64,000 nt of DNA, taken from positions 248,001-312,000 of the forward strand of contig NZ_FNQZ01000001.1 of NCBI RefSeq assembly GCF_900107545.1, in the 5' to 3' direction. This stretch comes from Pseudobutyrivibrio sp. ACV-2. Its GTDB lineage: Bacteria > Bacillota > Clostridia > Lachnospirales > Lachnospiraceae. A model generated the notes under the pieces. That model was given only the letters and a program-made list of their open reading frames with translations, was not told the origin of the DNA and did not search any database. Of this stretch, positions 1 to 64,000 are shown piece after piece. A program made the translations under genes and the position numbers. Each line of letters begins with the position of its first letter. Within the stretch, counting starts at the first letter, position 1.

Positions 1-770
1 ACCCAATATGGCTTGTTTGTATAGTAATACATCTGAATTGCCTGGCAGTCAGTACCATTATCGAGAGTATTACCATTAGCTGCAAACTTGAAATGTGGCT
101 GATAGTTCGATGGAAGTGACATATCATAACCCATCTTCTCAAGGCCTATTTCAATACCCTGCGAGTTTGTATAAAGTGTATGCTCTGACTTACCTGTACG
201 ATAAGTTGCAGCACTACCCTTCTTTCCTTCAAGCTTAAGGGCATTAAGATTTTGAACCAAACCACCATCAATAAGCTCAAATGCTGCTGGGTTTCCTCCT
301 GCATGCATATAAACAGCATCATATTCGCTGGCAAAATATACATAATAAGGACGTGAGCTACGAACATTACCAATCTGATCAAGGCCTGTATAATCATCAA
401 AGATTGCCATCATACGTGTGATGCCACCTTCTACAACGCACTCATAAATTACGCCGGCATTTCCAATACCATATTGTGGAAGGCATGCTTTTGTGTTTTC
501 AATCATAACAGCGACTGGACGTTGTCTACCATATTTCTCATCTACCCATTCACCTGTTAAATAGCTTCTAACTTTTCCATCTTCTGATTTTTGATCAAAG
601 AATGCAGCAAAACTATCAACTGCTTCTGCTTCAATTTCTTCAGTTTCAGATAAATCTCCTTCCTCTACAGTAGTAGGGTTTTCTTCAATTTCGCTGTCTT
701 TTTTTCCACAAGCCATAAGTGACATAGCCATTGTAAGAACCAGCATGGTAGCTACTAAGCGCTTTTTCAT
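1..770 (-). CDS. DUF3048 (YerB-like) lipoprotein, 3' end outside window
   Basis: The frame is open from an ATG at 770 to the left edge, giving 256 visible codons; the C-terminus is missing. A hydrophobic signal peptide ends in a lipobox SLMAC with Cys21, so this should be a membrane-anchored lipoprotein. After an acidic linker the sequence matches the DUF3048/YerB family: RPVAVMIEN, a conserved IGNVRSSRPYY stretch and a Y-x-H-A-G-G motif. The function of the family is unknown. An AAGGAGAG ribosome site lies 8 bases upstream, running into the end of ybeY. It is the last visible gene of the rlmH-pdp-phoH-ybeY run. Confidence 0.85.
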   Translation of the reverse strand, partial: MKKRLVATMLVLTMAMSLMACGKKDSEIEENPTTVEEGDLSETEEIEAEAVDSFAAFFDQKSEDGKVRSYLTGEWVDEKYGRQRPVAVMIENTKACLPQYGIGNAGVIYECVVEGGITRMMAIFDDYTGLDQIGNVRSSRPYYVYFASEYDAVYMHAGGNPAAFELIDGGLVQNLNALKLEGKKGSAATYRTGKSEHTLYTNSQGIEIGLEKMGYDMSLPSNYQPHFKFAANGNTLDNGTDCQAIQMYYYTNKPYW

Positions 771-789
771 AGACTAACTCTCCTTTTCA

Positions 790-1287
790 TTAATCTCGGG
801 ATATACCTAAATAATCAAGTATCTCCCTTTGTTTTTCTTCCATAACTGAAGCATCTTCTTCAGTCATGTGATCAAACCCAAATAAATGTAACATACTATG
901 GGCTATAAGAAAAGCATACTCTCGAAGAACAGAATGACCGTACTCTTCAGCCTGTGAATAAATACGTGGTACATTTAATACAATATCTCCAAGAATTACT
1001 TCTCCTGTCTCAGGATTAAATAAATCATCAGAAGCCTCGATATGATCAAAATTACCTGCCTCTTCATAATCAATCATAGGAAATGAAAGAACATCGGTAG
1101 GTGAATCTATATCACGAAACTCCTTATTGATGGCTTGAATTCCATCGTTATCAGTAATTGTAATGCTAACTTCTGCCTCAAAGGGAAATTCTAATAAATC
1201 CATTGCGGCATTTATAACATCATTTGCTATTTTTTCATGATCAAAATCAAATTTAAAATCGCATTCGCTTTCTATAAAAACTGTCAT
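790..1287 (-). CDS. ybeY: Endoribonuclease YbeY (rRNA maturation factor)
   Basis: A 165-residue protein of the UPF0054/YbeY family, a zinc-dependent RNase acting in 16S rRNA 3' processing and ribosome quality control. The zinc motif H-x3-H-x5-H is present as His130, His134 and His140 in HSMLHLFGFDH, preceded by the conserved TDVLSFP and GDIVLN segments. Its start overlaps the end of the upstream membrane protein gene by four bases, so the two are probably translationally coupled. The order phoH-(7TM-HD)-ybeY is the usual Firmicutes arrangement. Confidence 0.97.
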   Translation of the reverse strand: MTVFIESECDFKFDFDHEKIANDVINAAMDLLEFPFEAEVSITITDNDGIQAINKEFRDIDSPTDVLSFPMIDYEEAGNFDHIEASDDLFNPETGEVILGDIVLNVPRIYSQAEEYGHSVLREYAFLIAHSMLHLFGFDHMTEEDASVMEEKQREILDYLGISRD

Positions 1288-2477
1288 CCTAATATATCCT
1301 CATTAGCTAATATTTCTCTGATAATCAAACATTGGTTCATAGTAAGACCTGAATTATCATAATACCCTTTTTGTGATAATTCATTAATAGTTTGATATAT
1401 AACCATATTTTGATTCCAAGAACTACTCATAGAATCTGAATCAAACAACTCTACTTTTGTCACTACAGAGTCAACCATATGAACAATAGCCGATTCTTTT
1501 GAGCTAGGTAAATTAAGAATAGCCCCATATTCGGCTAAAATCTGAATCACATCCGATGGAAAACAATAATCGTTTGCAATTTTTAGGGCATTATCTATCA
1601 TTGGTTCACCCTCGATTATACCAAGTCGATAATAGAATCCAGCACATGCAGCTAATGAAGCATTTAAATTTATAGCCTCTGCGCATTTACGAGAAAGTAT
1701 AGAAACCCTACTGGCATGTTGGTATTCAATAAAAGAAAAGTTTCTAATATCCTGAACAAGACTATATTCTGGATTCAACAAATCATCGTATCTTACTATC
1801 TGGGATTCCTGTACGTATTTATGATATAAAGGCACAATTCCTACAGTAATAACTACTGAAATCACTCCTTCAATAAATGCATACACGAAAACTAAAGTAG
1901 AAATCTCCAAATAATTAAGATAATAAAAAATAGTAGATACAAGTGTAGTACCAGCAAATATAAGTATTAATGTATATAGTCTCTCAATGCCTTCTTTATT
2001 TTTGAAAAAGATTGCTAAAACATTGCCAAAGGCAATCATACATATATAGCACAAAACCATGAAAATATTGAAATCTAAGCAAAGAGCTGAAATTATCACA
2101 AAGTATAATCCTAAAAGATTTGTGATACTATCATCAAAAACTGTGCTACAAATTATTGGTATAAGAATAAAAGGGGCAAAAAAATCCGGTGCAAACAGGG
2201 CAAATGTGAAAGTTATAATCCAACAAAGCAGAACAATAAATGTAATCTTACCATATGTGGTGTAATTAAATTCTGGAAGGGTTCCCTCACGTCGTTTCCT
2301 GATAACCAATAACAAAAACAACGAGAAGAAATAAATATTGATAGCAGCTACAAATATGTATTTATCAAATAATACACCATTAAATAAACACATAAGTGTA
2401 TTGGCAACTGCAAAAATCAATGCCATTCCAGCAGAATAACCAATTCTAATCGAGGATAATCTATTGGTGTATTTCAT
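1284..2477 (-). CDS. Short, degenerate 7TM-HD (PgpH/YqfF-like) membrane protein
   Basis: A 397-residue protein in the exact slot, between phoH and ybeY, that the cyclic-di-AMP phosphodiesterase PgpH/YqfF occupies in many Firmicutes. Residues 12-215 form about six or seven hydrophobic helices; residues 240-395 resemble an HD domain. The large extracellular N-terminal domain of PgpH (normally about 700 residues in all) is absent. The first HD-domain histidine survives (His254), but the metal-binding HD pair is replaced by Arg-Leu (YYRLG, 282-286) and the later HH pair is lost around 316-318. I infer that it cannot hydrolyse cyclic-di-AMP in the canonical way. Homology is judged by position and motif remnants only. 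Confidence 0.75.
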   Translation of the reverse strand: MKYTNRLSSIRIGYSAGMALIFAVANTLMCLFNGVLFDKYIFVAAINIYFFSLFLLLVIRKRREGTLPEFNYTTYGKITFIVLLCWIITFTFALFAPDFFAPFILIPIICSTVFDDSITNLLGLYFVIISALCLDFNIFMVLCYICMIAFGNVLAIFFKNKEGIERLYTLILIFAGTTLVSTIFYYLNYLEISTLVFVYAFIEGVISVVITVGIVPLYHKYVQESQIVRYDDLLNPEYSLVQDIRNFSFIEYQHASRVSILSRKCAEAINLNASLAACAGFYYRLGIIEGEPMIDNALKIANDYCFPSDVIQILAEYGAILNLPSSKESAIVHMVDSVVTKVELFDSDSMSSSWNQNMVIYQTINELSQKGYYDNSGLTMNQCLIIREILANEDILG

Positions 2478-2482
2478 ATTAG

Positions 2483-3469
2483 TTATTTTGCCCTTTTGCT
2501 TTTATTTTCTAGTTTTTTCTCATGTGTCTCGTAAGCATTAACAATCTTTTGCACAAGAGGATGTCTAACAACATCTTTTGAATCTAAGGTACAAATTTTA
2601 ATATCCTCAATATTCTTTAAAACCTTCATAGCATCATCAAGACCTGATTTTTGGCCATTTGGTAAATCCTTTTGTGTCTGGTCACCAGTTATTACAGCTT
2701 TTGAACCAAATCCAATTCTGGTAAGGAACATCTTCATCTGCGCAGGCGTGGTGTTTTGTGCCTCATCAAGGATAATAAAAGAATTATCAAGGGTACGTCC
2801 TCTCATATAGGCAAGTGGTGCTACTTCAATAAGTCCTTTTTCCATATTCCTTTGAAATGCCTCTGCCCCCATAATCTGGTAAAGCGCATCGTACAAAGGT
2901 CTTAAATATGGATCAACCTTACTTTGTAAATCACCTGGCAAGAATCCAAGCTTTTCACCAGCTTCAATAGCAGGTCTGGTCAAAATAATTCTGGATACTT
3001 CCTCGTTTTTGAAAGCTGTAATAGCCTTTGCCATGGCAAGATATGTCTTGCCAGTACCTGCAGGTCCAACTCCAAAAACAATCATATTATCAGATATAGC
3101 ATCAACATATTTTTTCTGTCCCAAAGTCTTTGGAGCCACTGGCTTTCCTGTTGTAGTATGACAGATTATCTCGCCTCGTGCCTCTGATACATCATGACTT
3201 TCCAGCTTTTCTTTTTCAATTGACATAACGTAATTTACATCCTGAGTTGTAATAGTATTTCCTTTTTCAGAAAGAGCTACAAGCTCATCTATGATGATTT
3301 TAGTATGCTCTGTATTGTTTTTTTCACCGATAAGTTTAATCTCATCATCTCTTAGGATAAATGAGATTCCCATCCCTTTTTCGATAGTCTTTATATTGCG
3401 ATCAAATTGACCAAATATATTGTCAATGTGTTCTGAAGGAATGCTGATATTTAACGAAAACTCACTCAT
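2483..3469 (-). CDS. phoH: PhoH-family ATPase
   Basis: A 328-residue PhoH/YbeZ protein. Walker A is GPAGTGKT at 135-142 and Walker B IILDEAQN at about 232-239, both flanked by family-typical sequence (LTRPAIEAGEKLGFLPGD; ITGDQTQKDLP). The family is a cytosolic RNA-helicase-like ATPase that works with YbeY in RNA metabolism. The start lies one base after the pdp stop, and the 7TM-HD gene follows five bases downstream, so this is an operon interior gene. Confidence 0.96.
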   Translation of the reverse strand: MSEFSLNISIPSEHIDNIFGQFDRNIKTIEKGMGISFILRDDEIKLIGEKNNTEHTKIIIDELVALSEKGNTITTQDVNYVMSIEKEKLESHDVSEARGEIICHTTTGKPVAPKTLGQKKYVDAISDNMIVFGVGPAGTGKTYLAMAKAITAFKNEEVSRIILTRPAIEAGEKLGFLPGDLQSKVDPYLRPLYDALYQIMGAEAFQRNMEKGLIEVAPLAYMRGRTLDNSFIILDEAQNTTPAQMKMFLTRIGFGSKAVITGDQTQKDLPNGQKSGLDDAMKVLKNIEDIKICTLDSKDVVRHPLVQKIVNAYETHEKKLENKSKRAK

Positions 3470-3470
3470 T

Positions 3471-4775
3471 TTATTCTACAATATCAATAATCAGATCCAT
3501 GTGATTACATTTTTCTGGTTGAATTGATGTAGCCTTTCTAATCATATCACTAGCGTAAGCAATTTTTGATTCATCATTAGCATGTATGAAGCAAATTGGC
3601 TCACCCTTTTTAATTTCATCACCAACTTTTTTATTTAATACGACACCAACTGCCATATCAATCACATCATCAAAAGTTTCTCTTCCACCACCTAAAGACA
3701 TAGATGCAAGTCCTATAGCTTCTGCTTTAATAGCGTGAACATAACCATCACTTTCAGCTAAAAGAGGCACAATATGCTTTGCTGGGGCGAACTTATTGAT
3801 ATCCCTGGCAAAGGATGCATCACCACCTTGAGCTTCTATAAACTGAACGAATTTATCAAAGGCTGCTCCAGATTCAATGGCTTTTTTCATAAGCTCTTTT
3901 GCCTTTGCCTTATCTGTTTCAATTCCTGAAAATACAATCATTTGAGAACCAAGCTCAAATACTACTTCCATTAAATCTTCAGGACCATTTCCCTTTAAAG
4001 CATTGATAGCTTCGATAACTTCAAGATTATTACCTACTGCAAAACCAAGAGGCTCGTCCATGTTTGTGAGAACCGCTGCGATTTTCTTATCAGCACGTTT
4101 TCCAATATCTACCATTGATTTTGCAAGTTCAAGGGCTGACTCCTTATTTTTCATGAAAGCGCCATCTCCTACTGTAACATCCAAAACGATAGCATCTGTG
4201 CCAGCAGCAAGCTTTTTAGACATGATAGAACCTGTGATAAGAGATATCTCATCTACAGTAGCTGTAACATCTCTAAGTGCATACAATTTTTTATCTGCAG
4301 GAGCTAAATTCTTAGACTGTCCAGTGACAGCGATTTTGATGGAATTAACCTGATTAATGAAAGCTTCCTCTGAAAGGGCTCCGTTAAAACCAGGAAATGC
4401 TTCAAGCTTATCAATAGTTCCGCCTGTATGGCCAAGGCCTCTTCCGCTCATTTTAGCTACAGGAACACCAATGGACGCAATAATGGGGCCAAGAACTAAA
4501 GTAACCTTATCTCCTACACCTCCAGTTGAGTGCTTGTCAATTTTTACTCCATCGATTGAGGAAAGATCAAGAATATCCCCTGAATCACGCATAGCCATTG
4601 TAAGGTCGTAGCGTTCTCTTACATTCATTCCATTAAAATAAATGGCCATTAAAAGTGCAGAAATCTGGTAATCTGGTATTTCATCATGAGTATATCCGTT
4701 TATGATGTGATAAATCTCTTCTGTTGATAACTCTTCCCCAAGTTTTTTCTTTTCAATTAAATCGTACATTCTCAT
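3471..4775 (-). CDS. pdp: Pyrimidine-nucleoside phosphorylase
   Basis: A 434-residue class II nucleoside phosphorylase that splits uridine, thymidine or deoxyuridine with phosphate in pyrimidine salvage. The phosphate-binding signature KHSTGGVGD is at 81-89, followed by AKMSGRGLGHTGGTIDKLE-type sequence and a C-terminal DAVGV-like domain. I choose the ATG at 4775 (MRMYDLI) over a GTG nine bases upstream because GAGGTG sits six bases before it and the length then equals Bacillus Pdp. It lies between rlmH and phoH in one transcription unit. Confidence 0.97.
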   Translation of the reverse strand: MRMYDLIEKKKLGEELSTEEIYHIINGYTHDEIPDYQISALLMAIYFNGMNVRERYDLTMAMRDSGDILDLSSIDGVKIDKHSTGGVGDKVTLVLGPIIASIGVPVAKMSGRGLGHTGGTIDKLEAFPGFNGALSEEAFINQVNSIKIAVTGQSKNLAPADKKLYALRDVTATVDEISLITGSIMSKKLAAGTDAIVLDVTVGDGAFMKNKESALELAKSMVDIGKRADKKIAAVLTNMDEPLGFAVGNNLEVIEAINALKGNGPEDLMEVVFELGSQMIVFSGIETDKAKAKELMKKAIESGAAFDKFVQFIEAQGGDASFARDINKFAPAKHIVPLLAESDGYVHAIKAEAIGLASMSLGGGRETFDDVIDMAVGVVLNKKVGDEIKKGEPICFIHANDESKIAYASDMIRKATSIQPEKCNHMDLIIDIVE

Positions 4776-4793
4776 AGTAATCACCTCGCATAA

Positions 4794-5273
4794 TCATTTA
4801 TGATATGGTTCATTTTTCATAATACGCATACCTCTGTATATCTGCTCCAGAAGAACTACTCGCATAAGCTGATGTGGAAAAGTCATCTTTGAAAACGAGA
4901 TTTGAAAGTCAGCCCTTTTTAAAATATCATCTGACAATCCAAGAGAACCACCTATTACAAAATCTATGGTGCTTCTCCCAGAAATTCCTAAATTCTCGAT
5001 ATATTTTGAGAAAGACACTGAATCCATCTGCTTTCCAAGAATTACAAGAGCAACAACAAAATCACGTTCGTTTATGTGCTTAAAAATACGCTCTCCTTCT
5101 TTTTGTTTTACAATATCAATTTCAGTGTCTGAGGCATTTTCAGAGGTCTTCTCATCAGAAACCTCTATTACACTTACACTGGCATATTTTGAGAGTCGTT
5201 TTAAGTATTCATCAATGGCATCTCTATAGAACTTTTCCTTGATCTTACCAACGCATAAAATCTTAATATTCAT
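4794..5273 (-). CDS. rlmH: 23S rRNA (pseudouridine-1915-N3)-methyltransferase RlmH
   Basis: A 159-residue SPOUT methyltransferase, exactly the family length. The knot residues GGSLGLSDDI and the C-terminal MRVVLLEQIYRGMRI...PYHK are intact. RlmH uses SAM to methylate pseudouridine 1915 in helix 69 of assembled 70S ribosomes. The reading frame extends 19 codons upstream, but family alignment places the start at MNIKILCVGKIKE (ATG at 5273). Only a weak GAGAG precedes that ATG, and a promoter-like pair sits so close that the mRNA may be nearly leaderless. First gene of the run down to the DUF3048 gene. Confidence 0.97.
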   Translation of the reverse strand: MNIKILCVGKIKEKFYRDAIDEYLKRLSKYASVSVIEVSDEKTSENASDTEIDIVKQKEGERIFKHINERDFVVALVILGKQMDSVSFSKYIENLGISGRSTIDFVIGGSLGLSDDILKRADFQISFSKMTFPHQLMRVVLLEQIYRGMRIMKNEPYHK

Positions 5274-5280
5274 GCTCTCT

Positions 5281-5309
5281 ATTTTAGTACATTTAGTGGA
5301 ATATAACAA
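5281..5309 (-). promoter_or_regulatory. Candidate sigma-A promoter of rlmH operon
   Basis: On the minus strand TTGTTA (5304-5309) and TAAAAT (5281-5286) are spaced by exactly 17 bases. The -10 ends only seven bases before the rlmH ATG at 5273, so the transcript would start at or next to the start codon. Confidence 0.45.
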
Positions 5310-5361
5310 TAGAATCCGCAGTTTACCCATATATTTAGTATGAGTACAAAATATTTTTTGA

Positions 5362-5396
5362 CGCTAAAAAGGCACGCCTGCGGTGACGTGCCTTTT
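5362..5396 (-). terminator. Intrinsic terminator after the zinc-ribbon/TPR gene
   Basis: A 10-bp perfect stem (5367-5376 with 5387-5396) around a 10-base loop; read on the minus strand it is followed by TTTTT. It would end the ftsK-fhs-zinc ribbon transcript. Runs of A/T on both sides could make it work in both directions. Confidence 0.75.
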
Positions 5397-5502
5397 AAAA
5401 GGGAGAATAATGTTATGAAAAATGTATCTCTTAAAGAGATGATGTAATCATACTAATAAAATATGTTCAAATGACGAGTATACTGTGAAAAAAATGTGAA
5501 CT

Positions 5503-6663
5503 TTACGGAGTATATATATATTCTCCTCTGAATAATGGGCTCACATTTCCCTTACTGTCCTTAATTACAACAGTTAGGACAGATGCCCCATTTAATACAG
5601 GAAATGGATCTGTATATCTAATTCCTCCATCAACTGGATTGGTACCATCCCAACTATAGTATGCTTCACACCCCATAGGCACAGCGATACTTATGCTAAC
5701 CTGTTCATTGAATGTAGCAGGCTCAGGTGTGACAATCGGCATACTTAGTGTAACAGCCTTAATAGTATAGACTTCACTTACTACATCAGAATATTCTCCC
5801 TTGGAATTAAGTGCTACCGCTTTAACCTCTGTTGTCCCTTCAGTAAGCTTAATAGGTTTTGTAAATAGCTTTCCGGAGGTGGTAGGATTTTTCCCATTTG
5901 TTGTATAAAAAATCTGATTATCGTTAGAAACACTGAGTTCTAGCATTACCATATCTTCATACTCGCCACCAGGTTCACTAAACTCAGGCGCCACAGTGAC
6001 AATATCATTAAATAAAGCAGCGATATCATCATTTGGTGCAGATTCATAAAGAGCACGTATGCTTTCTGAATCATCAAGCTTTTTATAACATTCAATTAAT
6101 GCCGAATAAATATTTTTATTCTTAGGTTCTATTTCTAATGCCAATGAAAGAAATTCTTCTGCTTTATCATATTCTTTCACCTGATAATACATTCTGCCCA
6201 AACCATAAATAACTTCAAAGGATGAATTGTCAATATCATAGGCATCCTCATAGAACCCCAAAGCTTTAGCATATTGTTCGTTGGCTTCAGCCTCAACCGC
6301 TTTATTCATAAGGGTATCATAAGAATGACTGCCAAAATACGGAATAATAACCATCATTCCAAAAATCACAATAATTAAAAATGCAACTATCTTTTTTAGA
6401 AAATCCTTATTTCTTATGATAGGATTCGAATCACATGTTACATGATTTTTATCATTTTTTGTGGTAGTTTGAGGCTTTGCTACAGGTTTGTATACTCCTG
6501 TAGCAAAGCGATCATCCTTTTGCTTATCTTTGTCTTCTACAACTTTAAATAACAATTCTTCTTCTAAAACGTTGTAATTTGGAACAAGCTGAATAGACTC
6601 CCCACAAGATGGGCAGTACACGTATCCTGATTCAATTTCAGCTCCACAATTTTTACATTTCAT
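5503..6663 (-). CDS. Membrane-anchored zinc-ribbon / TPR / beta-sandwich protein
   Basis: A 386-residue protein I cannot assign to a named gene. In order: an N-terminal zinc ribbon (Cys3, Cys6, Cys17, Cys20), an 80-residue polar linker, one membrane helix at about 90-110, two to three TPR-like helical repeats at about 115-205, then two related beta-sandwich modules (about 215-385) with the Y-x-(T/W)-(N/D)G-x-(N/T)P pattern of chitobiase C-terminal domains (YYTTNGKNPTT and YYSWDGTNPVD). The likely topology is cytosolic ribbon, extracellular TPR and beta modules. Last gene of the ftsK-fhs unit, 21 bases after fhs; a terminator follows. Confidence 0.8.
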   Translation of the reverse strand: MKCKNCGAEIESGYVYCPSCGESIQLVPNYNVLEEELLFKVVEDKDKQKDDRFATGVYKPVAKPQTTTKNDKNHVTCDSNPIIRNKDFLKKIVAFLIIVIFGMMVIIPYFGSHSYDTLMNKAVEAEANEQYAKALGFYEDAYDIDNSSFEVIYGLGRMYYQVKEYDKAEEFLSLALEIEPKNKNIYSALIECYKKLDDSESIRALYESAPNDDIAALFNDIVTVAPEFSEPGGEYEDMVMLELSVSNDNQIFYTTNGKNPTTSGKLFTKPIKLTEGTTEVKAVALNSKGEYSDVVSEVYTIKAVTLSMPIVTPEPATFNEQVSISIAVPMGCEAYYSWDGTNPVDGGIRYTDPFPVLNGASVLTVVIKDSKGNVSPLFRGEYIYTP

Positions 6664-6684
6664 TTTGAATTGTCCTGTTATTTT

Positions 6685-8355
6685 TTAGAATAAACCTGTT
6701 ATAACTCCATCGTCAGTAACATCGATATTATTTGCAGCAGGCTGCTTTGGTAATCCTGGCATTGTCATAATACTTCCTGTTACAGCAACAACAAAACCTG
6801 CTCCTGCAGAAACGTATACCTCGCGAACGTTTATATCAAAATCAGTTGGTCTACCAAGTTTATTTTGATCATCCGATAAAGAATACTGAGTCTTTGCCAT
6901 ACATACTGGGAAGTTACCAAAGCCGAGTTCTTCTATTCTCTTAAGTTCCTTTAATGCAGCTGCAGAGTAAGTTACTCCATTTGCACCATAGATTTCTGTA
7001 GCAACAGTATTAATCTTATCTTTTAGAGAAAGTGAGTCCTCATAAAGAGGCTTAAAGTTAGACTCTTTATTTTCAAGAACATCTAACACACTCTTGGCAA
7101 GCTCGACGCCGCCTTCACCGCCCTTCTCCCAAACTTCTGAAAGAGCGAATTCACAGCCTCTGGCCTGACAAAATTCTCTAACATAATCTGTCTCTGCCTG
7201 AGTATCTGTTACAAAAGAATTAAGTGTTACAACAACTGGAACACCATACTTCTGAAGATTTTCTATATGCTTTTCAAGGTTGACAATACCTTTCTTTAAA
7301 GCATCAAGATTTTCTGCTGTAAGCTCAGCCTTTGGAACACCACCATTGTATTTAAGAGCACGAATTGTAGCAACAAGCACAACCGCATCAGGTGTTAGGC
7401 CTGCCATTCTACATTTGATATCAAAGAATTTCTCTGCTCCAAGGTCAGCACCAAAGCCAGCTTCTGTAATTGTAATATCAGCGAGCTTCATTGCAGCTTT
7501 TGTAGCTCTTACTGAGTTACATCCATGAGCAATATTTGCAAATGGTCCACCATGAACTATTGCAGGAGTATGCTCAAGTGTCTGTATAAGGTTTGGCTTT
7601 AATGCATCCTTTAAAAGAGCTGCCATAGCACCTGTAGCCTGTAAATCATCTGCAGTAACTGGTTTACCATCAAATGAATATGCTACGATAATGCGCCCAA
7701 GACGTTTCTTTAAATCATGCATATCGTCTGCAAGACAGAGTATTGCCATAATTTCAGAAGCAACTGTGATAACAAAATGATCCTCACGAACCATTCCGTC
7801 CATTTTCGAACCAAGACCTACAACAATATTTCTAAGAGCTCTGTCATTCATGTCGAGACATCTCTTCCATACTATCTGACGAGGATCAATTCCTAAAGCA
7901 TTTCCCTGCTGAATATGATTGTCGAGCATTGCAGCAAGCAAATTATTTGCAGATGTAATAGCATGGAAATCTCCAGTAAAATGAAGATTTAAATCTTCCA
8001 TAGGTACAACCTGTGCATATCCACCACCAGCAGCACCACCCTTGATACCAAAGCAAGGACCTAAAGATGGCTCTCTAAGTGCTAGACATGCTTTTTTTCC
8101 AAGGACACCCATTGCCTGTCCAAGACCTACGGAGGTAGTAGTTTTTCCTTCACCAGCTGGTGTTGGATTGATTGCAGTTACAAGCACAAGCTTTCCATTT
8201 TTGTTATTTTCGATTTTGCTTAAAAGCTCATCAGAGAACTTTGCTTTATATTTTCCATAAAGCTCTAAATCGTCCTCAACAATACCCAAGGACGCAGCAA
8301 CATCCTTAATGTGAATCATTTGTGCTTCCTGTGCGATTTGAATGTCTGACTTCAT
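6685..8355 (-). CDS. fhs: Formate--tetrahydrofolate ligase
   Basis: A 556-residue enzyme making 10-formyl-THF from formate, THF and ATP, feeding one-carbon units to purines and, in acetogens, the Wood-Ljungdahl pathway. The ATP-binding loop TPAGEGKT is at 65-72, and the conserved [22 protein letters not shown]-type segment and C-terminal GAGFVV are present. ATG 8355 is preferred to a TTG six bases upstream because AGGAG is eight bases from it and the length is exactly that of the family. It follows ftsK by 17 bases. Confidence 0.98.
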
Positions 8356-8372
8356 TAACAAAACTCCTCTTA

Positions 8373-11150
8373 CTATGCATTTATTAGTTCTTCAAACTCT
8401 GAGATAGACATACGGATTTCACGTGGTTTTGTTCCCATTTCAGGACCTACCACACCTGCTTCCGCAAGCTGATCCATAATTCTTGCCGCTCTATTAAAGC
8501 CAATCCTAAAGTTTCGCTGAAGGTAGCCAATAGAACCTTTTTGATTTTCTATAACAAGACGTCCCGCTTCTTCAAATAGCTGGTCTCTAGAATTATCTGG
8601 CTCGCCAGAAATAGAAACAGCACCGGAACTAGCCTCAGAGTTTTGAATTTGTTCTTCTATGCGGGAATCATATTCTGATTCCTCATTGTTGTTTTTAAGG
8701 AATTCAACAACAGCACTAACCTCATCATCACTAACAAATGCTCCCTGAACTCTAATTGGTTTAGAAAGATTTTGCGGAGCATATAACATATCACCGTTAC
8801 CAAGCAAATCCTCTGCACCATTCATATCAAGAATGACACGGGAATCATTTGCACTTGAAACTGAAAAAGCAATTCTTGATGGCACATTCGCTTTAATCAA
8901 ACCTGTAATAACATTAACTGTAGGCTTTTGAGTCGCAATAATAAGATGTATACCGGCTGCTCTGGCAAGCTGTGCCAAACGTACAATAGAATCCTCAACA
9001 TCTGCGGCGGCAACCATCATAAGATCAGCCACCTCATCAAGGATGATTACTATCTGATTCATTCGAACACGTTTTTCTTCAGGTACAGCATCGGATAAAT
9101 TGCCATTTGCAACTTTTTCATTAAAACCTTCAAGGTTACGAACACCTGCTGATTTCATCAACTCATATCTGTCTGTCATCTCTTTAACAGCCCAATGAAG
9201 TGCACCTGCAGCTTTCTTTGGATCTGTTATAACAGGTAGAAGCAGATGTGGAATACCATTATATACAGAAAGCTCAACCATCTTTGGATCAACCATTATC
9301 ATTTTAACCTCTTCAGGATTAGCATGATACAAAATACTCATAATAATGGTGTTGATGCATACAGACTTACCTGAACCTGTAGCACCCGCTATAAGCATAT
9401 GTGGCATCTTTTCGATATTTCCAACGATAACACTTCCAGAAATATCCTTACCAACACAGAATGAAATCTTTGATTTAGCAGCTTTAAATTCTTTGGAGGA
9501 AACAAGCTCCTTAAATCCTACCATCATCTTTGTTTTGTTAGGAATTTCAATACCAATTGCTGATTTTCCAGGGATTGGAGCTTCAATACGAAGGTCAGTA
9601 ACAGCCATATTAAGCTTTAAATCATCTGAAAGATTAACAACCTTTGATACTCTTGTACCTTCCGCTATAGCAATTTCAAAACGGGTTACAGATGGACCAA
9701 GTGTTACCTCTGTAACAGTGGCCTGGACACCAAAGTTACTCAACGTACGCTGAAGTGTCTCTGCCTTTTCCTGCAAATATTCCTTTGAATCTCCGCCATT
9801 GCTTTTAGCATCCTTAAGAAGCGTAAGTGGTGGATATTTATAAGCCTTTTTAGGCTTCTTCTGTTCAGAATCAATTGATTTACGCAAAGACTCTGTTGTT
9901 TTTTCAAAATCTTCTTCCTTTGATTTAGAGGCAGTTGAAGAGTTTTTCTTTGCCGGCTCTTCTACCACAGGTTCTTCTTTAATTGGCTCCGAAACACTCA
10001 CAGGTTCTTTGACTTCTGGAGTGTTAATTACAGGAGGCGTATTGAAAACAGGTGCAGCTGAAATTTGTTCCTTAGGCTCTATTACTTCTATTTTTTCTTC
10101 TGAAGGATTTTCAATATTATTTTCAAAAGAAGCTCCAAATGAATGTATGCTTCTAGATTTCTTTTGGCCTGATTTTAATCTATGACGGCTGGATTTTGTA
10201 ATCTCCATAGATTCCTCACCATCAGCCAGATTAAATCTGATTTCATTTAATCCATCAGTACTTTCTGTGACAATATTGCCCTCTGGAACAAGAGTGGTAT
10301 TTGATGTAATACCAGTACGTTTTCTGTCACGACGATTTCCTTCAGCCATCTGGAGCTGTTCTAATTCAAGCTCCTTGTCTTGTTGTATTTTATCTATAAT
10401 AGCCTGTCTATCCGCATTATAGCGTGTTTGACTGGCTTCTCTTTCAAGCATCATGCGCTCTCTTCTTTCTCTACGCTTATAGGCAGCCCTATCAGCGTGG
10501 ATTCTGGAAGATTGCTGAACCTTATCAAAGGCAAATCTCTCTAAAATAATAATAGTACAAACAATTACAATAATTAAATCTATAAGATAAGCGCCAAACA
10601 GACCAAAACTGTCATATATGCCAAATACAATAGCACCACCAATAAGACCACCACCAAAGTGGTTTTCTTTTGCGTACTGAAAGGCATCAAGCGGCGCGAG
10701 GATATCCTGTCCATGCATAATCAGCTCTATAAACGTGCTGAGAAAAAGAAGTAAAACAAAGCCAGCTACTACTTTTGCAACTGCAACCTTGCTACCATAG
10801 TTTGAAATTATAAAGAAAGCTGAAAAAGCCACCATAAATGGCAATAAAAATTGGATAACACCAAATACACCAAATAGGAAATCTGCAACAGCATTGCCAG
10901 CGACTCCACCTAGTCCAAAATTGCTGATGCATAGCAAAATACATGCTGCAATAGAAGCCCAAAGAAAGATTTCTTTAGAAGAATCCTCAAAAAATGGATC
11001 TTCGTAATCATATTCCTCTTTCTTAGCTCTTGTTCTAGTTGTTGTTTTGGTAGTTTTAGCTCTTGTAGAGGCCTTTTTAGTGCCACTATGGCTTCCAGAC
11101 CTGGTATTAGATTGCTTTTTAGAACTATTCTTCCCTTTTGTTGTTGCCAA
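8373..11150 (-). CDS. ftsK: DNA translocase FtsK/SpoIIIE
   Basis: A 925-residue chromosome-pumping ATPase. A basic Ser/Lys/Thr-rich N-terminus is followed by four membrane helices (about 40-195), a long charged linker, the alpha/beta motor with Walker A GATGSGKS near residue 590 and [13 protein letters not shown] as Walker B, and a C-terminal winged-helix gamma domain. It moves DNA through the division septum and, in sporulators, into the forespore. It begins at TTG (11148-11150) with GAGGT six bases upstream. Confidence 0.97.
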
Positions 11151-11184
11151 ATTATAACCTCATTACCACATTAAATTTCATCAA

Positions 11185-11214
11185 GAAAGAGAATAGACAA
11201 AACTATTCTCTTTC
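11185..11214 (-). terminator. Hairpin terminator after glgA
   Basis: A perfect 12-bp stem (11185-11196 with 11203-11214) with a six-base loop, 14 bases past the glgA stop. The T tract on the minus strand is short (TTTCTT), so efficiency is uncertain. Confidence 0.6.
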
Positions 11215-11227
11215 CTGCATTTTAAAT

Positions 11228-12676
11228 CTAACCGATCAAATAATTATAAATATTTTCGTATTTTTCTTTTTGGACTGCCCAAGAATAATTCTTGTTCATT
11301 CCTCTTTCAACCATTTTATTCCATTGACTCTTTTTATCAAAGAATACAAATTTACTGTAATTTACAGTGTTAAGTAGCTCATCGCCATTGTAATTAGCGA
11401 ATGAGAAGCCATCACCAGTTTTCATGTACTCGTTAAAAGCTTCAACTGTATCTTTAAGACCACCTGTTTCACGTACAATTGGAACAGTTCCATATCTAAA
11501 TGAAATAAGCTGCGTTAAACCACATGGCTCAAATCTAGATGGCATAAGAAAAGCATCTGCAGCAGCATATAATCTATGAGCCATAGCGTCATCATAGCTG
11601 ATATTTGCTGAAATCTTTTCTGGATATTTCCATGCATAGTGTCTAAACATGTTTTCATATTTAGATTCACCCGTACCGATTACAACTAGCTGTGTGAAAT
11701 CATCAACAATGCCTTCTATGCAGTAATTGATAAGGTCTAATCCCTTTTGATCTGTAAGACGAGAAATAAGACCAATCATATATTTCTTTGAATCTACTTC
11801 CAAACCAAGTTCCTGCTGAAGTCTGGTTTTGTTGATTTTTTTATTTTTACGAAAATTATTTACATCATAATTTTTGTAAATCTTTGTGTCAGTAGCTGGA
11901 TTGTAAACATTATTATCAATACCGTTTACAATACCCTGCATATCGTAGTGACGAGCTCTAAGTAAACCATCAAGACCTTCGCCATAATATGGTGTCTGGA
12001 TTTCATCACAGTAATTTTCTGAAACTGTGGTTATATAGTCAGCATAAACCAAACCACCCTTAAGCATGTTTCCACACTTCTTGTATTCAAGTTTATCAGG
12101 AGTGAATAAATCTACTGGAAGACCTGATATGCCTGCAACAGTTTTTGTATCCCACAACCCCTGGAACTTTAGGTTGTGAATAGTCATAACAGACTTCATG
12201 CCCCAGAAGAACTGGTCTCCCTGAAAATCTGTCTTAAGATATACAGGTATAAATCCAGTCTGCCAATCATGACAGTGAATTAAATTAGGCTGGAATCCAA
12301 TAAGTGGAAGCATTGAAAGTACAGCTTTATCAAAGAAAATAAACTTTTCAAGGTCCCATCTATCCTCTGAGTATGGATAGAAGCAATCAAAATACTCATG
12401 ATTGTCTATGAAGTAGAAAGTAACACCATCAAATTCATATTCAAAAACACCTACATATTTGGTACCAACAAGTGGTCCCATATTCATTTGGAAACTGGTA
12501 AGGTATCTAAAATCTTTTTTGTATTTCTCAGGAATAAAGGTATAGTAAGGAAGAACTACTCTTACATCAAAATAATCCTTACAAAATTCCTTAGGTAATG
12601 CACCAACTACGTCAGCTAAACCGCCAGTCTTTACAAATGGCACACATTCGCTAGAAGCAAACAGTATTTTATTCAT
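11228..12676 (-). CDS. glgA: Glycogen synthase (ADP-glucose type)
   Basis: A 482-residue GT5 glycosyltransferase that elongates alpha-1,4-glucan from ADP-glucose. The N-terminal substrate signature KTGGLADVVGALPK is at 16-29 and the C-terminal acceptor/nucleotide region PSRFEPCGLTQL is intact. The usual partners glgB, glgC and glgP are not in this window; it follows yebC by 70 bases instead. A hairpin terminator follows. Confidence 0.97.
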   Translation of the reverse strand: MNKILFASSECVPFVKTGGLADVVGALPKEFCKDYFDVRVVLPYYTFIPEKYKKDFRYLTSFQMNMGPLVGTKYVGVFEYEFDGVTFYFIDNHEYFDCFYPYSEDRWDLEKFIFFDKAVLSMLPLIGFQPNLIHCHDWQTGFIPVYLKTDFQGDQFFWGMKSVMTIHNLKFQGLWDTKTVAGISGLPVDLFTPDKLEYKKCGNMLKGGLVYADYITTVSENYCDEIQTPYYGEGLDGLLRARHYDMQGIVNGIDNNVYNPATDTKIYKNYDVNNFRKNKKINKTRLQQELGLEVDSKKYMIGLISRLTDQKGLDLINYCIEGIVDDFTQLVVIGTGESKYENMFRHYAWKYPEKISANISYDDAMAHRLYAAADAFLMPSRFEPCGLTQLISFRYGTVPIVRETGGLKDTVEAFNEYMKTGDGFSFANYNGDELLNTVNYSKFVFFDKKSQWNKMVERGMNKNYSWAVQKEKYENIYNYLIG

Positions 12677-12746
12677 AATCTTATAACCCCTCGATTAATT
12701 TAGTCTTTATTATTAGTCCAAATACAATATAACTTAAATTAGGATA

Positions 12747-13475
12747 TTACTCATCCCAGTTATGATATACATTCTGTACATCATCATCTTCATCAAGTAA
12801 ATCAAGAATCTTGTTGATTTTGTAAAGATCCTGCTCATCTGTGAGCTCTACATATGTCTGAGGAATCATTGTAACCTCAGCATCAGCCATAGGAATATTC
12901 TCAGCCTCAAGTGTTTCTCTAACCTTAGAGAAATCCTCTGGAGTAGTATAAATTTCGAAGCAGTCTTCTTCTTCAGAGAAATCTTCTGCACCTGCGTCAA
13001 GTGCAATCATCATCAAATCATCAGCTTCCATAGAGCATTCCTCTTTAGAAACGATAATCTGTCCTCTATTATCAAACATAAATGATACACAGCCTGGAGT
13101 ACCGATGCTTCCGCCACCCTTTGTGAACGCATTACGAACGTTTGCAGCTGTACGATTACGGTTATCTGTAAGACAATCTACGATAATAGCTGTACCATTT
13201 GGACCATATCCTTCGTATGTAACAGATTCGTAATTTACAGCATCAGCATTACCAGCAGCCTTCTTGATACCACTTTCAATTGTAGCATTAGGAACGTTGT
13301 TTGCTTTAGCCTTTGCGATAACATCACGAAGCTTAGAGTTATTGTTAGGGTCTGGACCGCCCTCTTTAACTGCTACAGCAATCTCACGACCAATTATTGT
13401 AAAAATCTTTCCTTTTGCAGCATCATTCTTCTCTTTTTTGTGCTTAATATTAGCGAACTTTGAATGTCCTGACAT
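12747..13475 (-). CDS. yebC: YebC/PmpR-family protein
   Basis: A 242-residue TACO1/YebC-family protein starting [14 protein letters not shown], the family hallmark, with conserved [15 protein letters not shown] and [13 protein letters not shown] segments. Members have been described as transcriptional regulators and more recently as ribosome-associated factors that ease translation of proline-rich stretches. It has its own consensus promoter overlapping the end of the upstream CBS gene. Confidence 0.95.
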
Positions 13476-13512
13476 ATAATTATTTACCTCTTTTCTACAT
13501 AAATCTCACAAA

Positions 13513-13541
13513 ATTATATCAAATAACAGTATGTTATTCAA
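13513..13541 (-). promoter_or_regulatory. Sigma-A promoter of yebC
   Basis: Minus-strand TTGAAT (13536-13541), a 17-base spacer and a perfect TATAAT (13513-13518), 38 bases before the yebC ATG. The -35 overlaps the last codons of the upstream CBS gene. Confidence 0.75.
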
Positions 13542-14418
13542 CGTGCCTTTTCTTACGAACATATACCTGTCCGATAACCTTTTCTGCCACATTTTTCACA
13601 TAATAGGTGAAATTATCATCCTCAAGTTTAAACGCAGCCCCATCCTCAGGAATTTTTCCAAGTAACGAAATAAGATATCCATTTAAGGTTTCATAGTCTT
13701 CAGAAAGCTTCATACCAAGCATTTCTTCTACTTCCTCTAAGGTGGTACTTCCATCCATCATGAAGGAGTCTTCTGTACGGATTTCGATGGAAGAATCGTC
13801 TTCATCATGTTCATCCTCGATATTGCCTACTATTTCTTCCAAAATATCTTCCAGGGATAATAAACCTGAAACCTGGCCATACTCATCCATAACAATGACC
13901 ATATGTCTCTTTTTGGATTGCATCTTTGCAAATAAAGTGTTAATCCCATGAGTCTCAGGAACAAATTCTGCAACAGAAAGAACATCTGATAAATCTTTCA
14001 CCCTGATACAATCAATATCCTTATCATAATAGGTTAAAATATCTTTGATATGAAGGATTCCAATAATATTATCAAGTTCCTCCAAGTAAACGGGATATCG
14101 ACTCATGTTGTTATCATTAATAAATGAAATTGCTTCTCTCAATGACATTTCACCATCGATAGCAACAATGTTTTTTCTATGAGTCATTATATCTTTTACA
14201 TTTGTATCAGAGAATTCAAAGATATTTTGAATCATTGCAGCTTCTGAGGCTAGAATATTGCCATCCTCATGGCCTTCATTCACAAGAGAAATAACATCCT
14301 CTTCCGTGACGTTTTCCTGTTTTGATTTTCTGTAATAAATAATGAGAGCTACTAGCTCTACTAATGCTAAAACGATTAAAAAGCCAATTAAAATATAGGG
14401 ACTGGACCCATCTTCCAT
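13534..14418 (-). CDS. Short CorC/HlyC-type CBS-domain membrane protein
   Basis: A 294-residue protein with a single N-terminal membrane helix (about 7-29), an acidic linker, two CBS domains (about 75-195; DIMTHRKNIVAID and YPVYLEELDNIIGILHIKDIL) and a C-terminal CorC_HlyC transporter-associated domain (about 205-290). Related CNNM/HlyC proteins carry a multi-helix DUF21 ion-transport domain before the CBS pair; here it is replaced by one helix, so this is probably a regulatory or adapter form and not a transporter. CBS pairs usually bind adenine nucleotides. A good AAGGAGAG site precedes ATG 14418. Confidence 0.85.
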   Translation of the reverse strand: MEDGSSPYILIGFLIVLALVELVALIIYYRKSKQENVTEEDVISLVNEGHEDGNILASEAAMIQNIFEFSDTNVKDIMTHRKNIVAIDGEMSLREAISFINDNNMSRYPVYLEELDNIIGILHIKDILTYYDKDIDCIRVKDLSDVLSVAEFVPETHGINTLFAKMQSKKRHMVIVMDEYGQVSGLLSLEDILEEIVGNIEDEHDEDDSSIEIRTEDSFMMDGSTTLEEVEEMLGMKLSEDYETLNGYLISLLGKIPEDGAAFKLEDDNFTYYVKNVAEKVIGQVYVRKKRHVE

Positions 14419-14473
14419 ATGTCTCTCCTTTCATTTTACACAAAACAACACAGTATTATTTTACCATATTACA

Positions 14474-14506
14474 CAAAAAAAGACTAAGTATAATCATACT
14501 TAGTCT
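14474..14506 (-). terminator. Intrinsic terminator of the rex operon
   Basis: A perfect 11-bp stem (14481-14491 with 14496-14506), a four-base loop and a seven-T tract on the minus strand. A-rich and T-rich flanks make it look bidirectional. It lies 25 bases after the stop of the coiled-coil gene. Confidence 0.85.
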
Positions 14507-14530
14507 AAAAAAATACACATTTATCCAATA

Positions 14531-15289
14531 TTACTCATTTAAAGTTGTATCTGAATCTGAGTTTTCATCTTCTTTTGTTTCTTTAGATACCGCATCTAAA
14601 TCAACCTCTTCGAGATCAACCTTTGATAAATCGGCAGCTTCCTGAGACTGCGAAGATGATTTTTTAGAATCATCTCCCGCCGGCTTGTCATCAGCAACTC
14701 CTATATAAAAATCGCCATTTTGCATATCAAAAAGATTTAATACTTCCATGCCGAACACATCATGCATATAAGAATAAATTTCTTTATTGTTGATTTCTCT
14801 ATTATGCTTTCTGATGACATTTTTCTTCAGTTGAATGCGAATATCCTTAATCCAATTTGTGATTTCCTCAGCCTCTGTAGAATTAGTGCGAAGCTTATCA
14901 TAACAAAAATCCATAGATGCCATCATAAGCTCCCTATTTACCTCTTTAGTTTGTTCTGGTAAATCTCTAAGCTCTTGCTCAGCTAATTCTATGCGTTCTT
15001 TGCATTCCTCCAACAATCTTTTGTCATCATCAAGCTTTTTAGATACAAGATCAGAGGTTCCTTCCATATTCGACATGACGGAAGCCACAAGATTTTCTTT
15101 GACTTTTTTTAAATCCTTTAGCTCTTTTTTTAACTCTGCATCTCTTTTAAGAAGCTCGTTTTCTTTTGCCTCAAGCTCCTTTACAGCTGCAGGCTTCCCT
15201 CCTAAAGCAAAAAGTCTGTGCCACTTTTGATCCAATATCAACATTGGAACTTTTATTTTAGCTATTGCACTTTGAAAATCATCATGCAT
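14531..15289 (-). CDS. Coiled-coil protein of unknown function, rex partner
   Basis: A 252-residue soluble protein I do not recognise. Residues 1-30 include a hydrophobic, aromatic segment (PMLILDQKWHRLFALGG), 38-115 are heptad-rich and strongly charged (a long coiled coil), 120-190 are mixed helical with a basic patch, and the tail is acidic and disordered. There is no signal peptide or membrane helix. It starts nine bases after the rex stop with AGGTGA upstream, and the pair ends at a strong terminator, so it should be co-expressed with Rex and share its redox control. No catalytic motif is visible. Confidence 0.85.
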   Translation of the reverse strand: MHDDFQSAIAKIKVPMLILDQKWHRLFALGGKPAAVKELEAKENELLKRDAELKKELKDLKKVKENLVASVMSNMEGTSDLVSKKLDDDKRLLEECKERIELAEQELRDLPEQTKEVNRELMMASMDFCYDKLRTNSTEAEEITNWIKDIRIQLKKNVIRKHNREINNKEIYSYMHDVFGMEVLNLFDMQNGDFYIGVADDKPAGDDSKKSSSQSQEAADLSKVDLEEVDLDAVSKETKEDENSDSDTTLNE

Positions 15290-15297
15290 TAAATCAC

Positions 15298-15927
15298 CTA
15301 CTTTTTATTTTTACTAATATTATAGGATAACTGCATTAAACTATCAGAAAGATGTACATTTTCTATAATAACATCAGGAATATCATCCAAATCCACATGA
15401 GCAAAATTCCAAATAGCATGAACCCCCAGAGAAACAAGTTTTAAAGCTGTAGTCTTGGCATTCTGTTTTGGAAGTGTAAGGGCTGCAATTTCAACGTTAT
15501 TGTTGGCCACAAACTCTGGAAGTTCATCTAACATTTGAATAGGTATGTCTCTGACAAGTTTTCCTTTAAGTTCTGGATTGGTGTCAAATAGACCAATAAT
15601 CTTAAAACCAACTCGCTCAAATTTTACATAGCCAGCAATTGCTTGCCCAAGATTACCGGCACCTATAACTATAACATTATGGGTCTCATTAACGCCAAGG
15701 ATATTACCTATTTCTTCATAAAGGTAGGCCACATTATAACCATATCCCTGTTGTCCAAAGCCTCCAAAATTATTCAAATCCTGTCTTATTTGAGATGCAG
15801 TAACATGCATTCTTTTACTTAGGTCGTTTGAGGAAATGCGCTCTACTCCATCATCAAGAAGCTCACCTAAGTATCTGTAATATCTAGGAAGTCTTCTAAT
15901 TACCGCCTGCGAAATTTGTTTGTCCAA
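15298..15927 (-). CDS. rex: Redox-sensing transcriptional repressor Rex
   Basis: A 209-residue Rex: an N-terminal winged helix (about 12-78; VTASQIRQDLNNFGGFG) and a Rossmann domain with GAGNLG at 89-94. Rex binds operators when NAD+ is high and releases them on NADH, controlling fermentation genes in anaerobes. It starts at TTG (15925-15927) eight bases after AGGAGG. Upstream are a consensus promoter and a Rex-type operator, indicating autoregulation. Confidence 0.97.
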   Translation of the reverse strand: MDKQISQAVIRRLPRYYRYLGELLDDGVERISSNDLSKRMHVTASQIRQDLNNFGGFGQQGYGYNVAYLYEEIGNILGVNETHNVIVIGAGNLGQAIAGYVKFERVGFKIIGLFDTNPELKGKLVRDIPIQMLDELPEFVANNNVEIAALTLPKQNAKTTALKLVSLGVHAIWNFAHVDLDDIPDVIIENVHLSDSLMQLSYNISKNKK

Positions 15928-15963
15928 AGTATATGCCTCCTAAATAAATATTTTCACGACCTA

Positions 15964-15992
15964 ATTATAAATTTGGCGCAAAACTTTGTCAA
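15964..15992 (-). promoter_or_regulatory. Consensus sigma-A promoter of rex
   Basis: On the minus strand TTGACA (15987-15992), a 17-base spacer and TATAAT (15964-15969): both hexamers and the spacing match consensus exactly. A promoter this strong usually needs repression, which the overlapping Rex operator would supply. Confidence 0.88.
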
Positions 15993-16003
15993 GGATTTAA
16001 CAA
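15986..16003. promoter_or_regulatory. Rex operator
   Basis: The 18-base sequence TTGTTAA-ATCC-TTGACAA (minus strand) matches the Rex consensus TTGTTAA-N4-TTAACAA at 13 of 14 fixed positions. It covers the whole -35 hexamer of the rex promoter, the expected place for negative autoregulation by Rex. Confidence 0.8.
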
Positions 16004-16013
16004 TTTTACCATA

Positions 16014-17930
16014 TTAACCTAAGGAACTAACTTCTTCCCATTCTTCGTATAGCATCTCAAGCTTTTCATCGATTTCTTTTTGTTTCGCAGTAAGCTCATT
16101 AAGTTTTGCAGAATTTGTCATGTTTTCTGGTACTAAAAATTCTTCATCAATCTTTGATTTTTCAATTTCTAAAGTCTCAATCTGTTCTTCAATCTTTGAA
16201 ATACGATTTTGTATTTTTCTCTTTTCAGCTTCAATACGTTTTTGTTCTTTAAAATCCAGCTTCGCCGCACTAGGTACTGTCTCATTTTCATTGTTTGCTG
16301 AATTAGCCGATGACGCATTCATTAACTGTTCCTTTTTAGAAATATAGTCATCGTAGTTTCCAAGATATTTAGTAAGTCCACCATCAGATAATTCTAAAAT
16401 AAAATTTGCAGTCTTATTAACAAAATATCTATCATGACTTACATATAAAAGAGTACCATCATATTCATTCAACGCCTCTTCAAGCATCTGTTTCGAATCC
16501 ATATCTAAGTGGTTTGTAGGCTCATCCAATATTAATAAATTAGATTTTGAAAGCATAAGCTTCGCAAGAGATACTCTTCCTCTTTCTCCACCTGATAAAT
16601 CGCTAATGCGTTTAAATACATCATCTTCAGTAAACATAAATGCTGCCAAGGTATTTCTAACCTTTGTCTCTGTCAAAAACGGATAGGCGTCATGAAGTTC
16701 ACTAAATATAGTATTAGATTCTGTAAGCCCCTGCTGTTCCTGGTCGTAATATCCTACCGTAACATTGGCTCCAAAACGAATCTCTCCTGATTCAAAATCA
16801 GTCAGACCATTTATACATTTTAATATAGTAGTCTTTCCTGTTCCATTATCTCCAAGAATAGCAATTCTATCGCCTTTATGTACCTCAAAAGATAAATCAC
16901 TGAAGATATTGTTATCATCGTATGATTTAGTCACATGGGAAAAATCAAGAACATCCTTACCGCTTTCTTTTTCAATTTCAAGATGTAGGCGCATTTTTGG
17001 CATATCTTTATCAGGAGCATCCATAACCTCCATCTTATCCAAGGTCTTCTTACGACTTTCAGCACGTTTAATTGATTTTTCGCGATTAAAAGACTGTAAT
17101 TTTTCTATAACTGCTTTTTGATGTTCTATTTCCTTTTGTTGTTTTTCATAGCTACGTTCATAGGATATTTGAGCTATTTCCTTTTGAGCCACAAAGGCAG
17201 TATAGTTACCTGTGTATACGTTTGTCTTTCCATAAGATAAATCTACTACATGATCCACGATTTTATCAAGGAAATATCTATCGTGGGCGACAATAATAAC
17301 TGAGCCTTTGTAGGAACTAAGATAACCTTCCAGCCACATTATAGATTTTAAATCAAGGTGGTTTATAGGCTCATCTAACAGCAATAAATCTGGAGTGGAT
17401 GCAAGAAGTCGTCCCAAGCTAACTCTGGTCTTCTGCCCTCCAGATAACTCATTCATGCTCTTCTCAAAGTCTTCCTGCTCAAAACCAAGTCCCTTTAAGA
17501 TTCCTACTGCTTCCGAGCGAAAAGTATATCCACCCTGTAAATCAAATTGATGTTGAAGTTTATGATATTCATCCATGAAGCTATTCATTCTCTCTGTATC
17601 AATGGAACTCATCTGCGCTTCCATTTCAGAAAGACGTTTTTCCATGGAAATTAAATCTTCCCTGGCACCCAAAACTGTATCTAGAATGTTACTTCCAAAT
17701 GCATCTTCCTGGTACTGAGCCAGGTATCCCATGGTGGCATCCTTTTTAAGGGTGACTTCTCCATCATCTGCCGGCATGTCACCTATAATAATTTTAAGAA
17801 GAGTAGATTTACCTGTGCCATTGTTTCCTACAATAGCCACCTTTGAGCCTTCATCCACAGTAAATGTAGCATCTTTTATAATACTGTCCTCGCCAAAGGA
17901 CTTATAGATATGTGAAACATTAAGTAGCAT
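16014..17930 (-). CDS. ABC-F family ATPase (duplicated ATP-binding cassettes)
   Basis: A 638-residue soluble protein with two ABC ATPase cassettes: Walker A GNNGTGKS and GDNGTGKT, signatures LSGGQKTRVSLGR and LSGGERGRVSLAK, both with Walker B LLLDEP / LILDEPTNHLD. The charged linker between them and the C-terminal coiled coil (about 560-630) are typical of ABC-F translation factors; there is no membrane segment. It may act at the ribosomal E site or give antibiotic resistance. I start it at ATG 17930 (MLLNVSHIYKSFG); an upstream start would lie inside the pnp terminator. The first cassette reads EPINHLD, a mild variant. Confidence 0.93.
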   Translation of the reverse strand: MLLNVSHIYKSFGEDSIIKDATFTVDEGSKVAIVGNNGTGKSTLLKIIIGDMPADDGEVTLKKDATMGYLAQYQEDAFGSNILDTVLGAREDLISMEKRLSEMEAQMSSIDTERMNSFMDEYHKLQHQFDLQGGYTFRSEAVGILKGLGFEQEDFEKSMNELSGGQKTRVSLGRLLASTPDLLLLDEPINHLDLKSIMWLEGYLSSYKGSVIIVAHDRYFLDKIVDHVVDLSYGKTNVYTGNYTAFVAQKEIAQISYERSYEKQQKEIEHQKAVIEKLQSFNREKSIKRAESRKKTLDKMEVMDAPDKDMPKMRLHLEIEKESGKDVLDFSHVTKSYDDNNIFSDLSFEVHKGDRIAILGDNGTGKTTILKCINGLTDFESGEIRFGANVTVGYYDQEQQGLTESNTIFSELHDAYPFLTETKVRNTLAAFMFTEDDVFKRISDLSGGERGRVSLAKLMLSKSNLLILDEPTNHLDMDSKQMLEEALNEYDGTLLYVSHDRYFVNKTANFILELSDGGLTKYLGNYDDYISKKEQLMNASSANSANNENETVPSAAKLDFKEQKRIEAEKRKIQNRISKIEEQIETLEIEKSKIDEEFLVPENMTNSAKLNELTAKQKEIDEKLEMLYEEWEEVSSLG

Positions 17931-17941
17931 AATTAAATCCC

Positions 17942-17974
17942 TAAAAAATGCGCCTGACAAACGCCAGGCGCATT
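17942..17974 (-). terminator. Intrinsic terminator of pnp
   Basis: A perfect 10-bp GC-rich stem (17947-17956 with 17965-17974) followed on the minus strand by TTTTTT. It lies between the pnp stop and the ABC-F start. Confidence 0.85.
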
Positions 17975-18005
17975 GAAAACTAGTTTATAGTATTAAATAT
18001 GTCAA

Positions 18006-20087
18006 TTACTGGCAATCTTTAATAGAGAAGCTGATACGTCCCATCTTGTCTTTGCCAAGGCATACAACCTTAACTGTATCACCAAGAGTAAGAATATCCT
18101 CAACTCTGTCAATTCTTTCCTTAGCAATCTTAGAAATGTGGACCATTCCTTCTTTGCCTGGAGCAAATTCAACAAATGCACCAAACTCTTTGATGCTAAC
18201 TACCTTACCTGTAAGGATTTGATCCTTTTCAAAATCAGTGGTAATGATTTCGATCATTCTCTTAGCTTCTGCCATCTTTGCAGCATCTGTACCGCAGATA
18301 GAAACATTGCCCTCATCTGTAATGTCAATCTTAACATCGCATCTAGCAATAATTTCGTTGATTGTCTTACCACGCTGGCCAACAACATCACCAATCTTCT
18401 CTGGATCGATTGAAAGCTGAATAATCTTTGGAGCATACTCGCCAACTTCCTTACGTGGCTCTGCAATTGCCTTGCTCATGCAGTTGTCCATGATAAAGAA
18501 TCTAGCCTCACGGCAACGAGCGATTGCGCCCTCAACGATTGGACGAGTAAGACCGTGAATCTTGATATCCATCTGGATAGCTGTGATACCTTCCTTTGTA
18601 CCAGTAACCTTAAAGTCCATATCACCGAAGAAATCTTCGAGACCCTGGATATCTGTAAGGAGTACAAAATCATCATCTGTATCACCGGTAACAAGACCAC
18701 ATGAAATACCTGCTACCATAGCCTTAATTGGAACACCTGCTGCCATAAGTGACATACATGATGCACATGTTGAAGCCATTGATGTAGAACCGTTAGACTC
18801 GAAAGTCTCAGAGACGGCACGGATTGCATATGGGAACTCCTCTGGTGAAGGAAGTACTGGAAGAAGCGCTCTCTCAGCAAGTGCACCGTGACCAATCTCA
18901 CGACGTCCTGGTCCACGTGAAGGCTTTGTCTCACCTACAGAGTATGCAGGGAAGTTGTAGTGGTGCATGTATCTCTTTTCTGTAACAAATGCATCAAGAC
19001 CATCAATCTTCTGTGCTTCAGAAAGAGGAGCAAGTGTTACAACATCACAAATCTGTGTTTGTCCACGTGTGAACATTGATGAACCGTGAACTCTAGGAAT
19101 GATATCAACTTCTGCAGCAAGTGGACGAATCTGATTGATTTCACGACCATCTGGGCGCTTGTGATCCTTAAGAATCATCTTACGAACTGTCTTTTTCTCG
19201 TACTGATAAATAGCCTCGCCAAGAACTGCAAGCCACTCCTCATTTTCAGCAAATGCTTCTTCGAGGCGCTCTGTAATCTTGCGGATATTCTCCTCACGAA
19301 CCTGCTTTTCATCTGTAAATACTGCTTCTTCCATCTCTGCTGGAGGAACGATTTCCTTCATCTTTGCAAAGAGTTCTTCTGGAATAGCGCATGATGTGTA
19401 TTCATGCTTTGGCTTACCACATTCCTTAACCATCTCATCGATGAATGCAATGATTGTCTGGTTAACATCGTGACACTTGTAGATTGCTTCAATCATCTTA
19501 TCCTCAGGGATGATGTTAGCTCCTGCCTCAATCATGATAACCTTTTCTCTTGTAGAAGCAACCGTAAGCTTAAGGTCGCCCTTATCCCACTGCTCCTGAG
19601 ATGGGTTTACGATAAGCTCTCCGTTAATCATACCCATCTGAGTCATGGCACATGGACCATCAAATGGGATATCTGAAATACATGTAGAAATAGCAGCACC
19701 AAGCATTGCAACAAGCTCTGGACGGCACTGTGGATCAACTGCCATAACCATGTTGTTAAGAGTAACATCGTTACGGTAATCCTTTGGGAATAAAGGACGC
19801 ATTGGTCTATCAATAACACGAGATGTAAGGACTGCATTCTCAGATGCCTTACCCTCTCTCTTGTTGAATCCTCCTGGAATCTTACCTACTGCGTATGTCT
19901 TTTCTTCAAATTCAACTGAAAGTGGGAAAAAATCGATGCCATCACGTGGCTTATCTGATGCTGTAGCAGTAGAAAGAACTGTTGTATCACCATATTGTAT
20001 AAACGCTGCTCCATTAGCCTGAGCTGCGACTCTGCCGATATCAACACGAAGTGTTCTACCAGCTAAATCCATTGTAAATGTCTTCAT
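18006..20087 (-). CDS. pnp: Polynucleotide phosphorylase
   Basis: A 693-residue 3'-5' phosphorolytic exoribonuclease: two RNase PH-like domains (the second includes RPDGREINQIRPL), then a KH domain (about 550-610; IGDVVGQRGKTINEI) and an S1 domain (about 615-690; GKVVSIKEFGAFVEF). It degrades mRNA and trims RNA ends. The start is ATG 20087 with AAGGAGAAAGCC upstream; the longer open frame runs back through a leader hairpin and has no homology. It follows rpsO, the same order as in E. coli and Bacillus. Confidence 0.98.
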   Translation of the reverse strand: MKTFTMDLAGRTLRVDIGRVAAQANGAAFIQYGDTTVLSTATASDKPRDGIDFFPLSVEFEEKTYAVGKIPGGFNKREGKASENAVLTSRVIDRPMRPLFPKDYRNDVTLNNMVMAVDPQCRPELVAMLGAAISTCISDIPFDGPCAMTQMGMINGELIVNPSQEQWDKGDLKLTVASTREKVIMIEAGANIIPEDKMIEAIYKCHDVNQTIIAFIDEMVKECGKPKHEYTSCAIPEELFAKMKEIVPPAEMEEAVFTDEKQVREENIRKITERLEEAFAENEEWLAVLGEAIYQYEKKTVRKMILKDHKRPDGREINQIRPLAAEVDIIPRVHGSSMFTRGQTQICDVVTLAPLSEAQKIDGLDAFVTEKRYMHHYNFPAYSVGETKPSRGPGRREIGHGALAERALLPVLPSPEEFPYAIRAVSETFESNGSTSMASTCASCMSLMAAGVPIKAMVAGISCGLVTGDTDDDFVLLTDIQGLEDFFGDMDFKVTGTKEGITAIQMDIKIHGLTRPIVEGAIARCREARFFIMDNCMSKAIAEPRKEVGEYAPKIIQLSIDPEKIGDVVGQRGKTINEIIARCDVKIDITDEGNVSICGTDAAKMAEAKRMIEIITTDFEKDQILTGKVVSIKEFGAFVEFAPGKEGMVHISKIAKERIDRVEDILTLGDTVKVVCLGKDKMGRISFSIKDCQ

Positions 20088-20120
20088 GGCTTTCTCCTTA
20101 TAATAACTTAATATAATTAA

Positions 20121-20212
20121 GCACGAACCCGAAACTACTGAAAATGAAGCGAACCGCAAAACTGGACATGACAAATCCATTCGCTAACAAATTCAGTGGC
20201 TTCGGATTGGGC
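20121..20212 (-). promoter_or_regulatory. Long bulged hairpin in the pnp leader
   Basis: The rpsO-pnp gap encodes RNA folding into a long stem: 16 of 17 positions pair between 20192-20208 and about 20125-20141, an internal loop follows, then a further six-pair helix (AGCGAA with UUCGCU). There is no T tract, so it is not a simple terminator. In E. coli a comparable leader stem is cut by RNase III and used by PNPase to repress itself; a similar role here is an inference. Confidence 0.6.
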
Positions 20213-20235
20213 TTTTTAACTTGTTTTAAAATCGA

Positions 20236-20264
20236 AAAACGAGCGGAGTAGATATACTCCGCTC
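20236..20264 (-). terminator. Intrinsic terminator of rpsO
   Basis: A perfect 10-bp stem (20241-20250 with 20255-20264), a four-base loop and GTTTTT on the minus strand, eight bases past the rpsO stop. Partial read-through could feed pnp. Confidence 0.8.
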
Positions 20265-20271
20265 ATATAGA

Positions 20272-20538
20272 TTACTTTCTTAAGCCAAGACGCTCGATAA
20301 GTGAACGATATCTCTCGATATCTGTGTTCTTAAGGTATGCAAGAAGGTTTCTTCTCTTACCAACCATCTTCATCATACCACGACGTGAATGATGGTCACC
20401 AGGGTTAGCCTTAAGGTGCTCTGTAAGCTCTGAAATACGAGCTGTAAGAACTGCGATCTGAACCTCTGGAGAACCTGTATCACCAGCTGTTCTAGCGTAC
20501 TCATTGATAATTGCCTGCTTCTTTTCTTTTGTAATCAT
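20272..20538 (-). CDS. rpsO: 30S ribosomal protein S15
   Basis: An 88-residue S15 with intact [15 protein letters not shown] and [22 protein letters not shown] segments that contact 16S rRNA. The start has AGGAGG upstream. It has its own promoter and a structured leader, with a terminator directly behind. Confidence 0.99.
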
Positions 20539-20548
20539 TTTACTACCT

Positions 20549-20620
20549 CCTGAAAATTGAATATGCCGTAACTAAGGTGAAGGTCGGAGTGTCCTAAACC
20601 TGAGTCACAGTAAAATAGTA
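20549..20620 (-). promoter_or_regulatory. Possible S15 autoregulatory leader
   Basis: About 80 transcribed bases precede rpsO. They contain a nested hairpin (AGGU...ACCU closing GGA-CAC-UCC) and a complementary ACUCAGG / CCUUAGU pair close to the ribosome site, in line with S15 leaders that regulate rpsO in other Firmicutes. I have not matched it to a known model. Confidence 0.4.
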
Positions 20621-20627
20621 CTTTAGT

Positions 20628-20656
20628 ATAATAGCACAGCCTTAAAAATATGTAAA
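20628..20656 (-). promoter_or_regulatory. Sigma-A promoter of rpsO
   Basis: Minus-strand TTTACA (20651-20656), a 17-base spacer and TATTAT (20628-20633). It directly follows the weak terminator of the cyclic-nucleotide operon. Confidence 0.75.
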
Positions 20657-20661
20657 CAAGG

Positions 20662-20681
20662 AAAAACCTTTATTTTAAAGG
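20662..20681 (-). terminator. Weak terminator of the cyclic-nucleotide operon
   Basis: A 6-bp stem CCTTTA/TAAAGG (20667-20672 with 20676-20681) and, on the minus strand, a five-T tract, 13 bases after the DUF4340 gene. Confidence 0.55.
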
Positions 20682-20693
20682 GATATACCAATT

Positions 20694-21269
20694 CTACAGC
20701 TGTATCAAATCTTCTATCGCATATTCCTCAACCAATGACAATTTGCCACTATTAATATATATTGTAGAGAAATCATAATTGATAGAAAAATAGGCTTGCT
20801 TTTTATCTTCATCATAATTTCCAATAGAAATAATTATTGTACTTCCAGAGGAATCTGTAACTCTGTATTCTTTCGCTGACTCGTCAATTCCATAGCTTTT
20901 GGCATCAACATCTGTTAAAATTCCAATACATCTAACGTCGCATAAATAATTAAGCACCTTATCTATTCTTTCTTCGCTAATATCTAAGGACGTGTTGTCG
21001 ATACAAATCCACTCACCATCTGTATTTTCAAAATTTAATAATAACCCATTGGCATCAGTCAGAGTAAATTCATGAACATCATCTTTTGGAATAAGAAAAA
21101 CCTGTTCTCCTTTATCCTTTTTTTGACTTTCTTTATCCAATACTTCTGCACGATCTGCACCACCTGTTGAATTCATATTACTTTTTGAATATAGAATAAT
21201 CATTAATACCAGTATTCCAATCCCTATTAATGCCACAATCAGTTTAAATATATTACTCTTGTTTTTCAT
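20694..21269 (-). CDS. Membrane-anchored DUF4340-like protein
   Basis: A 191-residue protein with a basic start and one N-terminal membrane helix (about 8-28), then an extracytoplasmic region with repeated beta-strand pattern. The segment with LCDVRCIGIL...SYGID...YRVTDSSGSTIIISIGN is typical of DUF4340, a family of unknown function often found beside ABC exporter subunits; here there is none. ATG 21269 is chosen because GGGGG lies just upstream. Last gene of the cyclase operon, 31 bases behind the TIM-barrel gene. Confidence 0.75.
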   Translation of the reverse strand: MKNKSNIFKLIVALIGIGILVLMIILYSKSNMNSTGGADRAEVLDKESQKKDKGEQVFLIPKDDVHEFTLTDANGLLLNFENTDGEWICIDNTSLDISEERIDKVLNYLCDVRCIGILTDVDAKSYGIDESAKEYRVTDSSGSTIIISIGNYDEDKKQAYFSINYDFSTIYINSGKLSLVEEYAIEDLIQL

Positions 21270-21300
21270 TGCATCCCCCAATAATTTTTGCTTAAAATTT

Positions 21301-22095
21301 TTAAGACGTACCGAATAAATTATTGTTTTTTAAGAATTCTATTGATCGAATAACATTTTCTATCCCGCCAACCTCAAGAGTCATTGGGATTTTTCTTTTC
21401 ATAGCTCGCCACAATTTATCAACCATTTGCCAGTCTATGTTACCATCCCCCAAAGAAAAATGATCATCATACACACCCATATTATCAGACAAATGAATAT
21501 ATCCTATTCTATCTCCCACATACTCAAACCACTTTTCAATAGGTACATTAGAATAATTAGCATGGCCAACATCTAGACATACACCTATTTTATTATTTTT
21601 TGTGATATCCATCAAAGATTTTATTGGGATAGGATCTATATCCGGACTATTTTCTATAAATATATTTAAATTATATTCTTCAACCAATTCTTCATAAAAA
21701 TCTGCACAAAGAGCAACCCATCCTTCCATATAGGTGCCCCTTAAGTAATGAAAACAACTAGAATGAAAAACTACATTTGAGACTCCCAAATATGTAGCTG
21801 CTTTACAGCTTTGGCGGCATTTTTCTTTAGAAAGTTCTCTAATTTTACTATCACTGCTGGCCGGATTAACATCTATAAAACATCCGTGAACAGACGTGGC
21901 CAAACCAGAATTTGCATATCTTTTCAAACAACTGTCGAAAGACCCGCCCTCATTGAGAGCGGGTGGCAATGACAGTTCCAACACCTCAAATCCAAGGCCT
22001 TCACTTTCAGCAAGAGCCCGCCACTTTTTAAAAGCAGTTTTTGTGGGTTGTACCTGTAATATATCATTAGTATCAATTTGATTTTTATTAAACAT
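21301..22095 (-). CDS. Sugar-phosphate isomerase/epimerase-like TIM barrel
   Basis: A 264-residue xylose-isomerase-like TIM barrel. Likely metal ligands sit on successive strands: HSSCFH, IENSPD, CLDVGHAN, YIHLSDN with a following DDHFSLGDGNIDW, and LEVGG near the end. Relatives isomerise or epimerise sugars, inositol derivatives or ketoacids, and some act as endonuclease IV; the substrate cannot be told from sequence. It overlaps the cNMP-binding gene by eight bases and lacks a good ribosome site, indicating translational coupling. Confidence 0.85.
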   Translation of the reverse strand: MFNKNQIDTNDILQVQPTKTAFKKWRALAESEGLGFEVLELSLPPALNEGGSFDSCLKRYANSGLATSVHGCFIDVNPASSDSKIRELSKEKCRQSCKAATYLGVSNVVFHSSCFHYLRGTYMEGWVALCADFYEELVEEYNLNIFIENSPDIDPIPIKSLMDITKNNKIGVCLDVGHANYSNVPIEKWFEYVGDRIGYIHLSDNMGVYDDHFSLGDGNIDWQMVDKLWRAMKRKIPMTLEVGGIENVIRSIEFLKNNNLFGTS

Positions 22096-23065
22096 AAAGT
22101 TTGCTCTGAGAATTATTCACCTGCTTTGTAGAATCAACACTTACAGATTCAATTTGTTCTGCATTATAAATATCAAATACCATTTTACATGCATCTATAT
22201 ATGCTACTGTAAGCTTTCTAAGTCTTTGAGAAATATGTTCCATAATCATCTCAACCTTAGGTGGATTTTTCTTAAACAGTTCCTCCAAATCCTTTAAATA
22301 AATGGTCTCAATAACCGTATCATCCTCCAAAACAACTGCAGTTGCACTGTGACGATCATCTTCAAGCAAACCCATTTCACCAAAGAACTCATCTGCATGC
22401 AGCTCTGCTAAAAGTTTTTCATTTGAACGACCATAATTTTTAAAGATACCAACTCTACCTTGATGCACATCATACATGCAATCTCCGAATAACCCTTCCT
22501 TGAAAATTATAGTCCCCTTTGAAAAGCTATCAATATTTTTTGAATAGCCTTTGGCATGAGTTATATCGTCCAGCTGTCGTAATGTCTCCACACTGTTAAT
22601 TTCTGACATATTTTTATTTGCCTTTGAAACATTTACAAACTTTAGGATTTTATTAACTAACCCTTCACTTCTACCCGATTTGTCTTTTCCTGACCTAAGC
22701 TCAGCAATTGTATTTGTTACATCATCATAATCATTTGTAAGCTCGCGTAATCTACTACAAAGATTCTTCATAATTTCAGCGATTTTATCTGGCTGTGAAT
22801 CAAAATATTTTCCAATCTCAGTTGGAGAAATTTCAAAAACAGTAGTAGTCTCCAACGCAACTACAGATGCACTACGTGGGTAAGCTTCAATAACAGCCAT
22901 CTCACCAAAAAACTGATTTTCACCCAGCTCGGTTAGCATAACCTGGTCGGCTTCTCCATAGTTAACATACACGCCAACGGATCCTTTTTTAATCTGATAC
23001 ATGTTATCCCAAATTGCTCCTTGACGTAATAATACTTCACCCTTCTTGAAATTTTTCTCGATCAT
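22088..23065 (-). CDS. Tandem cyclic-nucleotide-binding domain protein
   Basis: A 325-residue soluble protein with two CRP-type cyclic nucleotide-binding domains (about 1-120 and 175-295) joined by a charged linker; no DNA-binding helix-turn-helix and no catalytic domain follow. The phosphate-binding cassette of domain 1 is canonical (FFGEMAVIEAYPRSAS, Glu55 and Arg64). In domain 2 the glutamate is kept (Glu230) but the phosphate-contacting Arg is His239. The layout resembles a PKA regulatory subunit without a kinase in view. It follows the cyclase gene by 78 bases, with AAGGAGG before ATG. Confidence 0.9.
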   Translation of the reverse strand: MIEKNFKKGEVLLRQGAIWDNMYQIKKGSVGVYVNYGEADQVMLTELGENQFFGEMAVIEAYPRSASVVALETTTVFEISPTEIGKYFDSQPDKIAEIMKNLCSRLRELTNDYDDVTNTIAELRSGKDKSGRSEGLVNKILKFVNVSKANKNMSEINSVETLRQLDDITHAKGYSKNIDSFSKGTIIFKEGLFGDCMYDVHQGRVGIFKNYGRSNEKLLAELHADEFFGEMGLLEDDRHSATAVVLEDDTVIETIYLKDLEELFKKNPPKVEMIMEHISQRLRKLTVAYIDACKMVFDIYNAEQIESVSVDSTKQVNNSQSKLYV

Positions 23066-23143
23066 AATTTCCTCCTTGATAAATACATTATTAACCCCGA
23101 ACCTACACCTGTGAGATATCTAAGGTTTTACCTGTGTCCTACT

Positions 23144-24475
23144 TCAAAACAATTTTTTATATGTTTCATCAAGTTCTTCCGTATTGGATGTGAAACATAT
23201 TTTATAAATATCATCTTTAACATCGATAACTTTAGCATATAAATTGTCACACAAGTTGCACACTATATTCTGTTTATCAAGAAGTTTTACATCCGTTTGC
23301 AGTAAAGCATATCTCTTATCTTCAGATAATGCCAAAATGACAGCTTTATTCTCCTTTGTCTCTACAGCTTTATCCTTTATAAGATGGATTATAACATCAA
23401 TTTTTGTTTTGGGATATTTCCAGCAAATATCTTCATTTTCGCATTTGATATTTAAATCTCCTACACCTCGAATATCAAATATTTGTATCTCGTGAGTTCC
23501 TCCTTTTGGGAATATTTTTAACGCATTATTTATTATTAAATCGGAGTCTATTAGATTTTTCGTATACTCCGAAATATAAATCTGCCCGCCGATTGTATAT
23601 GATTGAATTCTTCCAGCAAGATTCACCGTCTCGCCCATACACCCATATTTCGTCTTTTGCCTGGAACCAATATTACCAACAACAACTATACCTGAATTAA
23701 TTCCTATTCCCATTTCTAATGCCGGAAACCCATTTAAAACATTCCATTCATTAACGGATTGCATTGCATTTTCCATCTCAACGGCACAGGCTACAGCATG
23801 AGATCCATGGCCCTCATCTGCTTTAGGTGCGCCAAACAAAACAAAAATACCATCTCCAAGAAACTCTATAACACTACCTTTATATTTTTCTATAATGCTT
23901 ACCATTTTTTCAAAATAATGGTTAAGCATTTTAATTAAATCTGTAGGATTAAGCTTTGTGCTTAAAGCCGTAAATCCCCTTATATCACTCATTAAAATAG
24001 AGCATTCACACTGCCTGCCACCAAGTGCCTCGCCATCCGGATTATTTAATATAAAATCTGCAATTTCAGGTGATGTATAACGTTCAAACGCAAGATTAAC
24101 CCTAATGAATTCTGTAAGATCATTGAGCAACGCGATGTATATTATTCCACCATTGCTTGCGTTAGCAGATGTCATGCTCACTCTAAGCTTAAAGATTTTA
24201 CCTGCTTTATTTTCATAATCCACATACCCCTGATGATAAACCATCTTCTGTTCAGCGCAATCGATAAACAATTGAATTAAGTCATCATTTTTTTCCTTAT
24301 AAGGGATGTATGTCCATATTTTTTGCCCAATTAGTTGGCTATCATCAATATCCAGCAATGCTCTCGCAGCGGGATTTGTATATATCAAACCTCCCCACCT
24401 ATCCATAACGCATACAGCATCCTTCATATTTGTAAAAATAAATTCCGAATCGACCTGATTTAATTCCACTTCCAT
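23144..24475 (-). CDS. PAS-class III adenylate/guanylate cyclase
   Basis: A 443-residue soluble protein: PAS-like sensor domain (about 10-130), the FERYTSPEIADFIL linker typical of class III cyclases, a catalytic domain (about 155-330) and a 110-residue C-terminal beta-rich domain that could be PilZ-like (weak). The metal aspartates are present (Asp164 in MSDIRGF, Asp208 in LGDG), as are the transition-state Asn285 and Arg289. The purine-selecting lysine is replaced by Glu204 and the second selector position is Gly278. It should make cAMP or cGMP; which one is open. Start at ATG 24475 with GAGG upstream. First gene of a four-gene operon. Confidence 0.92.
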   Translation of the reverse strand: MEVELNQVDSEFIFTNMKDAVCVMDRWGGLIYTNPAARALLDIDDSQLIGQKIWTYIPYKEKNDDLIQLFIDCAEQKMVYHQGYVDYENKAGKIFKLRVSMTSANASNGGIIYIALLNDLTEFIRVNLAFERYTSPEIADFILNNPDGEALGGRQCECSILMSDIRGFTALSTKLNPTDLIKMLNHYFEKMVSIIEKYKGSVIEFLGDGIFVLFGAPKADEGHGSHAVACAVEMENAMQSVNEWNVLNGFPALEMGIGINSGIVVVGNIGSRQKTKYGCMGETVNLAGRIQSYTIGGQIYISEYTKNLIDSDLIINNALKIFPKGGTHEIQIFDIRGVGDLNIKCENEDICWKYPKTKIDVIIHLIKDKAVETKENKAVILALSEDKRYALLQTDVKLLDKQNIVCNLCDNLYAKVIDVKDDIYKICFTSNTEELDETYKKLF

Positions 24476-24507
24476 AAAATACCTCAAAAACCTCTCATTT
24501 GAGTGAT

Positions 24508-24538
24508 ATTATAGCAACAAGTGCGTAATAAGTGTTAA
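24508..24538 (-). promoter_or_regulatory. Candidate promoter of the cyclase operon
   Basis: Minus-strand TATAAT (24508-24513) with a TTAACA-like -35 (24533-24538) at a long 19-base spacing, placed between the purA terminator and the cyclase start. Confidence 0.5.
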
Positions 24539-24571
24539 TCCAGATGATTATTTCACAAATTAAACACAAAC

Positions 24572-24601
24572 AAAAAAGGCCTGTAGGAAAACCTACAAGC
24601 C
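24572..24601 (-). terminator. Intrinsic terminator of degV-purA
   Basis: A 10-position stem with one mismatch (24578-24587 with 24592-24601), an AAAA loop and six T on the minus strand, seven bases past the purA stop. Confidence 0.85.
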
Positions 24602-24607
24602 AAAATT

Positions 24608-25888
24608 TTATTTATTTCTATAGATGATATCATCTCTTCCTGGGCCATTTGAAACCATAGTGATAGGGAATCCAATTTCCTTTTCAATGAATTCAATGTA
24701 ATTACGGCAATTTTCAGGAAGATCCTCGTATTTTTTAATGCCTCTGATATCTGTCTTCCATCCTGGAAGTGTCTTAAGTACAGGCTTTGCCTTTTCAAGC
24801 TTTGATGTTACAGGGAAATCTGTTGTAACCTCCCCATCAATTTCATAGCCTACACAAACTGGAATCTCATCAAGGTAACCAAGAACATCTACTACTGTAA
24901 ATGCTACATCTGTTGTGCCCTGCATTCTGCAGCCATATTTTGAAGCTACACAGTCAAACCATCCCATACGACGTGGACGACCTGTAGTTGCGCCAAACTC
25001 GCCACCGTCACCACCGCGGCGTCTGAGCTCATCTGCTTCATCACCAAATATCTCTGAAACGAAAGCACCTGCACCAACAGCTGAAGAATAAGCCTTGCAC
25101 ACAGTAACTACCTGCTTAAGTTCCTGTGCCGGAATACCTGCGCCAATACATCCGTATGGAGCAAGTGTTGAAGAAGATGTAACCATAGGATAAATTCCAT
25201 GATCTGGATCCTTAAGTGTACCAAGCTGTCCCTCAAGAAGGATTGTCTTGTTTTCTTTGATTGCGTTCCAAAGGAATGCAGATGTATCACAAACATATGG
25301 TGCAATCATATCTCTGTACTGATGAAGAGTATCAAGAAGCTCTTCAGGTGTAAGAAGTGGCTTGTGATAGAGATGCTCTAAAAGAACATTTTTCTGGTCA
25401 CAAGTACGAACAACCTTTTCCTTAAGAAGCTCTTCATCAAAAAGCTCCTGAACCTGATATCCAATCTTGGCATATTTATCAGAGTAGAAAGGAGCAATAC
25501 CGCTCTTTGTTGAACCAAAGGAAGCCTTTCCCAAGCGTTCCTCTTCATATTGATCAAAAAGGATATGATATGGCATTACAATCTGTGCCCTGTCAGAAAC
25601 CAAAATCTTTGGTGCTGGTACCCCCTTATCAACAATTGATTTAATCTCATTAATAAGGATTGGAATATTGAGAGCTACACCATTTCCAATAATACTTGTA
25701 GTGTGGCTATAGAATACTCCCGAAGGTAATGTGTGGAGTGCAAACTTTCCATAGTTATTTACTATAGTATGTCCTGCATTAGCTCCTCCCTGGAAACGCA
25801 CGATAATGTCTGCATTAGCAGCCATCATATCTGTGATTTTTCCTTTGCCTTCGTCGCCCCAATTGGCACCTACAACTGCTTTTACCAT
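24608..25888 (-). CDS. purA: Adenylosuccinate synthetase
   Basis: A 426-residue enzyme joining IMP and aspartate with GTP on the way to AMP. The P-loop GDEGKGK (11-17), GHT, the GSTKSGIAP segment, LLEGQLGTLKDPDHG-type sequence and GATTGRPRRMGWFD are all present. AGGAGG precedes the ATG. It lies 30 bases downstream of degV, so the pair is probably one transcript. Confidence 0.97.
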   Translation of the reverse strand: MVKAVVGANWGDEGKGKITDMMAANADIIVRFQGGANAGHTIVNNYGKFALHTLPSGVFYSHTTSIIGNGVALNIPILINEIKSIVDKGVPAPKILVSDRAQIVMPYHILFDQYEEERLGKASFGSTKSGIAPFYSDKYAKIGYQVQELFDEELLKEKVVRTCDQKNVLLEHLYHKPLLTPEELLDTLHQYRDMIAPYVCDTSAFLWNAIKENKTILLEGQLGTLKDPDHGIYPMVTSSSTLAPYGCIGAGIPAQELKQVVTVCKAYSSAVGAGAFVSEIFGDEADELRRRGGDGGEFGATTGRPRRMGWFDCVASKYGCRMQGTTDVAFTVVDVLGYLDEIPVCVGYEIDGEVTTDFPVTSKLEKAKPVLKTLPGWKTDIRGIKKYEDLPENCRNYIEFIEKEIGFPITMVSNGPGRDDIIYRNK

Positions 25889-25918
25889 AACAATCCTCCT
25901 AATTATTAAAGAAAATTT

Positions 25919-26788
25919 CTATATATCAAATAGTTTCTTGGTTACTGTACAGGCTAAAGCACCTGGTCCTATGTGACAAGAAACTGATAATGATAACGGA
26001 TCTATCCAAATCTCCTTACCAGGGAATTCTTGAAGCAGCTCTTCTCTAAACTTTTCAGCCGCCTCCTGATTCTGAGTATGGGCAATAGAAATAACTACAT
26101 CGTCTAAATTGTCAGTATGAAGTACATTTTTCATGTCCTTTTTTAATGCTTCTATCATGGTCTGCTTTGCAGCCTTCATGGTGCGAGCCATGCTATATTT
26201 ATCAAGCTTTTCACCATAGATAGAAAGAACAGGCTTAATTTTAAGCAGTGAGCCAATGGCTGCTACTGCAGGTGTAAGTCTTCCACCCTTTTTTAAATAT
26301 TCTAAAGTATCTACTGTAATGTAGATTGTAGATAATGATTTAACTTCCATAAGTGCATCATGGATTTCTTTTGCACTTTTACCTTCATCAGCCATTTTTT
26401 TAGCCTCTAAAGCTGAAAGCTTTTGAGTAACTGAAATACGCTGATTGTCAACTACAACTACTCTGCCATCATAATCTTCAGAAAGCATCTGTGCCGTAGC
26501 ACAAGATGAAGAAAGTCCTGACGACATAGGAATGTAAACTAATTCATCGTAGTCCTTAAGTATTTTATCCCATGTATCCATAAGATTTCCTGTGATAGGC
26601 ATTGATGTGGTAATCTCGCCTCCCTGAGTGAGTTTTTCATAAAACTCCTCCTGAGAAAGGTCTATATCCTCATAATATAACTGTCCATCAATATAAAAAG
26701 GCATTGGCTCAACAAAGATACCTAATTGCTTAGATTCCTCTTGAGTAATGCCGCTATTACTATCTGTAAGTATTGCTACTTTGCTCAT
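25919..26788 (-). CDS. DegV family fatty-acid-binding protein
   Basis: A 289-residue DegV/FakB-type protein: LTDSNSGI at the N-terminus, PMSSGLSSS in the middle and YLKKGGRL in the lid region are the conserved lipid-head contacts. Such proteins hold a fatty acid for phosphorylation by FakA, which is not in this window. Start at ATG 26788 (MSKVAILTDS) with GAGGTG upstream; the longer frame has no support. Confidence 0.94.
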   Translation of the reverse strand: MSKVAILTDSNSGITQEESKQLGIFVEPMPFYIDGQLYYEDIDLSQEEFYEKLTQGGEITTSMPITGNLMDTWDKILKDYDELVYIPMSSGLSSSCATAQMLSEDYDGRVVVVDNQRISVTQKLSALEAKKMADEGKSAKEIHDALMEVKSLSTIYITVDTLEYLKKGGRLTPAVAAIGSLLKIKPVLSIYGEKLDKYSMARTMKAAKQTMIEALKKDMKNVLHTDNLDDVVISIAHTQNQEAAEKFREELLQEFPGKEIWIDPLSLSVSCHIGPGALACTVTKKLFDI

Positions 26789-26943
26789 AAAATTCACCTC
26801 AAATTTAATAAAAACACCGGTGATTATTTTAACATAAGTGAAAGGCAATTAAAACAAAAATTAGCAATTAAAAAATAAAGATTACGTACTTTTGGTATTT
26901 ATAAATACACATCATCAGTACCATGTCAGGCCAAACTAAAATA

Positions 26944-26977
26944 AAAAAGCTTCCGGTAATAGATTTAAACCGGAAGC
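26944..26977 (-). terminator. Intrinsic terminator of groES-groEL
   Basis: A perfect 9- to 10-bp stem (26949-26957 with 26969-26977) followed on the minus strand by TTTTTT, 25 bases past the groEL stop. Confidence 0.85.
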
Positions 26978-27002
26978 AATTTTCATGATTTCAAATTATA
27001 TT

Positions 27003-28643
<1,641 letters not shown>

Positions 28644-28659
28644 CTACCTCTCTTCTAAA

Positions 28660-28944
28660 TTATTCTACAATAGCTAAGATGTCATTCTGACGAACGATGA
28701 TGTATTCCTCACCATCAAGCTTTACATCTGTACCTGCATACTTTGAATATATAACCTTCTGGCCTTCCTTAACCTGCATTGTGATTTCTTTACCATCTAC
28801 AACTCCGCCAGGACCAACAGCAATTACAAGTGCCTCCTGTGGCTTTTCCTGTGCAGCTGTTGCAAGAATAATACCAGACTTTGTAGTCTCCTCTGCTTCG
28901 CACTGCTTTAATACAACACGATCTGTTAATGGAACTAATTTCAT
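28660..28944 (-). CDS. groES: Co-chaperonin GroES
   Basis: A 94-residue Hsp10, the lid of the GroEL chamber, with the mobile loop EETTKSGIILA and the GPGGVVDGKEI and KVIYSKYAGTDVK segments. AGGAGG precedes ATG. The CIRCE operator and promoter lie directly upstream. Confidence 0.99.
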   Translation of the reverse strand: MKLVPLTDRVVLKQCEAEETTKSGIILATAAQEKPQEALVIAVGPGGVVDGKEITMQVKEGQKVIYSKYAGTDVKLDGEEYIIVRQNDILAIVE

Positions 28945-28982
28945 TTTATATTACCTCCTAATTAAAATGTCTCTTTCATTTG

Positions 28983-29009
28983 TTAGCACTCTATATCTCT
29001 GAGTGCTAA
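28983..29009. promoter_or_regulatory. CIRCE operator (HrcA site)
   Basis: TTAGCACTC, nine bases, GAGTGCTAA: a perfect 9-9-9 CIRCE inverted repeat, 38 bases before groES and downstream of its promoter. The heat-shock repressor HrcA is expected to bind it; hrcA itself is not in this window. Confidence 0.98.
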
Positions 29010-29020
29010 CTACATGATGT

Positions 29021-29049
29021 ATAATAGAATTCTATATTAAAACTTTCAA
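29021..29049 (-). promoter_or_regulatory. Sigma-A promoter of groES-groEL
   Basis: Minus-strand TTGAAA (29044-29049), a 17-base spacer and TATTAT (29021-29026). The transcript would begin just at the CIRCE element. Confidence 0.8.
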
Positions 29050-29051
29050 GC

Positions 29052-29080
29052 AAAAAAGTATAGCAAAAGCTATACTTTTT
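29052..29080 (-). terminator. Intrinsic terminator of the parE-parC operon
   Basis: A perfect 12-bp stem (29053-29064 with 29069-29080), an AAAA loop and T-rich flanks on both strands. It lies 28 bases past the last gene of the parE-parC operon and directly abuts the groES promoter. Confidence 0.8.
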
Positions 29081-29107
29081 CTCGTTTTTTCTCTATTTTT
29101 CTCTATT

Positions 29108-30250
29108 TTACTCATTTTTTCTCATTGTTATACTTTTTGGCAGCTTAGAGACAATGGAATTCTTTAGGCTCTCGCCCCCCTCAGCAGCTAACGCTTTAAA
29201 TACATCTAAAACTAAGGCCTGATCATCTGCATCTAAATTCTGTATCTCTTTTGTAATTGAAGCAATCGACCTAACCTTTTTAGAGGTAATGTGTGACATT
29301 CTCGTGGCACCAGCAGATACAATTGATGCAAATAGCGCATCTCCAAAAGCTTTTCTAGTTTCATAATCATATTTCTTTGTCCATTTTTTAATAGTCTGAT
29401 CTATCAAAACTGCAGAAGGGGACAATTCATCTACTGAAACAAAATGATTTCGCTCTACCTGCCAACTAAACAAATCATGTTGATTTATTCCTTTAGCAGA
29501 ACTCAACACAATTTTTTTCTTAGCCTTTGTATACATAATCATTCCTATAATGGATTCATTTGGAACAATCTTATGTACCCTTTTTATTATTGACTTATAT
29601 TCTGCTGTCTTTATTACTTCCTGAATACATCCAGGACCATCGTTATTATAGATTGCAATAATATTGTCTTTTATATGTGGTTTGCAAAACGCAGAACCGT
29701 ACACTGCAAAATTACCGCCCTTTGAATGGCCACCCACTCTTATTAATTTCATGGTGCGGGCAAAATTTTTATTTAAATATTTAACAGCTTTAAGTTGACC
29801 ACCTGTCCCTTCTGAAAAGGATATATTAAAGTCTTCCTTCCAGCCAACCAAAGTATCATCAGTTCCTCGAAAGGCCACAAAAATAGTTCCATCGGTCAGA
29901 TAAAATGTACAGACAGCGAATTGACTTTGGTTTTCTGCATCTACTTCATTTACAAAGCCTGATAATTTTGTGCCTCCAAAACGCCGTGAGTGAGCCATTT
30001 TTTGCATCAAAAAAGGAGCAAGCTTAGTAAAAGTAGCCTTTGACCTAAGCTCCTCCTCTGAATATTTTGCAAAAAACAAATCACAAGCGTCCTCTATTGA
30101 AATTTTCTCCTTTAAGCCAGGACCTGGAACTATACCATCGAATGCTGCATACACGAGCTCGCATAATATTGCATTATCCACCTCATTAAATGGATCTAAG
30201 TCAAATGGTACATCTCCTCGCCAGGTTAAATAATCATCTAGATTAGCCAT
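29108..30250 (-). CDS. Mbeg1-like (DUF2974) alpha/beta-hydrolase
   Basis: A 380-residue lipase-like protein. The nucleophile elbow reads GHSKGG (in VGGHSKGGNFAVYG), with Lys after Ser, the form seen in the DUF2974/Mbeg1 group, and FVAFRGTDDTLVGWKEDF-type sequence before it. Family members are widespread in Lachnospiraceae; their substrate is unknown. ATG 30250 is preferred to the TTG six bases upstream because AGAGGA is seven bases away. Last gene of the parE-parC operon. The final codons run into a T-rich repeat. Confidence 0.85.
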   Translation of the reverse strand: MANLDDYLTWRGDVPFDLDPFNEVDNAILCELVYAAFDGIVPGPGLKEKISIEDACDLFFAKYSEEELRSKATFTKLAPFLMQKMAHSRRFGGTKLSGFVNEVDAENQSQFAVCTFYLTDGTIFVAFRGTDDTLVGWKEDFNISFSEGTGGQLKAVKYLNKNFARTMKLIRVGGHSKGGNFAVYGSAFCKPHIKDNIIAIYNNDGPGCIQEVIKTAEYKSIIKRVHKIVPNESIIGMIMYTKAKKKIVLSSAKGINQHDLFSWQVERNHFVSVDELSPSAVLIDQTIKKWTKKYDYETRKAFGDALFASIVSAGATRMSHITSKKVRSIASITKEIQNLDADDQALVLDVFKALAAEGGESLKNSIVSKLPKSITMRKNE

Positions 30251-30282
30251 TTTCAAGTCCTCTAATACAGTAATTTAATAAT

Positions 30283-31014
30283 TTAGTCCTCAAAAAGTGA
30301 TTCTGATGAAACCTCAGATATATTATTCTCAGGAATATTTACCTCAGGCTCATCCTCAAAAATGGAATCATCCTCAGCCTTTTTAGCTGTAACTGGAGCC
30401 TCTTCCATATTTCTGTTGTAAATCTTTCTAGAGTCATTTTTGTGATCCTTAAGACCTATAGCCATAAGAATTAGGGAAAATAGAGAAAGCGCTCCAATAG
30501 CAATTAAATAAGTACATGCATAAATATCACCACTAAAGAACTGAATAGGAGTGATGATAAAGAAAATACTAAATCCAATAGCTGCAAGCCCAAATAAAAG
30601 GCTTATAAACCAGGTGCCTCGCTGAATATGAAATAAAGCAAAGGACTGCTGAAGCATTACTGAGCCAAGCACTATTCCTATTAAGCATACAAGTGCATCT
30701 ATAAATGTAGAAATACTATTTGCCTTGAAAATAAATAGAGCGCCTATGATAACGAGTATTACACCCATGGTGAAGCCATAGTTGGATATTTTAATATACT
30801 CATGATTAAAGAAATATTTAATCATATACCAGGCACCAAAGATGATAAATAAAATACCAACACCTAATACAGAAAATGAATAAACCAGATTAGAAATAAA
30901 GCCTGCATCCAAAGTTAAAAGGCAAATACCAATGGCAAGATAAGCTAAAGAAGCAACAATATGAGCAACAAGTGCCACCTTTGAATCCTTAATTTCTTCG
31001 TAGTTCTTAGTCAT
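30283..31014 (-). CDS. DUF308/HdeD-like six-helix membrane protein
   Basis: A 243-residue integral membrane protein with six hydrophobic helices (about 13-185) and a charged, acidic cytosolic tail of about 50 residues. The repeated helix-pair pattern and short loops fit the DUF308/HdeD family, linked in enterics to acid resistance but functionally unknown in Firmicutes. It starts ten bases after the CPBP protease gene. Confidence 0.75.
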   Translation of the reverse strand: MTKNYEEIKDSKVALVAHIVASLAYLAIGICLLTLDAGFISNLVYSFSVLGVGILFIIFGAWYMIKYFFNHEYIKISNYGFTMGVILVIIGALFIFKANSISTFIDALVCLIGIVLGSVMLQQSFALFHIQRGTWFISLLFGLAAIGFSIFFIITPIQFFSGDIYACTYLIAIGALSLFSLILMAIGLKDHKNDSRKIYNRNMEEAPVTAKKAEDDSIFEDEPEVNIPENNISEVSSESLFED

Positions 31015-31024
31015 ATTTTTCCTC

Positions 31025-31660
31025 CTAAAGTATCACTATAAGATTAAGCAGCCCATGAGCTAGCATGCATAGTGATAATCTTTTAGTTTTAATGTACATA
31101 ACCCCTAGGGCTATGCCTACTATTACTGCATATAAGAATTGTACTATATTACCATGAAGAATACCAAAAAAAATTGATGATAAAAGGACAGAAACCACAG
31201 GTCCGTACCATAAACAAAGCTGTCCTAAAACAATTCCTCTCATCATAAGCTCTTCGATTATAGGAGCAGCAATGGCATGACATAAAATCTTCAATAATAA
31301 GGTGCCATCGCTTAGAGTGCTGCTTGCTCTCCTAAACCCATCTGAATAAGAAATAATTCCACTCTTGGTGATGATTACATTAAACATAATCCCAACACAA
31401 ACAACAACCGCCACATATATAAAATACATGGCCAGCTGTTTTTTATCTGTGATTGGTTCAGGAATCAGTTTTGGAACAGTTCGATAAATAGCTATTAATG
31501 GGATAATTGTGATTGCAGCAGCTATCAAAAAACAGGTAGCACTACTATATTTATCACCATAATAATAAATCAATAAACCTGCTCCAAGCTGATACAACAC
31601 AAAATATACCACCATTGGATAAAGGATTTGAAATATCCTGTTAAACTTAATTTGTCTCAA
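31025..31660 (-). CDS. CPBP-family intramembrane metalloprotease
   Basis: A 211-residue membrane protein with about six helices carrying the CPBP (Abi) motifs EELMMRG (EExxxR) and FFGILHG (FxxxH), the likely zinc site of this glutamic/metallo intramembrane protease family. Members process prenylated peptides or confer bacteriocin immunity; the role here is unknown. The frame opens at TTG 31660, overlapping the HAD gene by 14 bases, and has no strong ribosome site, so the start is uncertain. Confidence 0.85.
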   Translation of the reverse strand: MRQIKFNRIFQILYPMVVYFVLYQLGAGLLIYYYGDKYSSATCFLIAAAITIIPLIAIYRTVPKLIPEPITDKKQLAMYFIYVAVVVCVGIMFNVIITKSGIISYSDGFRRASSTLSDGTLLLKILCHAIAAPIIEELMMRGIVLGQLCLWYGPVVSVLLSSIFFGILHGNIVQFLYAVIVGIALGVMYIKTKRLSLCMLAHGLLNLIVIL

Positions 31661-32300
31661 TGTAGTCTAAAACCTCGTCTGGATAATCAAAAATAACTGA
31701 TGCTGAATGCTCTGTTAATTCATCCCTTGTACCTGAACCCCAGGTAATGCCGATGCAGTCAATGCCCACTGTATTTGCTCCAATACAGTCAAATTTGGTA
31801 TCTCCAATCAAAACTGTCTCCTCTTTTTTATGCCAAGGAGCTCTTTTGAAGCATAATTCTAAAACCTGCGCTTTAGTATCTATTTTCGCATCTAATGTAG
31901 CACCACAAATTTCAGTGAAATATTTATCTATACCAAGATGCTCAAGTATTTTTCTTGCAGTGGGTTCAGGCTTTGAAGTACACACAAAAAGGCAGTAGCC
32001 CCTTTTAACTAAAGCATTAAGCAACCCTTCCACACCTTCAAATACCTCTGCTTCAAGACAGCCATTCTCCTTGTCGTAAAATTCGCGATATCTTGAAACT
32101 GCAGCATGAAAATCTTCATCTTTGATATGAAGATAATTAGGAAATGAATGGGTAAATGGAGGTCCGACACATTTCCTTAAGGTTTCATACTCTGGAACTT
32201 CATAACCAAACTCTATGAGTGTGCGTTTAATGCAGGTGATAATACTGGGAGCAGAATCAATAAGTGTTCCATCTAAATCAAAATAAACATTTTTTATCAT
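31647..32300 (-). CDS. HAD hydrolase, phosphoglycolate-phosphatase-like
   Basis: A 217-residue HAD phosphatase with nucleophile motif FDLDGTLIDS (Asp8, Asp10), motif II CTSKP, the conserved Lys and motif IV LIGDTKFDCIGA. An alpha-helical cap sits at about 15-80. Gph/PpaX-like proteins dephosphorylate small molecules; the substrate is undetermined. Its ATG overlaps the parC stop (ATGA), so it is translationally coupled. Confidence 0.9.
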   Translation of the reverse strand: MIKNVYFDLDGTLIDSAPSIITCIKRTLIEFGYEVPEYETLRKCVGPPFTHSFPNYLHIKDEDFHAAVSRYREFYDKENGCLEAEVFEGVEGLLNALVKRGYCLFVCTSKPEPTARKILEHLGIDKYFTEICGATLDAKIDTKAQVLELCFKRAPWHKKEETVLIGDTKFDCIGANTVGIDCIGITWGSGTRDELTEHSASVIFDYPDEVLDYIETN

Positions 32301-34537
32301 TTCTTAACTCCCTTTGTATCGCGGGCGCCCACATGAAGTCTGTTTATTGCAACAGTTTTATCCTTAACCTTCACATCCATAGTTTCACCCTCGGCCAAAA
32401 CATAGATATTGGTAAGTACATCGCCCTTTGCAAGTTTGATTCCACGTACACCTACTGCAGTCTTCTTTTTCTCTGGAATGGTGCTTCCTTCAATTCTTAA
32501 GAACATATCCTTTTCTGACTGCATAATTACTGTATCATCAGGATTTAATATTTTAACGCATATAACCTCATCGTCATCATTAAGCTTTGTGGCAGCAATG
32601 AGCTTTCTTGATACATCAAATTCCGCACCATCTACCACCTTAAGCATACCCTGCTTTGTTCCAAAGAGTAGCTTCTGTTTAATAATATGTTCCATAGAAT
32701 CAGCAAGAATAAGATTTTCTTTTGTAAGGTCAATTTTTGAGCCCTTTTCAGCTGTGTCGATAGGCTGACCCTTATCTCTAAATTTACCAAATGGAAGACT
32801 TAAAACCTTTATAGTATGCATGTCACCTTTTTCGGTAAATAAGCATATTTTATCCGTGTTTTTACAAAATACGATCTTCTTTGATTCTGCTTCTGCCGCC
32901 TCTTTGTTACGTTCGTAAGTAGGCATATCTATGACACGTGCATAAGCAAATCTATCAATAAGAACTGCAACGTCGATTACTTCGATTGGCTTTTCTTCTA
33001 CTACAGCTTCCTCTACATTGTCGATTACAGTACGGCGCTCTCTTGCGTATTCCTTCTTGATTGACTGAAGGTCTTTGATTATAACCTTTGCCATTTCAGC
33101 GCGTGAGCCAAGGATTTTAGTATATTTTGCAATCTTATCAAGAGTCTCCTGATATTCGCCCTTTAAAGCCTCAATCTCTAAACCAATCAGACGATGTAAG
33201 CGCATGTCAAGAATAGCCTGAGCCTGTCTGTCAGTAAAATGAAGCTTTTTGGCATCCTTTTCTGATTTAGCAGATTTAAACTTGATTCCTTCAGTAATGC
33301 CCTCTACAAGGCAAGCCTTGGCCTGCTTTACATCCTTTGAGCCTCTAAGTATTTCGATAATTAAATCAATTACATCGCAGGCCTTAATTAAACCTTCCTG
33401 GATTTCCTTTTTATCTTCTTCTTTTCCTAAAAGATGTGTGTATTTTCTAGTGCAAAGCTCATATTGGAACTGAACATGATGTCTGATGATTGGAACAATA
33501 CCTAAAGTCTCAGGCTTTCCATCAGCTACAGCAAGCATATTTACACCAAAGGTATCCTCAAGACGGGTCTTTTTGTAGAGCAAGTTAAGGACATTCTGAG
33601 CATCTGCGCCCTTTCTTAGCTCTATAACTATTCTCATCTGTTCGCCCTTTGACTGATTAGAAATATCAGTGATATCGTTAGTTTTTTTAGACTCAACAAG
33701 AGAATAGATATCATTGAGGAATTTACCGATATTTGCACCAATCATCGGATAAGGAATTTCTGTAATTACTATTTGTTCCTTACCACCTTTAATCTTTTCA
33801 ATTTCGGCCTTACCACGAATTTTGATTTTGCCTACACCAGTAGAATATATTTCAAGCAAATCATCCTTGTTTGTTACGATTCCACCTGTTGGAAAATCAG
33901 GACCAGGGATGATATTTAACATCTGCACCGTGTTAATGTCCGGATCCTTCATGTAGGCTATAACTCCATCAATGACTTCCCCTAAATTATGCTGAGGAAT
34001 TGATGTAACCATACCTACGGCAATACCATCTGAACCATTAATTAGAATGTTTGGCACGCGAACCGGAAGAACCTCTGGCTCTTTTTCAGTCTCATCATAG
34101 TTTGGTACAAAATCTACTACGTTTTTATCAAGGTCTCCAAGATAAACCTCCTGGGCAACCTTTGCTAAACGAGCCTCTGTGTATCGCATAGCAGCGGCTC
34201 CATCACCCTCGATAGAACCAAAATTACCATGACCATCTACAAGTGGAAGACTCTTTTTGAAGTCCTGGCTCATTACAACCAGGGATTCATAGATTGAACT
34301 ATCACCATGTGGATGATATTTACCCATTGTATCACCTACAATACGGGCACTCTTTTTATATGGTTTATTATAATCTACCTTCAGCTCATACATATCGTAT
34401 AGAGTACGACGCTGTACTGGCTTAAGACCATCTCTTACATCTGGAACCGCACGAGCAAGGATAACAGACATAGAATAGTCTATGAAGGATTTCTGCATTA
34501 TCTCAGAATATTCTGTTCTAATTATTTCTTGGGACAT
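32297..34537 (-). CDS. parC: Type IIA topoisomerase subunit A (ParC-like)
   Basis: A 746-residue DNA cleavage/rejoining subunit. The catalytic Tyr119 is in AAMRYTE, and the quinolone-determining region HPHGDSSIYE carries the usual Ser80. The C-terminal half has beta-propeller-like blades but no GyrA box (QRRGGKG), which favours topoisomerase IV (decatenation) over gyrase. It follows parE by 15 bases. Gyrase subunits would be expected elsewhere on the chromosome, so the symbol is an inference. Confidence 0.88.
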   Translation of the reverse strand: MSQEIIRTEYSEIMQKSFIDYSMSVILARAVPDVRDGLKPVQRRTLYDMYELKVDYNKPYKKSARIVGDTMGKYHPHGDSSIYESLVVMSQDFKKSLPLVDGHGNFGSIEGDGAAAMRYTEARLAKVAQEVYLGDLDKNVVDFVPNYDETEKEPEVLPVRVPNILINGSDGIAVGMVTSIPQHNLGEVIDGVIAYMKDPDINTVQMLNIIPGPDFPTGGIVTNKDDLLEIYSTGVGKIKIRGKAEIEKIKGGKEQIVITEIPYPMIGANIGKFLNDIYSLVESKKTNDITDISNQSKGEQMRIVIELRKGADAQNVLNLLYKKTRLEDTFGVNMLAVADGKPETLGIVPIIRHHVQFQYELCTRKYTHLLGKEEDKKEIQEGLIKACDVIDLIIEILRGSKDVKQAKACLVEGITEGIKFKSAKSEKDAKKLHFTDRQAQAILDMRLHRLIGLEIEALKGEYQETLDKIAKYTKILGSRAEMAKVIIKDLQSIKKEYARERRTVIDNVEEAVVEEKPIEVIDVAVLIDRFAYARVIDMPTYERNKEAAEAESKKIVFCKNTDKICLFTEKGDMHTIKVLSLPFGKFRDKGQPIDTAEKGSKIDLTKENLILADSMEHIIKQKLLFGTKQGMLKVVDGAEFDVSRKLIAATKLNDDDEVICVKILNPDDTVIMQSEKDMFLRIEGSTIPEKKKTAVGVRGIKLAKGDVLTNIYVLAEGETMDVKVKDKTVAINRLHVGARDTKGVKK

Positions 34538-34552
34538 TTATTTCAACCTTTC

Positions 34553-36478
34553 CTACGCATCAATCTCTGCTTCTTTAGCATGCTTGTAAATGAATTCTTT
34601 TCTTGGGGCAACATCAGAACCCATCAAAAGCTCTGTCACTTCTGATGCCATAAGGGCATCTTCAATCTCAACGAGCTTCAACTTTCTTCTTTCTGGATCG
34701 AGTGTTGTCTCCCAAAGCTGTTCGGCATCCATTTCACCAAGACCCTTGTATCGCTGAAGTGTAAAGGTCTTTCCATTCATCTTCTTGCGATATTTATCCA
34801 AAGCAACATCATCATACAAATATTCCTCTTCACCCTTTGTAGGAATAGCCTTATATAAAGGAGGCATTGCTATATAAACATGACCTTCACGGATTAATTC
34901 TGGCATAAATCTGTAGAAGAATGTCAGAAGTAATGTACTGATATGTGCACCATCAACGTCGGCATCGGCCATAATAACGATTTTATCGTAACGAAGCTTC
35001 GCAATATCAAAATCGTTACCATATCCCTCTGAAAAACCGCAGCCAAAAGCATTGATAAGTGTTTTAATTTCCGCATTTGCAAGGACTTTGTCCATAGATG
35101 CCTTTTCAACATTAAGGATTTTTCCTCGAATAGGCATAATAGCCTGGTACATTCTATTACGGGCCTTTTTAGCAGAACCACCAGCGGAATCTCCCTCTAC
35201 GATAAAGATTTCGCACTTGCTTGAATCTCTTGACTCACAGTTGGCAAGCTTTCCATTTTGATCAAAGGAGAATTTTTGCTTTGTAAGAAGATTTGTCTTA
35301 GCTTTTTCCTCTGATTTTCTGATTTTTGCACTCTTTTCAGCGCATGAAATAATAGCCTTAAGAGTGTCTAAGTTTCTGTCGAAGTAAAGGACAAATTCAT
35401 CCTGACAAACCTTCTGTGTAGCCTTTGAAGCATCTGGATTATCAAGCTTTGTCTTTGTCTGACCTTCAAAACGTGGATCTGGATGCTTAATGCTGACGAT
35501 GGCAGTAATTCCATTTCTAACATCTGCTCCAGTGAAGTTGGCATCTTTGTCCTTTAAAATGCCAAGTTCTCTGGCATAGTTATTGATAACTGTAGTAAGG
35601 ACAGTCTTAAAGCCTGTAATGTGAGTTCCACCTTCAGAGTTGTAAATATTGTTACAGAATCCGAGGATATTTTCCTTGAACTCATTACAATATTGGAATG
35701 CAACCTCAAGCTCCACATCATCACTTTTACCACTGAAATAAACTACATCGTGAAGAGTTTCTGCAGACTTGTTGATTTCTTTAACAAAGCCCTTTATACC
35801 TTCAGGCTCATGATAAGTCTTGTACTCTGGTTCTTCACCACGTAAATCAGCATAGTTTATTGTAAGACCTGGGTTCAAATAGGCAGTTTCGTGAAGACGA
35901 GACTTAACCTCATCTTCTTTGAAATAGGTCTTTTCAAATATTTCTGGATCAGGAAGGAAATTAATCTTTGTTCCATGCTTGTTTGTTTTAGAAATCTTTG
36001 GAAGCAGTCCATCAACAAGTTCTTCGGTTGGGACACCACGCTCATATCTGTCGTGATGAACATAACCCTCTCTTGAAATATCTACCACCATATATTCAGA
36101 TAAAGCATTTACAACAGATGAACCTACACCATGTAGACCACCTGATGTTTTATAAACGCTGTCATCAAACTTACCACCTGCGTGAAGTGTTGAAAATACA
36201 AGACGTGCAGCAGGAACACCCTTTGCATGCATTCCTACAGGAATACCACGTCCATTATCTTCAACAGTACAGCTGCCGTCTTTTTCCAATGTAACATAGA
36301 TAGTGTCACATTCTCCGGCTAAGTGCTCATCAACTGAGTTGTCTACGATTTCATATATCAGATGGTTCAAACCCTTGCGAGAGGTAGAACCAATATACAT
36401 TCCCGGACGTTTTCTTACCGCCTCAAGTCCCTCTAAAACAGCAATGCTGCTTGCATCATAGGTAACCTTATTTGCCAT
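34553..36478 (-). CDS. parE: Type IIA topoisomerase subunit B (ParE-like)
   Basis: A 641-residue ATPase subunit: GHKL fold (EIVDNSVDE, EDNGRGIPVG, GGLHGVGSSVVNALS), transducer and TOPRIM domain with EGDSAGGSAK and DADVDGAH. Dimerisation on ATP drives strand passage with the ParC-like partner. It is the first gene of a six-gene operon ending at about 29108. ParE instead of GyrB is inferred from the partner lacking a GyrA box and from the operon being away from dnaA/recF-type genes. Confidence 0.88.
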   Translation of the reverse strand: MANKVTYDASSIAVLEGLEAVRKRPGMYIGSTSRKGLNHLIYEIVDNSVDEHLAGECDTIYVTLEKDGSCTVEDNGRGIPVGMHAKGVPAARLVFSTLHAGGKFDDSVYKTSGGLHGVGSSVVNALSEYMVVDISREGYVHHDRYERGVPTEELVDGLLPKISKTNKHGTKINFLPDPEIFEKTYFKEDEVKSRLHETAYLNPGLTINYADLRGEEPEYKTYHEPEGIKGFVKEINKSAETLHDVVYFSGKSDDVELEVAFQYCNEFKENILGFCNNIYNSEGGTHITGFKTVLTTVINNYARELGILKDKDANFTGADVRNGITAIVSIKHPDPRFEGQTKTKLDNPDASKATQKVCQDEFVLYFDRNLDTLKAIISCAEKSAKIRKSEEKAKTNLLTKQKFSFDQNGKLANCESRDSSKCEIFIVEGDSAGGSAKKARNRMYQAIMPIRGKILNVEKASMDKVLANAEIKTLINAFGCGFSEGYGNDFDIAKLRYDKIVIMADADVDGAHISTLLLTFFYRFMPELIREGHVYIAMPPLYKAIPTKGEEEYLYDDVALDKYRKKMNGKTFTLQRYKGLGEMDAEQLWETTLDPERRKLKLVEIEDALMASEVTELLMGSDVAPRKEFIYKHAKEAEIDA

Positions 36479-36542
36479 AATTATTACTCTCTTTCAAAAA
36501 TTTAAGCCGCCACAATTGCAGCAGTATATAAAAAGCACTAAA

Positions 36543-36565
36543 GGCGTCTGGAAAAACCAGGCGCC
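36543..36565 (-). terminator. Hairpin after dut
   Basis: A 9-position GC-rich stem with one mismatch (36543-36551 with 36557-36565) 13 bases past the dut stop. The trailing T run is short (CTTTAG). Confidence 0.55.
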
Positions 36566-36577
36566 AAAATTTGTTAT

Positions 36578-37015
36578 TTAGTGTTTGCCAGTGGAACCAA
36601 ATCCGCCCTCTCCGCGAGCGGTATCTGAAAGTTCAGAAACCTCAGAGAATTCTACAGACAGGAAAGGTACAACCACAAGCTGTGCTATCTTTTCAGCTGG
36701 TGTAACTATTCTTTCGACCTCTCCATCATTGTGAAGTGCTACTTTAACTTCTCCCCTGTAATCTGAATCAACTACACCGACACAATTTGCCGGTCTAAGA
36801 CCTTCCTTTGCAGAAAGTCCTGAGCGAGCGAACACGCCGCCAAAATAACCTACTGGAATCTCCATTGCAAGGCCTGTGCCAATCATTTTTGTTTCATGTG
36901 GCATGATTTTTACTTCTTCTGTGATATCGGCAAACAAATCATAGCCGGCAGCGTACTCTGAACCACGTTCAGGAAGCTTCGCAGAATCAGAAAGCTTTGT
37001 AATATTGATATTCAT
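36578..37015 (-). CDS. dut: dUTP diphosphatase
   Basis: A 145-residue trimeric dUTPase splitting dUTP to dUMP and PPi. All five motifs are visible: AAGYDLFAD, RSGLSAKEG, NCVGVVDSDYRGEV, AEKIAQLVV, and the glycine-rich C-terminal RGEGGFGSTG that closes on the nucleotide. It lies 22 bases behind nrdG, tying dUTP removal to anaerobic dNTP supply. Confidence 0.98.
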   Translation of the reverse strand: MNINITKLSDSAKLPERGSEYAAGYDLFADITEEVKIMPHETKMIGTGLAMEIPVGYFGGVFARSGLSAKEGLRPANCVGVVDSDYRGEVKVALHNDGEVERIVTPAEKIAQLVVVPFLSVEFSEVSELSDTARGEGGFGSTGKH

Positions 37016-37037
37016 ATTTATAAATAATCTCCCTTAA

Positions 37038-37529
37038 TTAATCTACATGCAAAACTATTTGTCCAAGGTTTCTTGTTTGAGGAACATCTATAACACGCTG
37101 ATTAATACTTCCTCTCCATTTTGCCTGTAAATCTATCTTATCAATTTCAAATTCTCCGTCAACTAAAACATCTATATATTCCATTATTTCCAGAGATTTA
37201 ATATCTTCGTAAGTGAAGCCTGTGTAGAGCCAGACGGTCTTGCCGGGAAATCTCTCCCTAATTTCCCGGGCAAGTGCCGTCACTTCACCACGGTTTCCAG
37301 GATACAGTGGATCCCCCCCACTAAATGTAATTCCTGAAATATAATCTCTAGACAATACTTCAAACAATTCATCTTTGGCTGCCTGATCAAACTTCAAGCC
37401 GCCATCCGGATCCCATGTGATGGGATTCTGACATTCTTTGCAATGATGGTCGCAGCCTGCTACCCAAAGTACCACACGGAGACCATCACCATTTAACATG
37501 TCATCCTTAGTAATATTATGATAATTCAT
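37038..37529 (-). CDS. nrdG: Anaerobic RNR-activating protein NrdG
   Basis: A 163-residue radical-SAM activase. The [4Fe-4S] motif CxxxCxxC is Cys26, Cys30, Cys33 (CDHHCKEC), and FSGGDPLYPGN binds SAM. It uses SAM and an electron to install the glycyl radical on NrdD, encoded 23 bases upstream. Confidence 0.98.
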   Translation of the reverse strand: MNYHNITKDDMLNGDGLRVVLWVAGCDHHCKECQNPITWDPDGGLKFDQAAKDELFEVLSRDYISGITFSGGDPLYPGNRGEVTALAREIRERFPGKTVWLYTGFTYEDIKSLEIMEYIDVLVDGEFEIDKIDLQAKWRGSINQRVIDVPQTRNLGQIVLHVD

Positions 37530-37552
37530 GTTGTCAATATACTCCCAGTTTA

Positions 37553-39676
37553 TTACATAGATTTACGATCGGCTATTTCTGCCATCTTAGCCTCGTTTAA
37601 GCGAGTATCTCCCTTTACACGTGAATATGAAAGATATCCGTTCATACGATCGATTTTTGTAAGATTTTTGCTTCCGCAAACTGGACATACATCCATCTCA
37701 AGCTCCTCGTGACCGCAATCATCACAATATGAAAGGGAAAGATTGACACCTTCATAAAATCCCTTTTCCATAGCGCGACGAACCAGGGTCTTTACCGCAT
37801 CACGGTTGTAGTTGATAGGATAACGTACATACTGAATCTTTCCGCCATTTGAAAGCTCCCAGAAACGACCTTCCTTGTCTTGCTTTTCAATTGGTGTAAT
37901 ATCTTCGGTTACATGACAGTGAAAAGAGTTTGAAACATATTCTCTGTCAGAAACGTTTTCTACGATTCCATATTTGTTTCTAAACTGCTTAACCTGCAAT
38001 CCACAAAGGTTCTCAGCAGGTGTTCCATAGATGGCATAAAGATTGCCGTCTTCTTCTTTATACTGATTAACCTTGTCATTGATATGTCTAAGAACTTCAA
38101 GTGCAAATTCTCCATCCTCAACAAGTGATTTGCCATTGTAAAGCTCCTGAAGTTCATTGAAGGCTGTAATTCCAAAGCTTGCTGTAGCAGCCTTAAGCAA
38201 AGGCTTAATTTTGTCGTGGAATCCAAGGTGTCCACCATAAAAACCACCTTCACAATACGCAAGTGGATTGGTAGATGCACGCATCTCTCCAAGATAAGCA
38301 TATGTACGAATGTGAAGCTTTCTAATCATCTCCAGATAATAATCGAGGACTTCATAGAAATCTCGGGATTCTTGACGTGACTTAGCAAGAATCATTGGAA
38401 GATGTAGAGACACAGCACCGATATTGAATCGCCCAATGAATACTGGCTCATCCTCATCATCTGCAGGCTTCATGCCACCACGTTCATACCATGGTGAAAG
38501 GAAAGCTCTGCATCCCATAGGAGAGATAACCTTGCCGTATTTTTTGTACATGCTTGCGATATAGCCCTCTCCTGTAAGTGAAAGCCAATCTGGATACATG
38601 GTCTTTCTTGAGCAATCGATTCCTGCTTCGAAAACATCCTCAAGCTCTCCACCTGGTCCATGTAGATTTTCATCATAAAGGAACACAATCTTTGGGAACA
38701 ACACTGGCTTTTTAAAGCCTGGCTTGCCTTGCCCGATTGAACGAACCTTAAGACATGCTTTAGATGCCATTTTTGAGAAAACGGATGTACCAAGTCCAAT
38801 AGTTACTGTAATAAATGGATAATCACCGCGTGATGATGCAACAGTGTTGAATTTGTACTCCCAGCCCTGGAAGCCCTGTTCCATTTCACGCTCTACTTCT
38901 TTCATAGAAACCTCATGAGCCTTCTGTTCGTCAATACCAAGCTCAAGATATTTTTCCATATATTTATCAAAGGATTTCTTAGCGTATTTTTCCAGTATCT
39001 GATCTGCCTGTGGGATTGTAAATCCACCATACTGCTGGCTGGCAGCAGAAAGAACAATGTCACCAATAACATCGAAAGCAACATCAAGGCTTTTTGGCTC
39101 ATTGTAGAAAATATTTCCCATCTCGAAGCCACCTTCAAGAACCGTCTTAACATCAAAAAGGCAGCAGTTCATGGTATCACGACGAGCATTCATATCATGA
39201 ATGTATATATAGCCATCACGAATAGCCTGAACTTCTTCAGTTGTAAGGAAAAACTTTTTGTAAAGCTCACGGTTTAACTCATTAAAAATCAGTGAACGCT
39301 TAGTAGAAACTAAAGCTGAATCTGTATTTGAATTCTCCTTATCACCGATGTACATAATGTTCTGAGATTTCTTATAAACATCATCAAGCATCTGGACAAA
39401 ATCCTGCTTATAGTTGCGATAGTCGCGGTAAGATTTTGCCACCATTGGGTTAACGCGTTCCAAAGCACCCTCAACAATATTATGCATTTGTGCAATCTCA
39501 ATCTTCTCAAGGCCAAGTTCCTCCACTCTTTCCTCAACAAATTGACATATGAATCGCTCCTGCTCAGGAGTGAATTTAACAAGGACTCTAGTTGCAGACT
39601 TTCCAACAGCCTCTACAACCTTTTGCACATCAAATTGCTCAAGTGCACCGTCCTTTTTTACAACAAAACGCTTCAT
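37553..39676 (-). CDS. nrdD: Anaerobic ribonucleoside-triphosphate reductase NrdD
   Basis: A 707-residue oxygen-sensitive class III ribonucleotide reductase. An ATP-cone allosteric domain forms the first 90 residues, the glycyl-radical barrel follows, and the C-terminus has the zinc tetrad Cys651, Cys654, Cys664, Cys667 and the radical Gly689 in SRVKGDTRLN. It reduces NTPs, usually with formate as electron donor. Start ATG 39676 with TGGAGG upstream; NrdR-type boxes lie in its promoter. Confidence 0.98.
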   Translation of the reverse strand: MKRFVVKKDGALEQFDVQKVVEAVGKSATRVLVKFTPEQERFICQFVEERVEELGLEKIEIAQMHNIVEGALERVNPMVAKSYRDYRNYKQDFVQMLDDVYKKSQNIMYIGDKENSNTDSALVSTKRSLIFNELNRELYKKFFLTTEEVQAIRDGYIYIHDMNARRDTMNCCLFDVKTVLEGGFEMGNIFYNEPKSLDVAFDVIGDIVLSAASQQYGGFTIPQADQILEKYAKKSFDKYMEKYLELGIDEQKAHEVSMKEVEREMEQGFQGWEYKFNTVASSRGDYPFITVTIGLGTSVFSKMASKACLKVRSIGQGKPGFKKPVLFPKIVFLYDENLHGPGGELEDVFEAGIDCSRKTMYPDWLSLTGEGYIASMYKKYGKVISPMGCRAFLSPWYERGGMKPADDEDEPVFIGRFNIGAVSLHLPMILAKSRQESRDFYEVLDYYLEMIRKLHIRTYAYLGEMRASTNPLAYCEGGFYGGHLGFHDKIKPLLKAATASFGITAFNELQELYNGKSLVEDGEFALEVLRHINDKVNQYKEEDGNLYAIYGTPAENLCGLQVKQFRNKYGIVENVSDREYVSNSFHCHVTEDITPIEKQDKEGRFWELSNGGKIQYVRYPINYNRDAVKTLVRRAMEKGFYEGVNLSLSYCDDCGHEELEMDVCPVCGSKNLTKIDRMNGYLSYSRVKGDTRLNEAKMAEIADRKSM

Positions 39677-39728
39677 AGAAACCTCCAGGTTAATTTATTG
39701 AATAAATACATTTATAATTTAAATTTTC

Positions 39729-39744
39729 TGTCAATATCTAGTTG
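39729..39744. promoter_or_regulatory. NrdR-like box 1
   Basis: TGTCAATATCTAGTTG shares the central CAATATCTAGT with the NrdR consensus ACACWATATMTWGTGT. Its centre is 30 bases from box 2, close to three helical turns. It is in the transcribed leader of nrdD. Confidence 0.5.
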
Positions 39745-39758
39745 GATTAAATAAATAA

Positions 39759-39774
39759 ATACTAGATATTGTGT
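39759..39774. promoter_or_regulatory. NrdR-like box 2
   Basis: On the minus strand ACACAATATCTAGTAT matches the NrdR box at all positions except the last few. It lies just downstream of the predicted -10, around the transcription start. NrdR is the ATP-cone repressor of ribonucleotide reductase genes. Confidence 0.7.
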
Positions 39775-39781
39775 TGATAGA

Positions 39782-39813
39782 ATTATACTACCACCACACT
39801 ATCTAGTAGTCAA
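39782..39813 (-). promoter_or_regulatory. Promoter of nrdD-nrdG-dut with NrdR-like box 3
   Basis: Minus-strand TTGACT (39808-39813) lies 17 bases from TAGTAT (39785-39790) and 20 from TATAAT (39782-39787). A third box-like sequence, ACACTATCTAGT (39796-39807), fills the spacer, so repressor binding would block RNA polymerase. Confidence 0.6.
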
Positions 39814-39878
39814 TAGATGTCAGCACCACAAAATAAAGTTTTACAATTCAGACATATTTCATGAAATACTCATAAATC

Positions 39879-39905
39879 AAAAAGGGCCGCATCTATTGCG
39901 ACCCT
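39879..39905 (-). terminator. Terminator upstream of the nrdD promoter
   Basis: A 9-position stem with one mismatch (39883-39891 with 39897-39905) and TTTTT on the minus strand. It follows the PepSY-like fragment by 16 bases and probably once terminated that gene; it now ends the MBL hydrolase transcript. Confidence 0.7.
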
Positions 39906-39921
39906 AAATTCAATATTTCAA

Positions 39922-40071
39922 TTAATCAATAACCTGATGATTTAAGATTTCTCCTGTTGTGGCGTCAATATGCTTTTCTATAACATTTATGAAGGCTGTA
40001 ACTCTTTTATTTATTGGATAAAAATTTTTTATTAAATTTTGCGCAATTTTTCGTAACTCTATTAAGTAAAG
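39922..40071 (-). pseudogene. Start-less C-terminal fragment, PepSY-like
   Basis: An open frame of 49 codons with no ATG, GTG or TTG at a usable place, preceded by an in-frame TAG. The end, VIEKHIDATTGEILNHQVID, fits the closing strand of PepSY-type domains (IDA-x-TGE-ilxxxv). It sits between an intact gene and a terminator, as a gene tail would after deletion of its front. Assignment rests on a short motif. Confidence 0.4.
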
Positions 40072-40082
40072 CTAAATCTTAG

Positions 40083-40907
40083 TTATACATTAAACTGTAA
40101 ACCAACGTTTAATTGGTTAACTTTTTCACCAAGCTCCTCTTTCAAAATGTTATAGGCCCTGTTTTTAGTACAATGTCCCGTCCAAATGTAGTCTATTTTT
40201 TTATCCCTGAAAGCTTGGGCCACAGCAAGTATCTCTTCTTCACTTTTGTTAAATAAGTGAAGCCCACCTATATATGCTGAAATTCTTTTATCAGGAAAAG
40301 TTACCTGCACTTCGTTGATGATGTTTTCTACCCCGCCATGAGAACAGGAATTAAATATAACAAGTCCATTATCTGTATCAAGTACCAGGCTTTGCTCGTG
40401 GGAAAAGCTATCCGGATAGAATCTATGATTTCTTTTCACATACATTTTTTCTCTGATTCCATTTGCATCTAAACCTGATGTCTTATGAGGAATAAGATAA
40501 GCCCCATCAAAAAGCTTATAATCACCTGATATAAGCTCAATTCTATCAGGATATTTTTTTAATAGATTTTTAGGAAGTCCAATATACTTTTTAAAATACT
40601 TTTTCTTATGATAGCACTTGTCTACTGCGCCATCCCTTAAGTAAAATTTAGCTCTATTATTATTTTCAAAAAATCCTGGTATTCCGTTTCCATGATCATA
40701 GTGGGCGTGGCTTAAGATGCCATAATCAATTTGTGACACATCAAATCCCAATCCTTTAAGATTATTCAGATATAAATTGGAGCCACCTGTATCAAGAAGA
40801 AGCTTTTTATCTCCATATTCAATTAAAAGGCAAAGCCCCCATTCCCCTGTAAGATTAAGAAGCTCATTTGAGATATTATCAACAATTACAGTAACTTTCC
40901 CTTTCAT
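40083..40907 (-). CDS. Metallo-beta-lactamase-fold hydrolase
   Basis: A 274-residue MBL-fold protein with the metal motif HAHYDH (67-72), a later histidine in SCSHGG and a C-terminal GHCT. It belongs to the group annotated as 7,8-dihydropterin-6-yl-methyl-4-(beta-D-ribofuranosyl)aminobenzene-phosphate-synthase-like, best known from methanogens; the bacterial substrate is unknown. A TATAAT at 40937-40942 on the minus strand may be its -10. It is divergent from the metallophosphoesterase gene. Confidence 0.88.
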   Translation of the reverse strand: MKGKVTVIVDNISNELLNLTGEWGLCLLIEYGDKKLLLDTGGSNLYLNNLKGLGFDVSQIDYGILSHAHYDHGNGIPGFFENNNRAKFYLRDGAVDKCYHKKKYFKKYIGLPKNLLKKYPDRIELISGDYKLFDGAYLIPHKTSGLDANGIREKMYVKRNHRFYPDSFSHEQSLVLDTDNGLVIFNSCSHGGVENIINEVQVTFPDKRISAYIGGLHLFNKSEEEILAVAQAFRDKKIDYIWTGHCTKNRAYNILKEELGEKVNQLNVGLQFNV

Positions 40908-41055
40908 AATTTTTCCCTATCCCCCTTGATTACTCAATTATAAATATAAGTGTATTAATTCTTTCAGAAATTGCAAATCTTTAATTAAAATCATAAAGAA
41001 TAAACACATTTTCCTAGTAAGATAATCCATAAGTTTAAGCTTTAAAGGAGTTTTT

Positions 41056-42138
41056 ATGATTTGGCTTATAATGTTTTTAGGTGCTACACTCGCTTCAATA
41101 CTTGGTATTATTTACCAGGTTAACGTAATAGCACGTTTTAAATATATTAAAAATAAATTTGTAGCTTTTTTGATAATTCTAACTTTGTTTATAGTTTTCC
41201 TAATAACATTGGAATGGATTAATGCCCTTACTATTGCAATATACACATCACTTTTTTTTGTATTATTCGGCCTTTTAGGAAAATTAATAAATAAAAAATT
41301 CAAGCTAACACAAACTATTAACTGGCATGGCTGGCTTGCTATATTAGCATCAATACTTTACCTTGGTTCAGGTTACTATTTATGTGCCTCTGTAATACAA
41401 AAAGATTATACACTAAGTACTAAAAAAGATATTGAACCTTTAAAAATTGCACTAGTGGCTGATTCCCATATCGGAACAACCTTTGATGGAAATGGATTTG
41501 TAAGTCATTTAAAAACTATAGAGCAACAACATCCGGATATCCTTCTATTGGCTGGGGATTTTGTTGATGATGGAACAAAAAAGTCAGACATGGAGATAGC
41601 TTGCAAAGCGTTGGGTGAAATGAATATAAAATACGGAATCTGGTACTCATATGGCAATCATGATGAAGGATATTTTAATCACAGGGATTTTACAGCTGAA
41701 GATTTAGAAAAGTCACTTCTTGAAAATGGTGTTCATATTCTGGCCGACGAATATGAATTGATAAATGATAGCTTTTATATTGTCGGTAGACGCGATAAAA
41801 ATGTAGATGGAGACATTAGAGCATCAATAGATGAACTGTTAGCAAATGTTAATGCAAGCAAATATATTATTGTTATGGACCATGAGCCAAATGACTATAA
41901 AGCGGAGGCTTCCTCCAAGGCTGACCTTATAGTCTCAGGCCATACTCACGGTGGCCAAATGATTCCAATCAGACATATCGGCGTTCTGGTAGGGGCAAAT
42001 GATGCCACCTATGGTTATGAACGAAATAACAATACTGATTTTATTGTAACCTCCGGTATATCTGACTGGGCACTAAAATTTAAAACTGGTACACGATCTG
42101 AATATGTAGTAATAAATGTTGAAAATGAAATGAGGTAA
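41056..42138 (+). CDS. Membrane metallophosphoesterase (YkuE/YaeI-like)
   Basis: The only well-supported plus-strand gene. 360 residues: four membrane helices (about 1-110) and a calcineurin-like phosphoesterase domain with DSHIG, LAGDFVDDG, YGNHDEG, MDHEP and SGHTHGGQ, the full dinuclear metal set, facing outside the cell by inference. Relatives hydrolyse lipid-linked or nucleotide phosphates such as UDP-diacylglucosamine. AAAGGAG precedes the ATG. Its stop codon directly abuts the stop of the convergent gene. Confidence 0.92.
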   Translation: MIWLIMFLGATLASILGIIYQVNVIARFKYIKNKFVAFLIILTLFIVFLITLEWINALTIAIYTSLFFVLFGLLGKLINKKFKLTQTINWHGWLAILASILYLGSGYYLCASVIQKDYTLSTKKDIEPLKIALVADSHIGTTFDGNGFVSHLKTIEQQHPDILLLAGDFVDDGTKKSDMEIACKALGEMNIKYGIWYSYGNHDEGYFNHRDFTAEDLEKSLLENGVHILADEYELINDSFYIVGRRDKNVDGDIRASIDELLANVNASKYIIVMDHEPNDYKAEASSKADLIVSGHTHGGQMIPIRHIGVLVGANDATYGYERNNNTDFIVTSGISDWALKFKTGTRSEYVVINVENEMR

Positions 42139-43740
42139 TTAAAGCATTTTCAGTAGTCCTTCTATGCCCTGGCTTTCATAAATATCTTTATAGAATGCCA
42201 CCTCATCAACGATTATTTCATCAATCATTTTCATTCCCAAAAGCTCCACAGGAGCCTTGTCATCAGTCATAATAAGGTTCCCTGGCTTATATTCCTGCAA
42301 TCCAGAATATGCCTTTGACATCATCATATAGATATCTTCATCTGTTTCTTTAGCCATTGCGGTCTCAAGACACTGTTTCATATCTGAATTATTGCTGGCA
42401 AAAAGAATTCGATTTGACCAGCCCTGAACATCTGTAGTAAGCATATATGGAAAAACATTTCCTATGGTATCTGCAAGATATTCATTAATATTTCCAGGTG
42501 AGTTGCTACGCATATTCATGTTTACTACCATCACGCCATCATCCGTCAGATGATCCTCAACCAATTGGAAAAATTCCACGGAAGACATCTGAAAAGGAAT
42601 GGTAATATCCTGATAGGCATCCACCATTATCACATCATATTTTTCATCAGAAGCATTAAGGTATGCTCTTCCATCATAGGTTACAACAGGCACATCCTCA
42701 GGCAATTCGAAATATTCTACAGCCAAATCTGTAATCTTTTGGTCAATTTCTACGCCAGTTATATCTATATCATCAAAATATCTCTTTGACTGAGTGGCAA
42801 AGGTACCACTTCCATTGCCAAGCACAAGAACATTTTTTTGTCCCTGGTTTTTAGACATGAACATAGATGCCATGGCATAATCGTAGTACATTCCTGTAGG
42901 ACCTTTTTCTTTTTGATATATAGACTGAACACCGAATAATACGTTTGTAGATAAAATTACCCTTTCTGGATTTTCACTTACCTGCAGATAATTATAAATA
43001 GATTCTCCTTCGTAATTTAGGTTAGTCTGCCAAAATGCAAAGCTATTGTTATGACCAAGAAGGCAGCAGACTAAAAACAGTATTATGCTAACAGGAACCC
43101 TCTTGGCCTGAGAAAAATTTATCTTTGAGCTAATGAAATATATAATGCAAAGAACAAGCAATATACCTGAAAAAATCAAAAAGGAAATAGATGTTCCAAC
43201 TGCAGGTATACTGATAAATGTTGGTACAAAGGTACCTATAATACTTCCAATTGTATTGCTTGCGTTAAGCTTTCCTACAACAGTACCGCTATCGTCTAGG
43301 CTATCTACAGAGAATTTTACTAACGAAGGTGTGACTGTTCCAAGCAAAAACAATGGAAATACGAATATGACCATACAGGCAACAAATGCTGCAAGGACAA
43401 GAAAGTTATTGTTCACGGTAAATATAAGCAAAGCCGAGATACCTATGATTATATATTTTCCTACAACAGGAATTGCTGCAATCCAAATAGCTGCAATTAC
43501 AATTCTAAGATAAAGCTTATCCGGATTTGGATCCTTATCCGCTGCTTTCCCACCGTAAAGATTACCAAGAGCCATATCTATCATTATAGTGCCAATGATT
43601 ATAGTCCATACTATTTGTGATGAGCTAAAGTATGGAGCCAGTAATCTGCTGGCACCAAGCTCAACCGCCATCACCGACATGCCTGCAAAAAACTCTGTCA
43701 AATAAAGATAGAGCTTATTTTTTAATATTGGTCTGTCCAT
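42139..43740 (-). CDS. Membrane-fused spermidine synthase-like protein
   Basis: A 533-residue fusion: residues 1-235 hold about six to seven membrane helices and residues 255-510 a spermidine-synthase-type Rossmann domain (VLVLGNGSGTFATQ, GVEIDQKI, YDVIMVDAYQD). The aminopropyltransferase core binds decarboxylated SAM; whether this membrane-bound form makes a polyamine, or methylates or transports something, is unknown. No speD or other polyamine gene is near. It ends exactly where the plus-strand phosphoesterase gene ends. Confidence 0.87.
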   Translation of the reverse strand: MDRPILKNKLYLYLTEFFAGMSVMAVELGASRLLAPYFSSSQIVWTIIIGTIMIDMALGNLYGGKAADKDPNPDKLYLRIVIAAIWIAAIPVVGKYIIIGISALLIFTVNNNFLVLAAFVACMVIFVFPLFLLGTVTPSLVKFSVDSLDDSGTVVGKLNASNTIGSIIGTFVPTFISIPAVGTSISFLIFSGILLVLCIIYFISSKINFSQAKRVPVSIILFLVCCLLGHNNSFAFWQTNLNYEGESIYNYLQVSENPERVILSTNVLFGVQSIYQKEKGPTGMYYDYAMASMFMSKNQGQKNVLVLGNGSGTFATQSKRYFDDIDITGVEIDQKITDLAVEYFELPEDVPVVTYDGRAYLNASDEKYDVIMVDAYQDITIPFQMSSVEFFQLVEDHLTDDGVMVVNMNMRSNSPGNINEYLADTIGNVFPYMLTTDVQGWSNRILFASNNSDMKQCLETAMAKETDEDIYMMMSKAYSGLQEYKPGNLIMTDDKAPVELLGMKMIDEIIVDEVAFYKDIYESQGIEGLLKML

Positions 43741-43770
43741 TATTTCCCTCCAAATTCTGTTAATTCAGTA

Positions 43771-43795
43771 AAAGACTAGCGAAAAGCTAGTCTTT
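43771..43795 (-). terminator. Terminator of gpsA
   Basis: A perfect 10-bp stem (43771-43780 with 43786-43795) four bases past the gpsA stop, with TTTT inside the closing arm and a short T run. Confidence 0.65.
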
Positions 43796-43798
43796 TGT

Positions 43799-44806
43799 TT
43801 ACCATTCCAAATCGCTTGTTTCATCCTTTTTAGAACGTGTCATAAGCTCATATACAGCATCCTTTGCAGCTAAGCCATCAAACAACACCGCATTAACAAC
43901 ATCAACGATTGGCATTTCTATATTATATTTTTCCGCAAGCTTTTTAGCAGCCTTTGCAGAGTATACACCCTCTACTACCATAGCCACTTTATCCATAGCC
44001 TCGTCTTTTGTCATGCCCTGTCCAATATAAAAACCTGCCATACGGTTTCTAGAATGCATTGAAGAGCATGTAACAATAAGGTCCCCTACACCAGTAAGAC
44101 CTGCAAGAGTTTCTGCCTGTCCACCCATAGCTACTGCAAGAGCAGAAATCTCTTTTATACCACGAGTAATAAGCGCAGCCTTAGCATTGTCACCAAAGCC
44201 CAAGCCATCTGACATACCAGCTGCAAGGGCAATAACATTTTTAAGAGCTGCACCTACCTCTATTCCCTTTACATCTGGGGAAGAATATACTCTAAAATAT
44301 TTGTTCATGAATAGATTCTGAACAAACAAAGAAGTCTGACGATCTGTTGAACCGGCAACAACAAGTGTTGGCTTAAATACAACAACCTCCTCAGCATGGC
44401 TTGGTCCTGAAAGAACGCAAATCTTTTTTGTAGAGCCAAGTACGTCTTCTAAAATCTCTGTCTGTGTGAAAAGAGTCTCTTCCTCGATGCCCTTTGTCAC
44501 TGTAATAAAAATCTGATTGTCATTTACGAAATCCTTGATTTTTTCAGCAGTTTCTCTTGTGGCTTTTGAAGGAACTGCCATGAGAACTACGTCAGCTGTT
44601 CTTGCAGCATCTTCAATATCTGCTGTAAAAATCATTGAATCTGGAAGCTTAACACCCTTTATCTTATCTGAGGTATGAGTGTCATTCATCTGGTCCACCT
44701 GGGATTGTCTGTGGGACCATACTTTTACTTCGTGACCATTTTTATTAAGCATTACAGCCAAGGCGATGCCCCAACTTCCTGCTCCAAATACACTTATTCT
44801 TGCCAT
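43799..44806 (-). CDS. gpsA: Glycerol-3-phosphate dehydrogenase [NAD(P)+]
   Basis: A 335-residue enzyme reducing dihydroxyacetone phosphate to sn-glycerol 3-phosphate, the backbone of phospholipids. The dinucleotide motif GAGSWG is at 7-12; the catalytic Lys lies in AALKNVIALAAG. Its product is the substrate of PlsY, whose gene lies 206 bases upstream, so lipid synthesis is the shared theme. Two hairpins occupy the gap between them. Confidence 0.98.
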   Translation of the reverse strand: MARISVFGAGSWGIALAVMLNKNGHEVKVWSHRQSQVDQMNDTHTSDKIKGVKLPDSMIFTADIEDAARTADVVLMAVPSKATRETAEKIKDFVNDNQIFITVTKGIEEETLFTQTEILEDVLGSTKKICVLSGPSHAEEVVVFKPTLVVAGSTDRQTSLFVQNLFMNKYFRVYSSPDVKGIEVGAALKNVIALAAGMSDGLGFGDNAKAALITRGIKEISALAVAMGGQAETLAGLTGVGDLIVTCSSMHSRNRMAGFYIGQGMTKDEAMDKVAMVVEGVYSAKAAKKLAEKYNIEMPIVDVVNAVLFDGLAAKDAVYELMTRSKKDETSDLEW

Positions 44807-44841
44807 TATTTTTGTACGCTCCTGGGTTGTATAAAGTTTGC

Positions 44842-44931
44842 GCTAGTTACGCATACAATAGATAGGACCCTTTTTCTCATCGCTTTCGCTATACTCTCAA
44901 AAAAGGGTCCTATCCATTGTATACTACTAGC
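44842..44931. repeat. Long inverted repeat B between plsY and gpsA
   Basis: Arms 44852-44875 and 44899-44923 pair over about 24 positions (two G-U in RNA), extended by GCTAGT/ACTAGC (44842-44847, 44926-44931) across a small internal loop and capped by a GAAA-type loop on the minus strand. No intrinsic T tract follows. Outer sequences resemble those of inverted repeat A at 47033-47122. Confidence 0.7.
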
Positions 44932-44944
44932 TTAGTTTATCTAA

Positions 44945-44971
44945 CGCCCCAAGTAAAAGGTATTTGGGGCG
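44945..44971 (-). repeat. Small GC-rich hairpin behind plsY
   Basis: CGCCCCAA and TTGGGGCG pair perfectly (44945-44952 with 44964-44971), 41 bases past the plsY stop and just upstream of inverted repeat B. Without a real T tract, it may be a weak terminator or part of a larger structured region. TACGCAT-type heptamers recur around it. Confidence 0.5.
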
Positions 44972-45012
44972 GTACGCATTCGAAATCGATTTTAAAGTCG
45001 TTCACATACGCA

Positions 45013-45669
45013 TTACGCGCGGGTCTCTGGGTGGAAGGAGAATTTGTTCTCGTTTCCGTTTAAGAGGCGCTTGATGTTTGCGTGGTGTAATACGATTGCT
45101 AAAGCTGCTACGAAACAGCAAATAACTAAAACTTCGATTTGCTCTGAGCTTGTGTATTTTGCATCAAGTAAGCCATAGTGAGCGCCAACTAGCATTTCAA
45201 TTGCAAATGAAAGACATCCAATAATAGAACCCAGTGATACGTAACGTGTTAAAGCTACGAGAGCAATGAAAACGCATGCTGGTATTGGAAGTCCCATTGG
45301 AAATAATGCAATAATAAATCCGAGAGTTGATGCAACACCTTTGCCACCTTTAAAATGCATATAGCATGGAAAATCATGTCCTAATACAGTTCCAAGGCCT
45401 GCATATACCATATAAATATAAACGCTATCTACAAATCTATGGTATGTAAGCCATACAAAAAAGCATGCAACGACACACTTAAAACAATCCCAAAGCAAGG
45501 TAATAAGACCTGCTGTAACACCAAGGTTGCGCATAGTATTTGTAGAACCCACATTACCGCTGCCTACCTTTGTTAAATCAATATGCTTTGACTTTCCGAT
45601 TAAATACCCCATCAAAACCATGCCAAAGCAATAACCAATTAATACAGCAATAATTCTCCCAATAATCAT
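45013..45669 (-). CDS. plsY: Glycerol-3-phosphate acyltransferase PlsY
   Basis: A 218-residue membrane enzyme with five to six helices that moves acyl groups from acyl-phosphate to glycerol 3-phosphate, the first committed step of phospholipid synthesis. The conserved motifs GSGNVGSTN and GHDFPCYMHFKGGKGVA are intact. The ATG overlaps the der stop by one base, so translation is coupled. Confidence 0.97.
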   Translation of the reverse strand: MIIGRIIAVLIGYCFGMVLMGYLIGKSKHIDLTKVGSGNVGSTNTMRNLGVTAGLITLLWDCFKCVVACFFVWLTYHRFVDSVYIYMVYAGLGTVLGHDFPCYMHFKGGKGVASTLGFIIALFPMGLPIPACVFIALVALTRYVSLGSIIGCLSFAIEMLVGAHYGLLDAKYTSSEQIEVLVICCFVAALAIVLHHANIKRLLNGNENKFSFHPETRA

Positions 45670-46994
45670 TATTCGTTTTCCTTCCTCTCTCTAATTATAA
45701 ATTTCAGAGATGTTCCTTCGAAGCCAAACGCATCTCTGATTCGGTTCTCAAGGTATCTTACATATGAGAAATGCATCAAGTATTTCTCATTTACAAATAT
45801 AACGAATGTAGGTGGCTTAACTGCTACCTGTGTGGTATAGAAAATCTTAAGTCTCTTACCTTTGTCTGTAGGTGGTTGCTGAAGTGCAACTGCTTCTGTG
45901 ACGATTTCATTAAGGACACCTGTTGCAATACGCATTGAATTATTCTCAATAACGGCATCGATGGTCTCATAAATCTTACCGAGACGCTGTCCACTTTTTA
46001 CTGAAATGAACAAAATTGAAGCATACGGCATAAATGAAAGAATCTGGCGAATCTTTGTCTCGTGTTCCTTCATAGTCTTATCATTTTTTTCAATGGCATC
46101 CCATTTGTTTACACAAATAATTATACCCTTTCCACGTTCATGAGCAATACCAGCGATTTTGGCATCCTGCTCCGTAACACCTTCTGTAGCATCAATCATA
46201 ATGATAACTACATCAGCCTTTTCAACAGATGCAACCGCTCTGACAATAGAATAACGCTCAAGGTCTTCTTTAATTTTGCTCTTACGACGAAGTCCAGCTG
46301 TATCGATAAAGATATAATCCTTGTGATTATAACGAACTCTTGTATCTACAGCATCACGTGTAGTACCAGCGATATCAGATACAATTACACGCTCCTCGCC
46401 ACACAGCTTATTGATTAGAGATGACTTTCCAACATTTGGCTTTCCAATAACCGCAATTTTTGGAGTATCATCTTCCTCTTCCTCTCCTGTTGGCTCAGGG
46501 AAATGGCTGACTACAACATCAAGCATATCACCAAATCCTAAACGGGAGCTGGCTGAAATAGCGATAGGATCACCAATTCCAAGATTGTAGAACTCATACA
46601 CATCTGCCATATCACGCTCAAAGCTATCCACCTTGTTTACAACAAGAATAACTGGCTTGTGGCTACGGCGAAGCATATCTGCAACCTTTGAATCACTATC
46701 CTGTAAGCCCTGCTTAACATCCACAAGGAAAATAATTACATCTGCAGTATCGATAGCTATCTGAGCCTGTTCACGCATCTGGGAAAGAATTATATCCTTT
46801 GAATCTGGCTCGATACCACCTGTATCAATCATAGTAAAATCATAGTTTAGCCAACTGATATCAGCATAAATTCTATCTCTTGTTACACCTGGTGTATCTT
46901 TTACAATTGAAATACGCTCTCCTGCAAGTGCATTAAAAAGCGTAGATTTTCCAACGTTTGGGCGACCTACAATGGCCACAACTGGTCTTGACAT
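45669..46994 (-). CDS. der: Ribosome-assembly GTPase Der (EngA)
   Basis: A 441-residue protein with two tandem GTPase domains ([17 protein letters not shown]; then [18 protein letters not shown]) and a C-terminal KH-like domain. It matures the 50S subunit. The upstream neighbour is the DUF512 gene, as in many Clostridia, but inverted repeat A lies between them. Confidence 0.98.
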
Positions 46995-47032
46995 ATTTTA
47001 CCTCATTTCTATTTTTATATTTTAGGTTTTGA

Positions 47033-47122
47033 GGAAATCTTACATTAACAATCTAATATGACTCTCCTCTCAGCTTAGAATGCTTCGTTTGAGAGTCATA
47101 TTAGATTGTTAACTAGATTTCC
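47033..47122. repeat. Long inverted repeat A upstream of der
   Basis: A perfect 22-bp inverted repeat (47045-47066 with 47091-47112), 24-base spacer, extended by GGAAATCT/AGATTTCC (47033-47040, 47115-47122) across a short internal loop: 30 paired positions in all. Neither strand has a T tract, so it is not an ordinary terminator. It would form a strong stem in any transcript crossing from DUF512 to der. Confidence 0.8.
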
Positions 47123-47159
47123 GCCACAATTAATTTATATCGACAGATACTAAATAGTT

Positions 47160-48479
47160 CTAACGTCCTATTATCGCATGTACGAAGTCATGCCCGTCTG
47201 ATTGTACTATACGCACTTTTACTTGTAAAGTTGACTTAAGCTCTGAAAGAGTGATGTCATCAAGGAATACCTCCTCTTGAGCCCTAAGCATTGTGCAGGA
47301 TAATAATAGATTATCACCTAAATCTTTATCCTTAAGCTGTTCAATCAAATCCTGTCCTGTAATCAGACCTGATACTGTTATTTCTTCACCGAAGAAATTA
47401 TTTACGATAGGAATAACCTCAACCGTTACCTTGTTGAACTTTTCAGTTATAATATCTGCAAGCTTTTTCATGAATGGTGCTGCAAGCTTACCAGTTGCAA
47501 TAGTCACCTTGCGTTTCTTCATAAACAAAGGCTTTTTGATATCTTCAAGAGCATCTAAAACCTCTTCATGAAGAAGTCGAAGCATTCCCACGCCATTTTC
47601 TAACTGAATAAAACCATCATAACGATCTGCTTCAGGAAGTGGTCGTCCGGCCAAAATATACCATTCGTCAGAAGCCTGAACGAAGTGGTTACCTATTTTT
47701 TCCATGGCAACCTGCTGCCAACGCTCGATTTGATCTATAACTTTTCCGGCTTCTTCGGCGGTATATGTCCTAAGCGGATATAAACCATCTCTAAATTTTG
47801 TGACACCCACAGGAACTACAGACATAGAACTCATTACAGGTGCAAACTGTAGTAAATCTCCTATTGTCCTGTCAAGTTCCGCTCCATCATTGAGCCCTGG
47901 ACAGGAAACAACCTGGGCGTTCATAGGAATTTCTGCCTCATAGAGCTTTCGGATTTTCTCTAAAATGTCACCAGCAAAGCGATTGTGTAAAAGCTTTACT
48001 CTAAGCTCTGGATTTGTGGCATGCACAGAAATATTAATAGGTCCAAGCTTATAAGCAATTATACGATCCAAATCTGCCATCTTCATGTTTGTAAGAGTAA
48101 CATAATTCCCCTGTAAGAATGAAAGACGTGTGTCGTCATCCTTGAAGTAAAGAGTTTCTCTCATACCTGGAGGCATCTGATCAATAAAGCAAAAGGCACA
48201 CTTGTTAGAGCAGGATTTGTAATCGTCCATAAGACCATTACAGAAAATAACTCCTAAATCCTCTCCTTCTTCCTTCTCAACTAAAGTCTCTGTAGTGGTA
48301 CCATCCTCATGAAGAAGCTCAACTGTAATATTGGCATCATCACTGTAATAGTGATAATCAAAAATATCTACAAGCTCCACGTTATTAATTTTTGTAATAA
48401 TATCTCCTGGTACAAGACCTGCTTTTTCTGCAGGGCTTCCCGGTGTGATAGTTCCAATTTTATGACTAGAATTTAACAT
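47160..48479 (-). CDS. DUF512 PDZ / radical-SAM-like protein
   Basis: A 439-residue protein: PDZ-like domain (about 6-68), a cysteine motif CxxxCxxC at Cys90, Cys94, Cys97 (SCSNKCAFCFID) of the radical-SAM type, a barrel with VSCPGLNDG, and a C-terminal DUF512 domain. It is conserved next to der in Clostridia but its reaction is unknown; Fe-S and SAM use are inferred from the motif. Its start overlaps yraN by seven bases. Confidence 0.88.
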   Translation of the reverse strand: MLNSSHKIGTITPGSPAEKAGLVPGDIITKINNVELVDIFDYHYYSDDANITVELLHEDGTTTETLVEKEEGEDLGVIFCNGLMDDYKSCSNKCAFCFIDQMPPGMRETLYFKDDDTRLSFLQGNYVTLTNMKMADLDRIIAYKLGPINISVHATNPELRVKLLHNRFAGDILEKIRKLYEAEIPMNAQVVSCPGLNDGAELDRTIGDLLQFAPVMSSMSVVPVGVTKFRDGLYPLRTYTAEEAGKVIDQIERWQQVAMEKIGNHFVQASDEWYILAGRPLPEADRYDGFIQLENGVGMLRLLHEEVLDALEDIKKPLFMKKRKVTIATGKLAAPFMKKLADIITEKFNKVTVEVIPIVNNFFGEEITVSGLITGQDLIEQLKDKDLGDNLLLSCTMLRAQEEVFLDDITLSELKSTLQVKVRIVQSDGHDFVHAIIGR

Positions 48480-48832
48480 ATTGGTATATACTCAAACGCA
48501 TTTTTAAAATGCGATAAATGTCCTTCCTCTATTGCAACAACATCAAATCTTACAGATACATCCGAAGGGCTTTTATGCTGCATAAGCCAGACATCGGCGC
48601 ATCTACATATCTTTCTCATTTTATTAAAATTAACAGCCTCTACTGCGCTTCCCTTAGATTTTGTTCGTCGATATTTTACCTCCACAAAAACCAAGAAGCT
48701 TTCATCTTTTGCAACAATATCGATTTCACCCATCTTGCAGTAAAAATTTTGTTGAATAATATCATATCCCTGACGCTTTAGATAATCTGCTGCCAAGCCT
48801 TCAAAATCATTTCCTTGTTTTCTATTATTCAT
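48473..48832 (-). CDS. yraN: YraN family endonuclease-like protein
   Basis: A 119-residue UPF0102 protein with the restriction-endonuclease-like core GEIDIVAKD...FVEVKYR. The role is unknown. The ATG at 48832 (MNNRKQGNDFEG) matches family length; the longer frame runs back into the FlhB-like gene. It is in its usual place near rnhB. Confidence 0.93.
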   Translation of the reverse strand: MNNRKQGNDFEGLAADYLKRQGYDIIQQNFYCKMGEIDIVAKDESFLVFVEVKYRRTKSKGSAVEAVNFNKMRKICRCADVWLMQHKSPSDVSVRFDVVAIEEGHLSHFKNAFEYIPIC

Positions 48833-48836
48833 AAAC

Positions 48837-49127
48837 TTACTTTCCAAGCTTTGATTTAAGTTTTTCCATATCATTAACAAACACTAAAATCTCTGCAACA
48901 ACTTGGTACAGTTCTGGTGGAATGGCATCTCCTATATCAAGCTTACTAAGAGTCTCTGCTAGTTCATTATCCTGATAAAATGGTACATCGGCTTTTTTAG
49001 CTTCCTCTATAATCTGCTCCGCCACGTAGCCTTTGCCTGTTGCCAGGATTTTAGGCGCAGCATCACCTGCTTCATAGGAAAGTGCTACCGCTGTTTTATT
49101 TTTATCGACCTTCTTTTCCTCAGCCAT
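48837..49127 (-). CDS. FlhB C-terminal-domain-like protein (YlqH-like)
   Basis: A 96-residue soluble protein matching only the cytosolic C-terminal domain of the flagellar export-gate protein FlhB (AVALSYEAGDAAPKILATGKG; PPELYQVVAEIL). The NPTH autocleavage site is absent. B. subtilis has the same stand-alone gene (ylqH) next to rnhB; its role there is unclear. The start directly follows the stop of the FliK-like gene. Confidence 0.92.
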   Translation of the reverse strand: MAEEKKVDKNKTAVALSYEAGDAAPKILATGKGYVAEQIIEEAKKADVPFYQDNELAETLSKLDIGDAIPPELYQVVAEILVFVNDMEKLKSKLGK

Positions 49128-51038
49128 CTATGCCCTCATATCAAAGCTGTATCTGTGAACCAATCCATCAGTAGTTTTGGCAGGCTCCATAGGTGCAGCC
49201 CCTAAAAAATCTTCCACAAAATCGGTCTTTGGCTCTCCACAAGTCATTTGTGAATTCACTGTAAAACCTTTTTCATTTAAACGCTCTGTTAGAATATCTA
49301 TATTATCCTCAATTATCTTTAGGGATGACTCGTTAGCTAAATTCCACTTGCAACCCACTTTCATTTCTTTGAGTGTAATAAAAACATCTGTAGGTCCAAG
49401 ATATTCCATATCAAAGTGCAGAAAAGCAGTAATTTCCTCTCCCGCCTCATAGCTCCCTTTTTTATTCTGACGAACATAAAGCATACTATCTGTATTTTGG
49501 TTATACATTTTTAGCGGTATTTGAACAAAATTGTAAATATCGTTTGCAGAATTCATAAAATTTATATTCTGCTTAATTTCATTGGCTTGATTTTTAATAG
49601 CATCAGCTGCCTTATCATTAAAATTGGAAATCAATCGTTCCAAGGCTTCTGTTTGTTTAAGAACTCTTTCATATAGCTTTGAAATTTCACCAGGCTTAGT
49701 AATATCCTTTGGCTCCATTGAAAAGCTATCCGCTATAAGATTTTTAAGAAGTCCTTTGTACAAAGGAGTCTTTATTATATCATTTAATGTCTCTTTTGGA
49801 ATATCAGAATGGTTTTCAAAGTATTCGGTGATTTCTCTAAAAACTTCTTTTATATTTGCATCTGCTTTTAAAGCTCCATTCTCCCCAAATATTTCCATGT
49901 TAGTCTTTGGAAAGTCTGGAAGGTTATTCAACAGGGTATTAAATGATGTAATTTGTTTTTCGCTTGCAAATGCATTAAGCACTTGTTTTCCAGCATCGTT
50001 TGTATTAGCGGCCTCTTTAGCAATCTGTTGATTTGTCTGATCTTGAATTTCATCAGTACCATTTAAAGTATTTGAAGAATTAGCATCTACTAAAGCATTT
50101 GCTTCTGATTTCCCTGAGACTACCGCTTTATTAGGATCAGGATTCAGTATATCAAGTCCTTCTTTAGAAATATCTTGAGATGCAGCAGCTGTATTCTGCA
50201 AATCCTGATTATTTGCTTTGGCTGCACCTTCTGGATTACCTTGGATTTTGCTTTCTGCAGATATTATTTCTTTTTCAACTATATTACCATCTGATAATTG
50301 TTCTGAAGATGCCATTCCATCAATAGCTCGCTGAACAGCATTCTCTGGATTTACATCTATAAAAATAGCCTTGAGATTACTATTTAAATTAATAACATCA
50401 GAAGCTGACAGCTCATCAGACGACATAAGCTTAGGTAGCATATCTGAAATAGTATTAAAATTGTCAATAATCACTGCTTTATCATTGGCATAATTTTGAA
50501 ATGCAGCAACATTATCAGGGGTAATTTCAAGACCATGCTTAGCCATTGTCACTATGGTCTGTACATCAACCTCTGGATTATTAAGCATTACTCTATGCAT
50601 ACTTGCAAGATTTTCTGGATTAATTGACATAGAATTTTGCATCATGGAATTGACCATGTTGATGGTACGCTCATTGGCAGAAATATTGGCCATATCTAGA
50701 GCTTTTAGAAGGGTTGGATTAGCTTCTAACCCATTAAGATTTACTGGACGAATCTGAACCAGGATTCCATCATTACTTTTAACCTCAAAAAATATAGACT
50801 GACCTGGAACAAGACTAACTCCGGAATCAAGTCGTGCAGTCATTGTCTGACCATTTGCAAGACCGATGGTCACTTTCCCATTTTCCACAGAATTAACAGA
50901 GCCTTCAAATACATCACCTTCCTTGAGAGTATCTGTAGGCGAACCAGTTAATGATTGACTCTGGCTAAGCTTGCCTCTGTCAGCCACATTATTGATAAAA
51001 TTACTATTGTATGGATTCAGTCCTGTATTAATGTTCAT
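49128..51038 (-). CDS. FliK-like hook-length-control protein (YlqG-like)
   Basis: A 636-residue protein with a conserved N-terminal beta-rich segment (about 40-100; EGDVFEGSVNSVENGKVTIGL), a long low-complexity Asn/Ser/Ala/Glu-rich middle with coiled-coil parts, and a C-terminal Flg_hook-type domain (about 520-620; FLHFDMEYLGPTDVFITLKEMKVGC). FliK C-termini talk to FlhB in type III export; the next gene is an FlhB-C-terminus-like protein. Both lie far from any flagellar operon in this window. About 50 bases separate it from rnhB. Confidence 0.85.
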   Translation of the reverse strand: MNINTGLNPYNSNFINNVADRGKLSQSQSLTGSPTDTLKEGDVFEGSVNSVENGKVTIGLANGQTMTARLDSGVSLVPGQSIFFEVKSNDGILVQIRPVNLNGLEANPTLLKALDMANISANERTINMVNSMMQNSMSINPENLASMHRVMLNNPEVDVQTIVTMAKHGLEITPDNVAAFQNYANDKAVIIDNFNTISDMLPKLMSSDELSASDVINLNSNLKAIFIDVNPENAVQRAIDGMASSEQLSDGNIVEKEIISAESKIQGNPEGAAKANNQDLQNTAAASQDISKEGLDILNPDPNKAVVSGKSEANALVDANSSNTLNGTDEIQDQTNQQIAKEAANTNDAGKQVLNAFASEKQITSFNTLLNNLPDFPKTNMEIFGENGALKADANIKEVFREITEYFENHSDIPKETLNDIIKTPLYKGLLKNLIADSFSMEPKDITKPGEISKLYERVLKQTEALERLISNFNDKAADAIKNQANEIKQNINFMNSANDIYNFVQIPLKMYNQNTDSMLYVRQNKKGSYEAGEEITAFLHFDMEYLGPTDVFITLKEMKVGCKWNLANESSLKIIEDNIDILTERLNEKGFTVNSQMTCGEPKTDFVEDFLGAAPMEPAKTTDGLVHRYSFDMRA

Positions 51039-51088
51039 AACTCACCCCAGCAATAGCGCCGATATTTGAAACTGAAAATAGTAATATA

Positions 51089-51853
51089 TTAAACAAAATT
51101 TCCTATGAAGGAACGTCTGTGTATTGGGCATGGTCCATATTTACGAAGTGCTTCTATATGTTCCTGCGAACCGTATCCCTTATTGGAAGCAAAATGATAT
51201 TCAGGATAGATATCTTCATATTCAACCATCATCCTATCTCTGGTAACCTTTGCAATAATGCTTGCGGCTCCAATAGAAATCGACTTGGCATCACCTTTTA
51301 TGATAGGCACCTGTGGAATTGTAACTCCCGGAATTGTAACTGCGTCATTTAATAACAGCTGAGGCTGCACTTTACATTCTGAGATTGCCTGTCTCATAGC
51401 TTCATAAGTAGCCTGCAAAATGTTAATCTCATCGATTCTTGCTTCTGATACAACACCTATAGAAACAGAAAGAGCCTTTGCCATTATCTCCTCGTATAAC
51501 TCATCTCTTTTTGTGGCTGATAGCTTTTTGGAATCATTGATATATAAAATATCACAATCCTTTGGCAAAATAACGCAGGCCGTAACAACAGGTCCTGCAA
51601 GCGGCCCTCTTCCAACCTCATCTATACCACCTATAAAGTCATACTTTTCCCAATATTTGTATTCGTACTCCTTAAGGCGTTCGATGCGTTCCTTTTCCAA
51701 GCGAAGCTTTTCCATACGATTCATAGCCTGATTGATGATTTTAGAAACTCCTGGTCTTCCATCATTAATATATTCTTCAATAAAAGATGGCAATAAATCT
51801 AAAGTTGCTTCCTTATATTCTTTTTGGATTTCGGTAATCTTTTTATCTGCCAT
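51089..51853 (-). CDS. rnhB: Ribonuclease HII
   Basis: A 254-residue RNase HII that cuts RNA in RNA-DNA hybrids and at single ribonucleotides. The catalytic GIDEVGRGPLAGPVV and later Asp residues (LLNDAV) are intact, as are SIIAKVTRDR and the C-terminal RRSF. An N-terminal helical extension of about 70 residues is like that of other Clostridia. It follows lepB by two bases. Confidence 0.97.
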   Translation of the reverse strand: MADKKITEIQKEYKEATLDLLPSFIEEYINDGRPGVSKIINQAMNRMEKLRLEKERIERLKEYEYKYWEKYDFIGGIDEVGRGPLAGPVVTACVILPKDCDILYINDSKKLSATKRDELYEEIMAKALSVSIGVVSEARIDEINILQATYEAMRQAISECKVQPQLLLNDAVTIPGVTIPQVPIIKGDAKSISIGAASIIAKVTRDRMMVEYEDIYPEYHFASNKGYGSQEHIEALRKYGPCPIHRRSFIGNFV

Positions 51854-51855
51854 AA

Positions 51856-52545
51856 CTATTCGATATTATCAACAAGGCCAAAATCTCCGAATGGGAAAAC
51901 TCTAAGCCATGCCTTGCCAACAATATCATCTCCCTTGATATTTCCAACTGCTTCAAATCTGGAATCTGTACTATTATTTCTATTATCACCTAGTACAAAA
52001 TATTCATCAGCTCCTAAATGAACAGTACTACTTGCAATTCCTGAATTAAGGATAACCTCTGTACCATATGTTTCATTTAAAAGTTCTCCATTAATATAAA
52101 TATTTCCCGAACCATCAATGTAAACATCTTCACCTGGCAATCCTATAATTCTTTTAATGTAGTATGTGTCCTCTTCATACTTATATGGAAAAACAACAAC
52201 ATCAAATCTAACCGGATCATGGAAACGATAACTGATTTTATCAACTATAAGGTTATCACCATCTGTTAGTGTATCCTCCATAGATGAGCCACTAACTACT
52301 GTTCGTTGACCTATAAACTGGGTGATTACAAAAACAACAGCAAAACATATTAATACATTAACAATGACACTTATGATTTCTTTAACAACATCACCCTTCG
52401 TCATTTTCTCGCTTTCAGTAGAATCTTCTTCATTTTTAGCTATTGCAGCAGACCTTTGCATTGGACTTGAACTATCAACATTAGCCCTGACTCTTTCTAT
52501 ATCCTTTTTTATTTGCTCTTCCTCATTAAAATCAATCACATTCAT
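51856..52545 (-). CDS. lepB: Signal peptidase I (copy A)
   Basis: A 229-residue type I signal peptidase: a basic and acidic N-terminal tail, one membrane helix (about 53-78), catalytic Ser88 in SGSSMEDT and the general-base Lys in YYIKRIIGLPGE, followed by GDNRNNSTDSR. It cleaves signal peptides outside the membrane. The start is ATG 52545 with AGAGG upstream; a TTG further out is less likely. One of two lepB genes flanking rbgA. Confidence 0.95.
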   Translation of the reverse strand: MNVIDFNEEEQIKKDIERVRANVDSSSPMQRSAAIAKNEEDSTESEKMTKGDVVKEIISVIVNVLICFAVVFVITQFIGQRTVVSGSSMEDTLTDGDNLIVDKISYRFHDPVRFDVVVFPYKYEEDTYYIKRIIGLPGEDVYIDGSGNIYINGELLNETYGTEVILNSGIASSTVHLGADEYFVLGDNRNNSTDSRFEAVGNIKGDDIVGKAWLRVFPFGDFGLVDNIE

Positions 52546-52546
52546 A

Positions 52547-53386
52547 CTATGGCCTCTCAAGTGAAATATTTCCTAAGCTTCCATTTCTAAATTCATCAAT
52601 TAAAACCTGAGCTGCTTTGTCAAAATCCAACTCAGAACCTTTTTTCACAAAATTGCGTTTTGATGCAATTTCAGAAATAATCTCATGATTTACAGCATCT
52701 TCATTTACTTCGTATCGCTTGTTCAGAACACCTGAATAATTTTCTTTCAGAAAATTACATAATTCTAAAGATAATTCTCTAGTTTCTATTATTGCATCAT
52801 TAATTGAACCAATAAATGCCAAATGCAATCCTACAGTGTTGTCCTCAAACTTAGGCCAAAGAATACCTGGAGTATCTAAAAGCTCAACGGATTTGTTGAG
52901 TTTAATCCATTGTTTTCCTTTTGTAACGCCTGGCTTGTTACCAGTTTTAGCAACGGCACGACCTGCAAATGAATTAATAAAGGTAGATTTTCCAACATTA
53001 GGAATTCCTACAACCATTGCTCTAACAGGACGATTTTTAATACCTCGTTTCCTGTCTCGCTCAAATTTAGCTGCACAGACTTCATCTAATGTCGCTTGAA
53101 CGCCTTTCATATTCTTTCTATCTCTAGCGTCTAGTTCTACACAATAAAAACCTTGAGACTTATAATAATCCTTCCATTTTTGGTTTACAGCTTTATCGGC
53201 GAGATCAGACTTATTTAATAATATAAGTCTAAGTTTACCATTAGCCAAACCATTAATGTCGGGATTTCTACTAGAAACTGGACACCTAGCATCAATAACT
53301 TCGATTACTAAATCTATAAGCTTAATATCTTCTTGCATCTGACGTTTAGCTTTCGTCATATGCCCTGGATACCATTGAAATTCCAT
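52547..53386 (-). CDS. rbgA: Ribosome-biogenesis GTPase RbgA (YlqF)
   Basis: A 279-residue circularly permuted GTPase: NKSD (G4) comes before GIPNVGKST (G1) and DTPG (G3), with FQWYPGHMTKAKR at the N-terminus. It finishes the 50S subunit. It is bracketed by two signal peptidase genes, nine bases from one and one base from the other. Confidence 0.97.
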   Translation of the reverse strand: MEFQWYPGHMTKAKRQMQEDIKLIDLVIEVIDARCPVSSRNPDINGLANGKLRLILLNKSDLADKAVNQKWKDYYKSQGFYCVELDARDRKNMKGVQATLDEVCAAKFERDRKRGIKNRPVRAMVVGIPNVGKSTFINSFAGRAVAKTGNKPGVTKGKQWIKLNKSVELLDTPGILWPKFEDNTVGLHLAFIGSINDAIIETRELSLELCNFLKENYSGVLNKRYEVNEDAVNHEIISEIASKRNFVKKGSELDFDKAAQVLIDEFRNGSLGNISLERP

Positions 53387-53395
53387 AAAACACCT

Positions 53396-53992
53396 CTAGA
53401 AAGGATATTTCATCCAAACTTTTCCTAATATATCATCTCCCGCAACAAATCCCACACTCTCGTATCTGGAATCTTCAGAAGAATTGCGATTATCGCCTAA
53501 AACAAAATATTGATTTTCATTTAGCTTTATAGGAGTGGCTGCAATACCAGCATTCTCTATTCTTTCGACTTCAATGTTCTCCTTATAAAGCTCGTCATTA
53601 AGATATATTCGCCCATTACTAATGTAAATAGTGTCTCCCGGCACTCCGATTACTCTCTTTACACTATAATTGGCGTTAACATTTGATTTTGGTTTAAAAG
53701 CAATAACATCATTGCTTTCTGGCGTACCGATTTTATAAGCTATGGTGTTTACAAGTAATTTATCGGCTGTTTTATAGGTAGGTTCCATAGAAGCATTAGA
53801 GCATTCTACTTGTTTACCAAAAGCCAATACAACACCATAGGCAAAGCAAATAACAATTGCAAGCTCAGCCACCAAAATTCCCAAATATTTAACTTTTTCG
53901 AAATCTATTTTTCTGCGTCTGCGGCGGAAATTTAACCCGTCATTCCTATTTAAAGTACTTTTACCTAAACGATTATTCTTTGACAAAAACAT
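53396..53992 (-). CDS. lepB: Signal peptidase I (copy B)
   Basis: A 198-residue type I signal peptidase with an Arg/Lys-rich N-terminus, one membrane helix (about 35-58), Ser68 in NASMEPT and the base Lys in YSVKRVIGVPGD, then GDNRNSSEDSR. It differs clearly from copy A in the N-terminus and active-site flanks, so it is an old duplication that may have a separate substrate set. Confidence 0.95.
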   Translation of the reverse strand: MFLSKNNRLGKSTLNRNDGLNFRRRRRKIDFEKVKYLGILVAELAIVICFAYGVVLAFGKQVECSNASMEPTYKTADKLLVNTIAYKIGTPESNDVIAFKPKSNVNANYSVKRVIGVPGDTIYISNGRIYLNDELYKENIEVERIENAGIAATPIKLNENQYFVLGDNRNSSEDSRYESVGFVAGDDILGKVWMKYPF

Positions 53993-54054
53993 ACAAATTC
54001 CCTTTTTAATCTTTAGTATAATTTTACCGCACTTTGCATGTAATTTCCATTAAA

Positions 54055-54087
54055 AGTAAAAGAACAGCCACATTTAGTGACTGTTCC
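54055..54087 (-). terminator. Terminator of rplS
   Basis: A 10-position stem with one mismatch (54062-54071 with 54078-54087) and CTTTTAC behind it on the minus strand, 13 bases past the rplS stop. Confidence 0.75.
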
Positions 54088-54099
54088 ATAATTTCGAGA

Positions 54100-54450
54100 T
54101 TAGATTCTCTCCTTAACCTTAGCCTTCTTACCTGTGAGATTTCTGAGGTAGTAAAGCTTAGCTCTACGAACTTTACCCTTACGAACTACTTCGATCTTCT
54201 CAACGTTTGGGCTGTGAAGTGGCCATGTCTTTTCAACACCAACACCGTTTGATGACTTACGTACTGTAAATGTCTCACGGTTGCTACCGCCCTGTCTCTT
54301 AATAACTGTACCCTCGAATACCTGAGTACGTGTACGGTTACCTTCAACGATACGGCCGTAAACCTTAACTGTGTCTCCTACTGCGAACTCAGCAACTTCT
54401 GACTTAAGCTCAGCAGCTTCGATGTTTTTAATAATCTCGTTTGCGTTCAT
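54100..54450 (-). CDS. rplS: 50S ribosomal protein L19
   Basis: A 116-residue L19 at the subunit interface, with [26 protein letters not shown] and [27 protein letters not shown]-type sequence intact. AGGAGG precedes the ATG. It has its own promoter and leader though it lies in the rimM-trmD cluster. Confidence 0.99.
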
Positions 54451-54530
54451 TATAAATCCTCCTAAACTTCGCGACGTTCTTGAAATGCCCTATTGCAAAT
54501 CAGCGGACCATCTCTTCTTTAGCAACTCAA
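54451..54530 (-). promoter_or_regulatory. Candidate L19 leader RNA
   Basis: About 75 leader bases between the rplS promoter and start. A stem UUGC/GCAA encloses a purine-rich hairpin, and further pairing is possible near the ribosome site. Firmicutes are known to carry an L19 autoregulatory leader in just this place; I have not matched the sequence to the model. Confidence 0.4.
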
Positions 54531-54532
54531 AT

Positions 54533-54561
54533 ATAATAACATGGATTCATCCATTATTCAA
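54533..54561 (-). promoter_or_regulatory. Sigma-A promoter of rplS
   Basis: Minus-strand TTGAAT (54556-54561), a 17-base spacer and TATTAT (54533-54538). The -35 overlaps the stop codon of trmD. Confidence 0.7.
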
Positions 54562-55255
54562 CTGTTGAATCTAAATATTTTTGGTATAAATCAGGGCGTC
54601 TTTCCTTAGTTCTAAGGATTGATTGCTCTTTTCGCCATGCATCAACCTTTGCATGATCACCTGACAATAAAATAGGTGGAACCTGTCGACCATTCCACGT
54701 GTCTGGACGTGAATATTGCGGATACTCAAGTAGATTATTTTCTAATGATTCATCCTCTCCTGATTCAGAATTCGTAAGAACTCCTGGCACCATTCTGGAT
54801 ATTGCATCAATCATCACGAGTGAAGGTAATTCACCGCCTGTCAAAACATAATCTCCGATTGAGTAATATTCATCAACTATTTCTTCAAGAACTCGTTCAT
54901 CGATGCCTTCATAATGGCCGCAAAGTAGACATATATCTTCCTTTAGCGCAAGTTCTTTTGCAGATTGCTGTTTGAAGAGTTGTCCCTGTGGAGTCAGGTA
55001 TATACAATACACCTTATGCCCCGCCTTTTGGCAAATGGCCTGGTATGCATCATATATAGGCTGTGCCTGCATCACCATACCGGCGCCACCTCCATATGGA
55101 TAGTCATCAACCTTTTTATGTTTATCTACAGTATAATCACGAATATTAACTGCTTCAAAAGATATTGCCCCAGCATTTTTGGCGCGTCCCAAAATACTGG
55201 TATTCAAAGCATCTTCTATCATTTCAGGGAATAAAGTTAAAATATAGTACTTCAT
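54554..55255 (-). CDS. trmD: tRNA (guanine-37-N1)-methyltransferase TrmD
   Basis: A 233-residue SPOUT methyltransferase adding m1G37 to tRNAs. The SAM-binding knot GGELPSLVMIDAISR-type sequence, YGGGAGMVMQ and YPQYSRPDTWNG are present. It starts one base after the rimM stop. Confidence 0.98.
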   Translation of the reverse strand: MKYYILTLFPEMIEDALNTSILGRAKNAGAISFEAVNIRDYTVDKHKKVDDYPYGGGAGMVMQAQPIYDAYQAICQKAGHKVYCIYLTPQGQLFKQQSAKELALKEDICLLCGHYEGIDERVLEEIVDEYYSIGDYVLTGGELPSLVMIDAISRMVPGVLTNSESGEDESLENNLLEYPQYSRPDTWNGRQVPPILLSGDHAKVDAWRKEQSILRTKERRPDLYQKYLDSTVE

Positions 55256-55256
55256 G

Positions 55257-55775
55257 CTAATCCATCAGACCTTTCAATAAATGAACATCTACTCTTCTGC
55301 CTTCAATATCCACCTTAAGGATGCAATCCTTTATAGCTGGAATAAGGACATTTTCACCATTCTCAAGTGATATTTCATAGACATCATTAGCGCCTGTTTC
55401 CATAACATCTGAAATAGTTCCAAATTTCACATCAGGATTTTCATCTGTAAAAACATCACAGCCTATTAAATCAGCAATAAAATACTCATCATCCTTAAGC
55501 TCAACTCTGTTATCCTTCGTTACATAAAGACCTTTTCCCTTGTATTTTTCAATATCATTGATATTATCAATACCCTTGAACTTTAAAATAACAAGATTCT
55601 TCTGTGGACGAGCATTCTCAACATCTAAATTAATGTAGCCATCCTTACCGCCATCCAGCAATAGATTCTTCATGTTTTTAAAACGAGAAATATCGTCTGT
55701 GAGAGGGAAAACCTTTACCTCACCTTTAATTCCATGTGTCTGTGTAATTGAACCAACCTGAAATAATTCTTCCAA
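55257..55775 (-). CDS. rimM: 16S rRNA-processing protein RimM
   Basis: A 173-residue 30S maturation factor: N-terminal beta barrel (QVGSITQTHGIKGEVKVFP) and C-terminal PRC domain (LIGCDVFTD...DVMETGANDVYEI). The start is TTG 55775 with AAGGAGG five bases upstream; the longer frame crosses that ribosome site and a hairpin. Follows khpA. Confidence 0.95.
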   Translation of the reverse strand: MEELFQVGSITQTHGIKGEVKVFPLTDDISRFKNMKNLLLDGGKDGYINLDVENARPQKNLVILKFKGIDNINDIEKYKGKGLYVTKDNRVELKDDEYFIADLIGCDVFTDENPDVKFGTISDVMETGANDVYEISLENGENVLIPAIKDCILKVDIEGRRVDVHLLKGLMD

Positions 55776-55830
55776 ATATGCCTCCTTAAGCTTTATACCA
55801 AAATATGTAAAAATCCCACAAAACAATAAT

Positions 55831-55852
55831 AGAGCCTGAAATATCAGGCTCT
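55831..55852 (-). terminator. Hairpin between khpA and rimM
   Basis: A perfect 9-bp stem (55831-55839 with 55844-55852), followed on the minus strand by TATTATTGTTTTG, a broken T tract. It may attenuate read-through from rpsP-khpA into rimM-trmD. Confidence 0.5.
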
Positions 55853-55859
55853 ATATTAA

Positions 55860-56099
55860 TTAAGCTACGTCAATAATATCAACAATAACTTTCTTGTCAA
55901 TCTTTGAGGCTGCAGCCTTAACAACCGCGCGTATTGCCTTTGCGATTCTACCCTGTTTTCCAATAACCTTTCCCATATCTGAAGGTGCAACGCGAAGCTC
56001 AACAACGATTGACTTTGCGTCTTCTTTCTCGGAAACAACAACCTCTTCTGGATTGTCTACAAGTGACTTAGCAATTACTTCAACTAATTCTTTCATCAC
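55860..56099 (-). CDS. khpA: KH-domain RNA-binding protein KhpA
   Basis: A 79-residue single KH domain with the GKVIGKQGRIAKAIR loop. KhpA (YlqC) is a small RNA chaperone that pairs with KhpB/Jag and affects division and cell elongation in streptococci. Two adjacent ATG codons make the start ambiguous by one residue. Confidence 0.96.
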   Translation of the reverse strand: MMKELVEVIAKSLVDNPEEVVVSEKEDAKSIVVELRVAPSDMGKVIGKQGRIAKAIRAVVKAAASKIDKKVIVDIIDVA

Positions 56100-56127
56100 T
56101 ATATTCCTCTACCTTTCGATTGAATGA

Positions 56128-56370
56128 TTACTGAACGCCTGCCTGCTTGAAAAGTCTAGCTACAGTCTCAGTTGGCTTTGCACCGTTAGCAATCCACTTC
56201 TTTGCTGCATCAGCATCAACAGTAACAGCTGCTGGCTCCTGATTTGGATCATATGTTCCGATTTCATCGATGTTTCTACCATCACGAGGTGCTCTTGCGT
56301 CTGCTACAACGATTCTGTAGATAGGTCTCTTCTTCTGTCCCATTCTCTTTAATCTAATCTTTACTGCCAT
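56128..56370 (-). CDS. rpsP: 30S ribosomal protein S16
   Basis: An 80-residue S16 starting [16 protein letters not shown], with [15 protein letters not shown] intact. AGGAGG lies eight bases before ATG 56370; the longer frame includes that site and is not used. Confidence 0.98.
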
Positions 56371-56427
56371 TTTAATTTCCTCCTGTAAATAAAACAATAA
56401 ATTTAATTTGCACTGTTGTGCTATCGG

Positions 56428-57768
56428 TTAAAACGGAAAACGCATTCCACGTCGTCCTTTGCCCATCATGTTTGGCATCTGCTTCATCATCTTTTTGGAC
56501 TGTTCAAATTGTTTAACGAAGCGGTTAACCTCTGCTATATCTAAACCAGCTCCAGCAGCAATTCTGTGCTTTCTGCTAGGATTTAGTAATTTTGGATTTT
56601 CTCTCTCAGCCGGTGTCATTGAAAGGATGATGGCCTCAATGTGTGCAAGCTTTTTATCATCCACTGCATTCTCAAGCTGAGACATCTGTGAAGCATTCAT
56701 GCCTGGTAACATACCAAGGATTGATGAAATACCACCAAGCTTTTTCATCTGCTCCATAGAAGTAAGATAATCATTGAAATCGAAGGAAGCTTTTTTTACC
56801 TTCTTAGAAAGCTGAAGGGCTGCATCCTTATCAATTTCTGCCTCTGCCTTTTCGATAAGAGAAAGTACATCTCCCATGCCAAGGATTCGGCTAGCCATAC
56901 GATCTGGATGGAATTGCTCTAAATCTGAAAGCTTCTCACCCATACCAGCGTATAAAATAGGCTTTCCGGTAACAGCTTTGATTGAAAGAGCTGCACCACC
57001 TCTGGTATCACCATCAAGCTTTGTGATGATAACCCCATCAACACCTATCTTTTCATCAAAGGTCTGAGATACATTAACTGCATCCTGACCTGTCATGGCA
57101 TCAACTACTAAAATGGTATTGAGGATATCGATGTTGTTCTTGATTGATTCAAGCTCATTCATCATGTCCTCATCTATATGAAGACGACCTGCTGTATCGA
57201 AAATGACCACATCAAAGCCGTTCTTCTTAGCGTATTCCATAGCCTCTTTTGCTATTTTAACCGGCTTTTCTTTATCTCCTAAAGAAAATACCTCAACGCC
57301 CTGCTTTTTTCCGTTAATCTGGAGCTGTTCAATAGCTGCAGGACGATAAATATCACAGGCAACCAAAAGTGGCTTTTTACCTTTAAGCTTTACTTTGCCA
57401 GCCAGCTTTGCGGTGGTGGTAGTTTTACCAGCACCCTGAAGACCAACCATCATGATAGTGGTAATTGCGCCGCCTGTTCCATAAGTGATATCTGTAACCT
57501 CAGAGCCCATAAGATTGACAAGCTCTTCGTTTACAATCTTTATAACCATTTGGCCTGGGTTAAGACCATTCATCACATCCGAACCAATGGCGCGATCTGT
57601 GACGGTATTTGTAAACTGTTTTACTACTTTAAAATTAACATCTGCTTCAAGCAGAGCCATTTTGACTTCCTTGAGAGCTGCCTTAACATCAGCTTCTGTG
57701 AGTCGGCCCTTACTTCTGAGGTTTTTGAATACCCCTTGAAGCTTTTCTGAAAGTGAATCAAAAGCCAT
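56428..57768 (-). CDS. ffh: Signal recognition particle GTPase Ffh
   Basis: A 446-residue SRP54: N and G domains (GLQGAGKTTTTAKLA, DTAGRLHID, TKLDGDTRGG) and a methionine-rich M domain (about 300-440; GMLPGM, then a C-terminal basic tail) that binds SRP RNA and signal sequences. It follows ylxM by three bases. Confidence 0.99.
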   Translation of the reverse strand: MAFDSLSEKLQGVFKNLRSKGRLTEADVKAALKEVKMALLEADVNFKVVKQFTNTVTDRAIGSDVMNGLNPGQMVIKIVNEELVNLMGSEVTDITYGTGGAITTIMMVGLQGAGKTTTTAKLAGKVKLKGKKPLLVACDIYRPAAIEQLQINGKKQGVEVFSLGDKEKPVKIAKEAMEYAKKNGFDVVIFDTAGRLHIDEDMMNELESIKNNIDILNTILVVDAMTGQDAVNVSQTFDEKIGVDGVIITKLDGDTRGGAALSIKAVTGKPILYAGMGEKLSDLEQFHPDRMASRILGMGDVLSLIEKAEAEIDKDAALQLSKKVKKASFDFNDYLTSMEQMKKLGGISSILGMLPGMNASQMSQLENAVDDKKLAHIEAIILSMTPAERENPKLLNPSRKHRIAAGAGLDIAEVNRFVKQFEQSKKMMKQMPNMMGKGRRGMRFPF

Positions 57769-57771
57769 ATA

Positions 57772-58107
57772 TTATAATTCCTCTAAAATGGATGTGGATA
57801 ACTGGGAAATCTCAGCCAATATTTCAGTGCTAGGCGACTGTGATGTCAATTCATTAATACGTAGCACATCAGCCTTAATATTCATAAATTTATCTACTAG
57901 GTGAAGCTTTTCCTCGTATTCCTCAAGCTGTTTGTCGCATCGTTTTAGCATGTCGTGCACAGCCTGACGGGAAATAGATAAAGAATCTGCAATCTCGGAT
58001 AATGACAAATCATCATTGACACTCATCTCATATACACTACGCTGATGCTCTGTAAGAAGCTCTCCGTAGAAATCATATAAATATCCTGATTTAATCTTAT
58101 CTTCCAT
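57772..58107 (-). CDS. ylxM: YlxM family HTH protein
   Basis: A 111-residue UPF0122 protein with an N-terminal sigma-4-like helix-turn-helix (LSLSEIADSLSISRQAVHDMLKR) and a C-terminal helical part. It is always found before ffh and is thought to modulate SRP assembly. It has a promoter fused to the ilvA terminator. Confidence 0.95.
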   Translation of the reverse strand: MEDKIKSGYLYDFYGELLTEHQRSVYEMSVNDDLSLSEIADSLSISRQAVHDMLKRCDKQLEEYEEKLHLVDKFMNIKADVLRINELTSQSPSTEILAEISQLSTSILEEL

Positions 58108-58131
58108 GACTCTCCTTTATCACCGAAAGAT

Positions 58132-58160
58132 AATATACTATATATAAAAAGAAGTGTCAA
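58132..58160 (-). promoter_or_regulatory. Sigma-A promoter of ylxM-ffh
   Basis: Minus-strand TTGACA (58155-58160), a 17-base spacer and TATATT (58132-58137). The -35 hexamer is part of the 3' arm of the ilvA terminator stem. Confidence 0.75.
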
Positions 58161-58179
58161 GTGGAAATACTTGACACTT
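58146..58179 (-). terminator. Intrinsic terminator of ilvA
   Basis: A perfect 11-bp stem (58152-58162 with 58169-58179) followed by CTTTTTATAT on the minus strand, 14 bases past the ilvA stop. T-rich on the other strand too. Confidence 0.85.
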
Positions 58180-58193
58180 TATTTTTAATTATT

Positions 58194-59405
58194 TTATAAA
58201 GAAGTTCTGACAATCTTTGGCTTATAACCGCCCTCATCAAGGGCTTTGATAATCTGTTCTTTATGATCTGTACCAAATGCCTCAAGTGTAATGCGAAGTT
58301 CTACAGCTGCAGAACGGTTTGTAGTAACAAACTGATTATGCTCAAGCTTGATTACATTACCCTGATTATCAGCGATAACCTGAGAAACCTTTGCAAGCAT
58401 ACCTGGCTTATCAGGAAGTAAAACAGATACTGTAAAGATTCTGTCTCTAAAAATTAAGCCCTGCTGAACAACAGAAGACATTGTGATAACATCCATGTTG
58501 CCGCCTGAGAGAACAGAAACAACTCTCTTGCCCTTAAACCCAAGATGATTTAAAGCTGCTACCGTAAGAAGTCCTGAATTTTCAACTACCATCTTATGGT
58601 TTTCTACCATGTCAAGGAAAGCAACGATAAGCTCATCATCGTCAACAGTAATGATTTCATCAATATTTTTCTGTAAATATGGGAAAATATTTGAACCAGG
58701 AGTCTTAACAGCTGTACCATCAGCTATAGTATTTACTGAAGGTAATGTAGTAACCTGTCCCTTATCAAATGATGCCTGTAATGATGCTGCACCACTTGGC
58801 TCAACACCTATAACCTTAATCTTTGGGTTCAAAAGTTTTGCAAGAGTAGAAACACCAGTGGCAAGTCCGCCGCCACCAACTGGAACAAGAATATATTCAA
58901 CAAGTGGAAGCTCCTTGAAGATTTCCATTGCAATTGTACCCTGACCAGTAGCTACTGCCAAGTCGTCAAATGGATGAATAAATGTATATCCATGCTCGTC
59001 TGCAAGCTTATATGCATGCTCACAGGCTTCATCATATACATCACCATATAAAACAACATCAGCACCATAGCTCTTAGTGCGATTTACCTTAATAAGAGGA
59101 GTTGTTGTAGGCATAACGATTGTAGCCTTAACACCATATTTAGCAGCTGCATATGCAACACCCTGAGCGTGATTACCAGCTGATGCTGTAATTAATCCTT
59201 TAGCTCTCTCCTCATCAGTCAATGTGCTAATCTTGTAGTAAGCCCCTCTAAGCTTGTAAGCGCCAGTAAGCTGCATGTTTTCTGGCTTAAGATATACATC
59301 ATTTCCTGATTTTTCACTAAAATAATCGCTGTAAACCAGTTTTGTCTCGTGTGTAACCTCTGTAACGATTTTAGAGGCCTCTTCAAATTTGTCCAAAGTA
59401 AGCAT
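58194..59405 (-). CDS. ilvA: Threonine ammonia-lyase
   Basis: A 403-residue PLP enzyme turning threonine into 2-oxobutanoate and ammonia. The PLP Lys51 is in GAYKLRGA; SAGNHAQGVA and the phosphate-binding GGGGLATG follow. The short form with one C-terminal ACT domain (about 325-400; VLLPDKPGMLAKVSQ) resembles TdcB/clostridial enzymes more than the long two-ACT IlvA. It sits 14 bases after ftsY, interrupting the usual ftsY-ylxM-ffh order, and has its own terminator. Confidence 0.95.
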   Translation of the reverse strand: MLTLDKFEEASKIVTEVTHETKLVYSDYFSEKSGNDVYLKPENMQLTGAYKLRGAYYKISTLTDEERAKGLITASAGNHAQGVAYAAAKYGVKATIVMPTTTPLIKVNRTKSYGADVVLYGDVYDEACEHAYKLADEHGYTFIHPFDDLAVATGQGTIAMEIFKELPLVEYILVPVGGGGLATGVSTLAKLLNPKIKVIGVEPSGAASLQASFDKGQVTTLPSVNTIADGTAVKTPGSNIFPYLQKNIDEIITVDDDELIVAFLDMVENHKMVVENSGLLTVAALNHLGFKGKRVVSVLSGGNMDVITMSSVVQQGLIFRDRIFTVSVLLPDKPGMLAKVSQVIADNQGNVIKLEHNQFVTTNRSAAVELRITLEAFGTDHKEQIIKALDEGGYKPKIVRTSL

Positions 59406-59419
59406 TTTCTGTCTCCCTT

Positions 59420-60349
59420 TTAGTGCTCGTTGTAGAACAATGCGTTAACAAAGTCATCTGCATTGAACTTTTCTAAATCGTCTATTGTTTCTCCAACACC
59501 AATATATTTTACTGGCAATTTTAACTCAGATTGTATTGCAATTGCAATACCTCCTTTAGCTGTTCCATCAAGTTTTGTAAGAACAATACCAGAAATATCT
59601 GTAACCTCAGAAAATTCCTTTGCCTGCACAAGAGCATTCTGACCTGTTGTACCATCAAGTACAATTAAAGTCTCCCTATAAGCCTCAGGAAATTCTTTAG
59701 AGATAGTGTTGTTAATTTTAGAAAGCTCGCTCATGAGATTCTTTTTGTTATGAAGACGGCCTGCAGTGTCAACCAAAAGAACATCTGCACCTCTGGCCTT
59801 GGCAGCATGAACAGCATCGTAAACCACCGCTGAAGGATCTGAGCCCTCTGGACCACCGATAAATTCAACACCGGCTCTATCTGCCCATTCCTTCATCTGA
59901 TCAGAGGCTGCCGCTCTAAATGTGTCAGCTCCTGCAACCATAACCTTTTTACCGTTAGCCTTAAGCTTGCCGGCCAATTTACCAATGGTTGTAGTTTTGC
60001 CAACGCCATTTACTCCAATCACCAGTACAACAGATGTCTTATTTTCAAAATCGAAGCTAGTCTCATCTAAAGACATCTGCTGCTTGATTTCGTTAATCAA
60101 AAACTCCTTACACTGAGTAGGTTCCTTGATATGTTCCTTTTTTACAGCTTCACGCAAATCATCAAGAATTGCTTCTGTGGTATGAACACCAATATCTCCC
60201 ATAATAAGGACTTCCTCTAATTCCTCATAAAAGTCCTCATCAATGTTTGTAAATCCATTAAAAATATAATCTATAGATTTTATAAAATTATTTCTTGTCT
60301 TAGTAAGTCCATTTACCAGACGCTTCCAAAAGCTAATTTTCTCTGCCAT
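59420..60349 (-). CDS. ftsY: SRP receptor FtsY
   Basis: A 309-residue SRP receptor GTPase with N and G domains (GVNGVGKTTTIGKLA, DTAGRLHN, TKLDGTAKGG). It lacks the long acidic A domain of enterobacteria, the normal Firmicutes form. It starts two bases after the smc stop. Confidence 0.98.
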   Translation of the reverse strand: MAEKISFWKRLVNGLTKTRNNFIKSIDYIFNGFTNIDEDFYEELEEVLIMGDIGVHTTEAILDDLREAVKKEHIKEPTQCKEFLINEIKQQMSLDETSFDFENKTSVVLVIGVNGVGKTTTIGKLAGKLKANGKKVMVAGADTFRAAASDQMKEWADRAGVEFIGGPEGSDPSAVVYDAVHAAKARGADVLLVDTAGRLHNKKNLMSELSKINNTISKEFPEAYRETLIVLDGTTGQNALVQAKEFSEVTDISGIVLTKLDGTAKGGIAIAIQSELKLPVKYIGVGETIDDLEKFNADDFVNALFYNEH

Positions 60350-60351
60350 AT

Positions 60352-63300
60352 TTAATCATCCAATTGTGCTTCAATAAGGTTAACTGATACAAGGGCAGAT
60401 ACACCCTTTTCCTGCATTGTAATACCAAATAATCTGTCAGCAGCATTCATAGTACCACGACGGTGAGTGATAACGATAAACTGTGTATTTTTGGTAAGCT
60501 TGTGCAAGTAATTTGCAAATCTATCTACGTTTGCATCATCTAAAGCAGCTTCAATTTCGTCAAGAAGACAAAACGGTGATGGCTTTAGATTTTGAATAGC
60601 AAATAACAATGCTATAGCTGAAAGAGACTTCTCACCACCGGACAACTGCATCATATTAATCAGAGTTTTTCCTGGTGGTTGAGCATTAATAATAATACCC
60701 GTCTCTAAAATATCTTCTTCATCAACAAGCTTTAGAGAGCCGTGTCCGCCGCCGAACAATTCCTTAAAGGCCTTATCAAATTCACGTTGAATATCCTTGA
60801 ATCCTGCCTCAAACTGTTTGCGCATACCTTCATCCAACTCCTCAATAATACGCACAAGTGAGGCTTCTGCTTCAACCAAATCATCATGTTGCCCCTTCAA
60901 GAAGTTATATCTTTCTGAGAGCTCTTTATATTCTTCAATAGCATTAACATTTACATTGCCCATTGAACGAATTGCATTTTTGATTTTACCTGCATCCTTC
61001 TTCATTTGATCCAGATTATTAAATTCAGGATCCTTTAATTCTTCTGCATTGTGATAGGTAAGCTCATACTCATTCCACATGTAATTATTCTGATATGAAA
61101 TTGCATCGTTAATCTTTTCAATTTGAGCATCCAAACGATAACATTCTTTATCCAGTTCTGCAATTCTATCGGAAATCTCCTGACGCTTTTCAAAGAAATT
61201 CTTGTGTGAGCTGTTTAATGCCTCACGTTTTGCAATTGTTTCTTTGATTTCTGTTTCAATAGCGCCAAATGAATCATCTGATTCACTGATTGTGGATTTA
61301 ATTTCTTCAATACGATTCTTTTTAGCTTCTGTTTCATCTTTTGAAGATAAAGCATTGGCCTTAATCGCCTCAATATCAGAAACACATTTTTCGATTTCTA
61401 TAGAAACACGTTCTATGTTTTGTTGAACGAAATCTACATTGCTTCTAGCATTAGCCTCTTCGATAAGTACCTCTGACATGGTTCTGTTGACAGAAGTCTC
61501 CATGTAGGTTTTCTCATCTACCTCATCAGAAAGTTTTTGGATTTCTGCCTGAAGCTCAGCCTCCTTAGCCTCTGATTCCTGCTTTTCAAATTCAATTTCT
61601 TTTTTACCAGCTGCTATTTCTGAAAGCTGCGCTTCAAGCTCTTCACTTTCCTTAGCAAGCCCCTCATAAGCTGTGAGACTTTCCCTCTTTTGCTCGTTTG
61701 CTCTATCCAATCCAAGCTTTGCTGTGTTAAGAGCAATTGCTGCTTCATTAAGTTTTGCTACATTTTCTTCTTTATCAGATTCAAGTAATGCTATAGCTGT
61801 ATCAATTTCAGACGCTCTTGAAATTAATTCTTCCATTTCATTTGAAAGAACGTCAAGCCTCTCCTCTAACTCTTCAATTTCTCTATTTCTTCCAAGAAGA
61901 TTAGATTTGTTCTTGAAATGACCACCAGCCATGGAACCACCTGGAGCCAGGTATTCTCCATCCACGGTAACAATGTGAATGCTGTAATTATTTTTCTTGG
62001 CAAGTGCAATGGCTGAATCGATATGGTCTGTAACAACTACTCTGCCAAGTAAGTATGCTATTACACCATCGAATTTGCTATCACAACTTACAAGCTCTGA
62101 AGCAAGACCAAGCACACCCTTTTCTTCTAAAACCTCTGTTTTTTTGAAATTACCTCTTCCATCTACTGATGTCAAAGGAAGGAATGTAGCACGTCCAAGT
62201 TTATTTTCTTTCAAAAAGTTGATCAGTTTTTTTGCACAAGCCTCATCAGCTGTAACGATATTTTGAATATTTCCGCCAAGCGCTGTTTCGATAGCCATTT
62301 CATATTTCTTTTCAACATGAATAATATCTGAAACGACACCTTCTATACCAGAGATTTTACCCTTCTGCTCCATAATTTTACGAGTAGAATTACCATATCC
62401 CTCATAGCGCTCTGCTATATTCTTTATAGATTCAAGTCGTGTCTGAACTCTCGCGAACTCATCTTTTTTTATCTGAAGCTCATCGTTATTCTTTTTGTTT
62501 TTGGTTCTCCAATCGACAGCCTTTTGAGAGTACTCCTTGTCTTTATCCTGAAGCGCTAACAATAAACTCTGAGCATTTTTGAATTCCTCTTCAGCAAGTG
62601 CAACAGCAACATCTAAATCTCCCTCACGAGTTTTACGCTCAATAAGACGCTGGGTAAGCTTTGCCTTACGGATGTTTGTCTGTTCAAGCATTGTTTCAAG
62701 ACGTTGCTCTTTAGACTTGATGGAAGCCCTGTTATTAAGGAGCTCCATAATAGCCTTGTTATCTGCATCAATTTTTTCGTTGTTTACAGTAATTGCTTCC
62801 TGAAGCTCAGAATAGTTTCCTTTTACGTAATTAAGACGCTCTACAGCCTCCTCTAGACTTTTATCCAAAGTCTCTTTTTCTTTATTAAAATCCGAAAGCT
62901 GCTTTTCCTTTTCAGACTTTTCTGCTTCTATTTCAGAAATACGATTAGCTTGTTGTTCTTCAGAAGCATTAGCTGAACGAATCTGTTCTTCCAAAAGAGC
63001 TATTTCATTTTCCAGTTTACCCTTAAGCAAAGTGGAATCAGACTGCTTTTGCTTTAAGTCTTCTATTTTTAAATCCAGATTTGAAATCTCCTGCTCTAAA
63101 GAATCGTACTGTACTCGGATTTCTTCCTGAGCCGCCTTATTTGCTTCCAACTGTTCTGATGCAATTTTAGAGTTCTTTTCTACCTCATTAAGATTTGTTT
63201 GTAATCTATCAACCTCTAAAAGGAACGCATTAACATCTATTTTCTTCAGTTCTTCTTTGAATTTAAGATATTTTTTGGCATCCTCAGACTGCTTTTCAAG

Positions 63301-63912
63301 GGGACCAATTCTTCTTTCCTGCTCAGATAAGATATCATTAACTCTGACTAAATTTTCTCTTTCACTCTCAAGCTTTTTTACAGAGGCAGCCTTACGTTTT
63401 TTGTATTTAACAATACCAACTGCTTCATCAAAAAGCTCTCGTCGATCCTCAGGCTTTCCAGAAAGAATTTTCTCAATCTGGCCCTGTCCAATAATTGAAT
63501 ATCCCTCTTTACCGACACCGGTATCATAAAAAAGCTCAGCCACATCCTTCAGACGACATGGTGAGCCGTTTAAAAGATATTCACTTTCACCTGAACGGTA
63601 GACACGACGTGCTATGGTTACCTCTTCATAATCCACAGGAAGTGTATGATCGCTATTGTCCATGGTAAGTGCTACATATGCATATGATAAGGGCTTTCTG
63701 GATTCAGTACCGGAAAAAATAACATCTTGCATGGATGCACCACGCAACTGCTTTGCAGACTGTTCACCAAGCACCCATCTGACCGCATCACCAACATTAC
63801 TCTTTCCAGAGCCGTTTGGGCCCACGATGCCTGTAATTCCGTTATGAAATTCAAACTTCATTTTATGAGCAAACGACTTAAAGCCGTACATCTCAATACT
63901 TTTAAGGTACAT
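60352..63912 (-). CDS. smc: Chromosome segregation protein SMC
   Basis: A 1186-residue condensin: head Walker A GPNGSGKSN at 31-39, two long coiled coils (about 165-500 and 670-1010), hinge (about 510-665), C-motif LSGGEKSLSAIALLF and Walker B FCLLDEIEAALDD. With ScpA/ScpB it loads at parS and aligns chromosome arms. AGGGAG precedes the ATG; rnc lies 18 bases upstream. Confidence 0.99.
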   Translation of the reverse strand: MYLKSIEMYGFKSFAHKMKFEFHNGITGIVGPNGSGKSNVGDAVRWVLGEQSAKQLRGASMQDVIFSGTESRKPLSYAYVALTMDNSDHTLPVDYEEVTIARRVYRSGESEYLLNGSPCRLKDVAELFYDTGVGKEGYSIIGQGQIEKILSGKPEDRRELFDEAVGIVKYKKRKAASVKKLESERENLVRVNDILSEQERRIGPLEKQSEDAKKYLKFKEELKKIDVNAFLLEVDRLQTNLNEVEKNSKIASEQLEANKAAQEEIRVQYDSLEQEISNLDLKIEDLKQKQSDSTLLKGKLENEIALLEEQIRSANASEEQQANRISEIEAEKSEKEKQLSDFNKEKETLDKSLEEAVERLNYVKGNYSELQEAITVNNEKIDADNKAIMELLNNRASIKSKEQRLETMLEQTNIRKAKLTQRLIERKTREGDLDVAVALAEEEFKNAQSLLLALQDKDKEYSQKAVDWRTKNKKNNDELQIKKDEFARVQTRLESIKNIAERYEGYGNSTRKIMEQKGKISGIEGVVSDIIHVEKKYEMAIETALGGNIQNIVTADEACAKKLINFLKENKLGRATFLPLTSVDGRGNFKKTEVLEEKGVLGLASELVSCDSKFDGVIAYLLGRVVVTDHIDSAIALAKKNNYSIHIVTVDGEYLAPGGSMAGGHFKNKSNLLGRNREIEELEERLDVLSNEMEELISRASEIDTAIALLESDKEENVAKLNEAAIALNTAKLGLDRANEQKRESLTAYEGLAKESEELEAQLSEIAAGKKEIEFEKQESEAKEAELQAEIQKLSDEVDEKTYMETSVNRTMSEVLIEEANARSNVDFVQQNIERVSIEIEKCVSDIEAIKANALSSKDETEAKKNRIEEIKSTISESDDSFGAIETEIKETIAKREALNSSHKNFFEKRQEISDRIAELDKECYRLDAQIEKINDAISYQNNYMWNEYELTYHNAEELKDPEFNNLDQMKKDAGKIKNAIRSMGNVNVNAIEEYKELSERYNFLKGQHDDLVEAEASLVRIIEELDEGMRKQFEAGFKDIQREFDKAFKELFGGGHGSLKLVDEEDILETGIIINAQPPGKTLINMMQLSGGEKSLSAIALLFAIQNLKPSPFCLLDEIEAALDDANVDRFANYLHKLTKNTQFIVITHRRGTMNAADRLFGITMQEKGVSALVSVNLIEAQLDD

Positions 63913-63930
63913 ATTATTCTCCCTAGAGAT

Positions 63931-64000
63931 TTATATAATCTTAATAGAGTCTTCTTTATGAAGACGCATCAGCCCTTCATAGGCAGCTTCCTGCTCAGCA
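63931..64000 (-). CDS. rnc: Ribonuclease III, C-terminal end only
   Basis: The last 22 codons of a gene entering from the right. The tail AEQEAAYEGLMRLHKEDS matches the closing helix of the double-stranded-RNA-binding domain of RNase III (KEAEQxAA). Its position just before smc is the standard Firmicutes order. The rest lies outside the window. Confidence 0.85.
   Translation of the reverse strand, partial: AEQEAAYEGLMRLHKEDSIKII

Follow-up and report, generated by a model that had tools for sequence, protein, structure and literature searches.

Cya2, a guanylyl cyclase of Synechocystis (structure 2w01), is the closest solved relative of the cyclase studied here. Its specificity pair is given as E-G in PMC4215837, and passages of PMC5995499 describe its extracellular CHASE2 sensor and the single replacement, E488K, that turns it into an adenylyl cyclase. 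In other cyclases, residue swaps often merely lower activity, according to a passage of PMC4215837. A guanylyl cyclase gene linked to a receptor gene is described in PMC3770947 for the XC_0250/XC_0249 cGMP pathway of Xanthomonas campestris, where the receptor has its cNMP-binding domain joined to a GGDEF output. The main text of that paper nowhere uses the word "phosphodiesterase". For barrel enzymes of the AP-endonuclease-2 type, a precedent is the cobamide phosphodiesterase CbiR, whose function, as one passage relates, was first inferred from gene context (PMC7733943). The records of two further barrels of known structure, TTHB071 (3ayt) and MJ1311 (3wqo), call them uncharacterized or epimerase-like.

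The window, which is the whole stretch of 64,000 nucleotides from Pseudobutyrivibrio sp. ACV-2 that was analysed, contains a cyclase gene with the class III core of Cya2. In contrast to Cya2, its product is a soluble PAS protein; the genome is that of a Lachnospiraceae member, and genes for a receptor and a barrel are linked to the cyclase gene. The linkage of cyclase and receptor resembles that in X. campestris, whereas the receptor here is a stand-alone tandem protein with a linked barrel. Two cNMP-binding domains in tandem are also found in the PKA regulatory subunit and PKG. The barrel shares its fold with CbiR and, like CbiR, is here interpreted from gene context; however, it adjoins cyclases and not cobamide genes. 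With endonuclease IV it shares the fold and nine metal ligands, and with TTHB071 and MJ1311 the same ligands as far as the alignments extend.

Gene Organization of the Locus

Four ORFs were located on the minus strand, as a sequence-only reading of this DNA had described: a cyclase, a tandem cNMP-binding protein, a TIM barrel and a membrane-anchored protein (Table 1). The PAS and class III domains it had assigned to the cyclase were recovered, and the overlap of receptor and barrel by 8 bases was confirmed in the window sequence. For the cyclase, the probable start is the ATG at 24475 and not the TTG at 24487, because GAGG lies just upstream of the ATG.

That reading had also joined the four genes into one unit with a terminator on each side. 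The upstream boundary after purA was found; downstream, a terminator scan from 20694 to rpsO detected none, and the only hairpin there was the weak one in Table 1. The unit itself comprises three genes, encoding the class III cyclase, the tandem cNMP-binding protein and the TIM barrel. The supposed fourth member gave a weak match to DUF4340 (18.9 bits vs. a cut-off of 25), and its gene was matched in 26 of the 29 genus genomes, compared with five for the trio. Among 20 of these matches that were fetched as loci, 16 lay between purA and rpsO; the other four comprised three module carriers (the window and genomes G207 and G209) and one locus without purA in the fetched stretch. The gene was thus ruled out as a module member, being a resident neighbor of purA across the genus. 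Inserts enter the purA-rpsO interval, and their cargo differs between G207 and G209.

Table 1. Features of the cyclase locus and its flanks, in window positions
Feature	Position	Strand	Remarks
Intrinsic terminator-like site after purA	24578..24601	-	Upstream boundary of the module
PAS-linked class III nucleotide cyclase	23144..24487	-	447 aa; PAS and Guanylate_cyc PF00211, E=2e-28
Cyclase catalytic domain	23534..24007	-	Residues 161-318; nearest solved relative is the guanylyl cyclase Cya2 (6fht chimera, 2w01)
Tandem cyclic-nucleotide-binding protein	22088..23065	-	325 aa; PF00027 in two stretches, E=7e-39
cNMP-binding domain A	22802..23056	-	Phosphate-binding motif Glu55 and Arg64 present
cNMP-binding domain B	22265..22528	-	Glu230 present; His239 instead of Arg
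8-base overlap, end of receptor gene with start of barrel gene	22088..22095	-	
AP_endonuc_2 TIM barrel, candidate cNMP phosphodiesterase	21301..22095	-	264 aa; PF01261, E=1e-23
DUF4340-like membrane-anchored protein	20694..21281	-	purA neighbor resident in the genus, outside the module
Weak hairpin and U run after the DUF4340 gene	20667..20681 (about)	-	Possible terminator, not significant, z=-0.93

Linkage of Cyclase, Receptor, and Barrel

Conserved linkage of the three genes had been set as one of the points on which the earlier proposal would stand or fall, and it held. An identical set of five of the 29 genus genomes contained the cyclase, the tandem cNMP-binding protein and the barrel; two identical sets of five would be expected by chance with a probability of 8e-6, assuming independent genomes. 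The trio was found in three gene orders (CYC-CNB-TIM, CNB-TIM-CYC, and TIM-CYC-CNB). In G206 and G213 it occupies other genomic sites, and G079, which carries it too, belongs to a different genus.

Class III cyclases were detected in 67 of the 397 sampled Lachnospiraceae genomes (about a sixth). When same-strand genes within 4.5 kb were counted, which excludes the opposite-strand barrel of locus L090, an AP_endonuc_2 barrel was near 35 of the 81 cyclase loci and 46 had none nearby. Only 12 of the 35 loci with a barrel had a cNMP-binding gene within 4.5 kb, and 23 had none. Linkage of the barrel is stronger with the cyclase than with the receptor, and this fits messenger turnover better than the role of a downstream target.

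Neighbor clustering in which no family was seeded ranked the barrel as the second most frequent neighbor (34 of 81 cyclases) and as the most frequent one beside the short cyclases (12 of 19). Core barrels (E<=1e-77) occurred in 39 of the 397 genomes, all of them among the 67 cyclase carriers, and in none of the 330 cyclase-free genomes; the PF01261 background in these 39 genomes was about three genes per genome (119 at E<=1e-5). Seven core barrels were recovered independently of adjacency, six elsewhere in the genome and one at 5.4 kb. Among barrels from named genomes, 77 of the nearest 80 had a cyclase in the same stretch, as did 48 of the 49 whose stretch was at least 12.7 kb.

The E-type cyclases pair with barrels of three separate lineages, where the three label changes are the number that the starred branches force, counted without direction. 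The barrel and a metallo-beta-lactamase-fold hydrolase excluded each other beside cyclases (raw Fisher p=1.7e-4). This value was not relied on because a single split of the cyclase tree (3 changes) largely accounts for it, and functional displacement was set aside as its explanation. A phage enzyme of the metallo-beta-lactamase fold degrades cyclic mononucleotides.

The Cyclase and Its Predicted Product

Along with the PF00211 domain, the alignment revealed Asp168 and Asp212, which we take to be the metal-binding residues of class III cyclases, the substrate pair Glu208/Gly282 and the transition-state pair Asn289/Arg293. Such an N-R pair is named in a passage of PMC4215837. The best solved matches were the E488K chimera of Cya2 (6fht, 6e-57) and Cya2 itself (2w01, 6e-52). 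Glu208 and Gly282 align with the E-G pair of 2w01, so that Glu replaces Lys at the first substrate position and Gly occupies the second. Within the group of 19 cyclases to which the window's belongs, 18 have Glu at the first position; this residue was unread in the remaining one. The adenylyl-type Lys/Thr pair (K-type) was observed in 57 of the 81 cyclases; these counts retain as unread the six sequences in which the first position and the ten in which the second was unreadable. The cyclase tree, of the 'quick' kind, used 78 of the 81 sequences, L071, L072, and L127 being omitted for unreadable specificity residues. Because Cya2 is the closest solved relative and has the same specificity residues, cGMP is a likelier product than cAMP, and the enzyme is predicted to be a guanylyl cyclase.

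The Tandem cNMP-Binding Protein

In the Pfam scan of the receptor only PF00027 domains exceeded the cut-off, in agreement with the earlier remark that DNA-binding, kinase and channel domains are lacking. The Glu and Arg of the domain A motif were found in all seven aligned proteins, and the Arg of domain B in six of the seven, the window protein being the one with His. The tandem receptor is rare: at E<=1e-30, it was present in 2 of the 200 family genomes sampled. Its 8-base overlap with the barrel gene is common to the window, G079, G209, and G207, which are all four genomes where the barrel directly follows a tandem receptor. Both proteins are therefore probably synthesized together. At locus L053, a single-domain receptor gene lies 16 bases from the barrel gene, without overlap. 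The tandem domains of the PKA regulatory subunit and PKG were the best Foldseek matches by E-value, with TM-scores (by query) of 0.22-0.27 among the first ten, which leaves the arrangement unsupported; a domain arrangement from the model was dropped, its pLDDT of 75 being too weak.

The TIM Barrel and Its Metal Site

The barrel belonged to the AP-endonuclease-2 superfamily (PF01261, 84.5 bits vs. a gathering threshold of 31.1; model pLDDT 93.7). Its metal site comprises nine His/Asp/Glu ligands (H70, H111, E148, D175, H178, H201, D210, H212, and E241), as in the endonuclease IV and CbiR type and not the reduced set of the isomerase type. In endonuclease IV, the nine ligands bind three metals. 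All nine were invariant in 36 of 36 barrels and in all 50 rows used for the lineage comparison, six of which were second-tier. Fifteen other PF01261 proteins served as a control, hand-picked rather than random and with six named by the NCBIfam scan; all nine ligands were present in two, both of them deoxyribonuclease IV by NCBIfam, eight were present in another two, and three or more were missing in 11.

The best NCBIfam match was CbiR (NF041277), but its 60.3 bits fell below the curated cut-off of 105 and the neighbors were cyclases, so this assignment was rejected. Endonuclease IV (nfo) was likewise rejected, as the barrel scored 26.5 bits where the TIGR00587 cut-off is 129.65, and a distinct endonuclease IV is encoded in the same genome (L261). 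The Pfam scan found no known phosphodiesterase-class domain in the barrel, with only AP_endonuc_2 above the cut-off. The class II phosphodiesterase family PF02112 was above the cut-off in none of the 44 carrier genomes, with a single weak match in G268. By both sequence and fold, the closest solved barrels were TTHB071 and MJ1311. When only the barrel of the window served as the query, a viral scan gave no match; PHROGs matches fell on the cyclase and were to unnamed families only. A literature search, with many subscription papers outside its coverage, found no report tying an AP-endonuclease-2 barrel to cyclic mononucleotides.

A Proposed Signaling Cassette and Its Alternatives

Here, we propose, with slightly better than even confidence, that the three genes form a mobile-looking write-read-erase cassette with cGMP as the most likely messenger and the barrel as its hydrolase. 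The soluble, PAS-regulated cyclase with its guanylyl-type pair would make a cyclic nucleotide, most likely cGMP, and the stand-alone receptor would bind it through its two domains. The barrel, with its endonuclease-IV-type site, would hydrolyse the messenger to the linear monophosphate and thus reset the signal. The receptor may gate the barrel, perhaps within a complex, and such feedback would shape a pulse. The broader proposal, in which our confidence falls just short of even, is that the cyclase-linked AP-endonuclease-2 barrels of Lachnospiraceae are a new class of cNMP phosphodiesterases, with a fold unrelated to the known ones. These would serve Cya2-type cyclases (predicted guanylyl), in three barrel lineages, as well as CHASE2 cyclases (predicted adenylyl), and the window would hold a cGMP cassette in which the receptor may gate the eraser. 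The chief doubts come from the 46 cyclase loci that lack a nearby barrel and from barrels with identical ligands in genomes that have no cyclase.

The sequence-only reading had named the barrel as a possible target of the receptor. In the alternative built on this, the barrel is an output enzyme whose substrate, such as a sugar, a nucleic acid or a cofactor phosphodiester, is unrelated to the messenger, and the tandem cNMP-binding protein turns it on or off in the manner of a PKA regulatory subunit. Relatives in the superfamily use DNA, cobamides and sugars, barrels with the same ligands are also present in genomes without a cyclase, and the overlap in all four directly adjacent cases leaves room for control of the barrel by the receptor. 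However, the barrel follows the cyclase, with no cNMP-binding gene nearby in most of its loci, and core barrels are absent from the cyclase-free genomes, and we regard this model as rather unlikely. It is distinctly unlikely that the locus is an ordinary cAMP module in which Glu208/Gly282 is not diagnostic in this lineage. The K-type cyclases, with the same kind of barrel, do have the adenylyl-type pair, and swaps in other cyclases often just lower activity (PMC4215837, in the passage noted above), but the near-constant Glu in the window's group and the identical pair in the nearest solved relative, a guanylyl cyclase, argue for cGMP.

A Pycsar-like anti-phage system, with a cyclase that fires on infection and the cNMP-binding protein as the effector, was also considered. 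The effectors of Pycsar systems contain TIR or membrane modules. The PADLOC models for PycC and TIR effectors matched the cyclase with a best value of 1.8e-18 and the receptor with one of 3.8e-22, TIR proteins adjoin the cyclase in a sister group of E-type cyclases (TIR_2 in all four tested), and three loci (L059, L063, and L070) have both a TIR protein and a barrel beside the cyclase. These PADLOC matches span just the cNMP and cyclase domains, as they would for any relative, whereas the Pfam content of the window receptor includes neither a TIR domain nor a fused membrane effector; a PAS sensor combined with its own hydrolase is better suited to regulation, which makes defense an improbable function. 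That three unrelated genes merely met in a hot spot beside purA has almost no likelihood left: the interval does take inserts of differing cargo, but the idea was already refuted by the recurrence of the trio elsewhere in the genome and in another genus with its order changed.

Within the coverage noted above, a literature search on the class III cyclases of Lachnospiraceae found nothing on their role. If the barrel hydrolyses cyclic nucleotides, as the proposed cassette would have it, a class of phosphodiesterases would be added and an off-switch supplied for the cyclase pathways of this family. If the proposal is true, cGMP would become a candidate messenger in gut Clostridia, and bacterial cGMP signaling would extend to a dominant gut family.

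Organization of the Gene Unit

The unit comprises three genes, encoding a class III cyclase, a tandem cNMP-binding receptor and an AP_endonuc_2 TIM barrel; the DUF4340 gene is a resident of the site and the trio is an insert. In the window, purA and rpsO flank all four genes, the receptor stop and the barrel start overlap by 8 bases, the upstream boundary is the purA terminator, and a weak hairpin is the sole terminator-like candidate downstream. The genome (assembly of 3.66 Mb) contains one class III cyclase and six cNMP-domain matches, two of which are the receptor's own.

Features in the window and in the fetched loci (L-numbers; coordinates within each locus)
Feature	Location	Strand
PAS-class III cyclase	window 24487-23144	minus
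Cyclase C-terminal region	window 23144-23440	
Protein with two cNMP-binding domains	window 23065-22088	minus
AP_endonuc_2 TIM barrel	window 22095-21301	minus
Membrane-anchored protein, weakly DUF4340-like	window 21281-20694	minus
Barrel fused to GAF-HD_5 protein	L065:8277-10574	
MatE transporter with C-terminal HATPase_c_2 fusion	L016:11407-13191; L229:4275-6038	
GH5 cellulase domain fused to cellulose-synthase-like glycosyltransferase	L018:5522-8680	
Family beside STAS and HATPase genes	L015:1451-2686; L016:13642-14856; L017:6189-6719	
Lactamase_B_2-like hydrolase loci	L075, L078, L092-L095, L098, L110, L111, L118-L120, L122, L125	

Searches with the receptor, the cyclase and the barrel, each over 29 genomes of the genus, returned the identical five genomes. 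The conserved linkage of the three genes, whose absence would have counted against the sequence-only reading, thus held, and the linked unit is almost certainly real. Its gene order varied (CYC-CNB-TIM, CNB-TIM-CYC, and TIM-CYC-CNB, for cyclase, receptor and barrel), and the barrels of genomes G206 and G213 were distant relatives, 21 and 18% identical to that of the window.

The same reading had counted the DUF4340 protein as a fourth member, which was not borne out. This protein was matched in 26 of 29 genus genomes (21/21 among the good-quality ones), and 16 of the 20 DUF4340 loci examined showed the order purA-DUF4340-rpsO, the others being three trio carriers and one without purA in its stretch. 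The trio occupied the purA-DUF4340 gap in the window and the DUF4340-rpsO gap in G207 and G209; in G206 and G213 it was on other contigs, and the purA-DUF4340-rpsO interval was intact.

The purA-rpsO interval of G207 also held the GH5-glycosyltransferase fusion. Near the module in three genus genomes, a family beside STAS and HATPase genes had no Pfam match at E ≤ 1e-2 in the member scanned (L015). The C-terminal region of the cyclase, ~100 residues past the catalytic domain, was common to relatives and had no Pfam match above cut-off; it gives the impression of a small beta-barrel domain.

Association of Barrel and Cyclase

Of 397 Lachnospiraceae genomes, 67 had PF00211 matches, 77 in total. 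These 77 neighbourhoods and those of four further genus members made up 81 cyclase loci (the window served for its own genome). A same-strand barrel within 4.5 kb was present at 35 loci and absent from 46, some of the 81 ending at contig ends. Unseeded clustering of all 852 neighbour ORFs ranked the barrel second among neighbour families (34/81); it was present at 12 of the 19 loci whose cyclase is shorter than 560 residues and at 22 of the 62 with a longer one. At L065 the barrel was fused to a GAF-HD_5 protein, which elsewhere is often encoded by the next gene.

In the reverse direction, profile A1, built from 36 barrels that were all cyclase-linked, found core barrels in 39 of 397 genomes at E ≤ 1e-77, a cut set after the gap had been seen (next matches only from 1e-57). 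Each of these 39 genomes also belonged to the 67 with a cyclase (hypergeometric 4e-36, uncorrected for relatedness; the genomes are related, and genome counts are not independent events). Seven core barrels were reached without adjacency, six elsewhere in the genome and one 5.4 kb off, and all seven were in cyclase genomes (chance 3e-6). The 39 genomes held 119 PF01261 matches, ~3 each, and the barrel was the sole one in five. Among 27 genomes with second-tier barrels, 26 had no cyclase match. The exception, G334, had its cyclase and tandem receptor together at L056, and its barrel, of the G206/G213 type, lay at another locus (L229), adjoining a MatE-HATPase gene of the same kind as the one next to the distant-type barrel in G206.

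In named genomes, searched with mostly CHASE2-linked query rows, a cyclase was in the stretch for 77 of the nearest 80 of 334 relatives found, and for 48 of 49 of these 80 where the stretch was at least 12.7 kb. A class-wide sample of 291 genomes gave four barrel matches outside the family (E ≤ 1e-45); one, in G682, was ordered CYC-TIM-CNB, and no cyclase was found within the fetched stretches of the other three.

Phylogeny of Cyclases and Barrels

The cyclase tree contained two strongly supported groups, one of 19 E-type rows (Glu at the first specificity position in the 18 that could be read) including the window, and one of 59 K-type rows (named for Lys), mostly CHASE2. The barrel tree split the barrels linked to E-type cyclases into three distinct sets. 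One is the window clade, the second forms a clade lying within the CHASE2-linked barrels, and the third is of the G206/G213 type. This distribution required three changes, equal to the starred-branch minimum, or two with E and K labels alone, gains and losses being indistinguishable. Whether newly formed or retained, the cyclase-barrel link spans very different barrels, and we give this more weight than any of the p-values above.

A same-strand metallo-beta-lactamase-fold hydrolase (Lactamase_B_2-like; typed by Pfam in L078, L118, and L125) occurred within 4.5 kb at 14 of the 81 cyclase loci, all of the long type and none with the barrel there. This exclusion was set aside as evidence, being mostly a clade effect in the cyclase tree. 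GAF-HD protein and FecR-like genes often accompany the hydrolase, itself a further candidate cNMP phosphodiesterase.

At six loci, a TIR-like protein (Pfam TIR_2 in L055, L061, L062, and L070, the four scanned; L059 and L063 by sequence look) adjoined a cyclase of the E group whose N-terminus was different. L059, L063, and L070 (genomes G188, G361, and G313) also had a barrel and a GAF protein, GAF-GGDEF in L059, the one scanned, in the order TIM-GAF-TIR-CYC. These sister operons are possibly a cyclic-nucleotide/TIR system distinct from Pycsar.

Predicted Messenger and Readers

The window cyclase was nearest to the Synechocystis guanylyl cyclase Cya2 and carried its Glu/Gly pair; its product is probably cGMP. 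Lys/Thr was read in 57 of the 81 cyclases. Another 18 began the pair with Glu (10 Glu/Gly, two Glu/Asn, six with the second position unread), and six were unread at the first position. Therefore, the barrel occurs with predicted guanylyl cyclases and also with predicted adenylyl cyclases. The barrel has about an even chance of being the phosphodiesterase of the cyclase's messenger, its candidate role.

The tandem receptor was found in two of 200 sampled wider-family genomes (E ≤ 1e-30), that of G334, adjoining its cyclase, being additional to this count. Both cNMP domains were common to seven aligned receptor-type proteins. Glu and Arg were both present in domain A of every one; in domain B six retained Arg, and because His239 replaces it in the window protein, the putative second nucleotide site there may be weak or altered.

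A single cluster at each of L087, L099, and L102 contained a CHASE2-type cyclase, the barrel, a gene for a cNMP-domain protein, and STAS and HATPase genes. The cNMP-domain gene included a SpoIIE phosphatase at L087 and L102 (L099 untyped), and the cluster looks like a cyclic-nucleotide-controlled partner-switching pathway.

Alternative readers joined a cNMP domain to SpoIIE phosphatase (L087, L096, L102, and L231) or to DUF2225 (L069, L102, L112, and L222), with STAS and HATPase genes at some of these loci. Since the readers differ between loci, the output is exchanged and the cyclase-barrel pair is retained.
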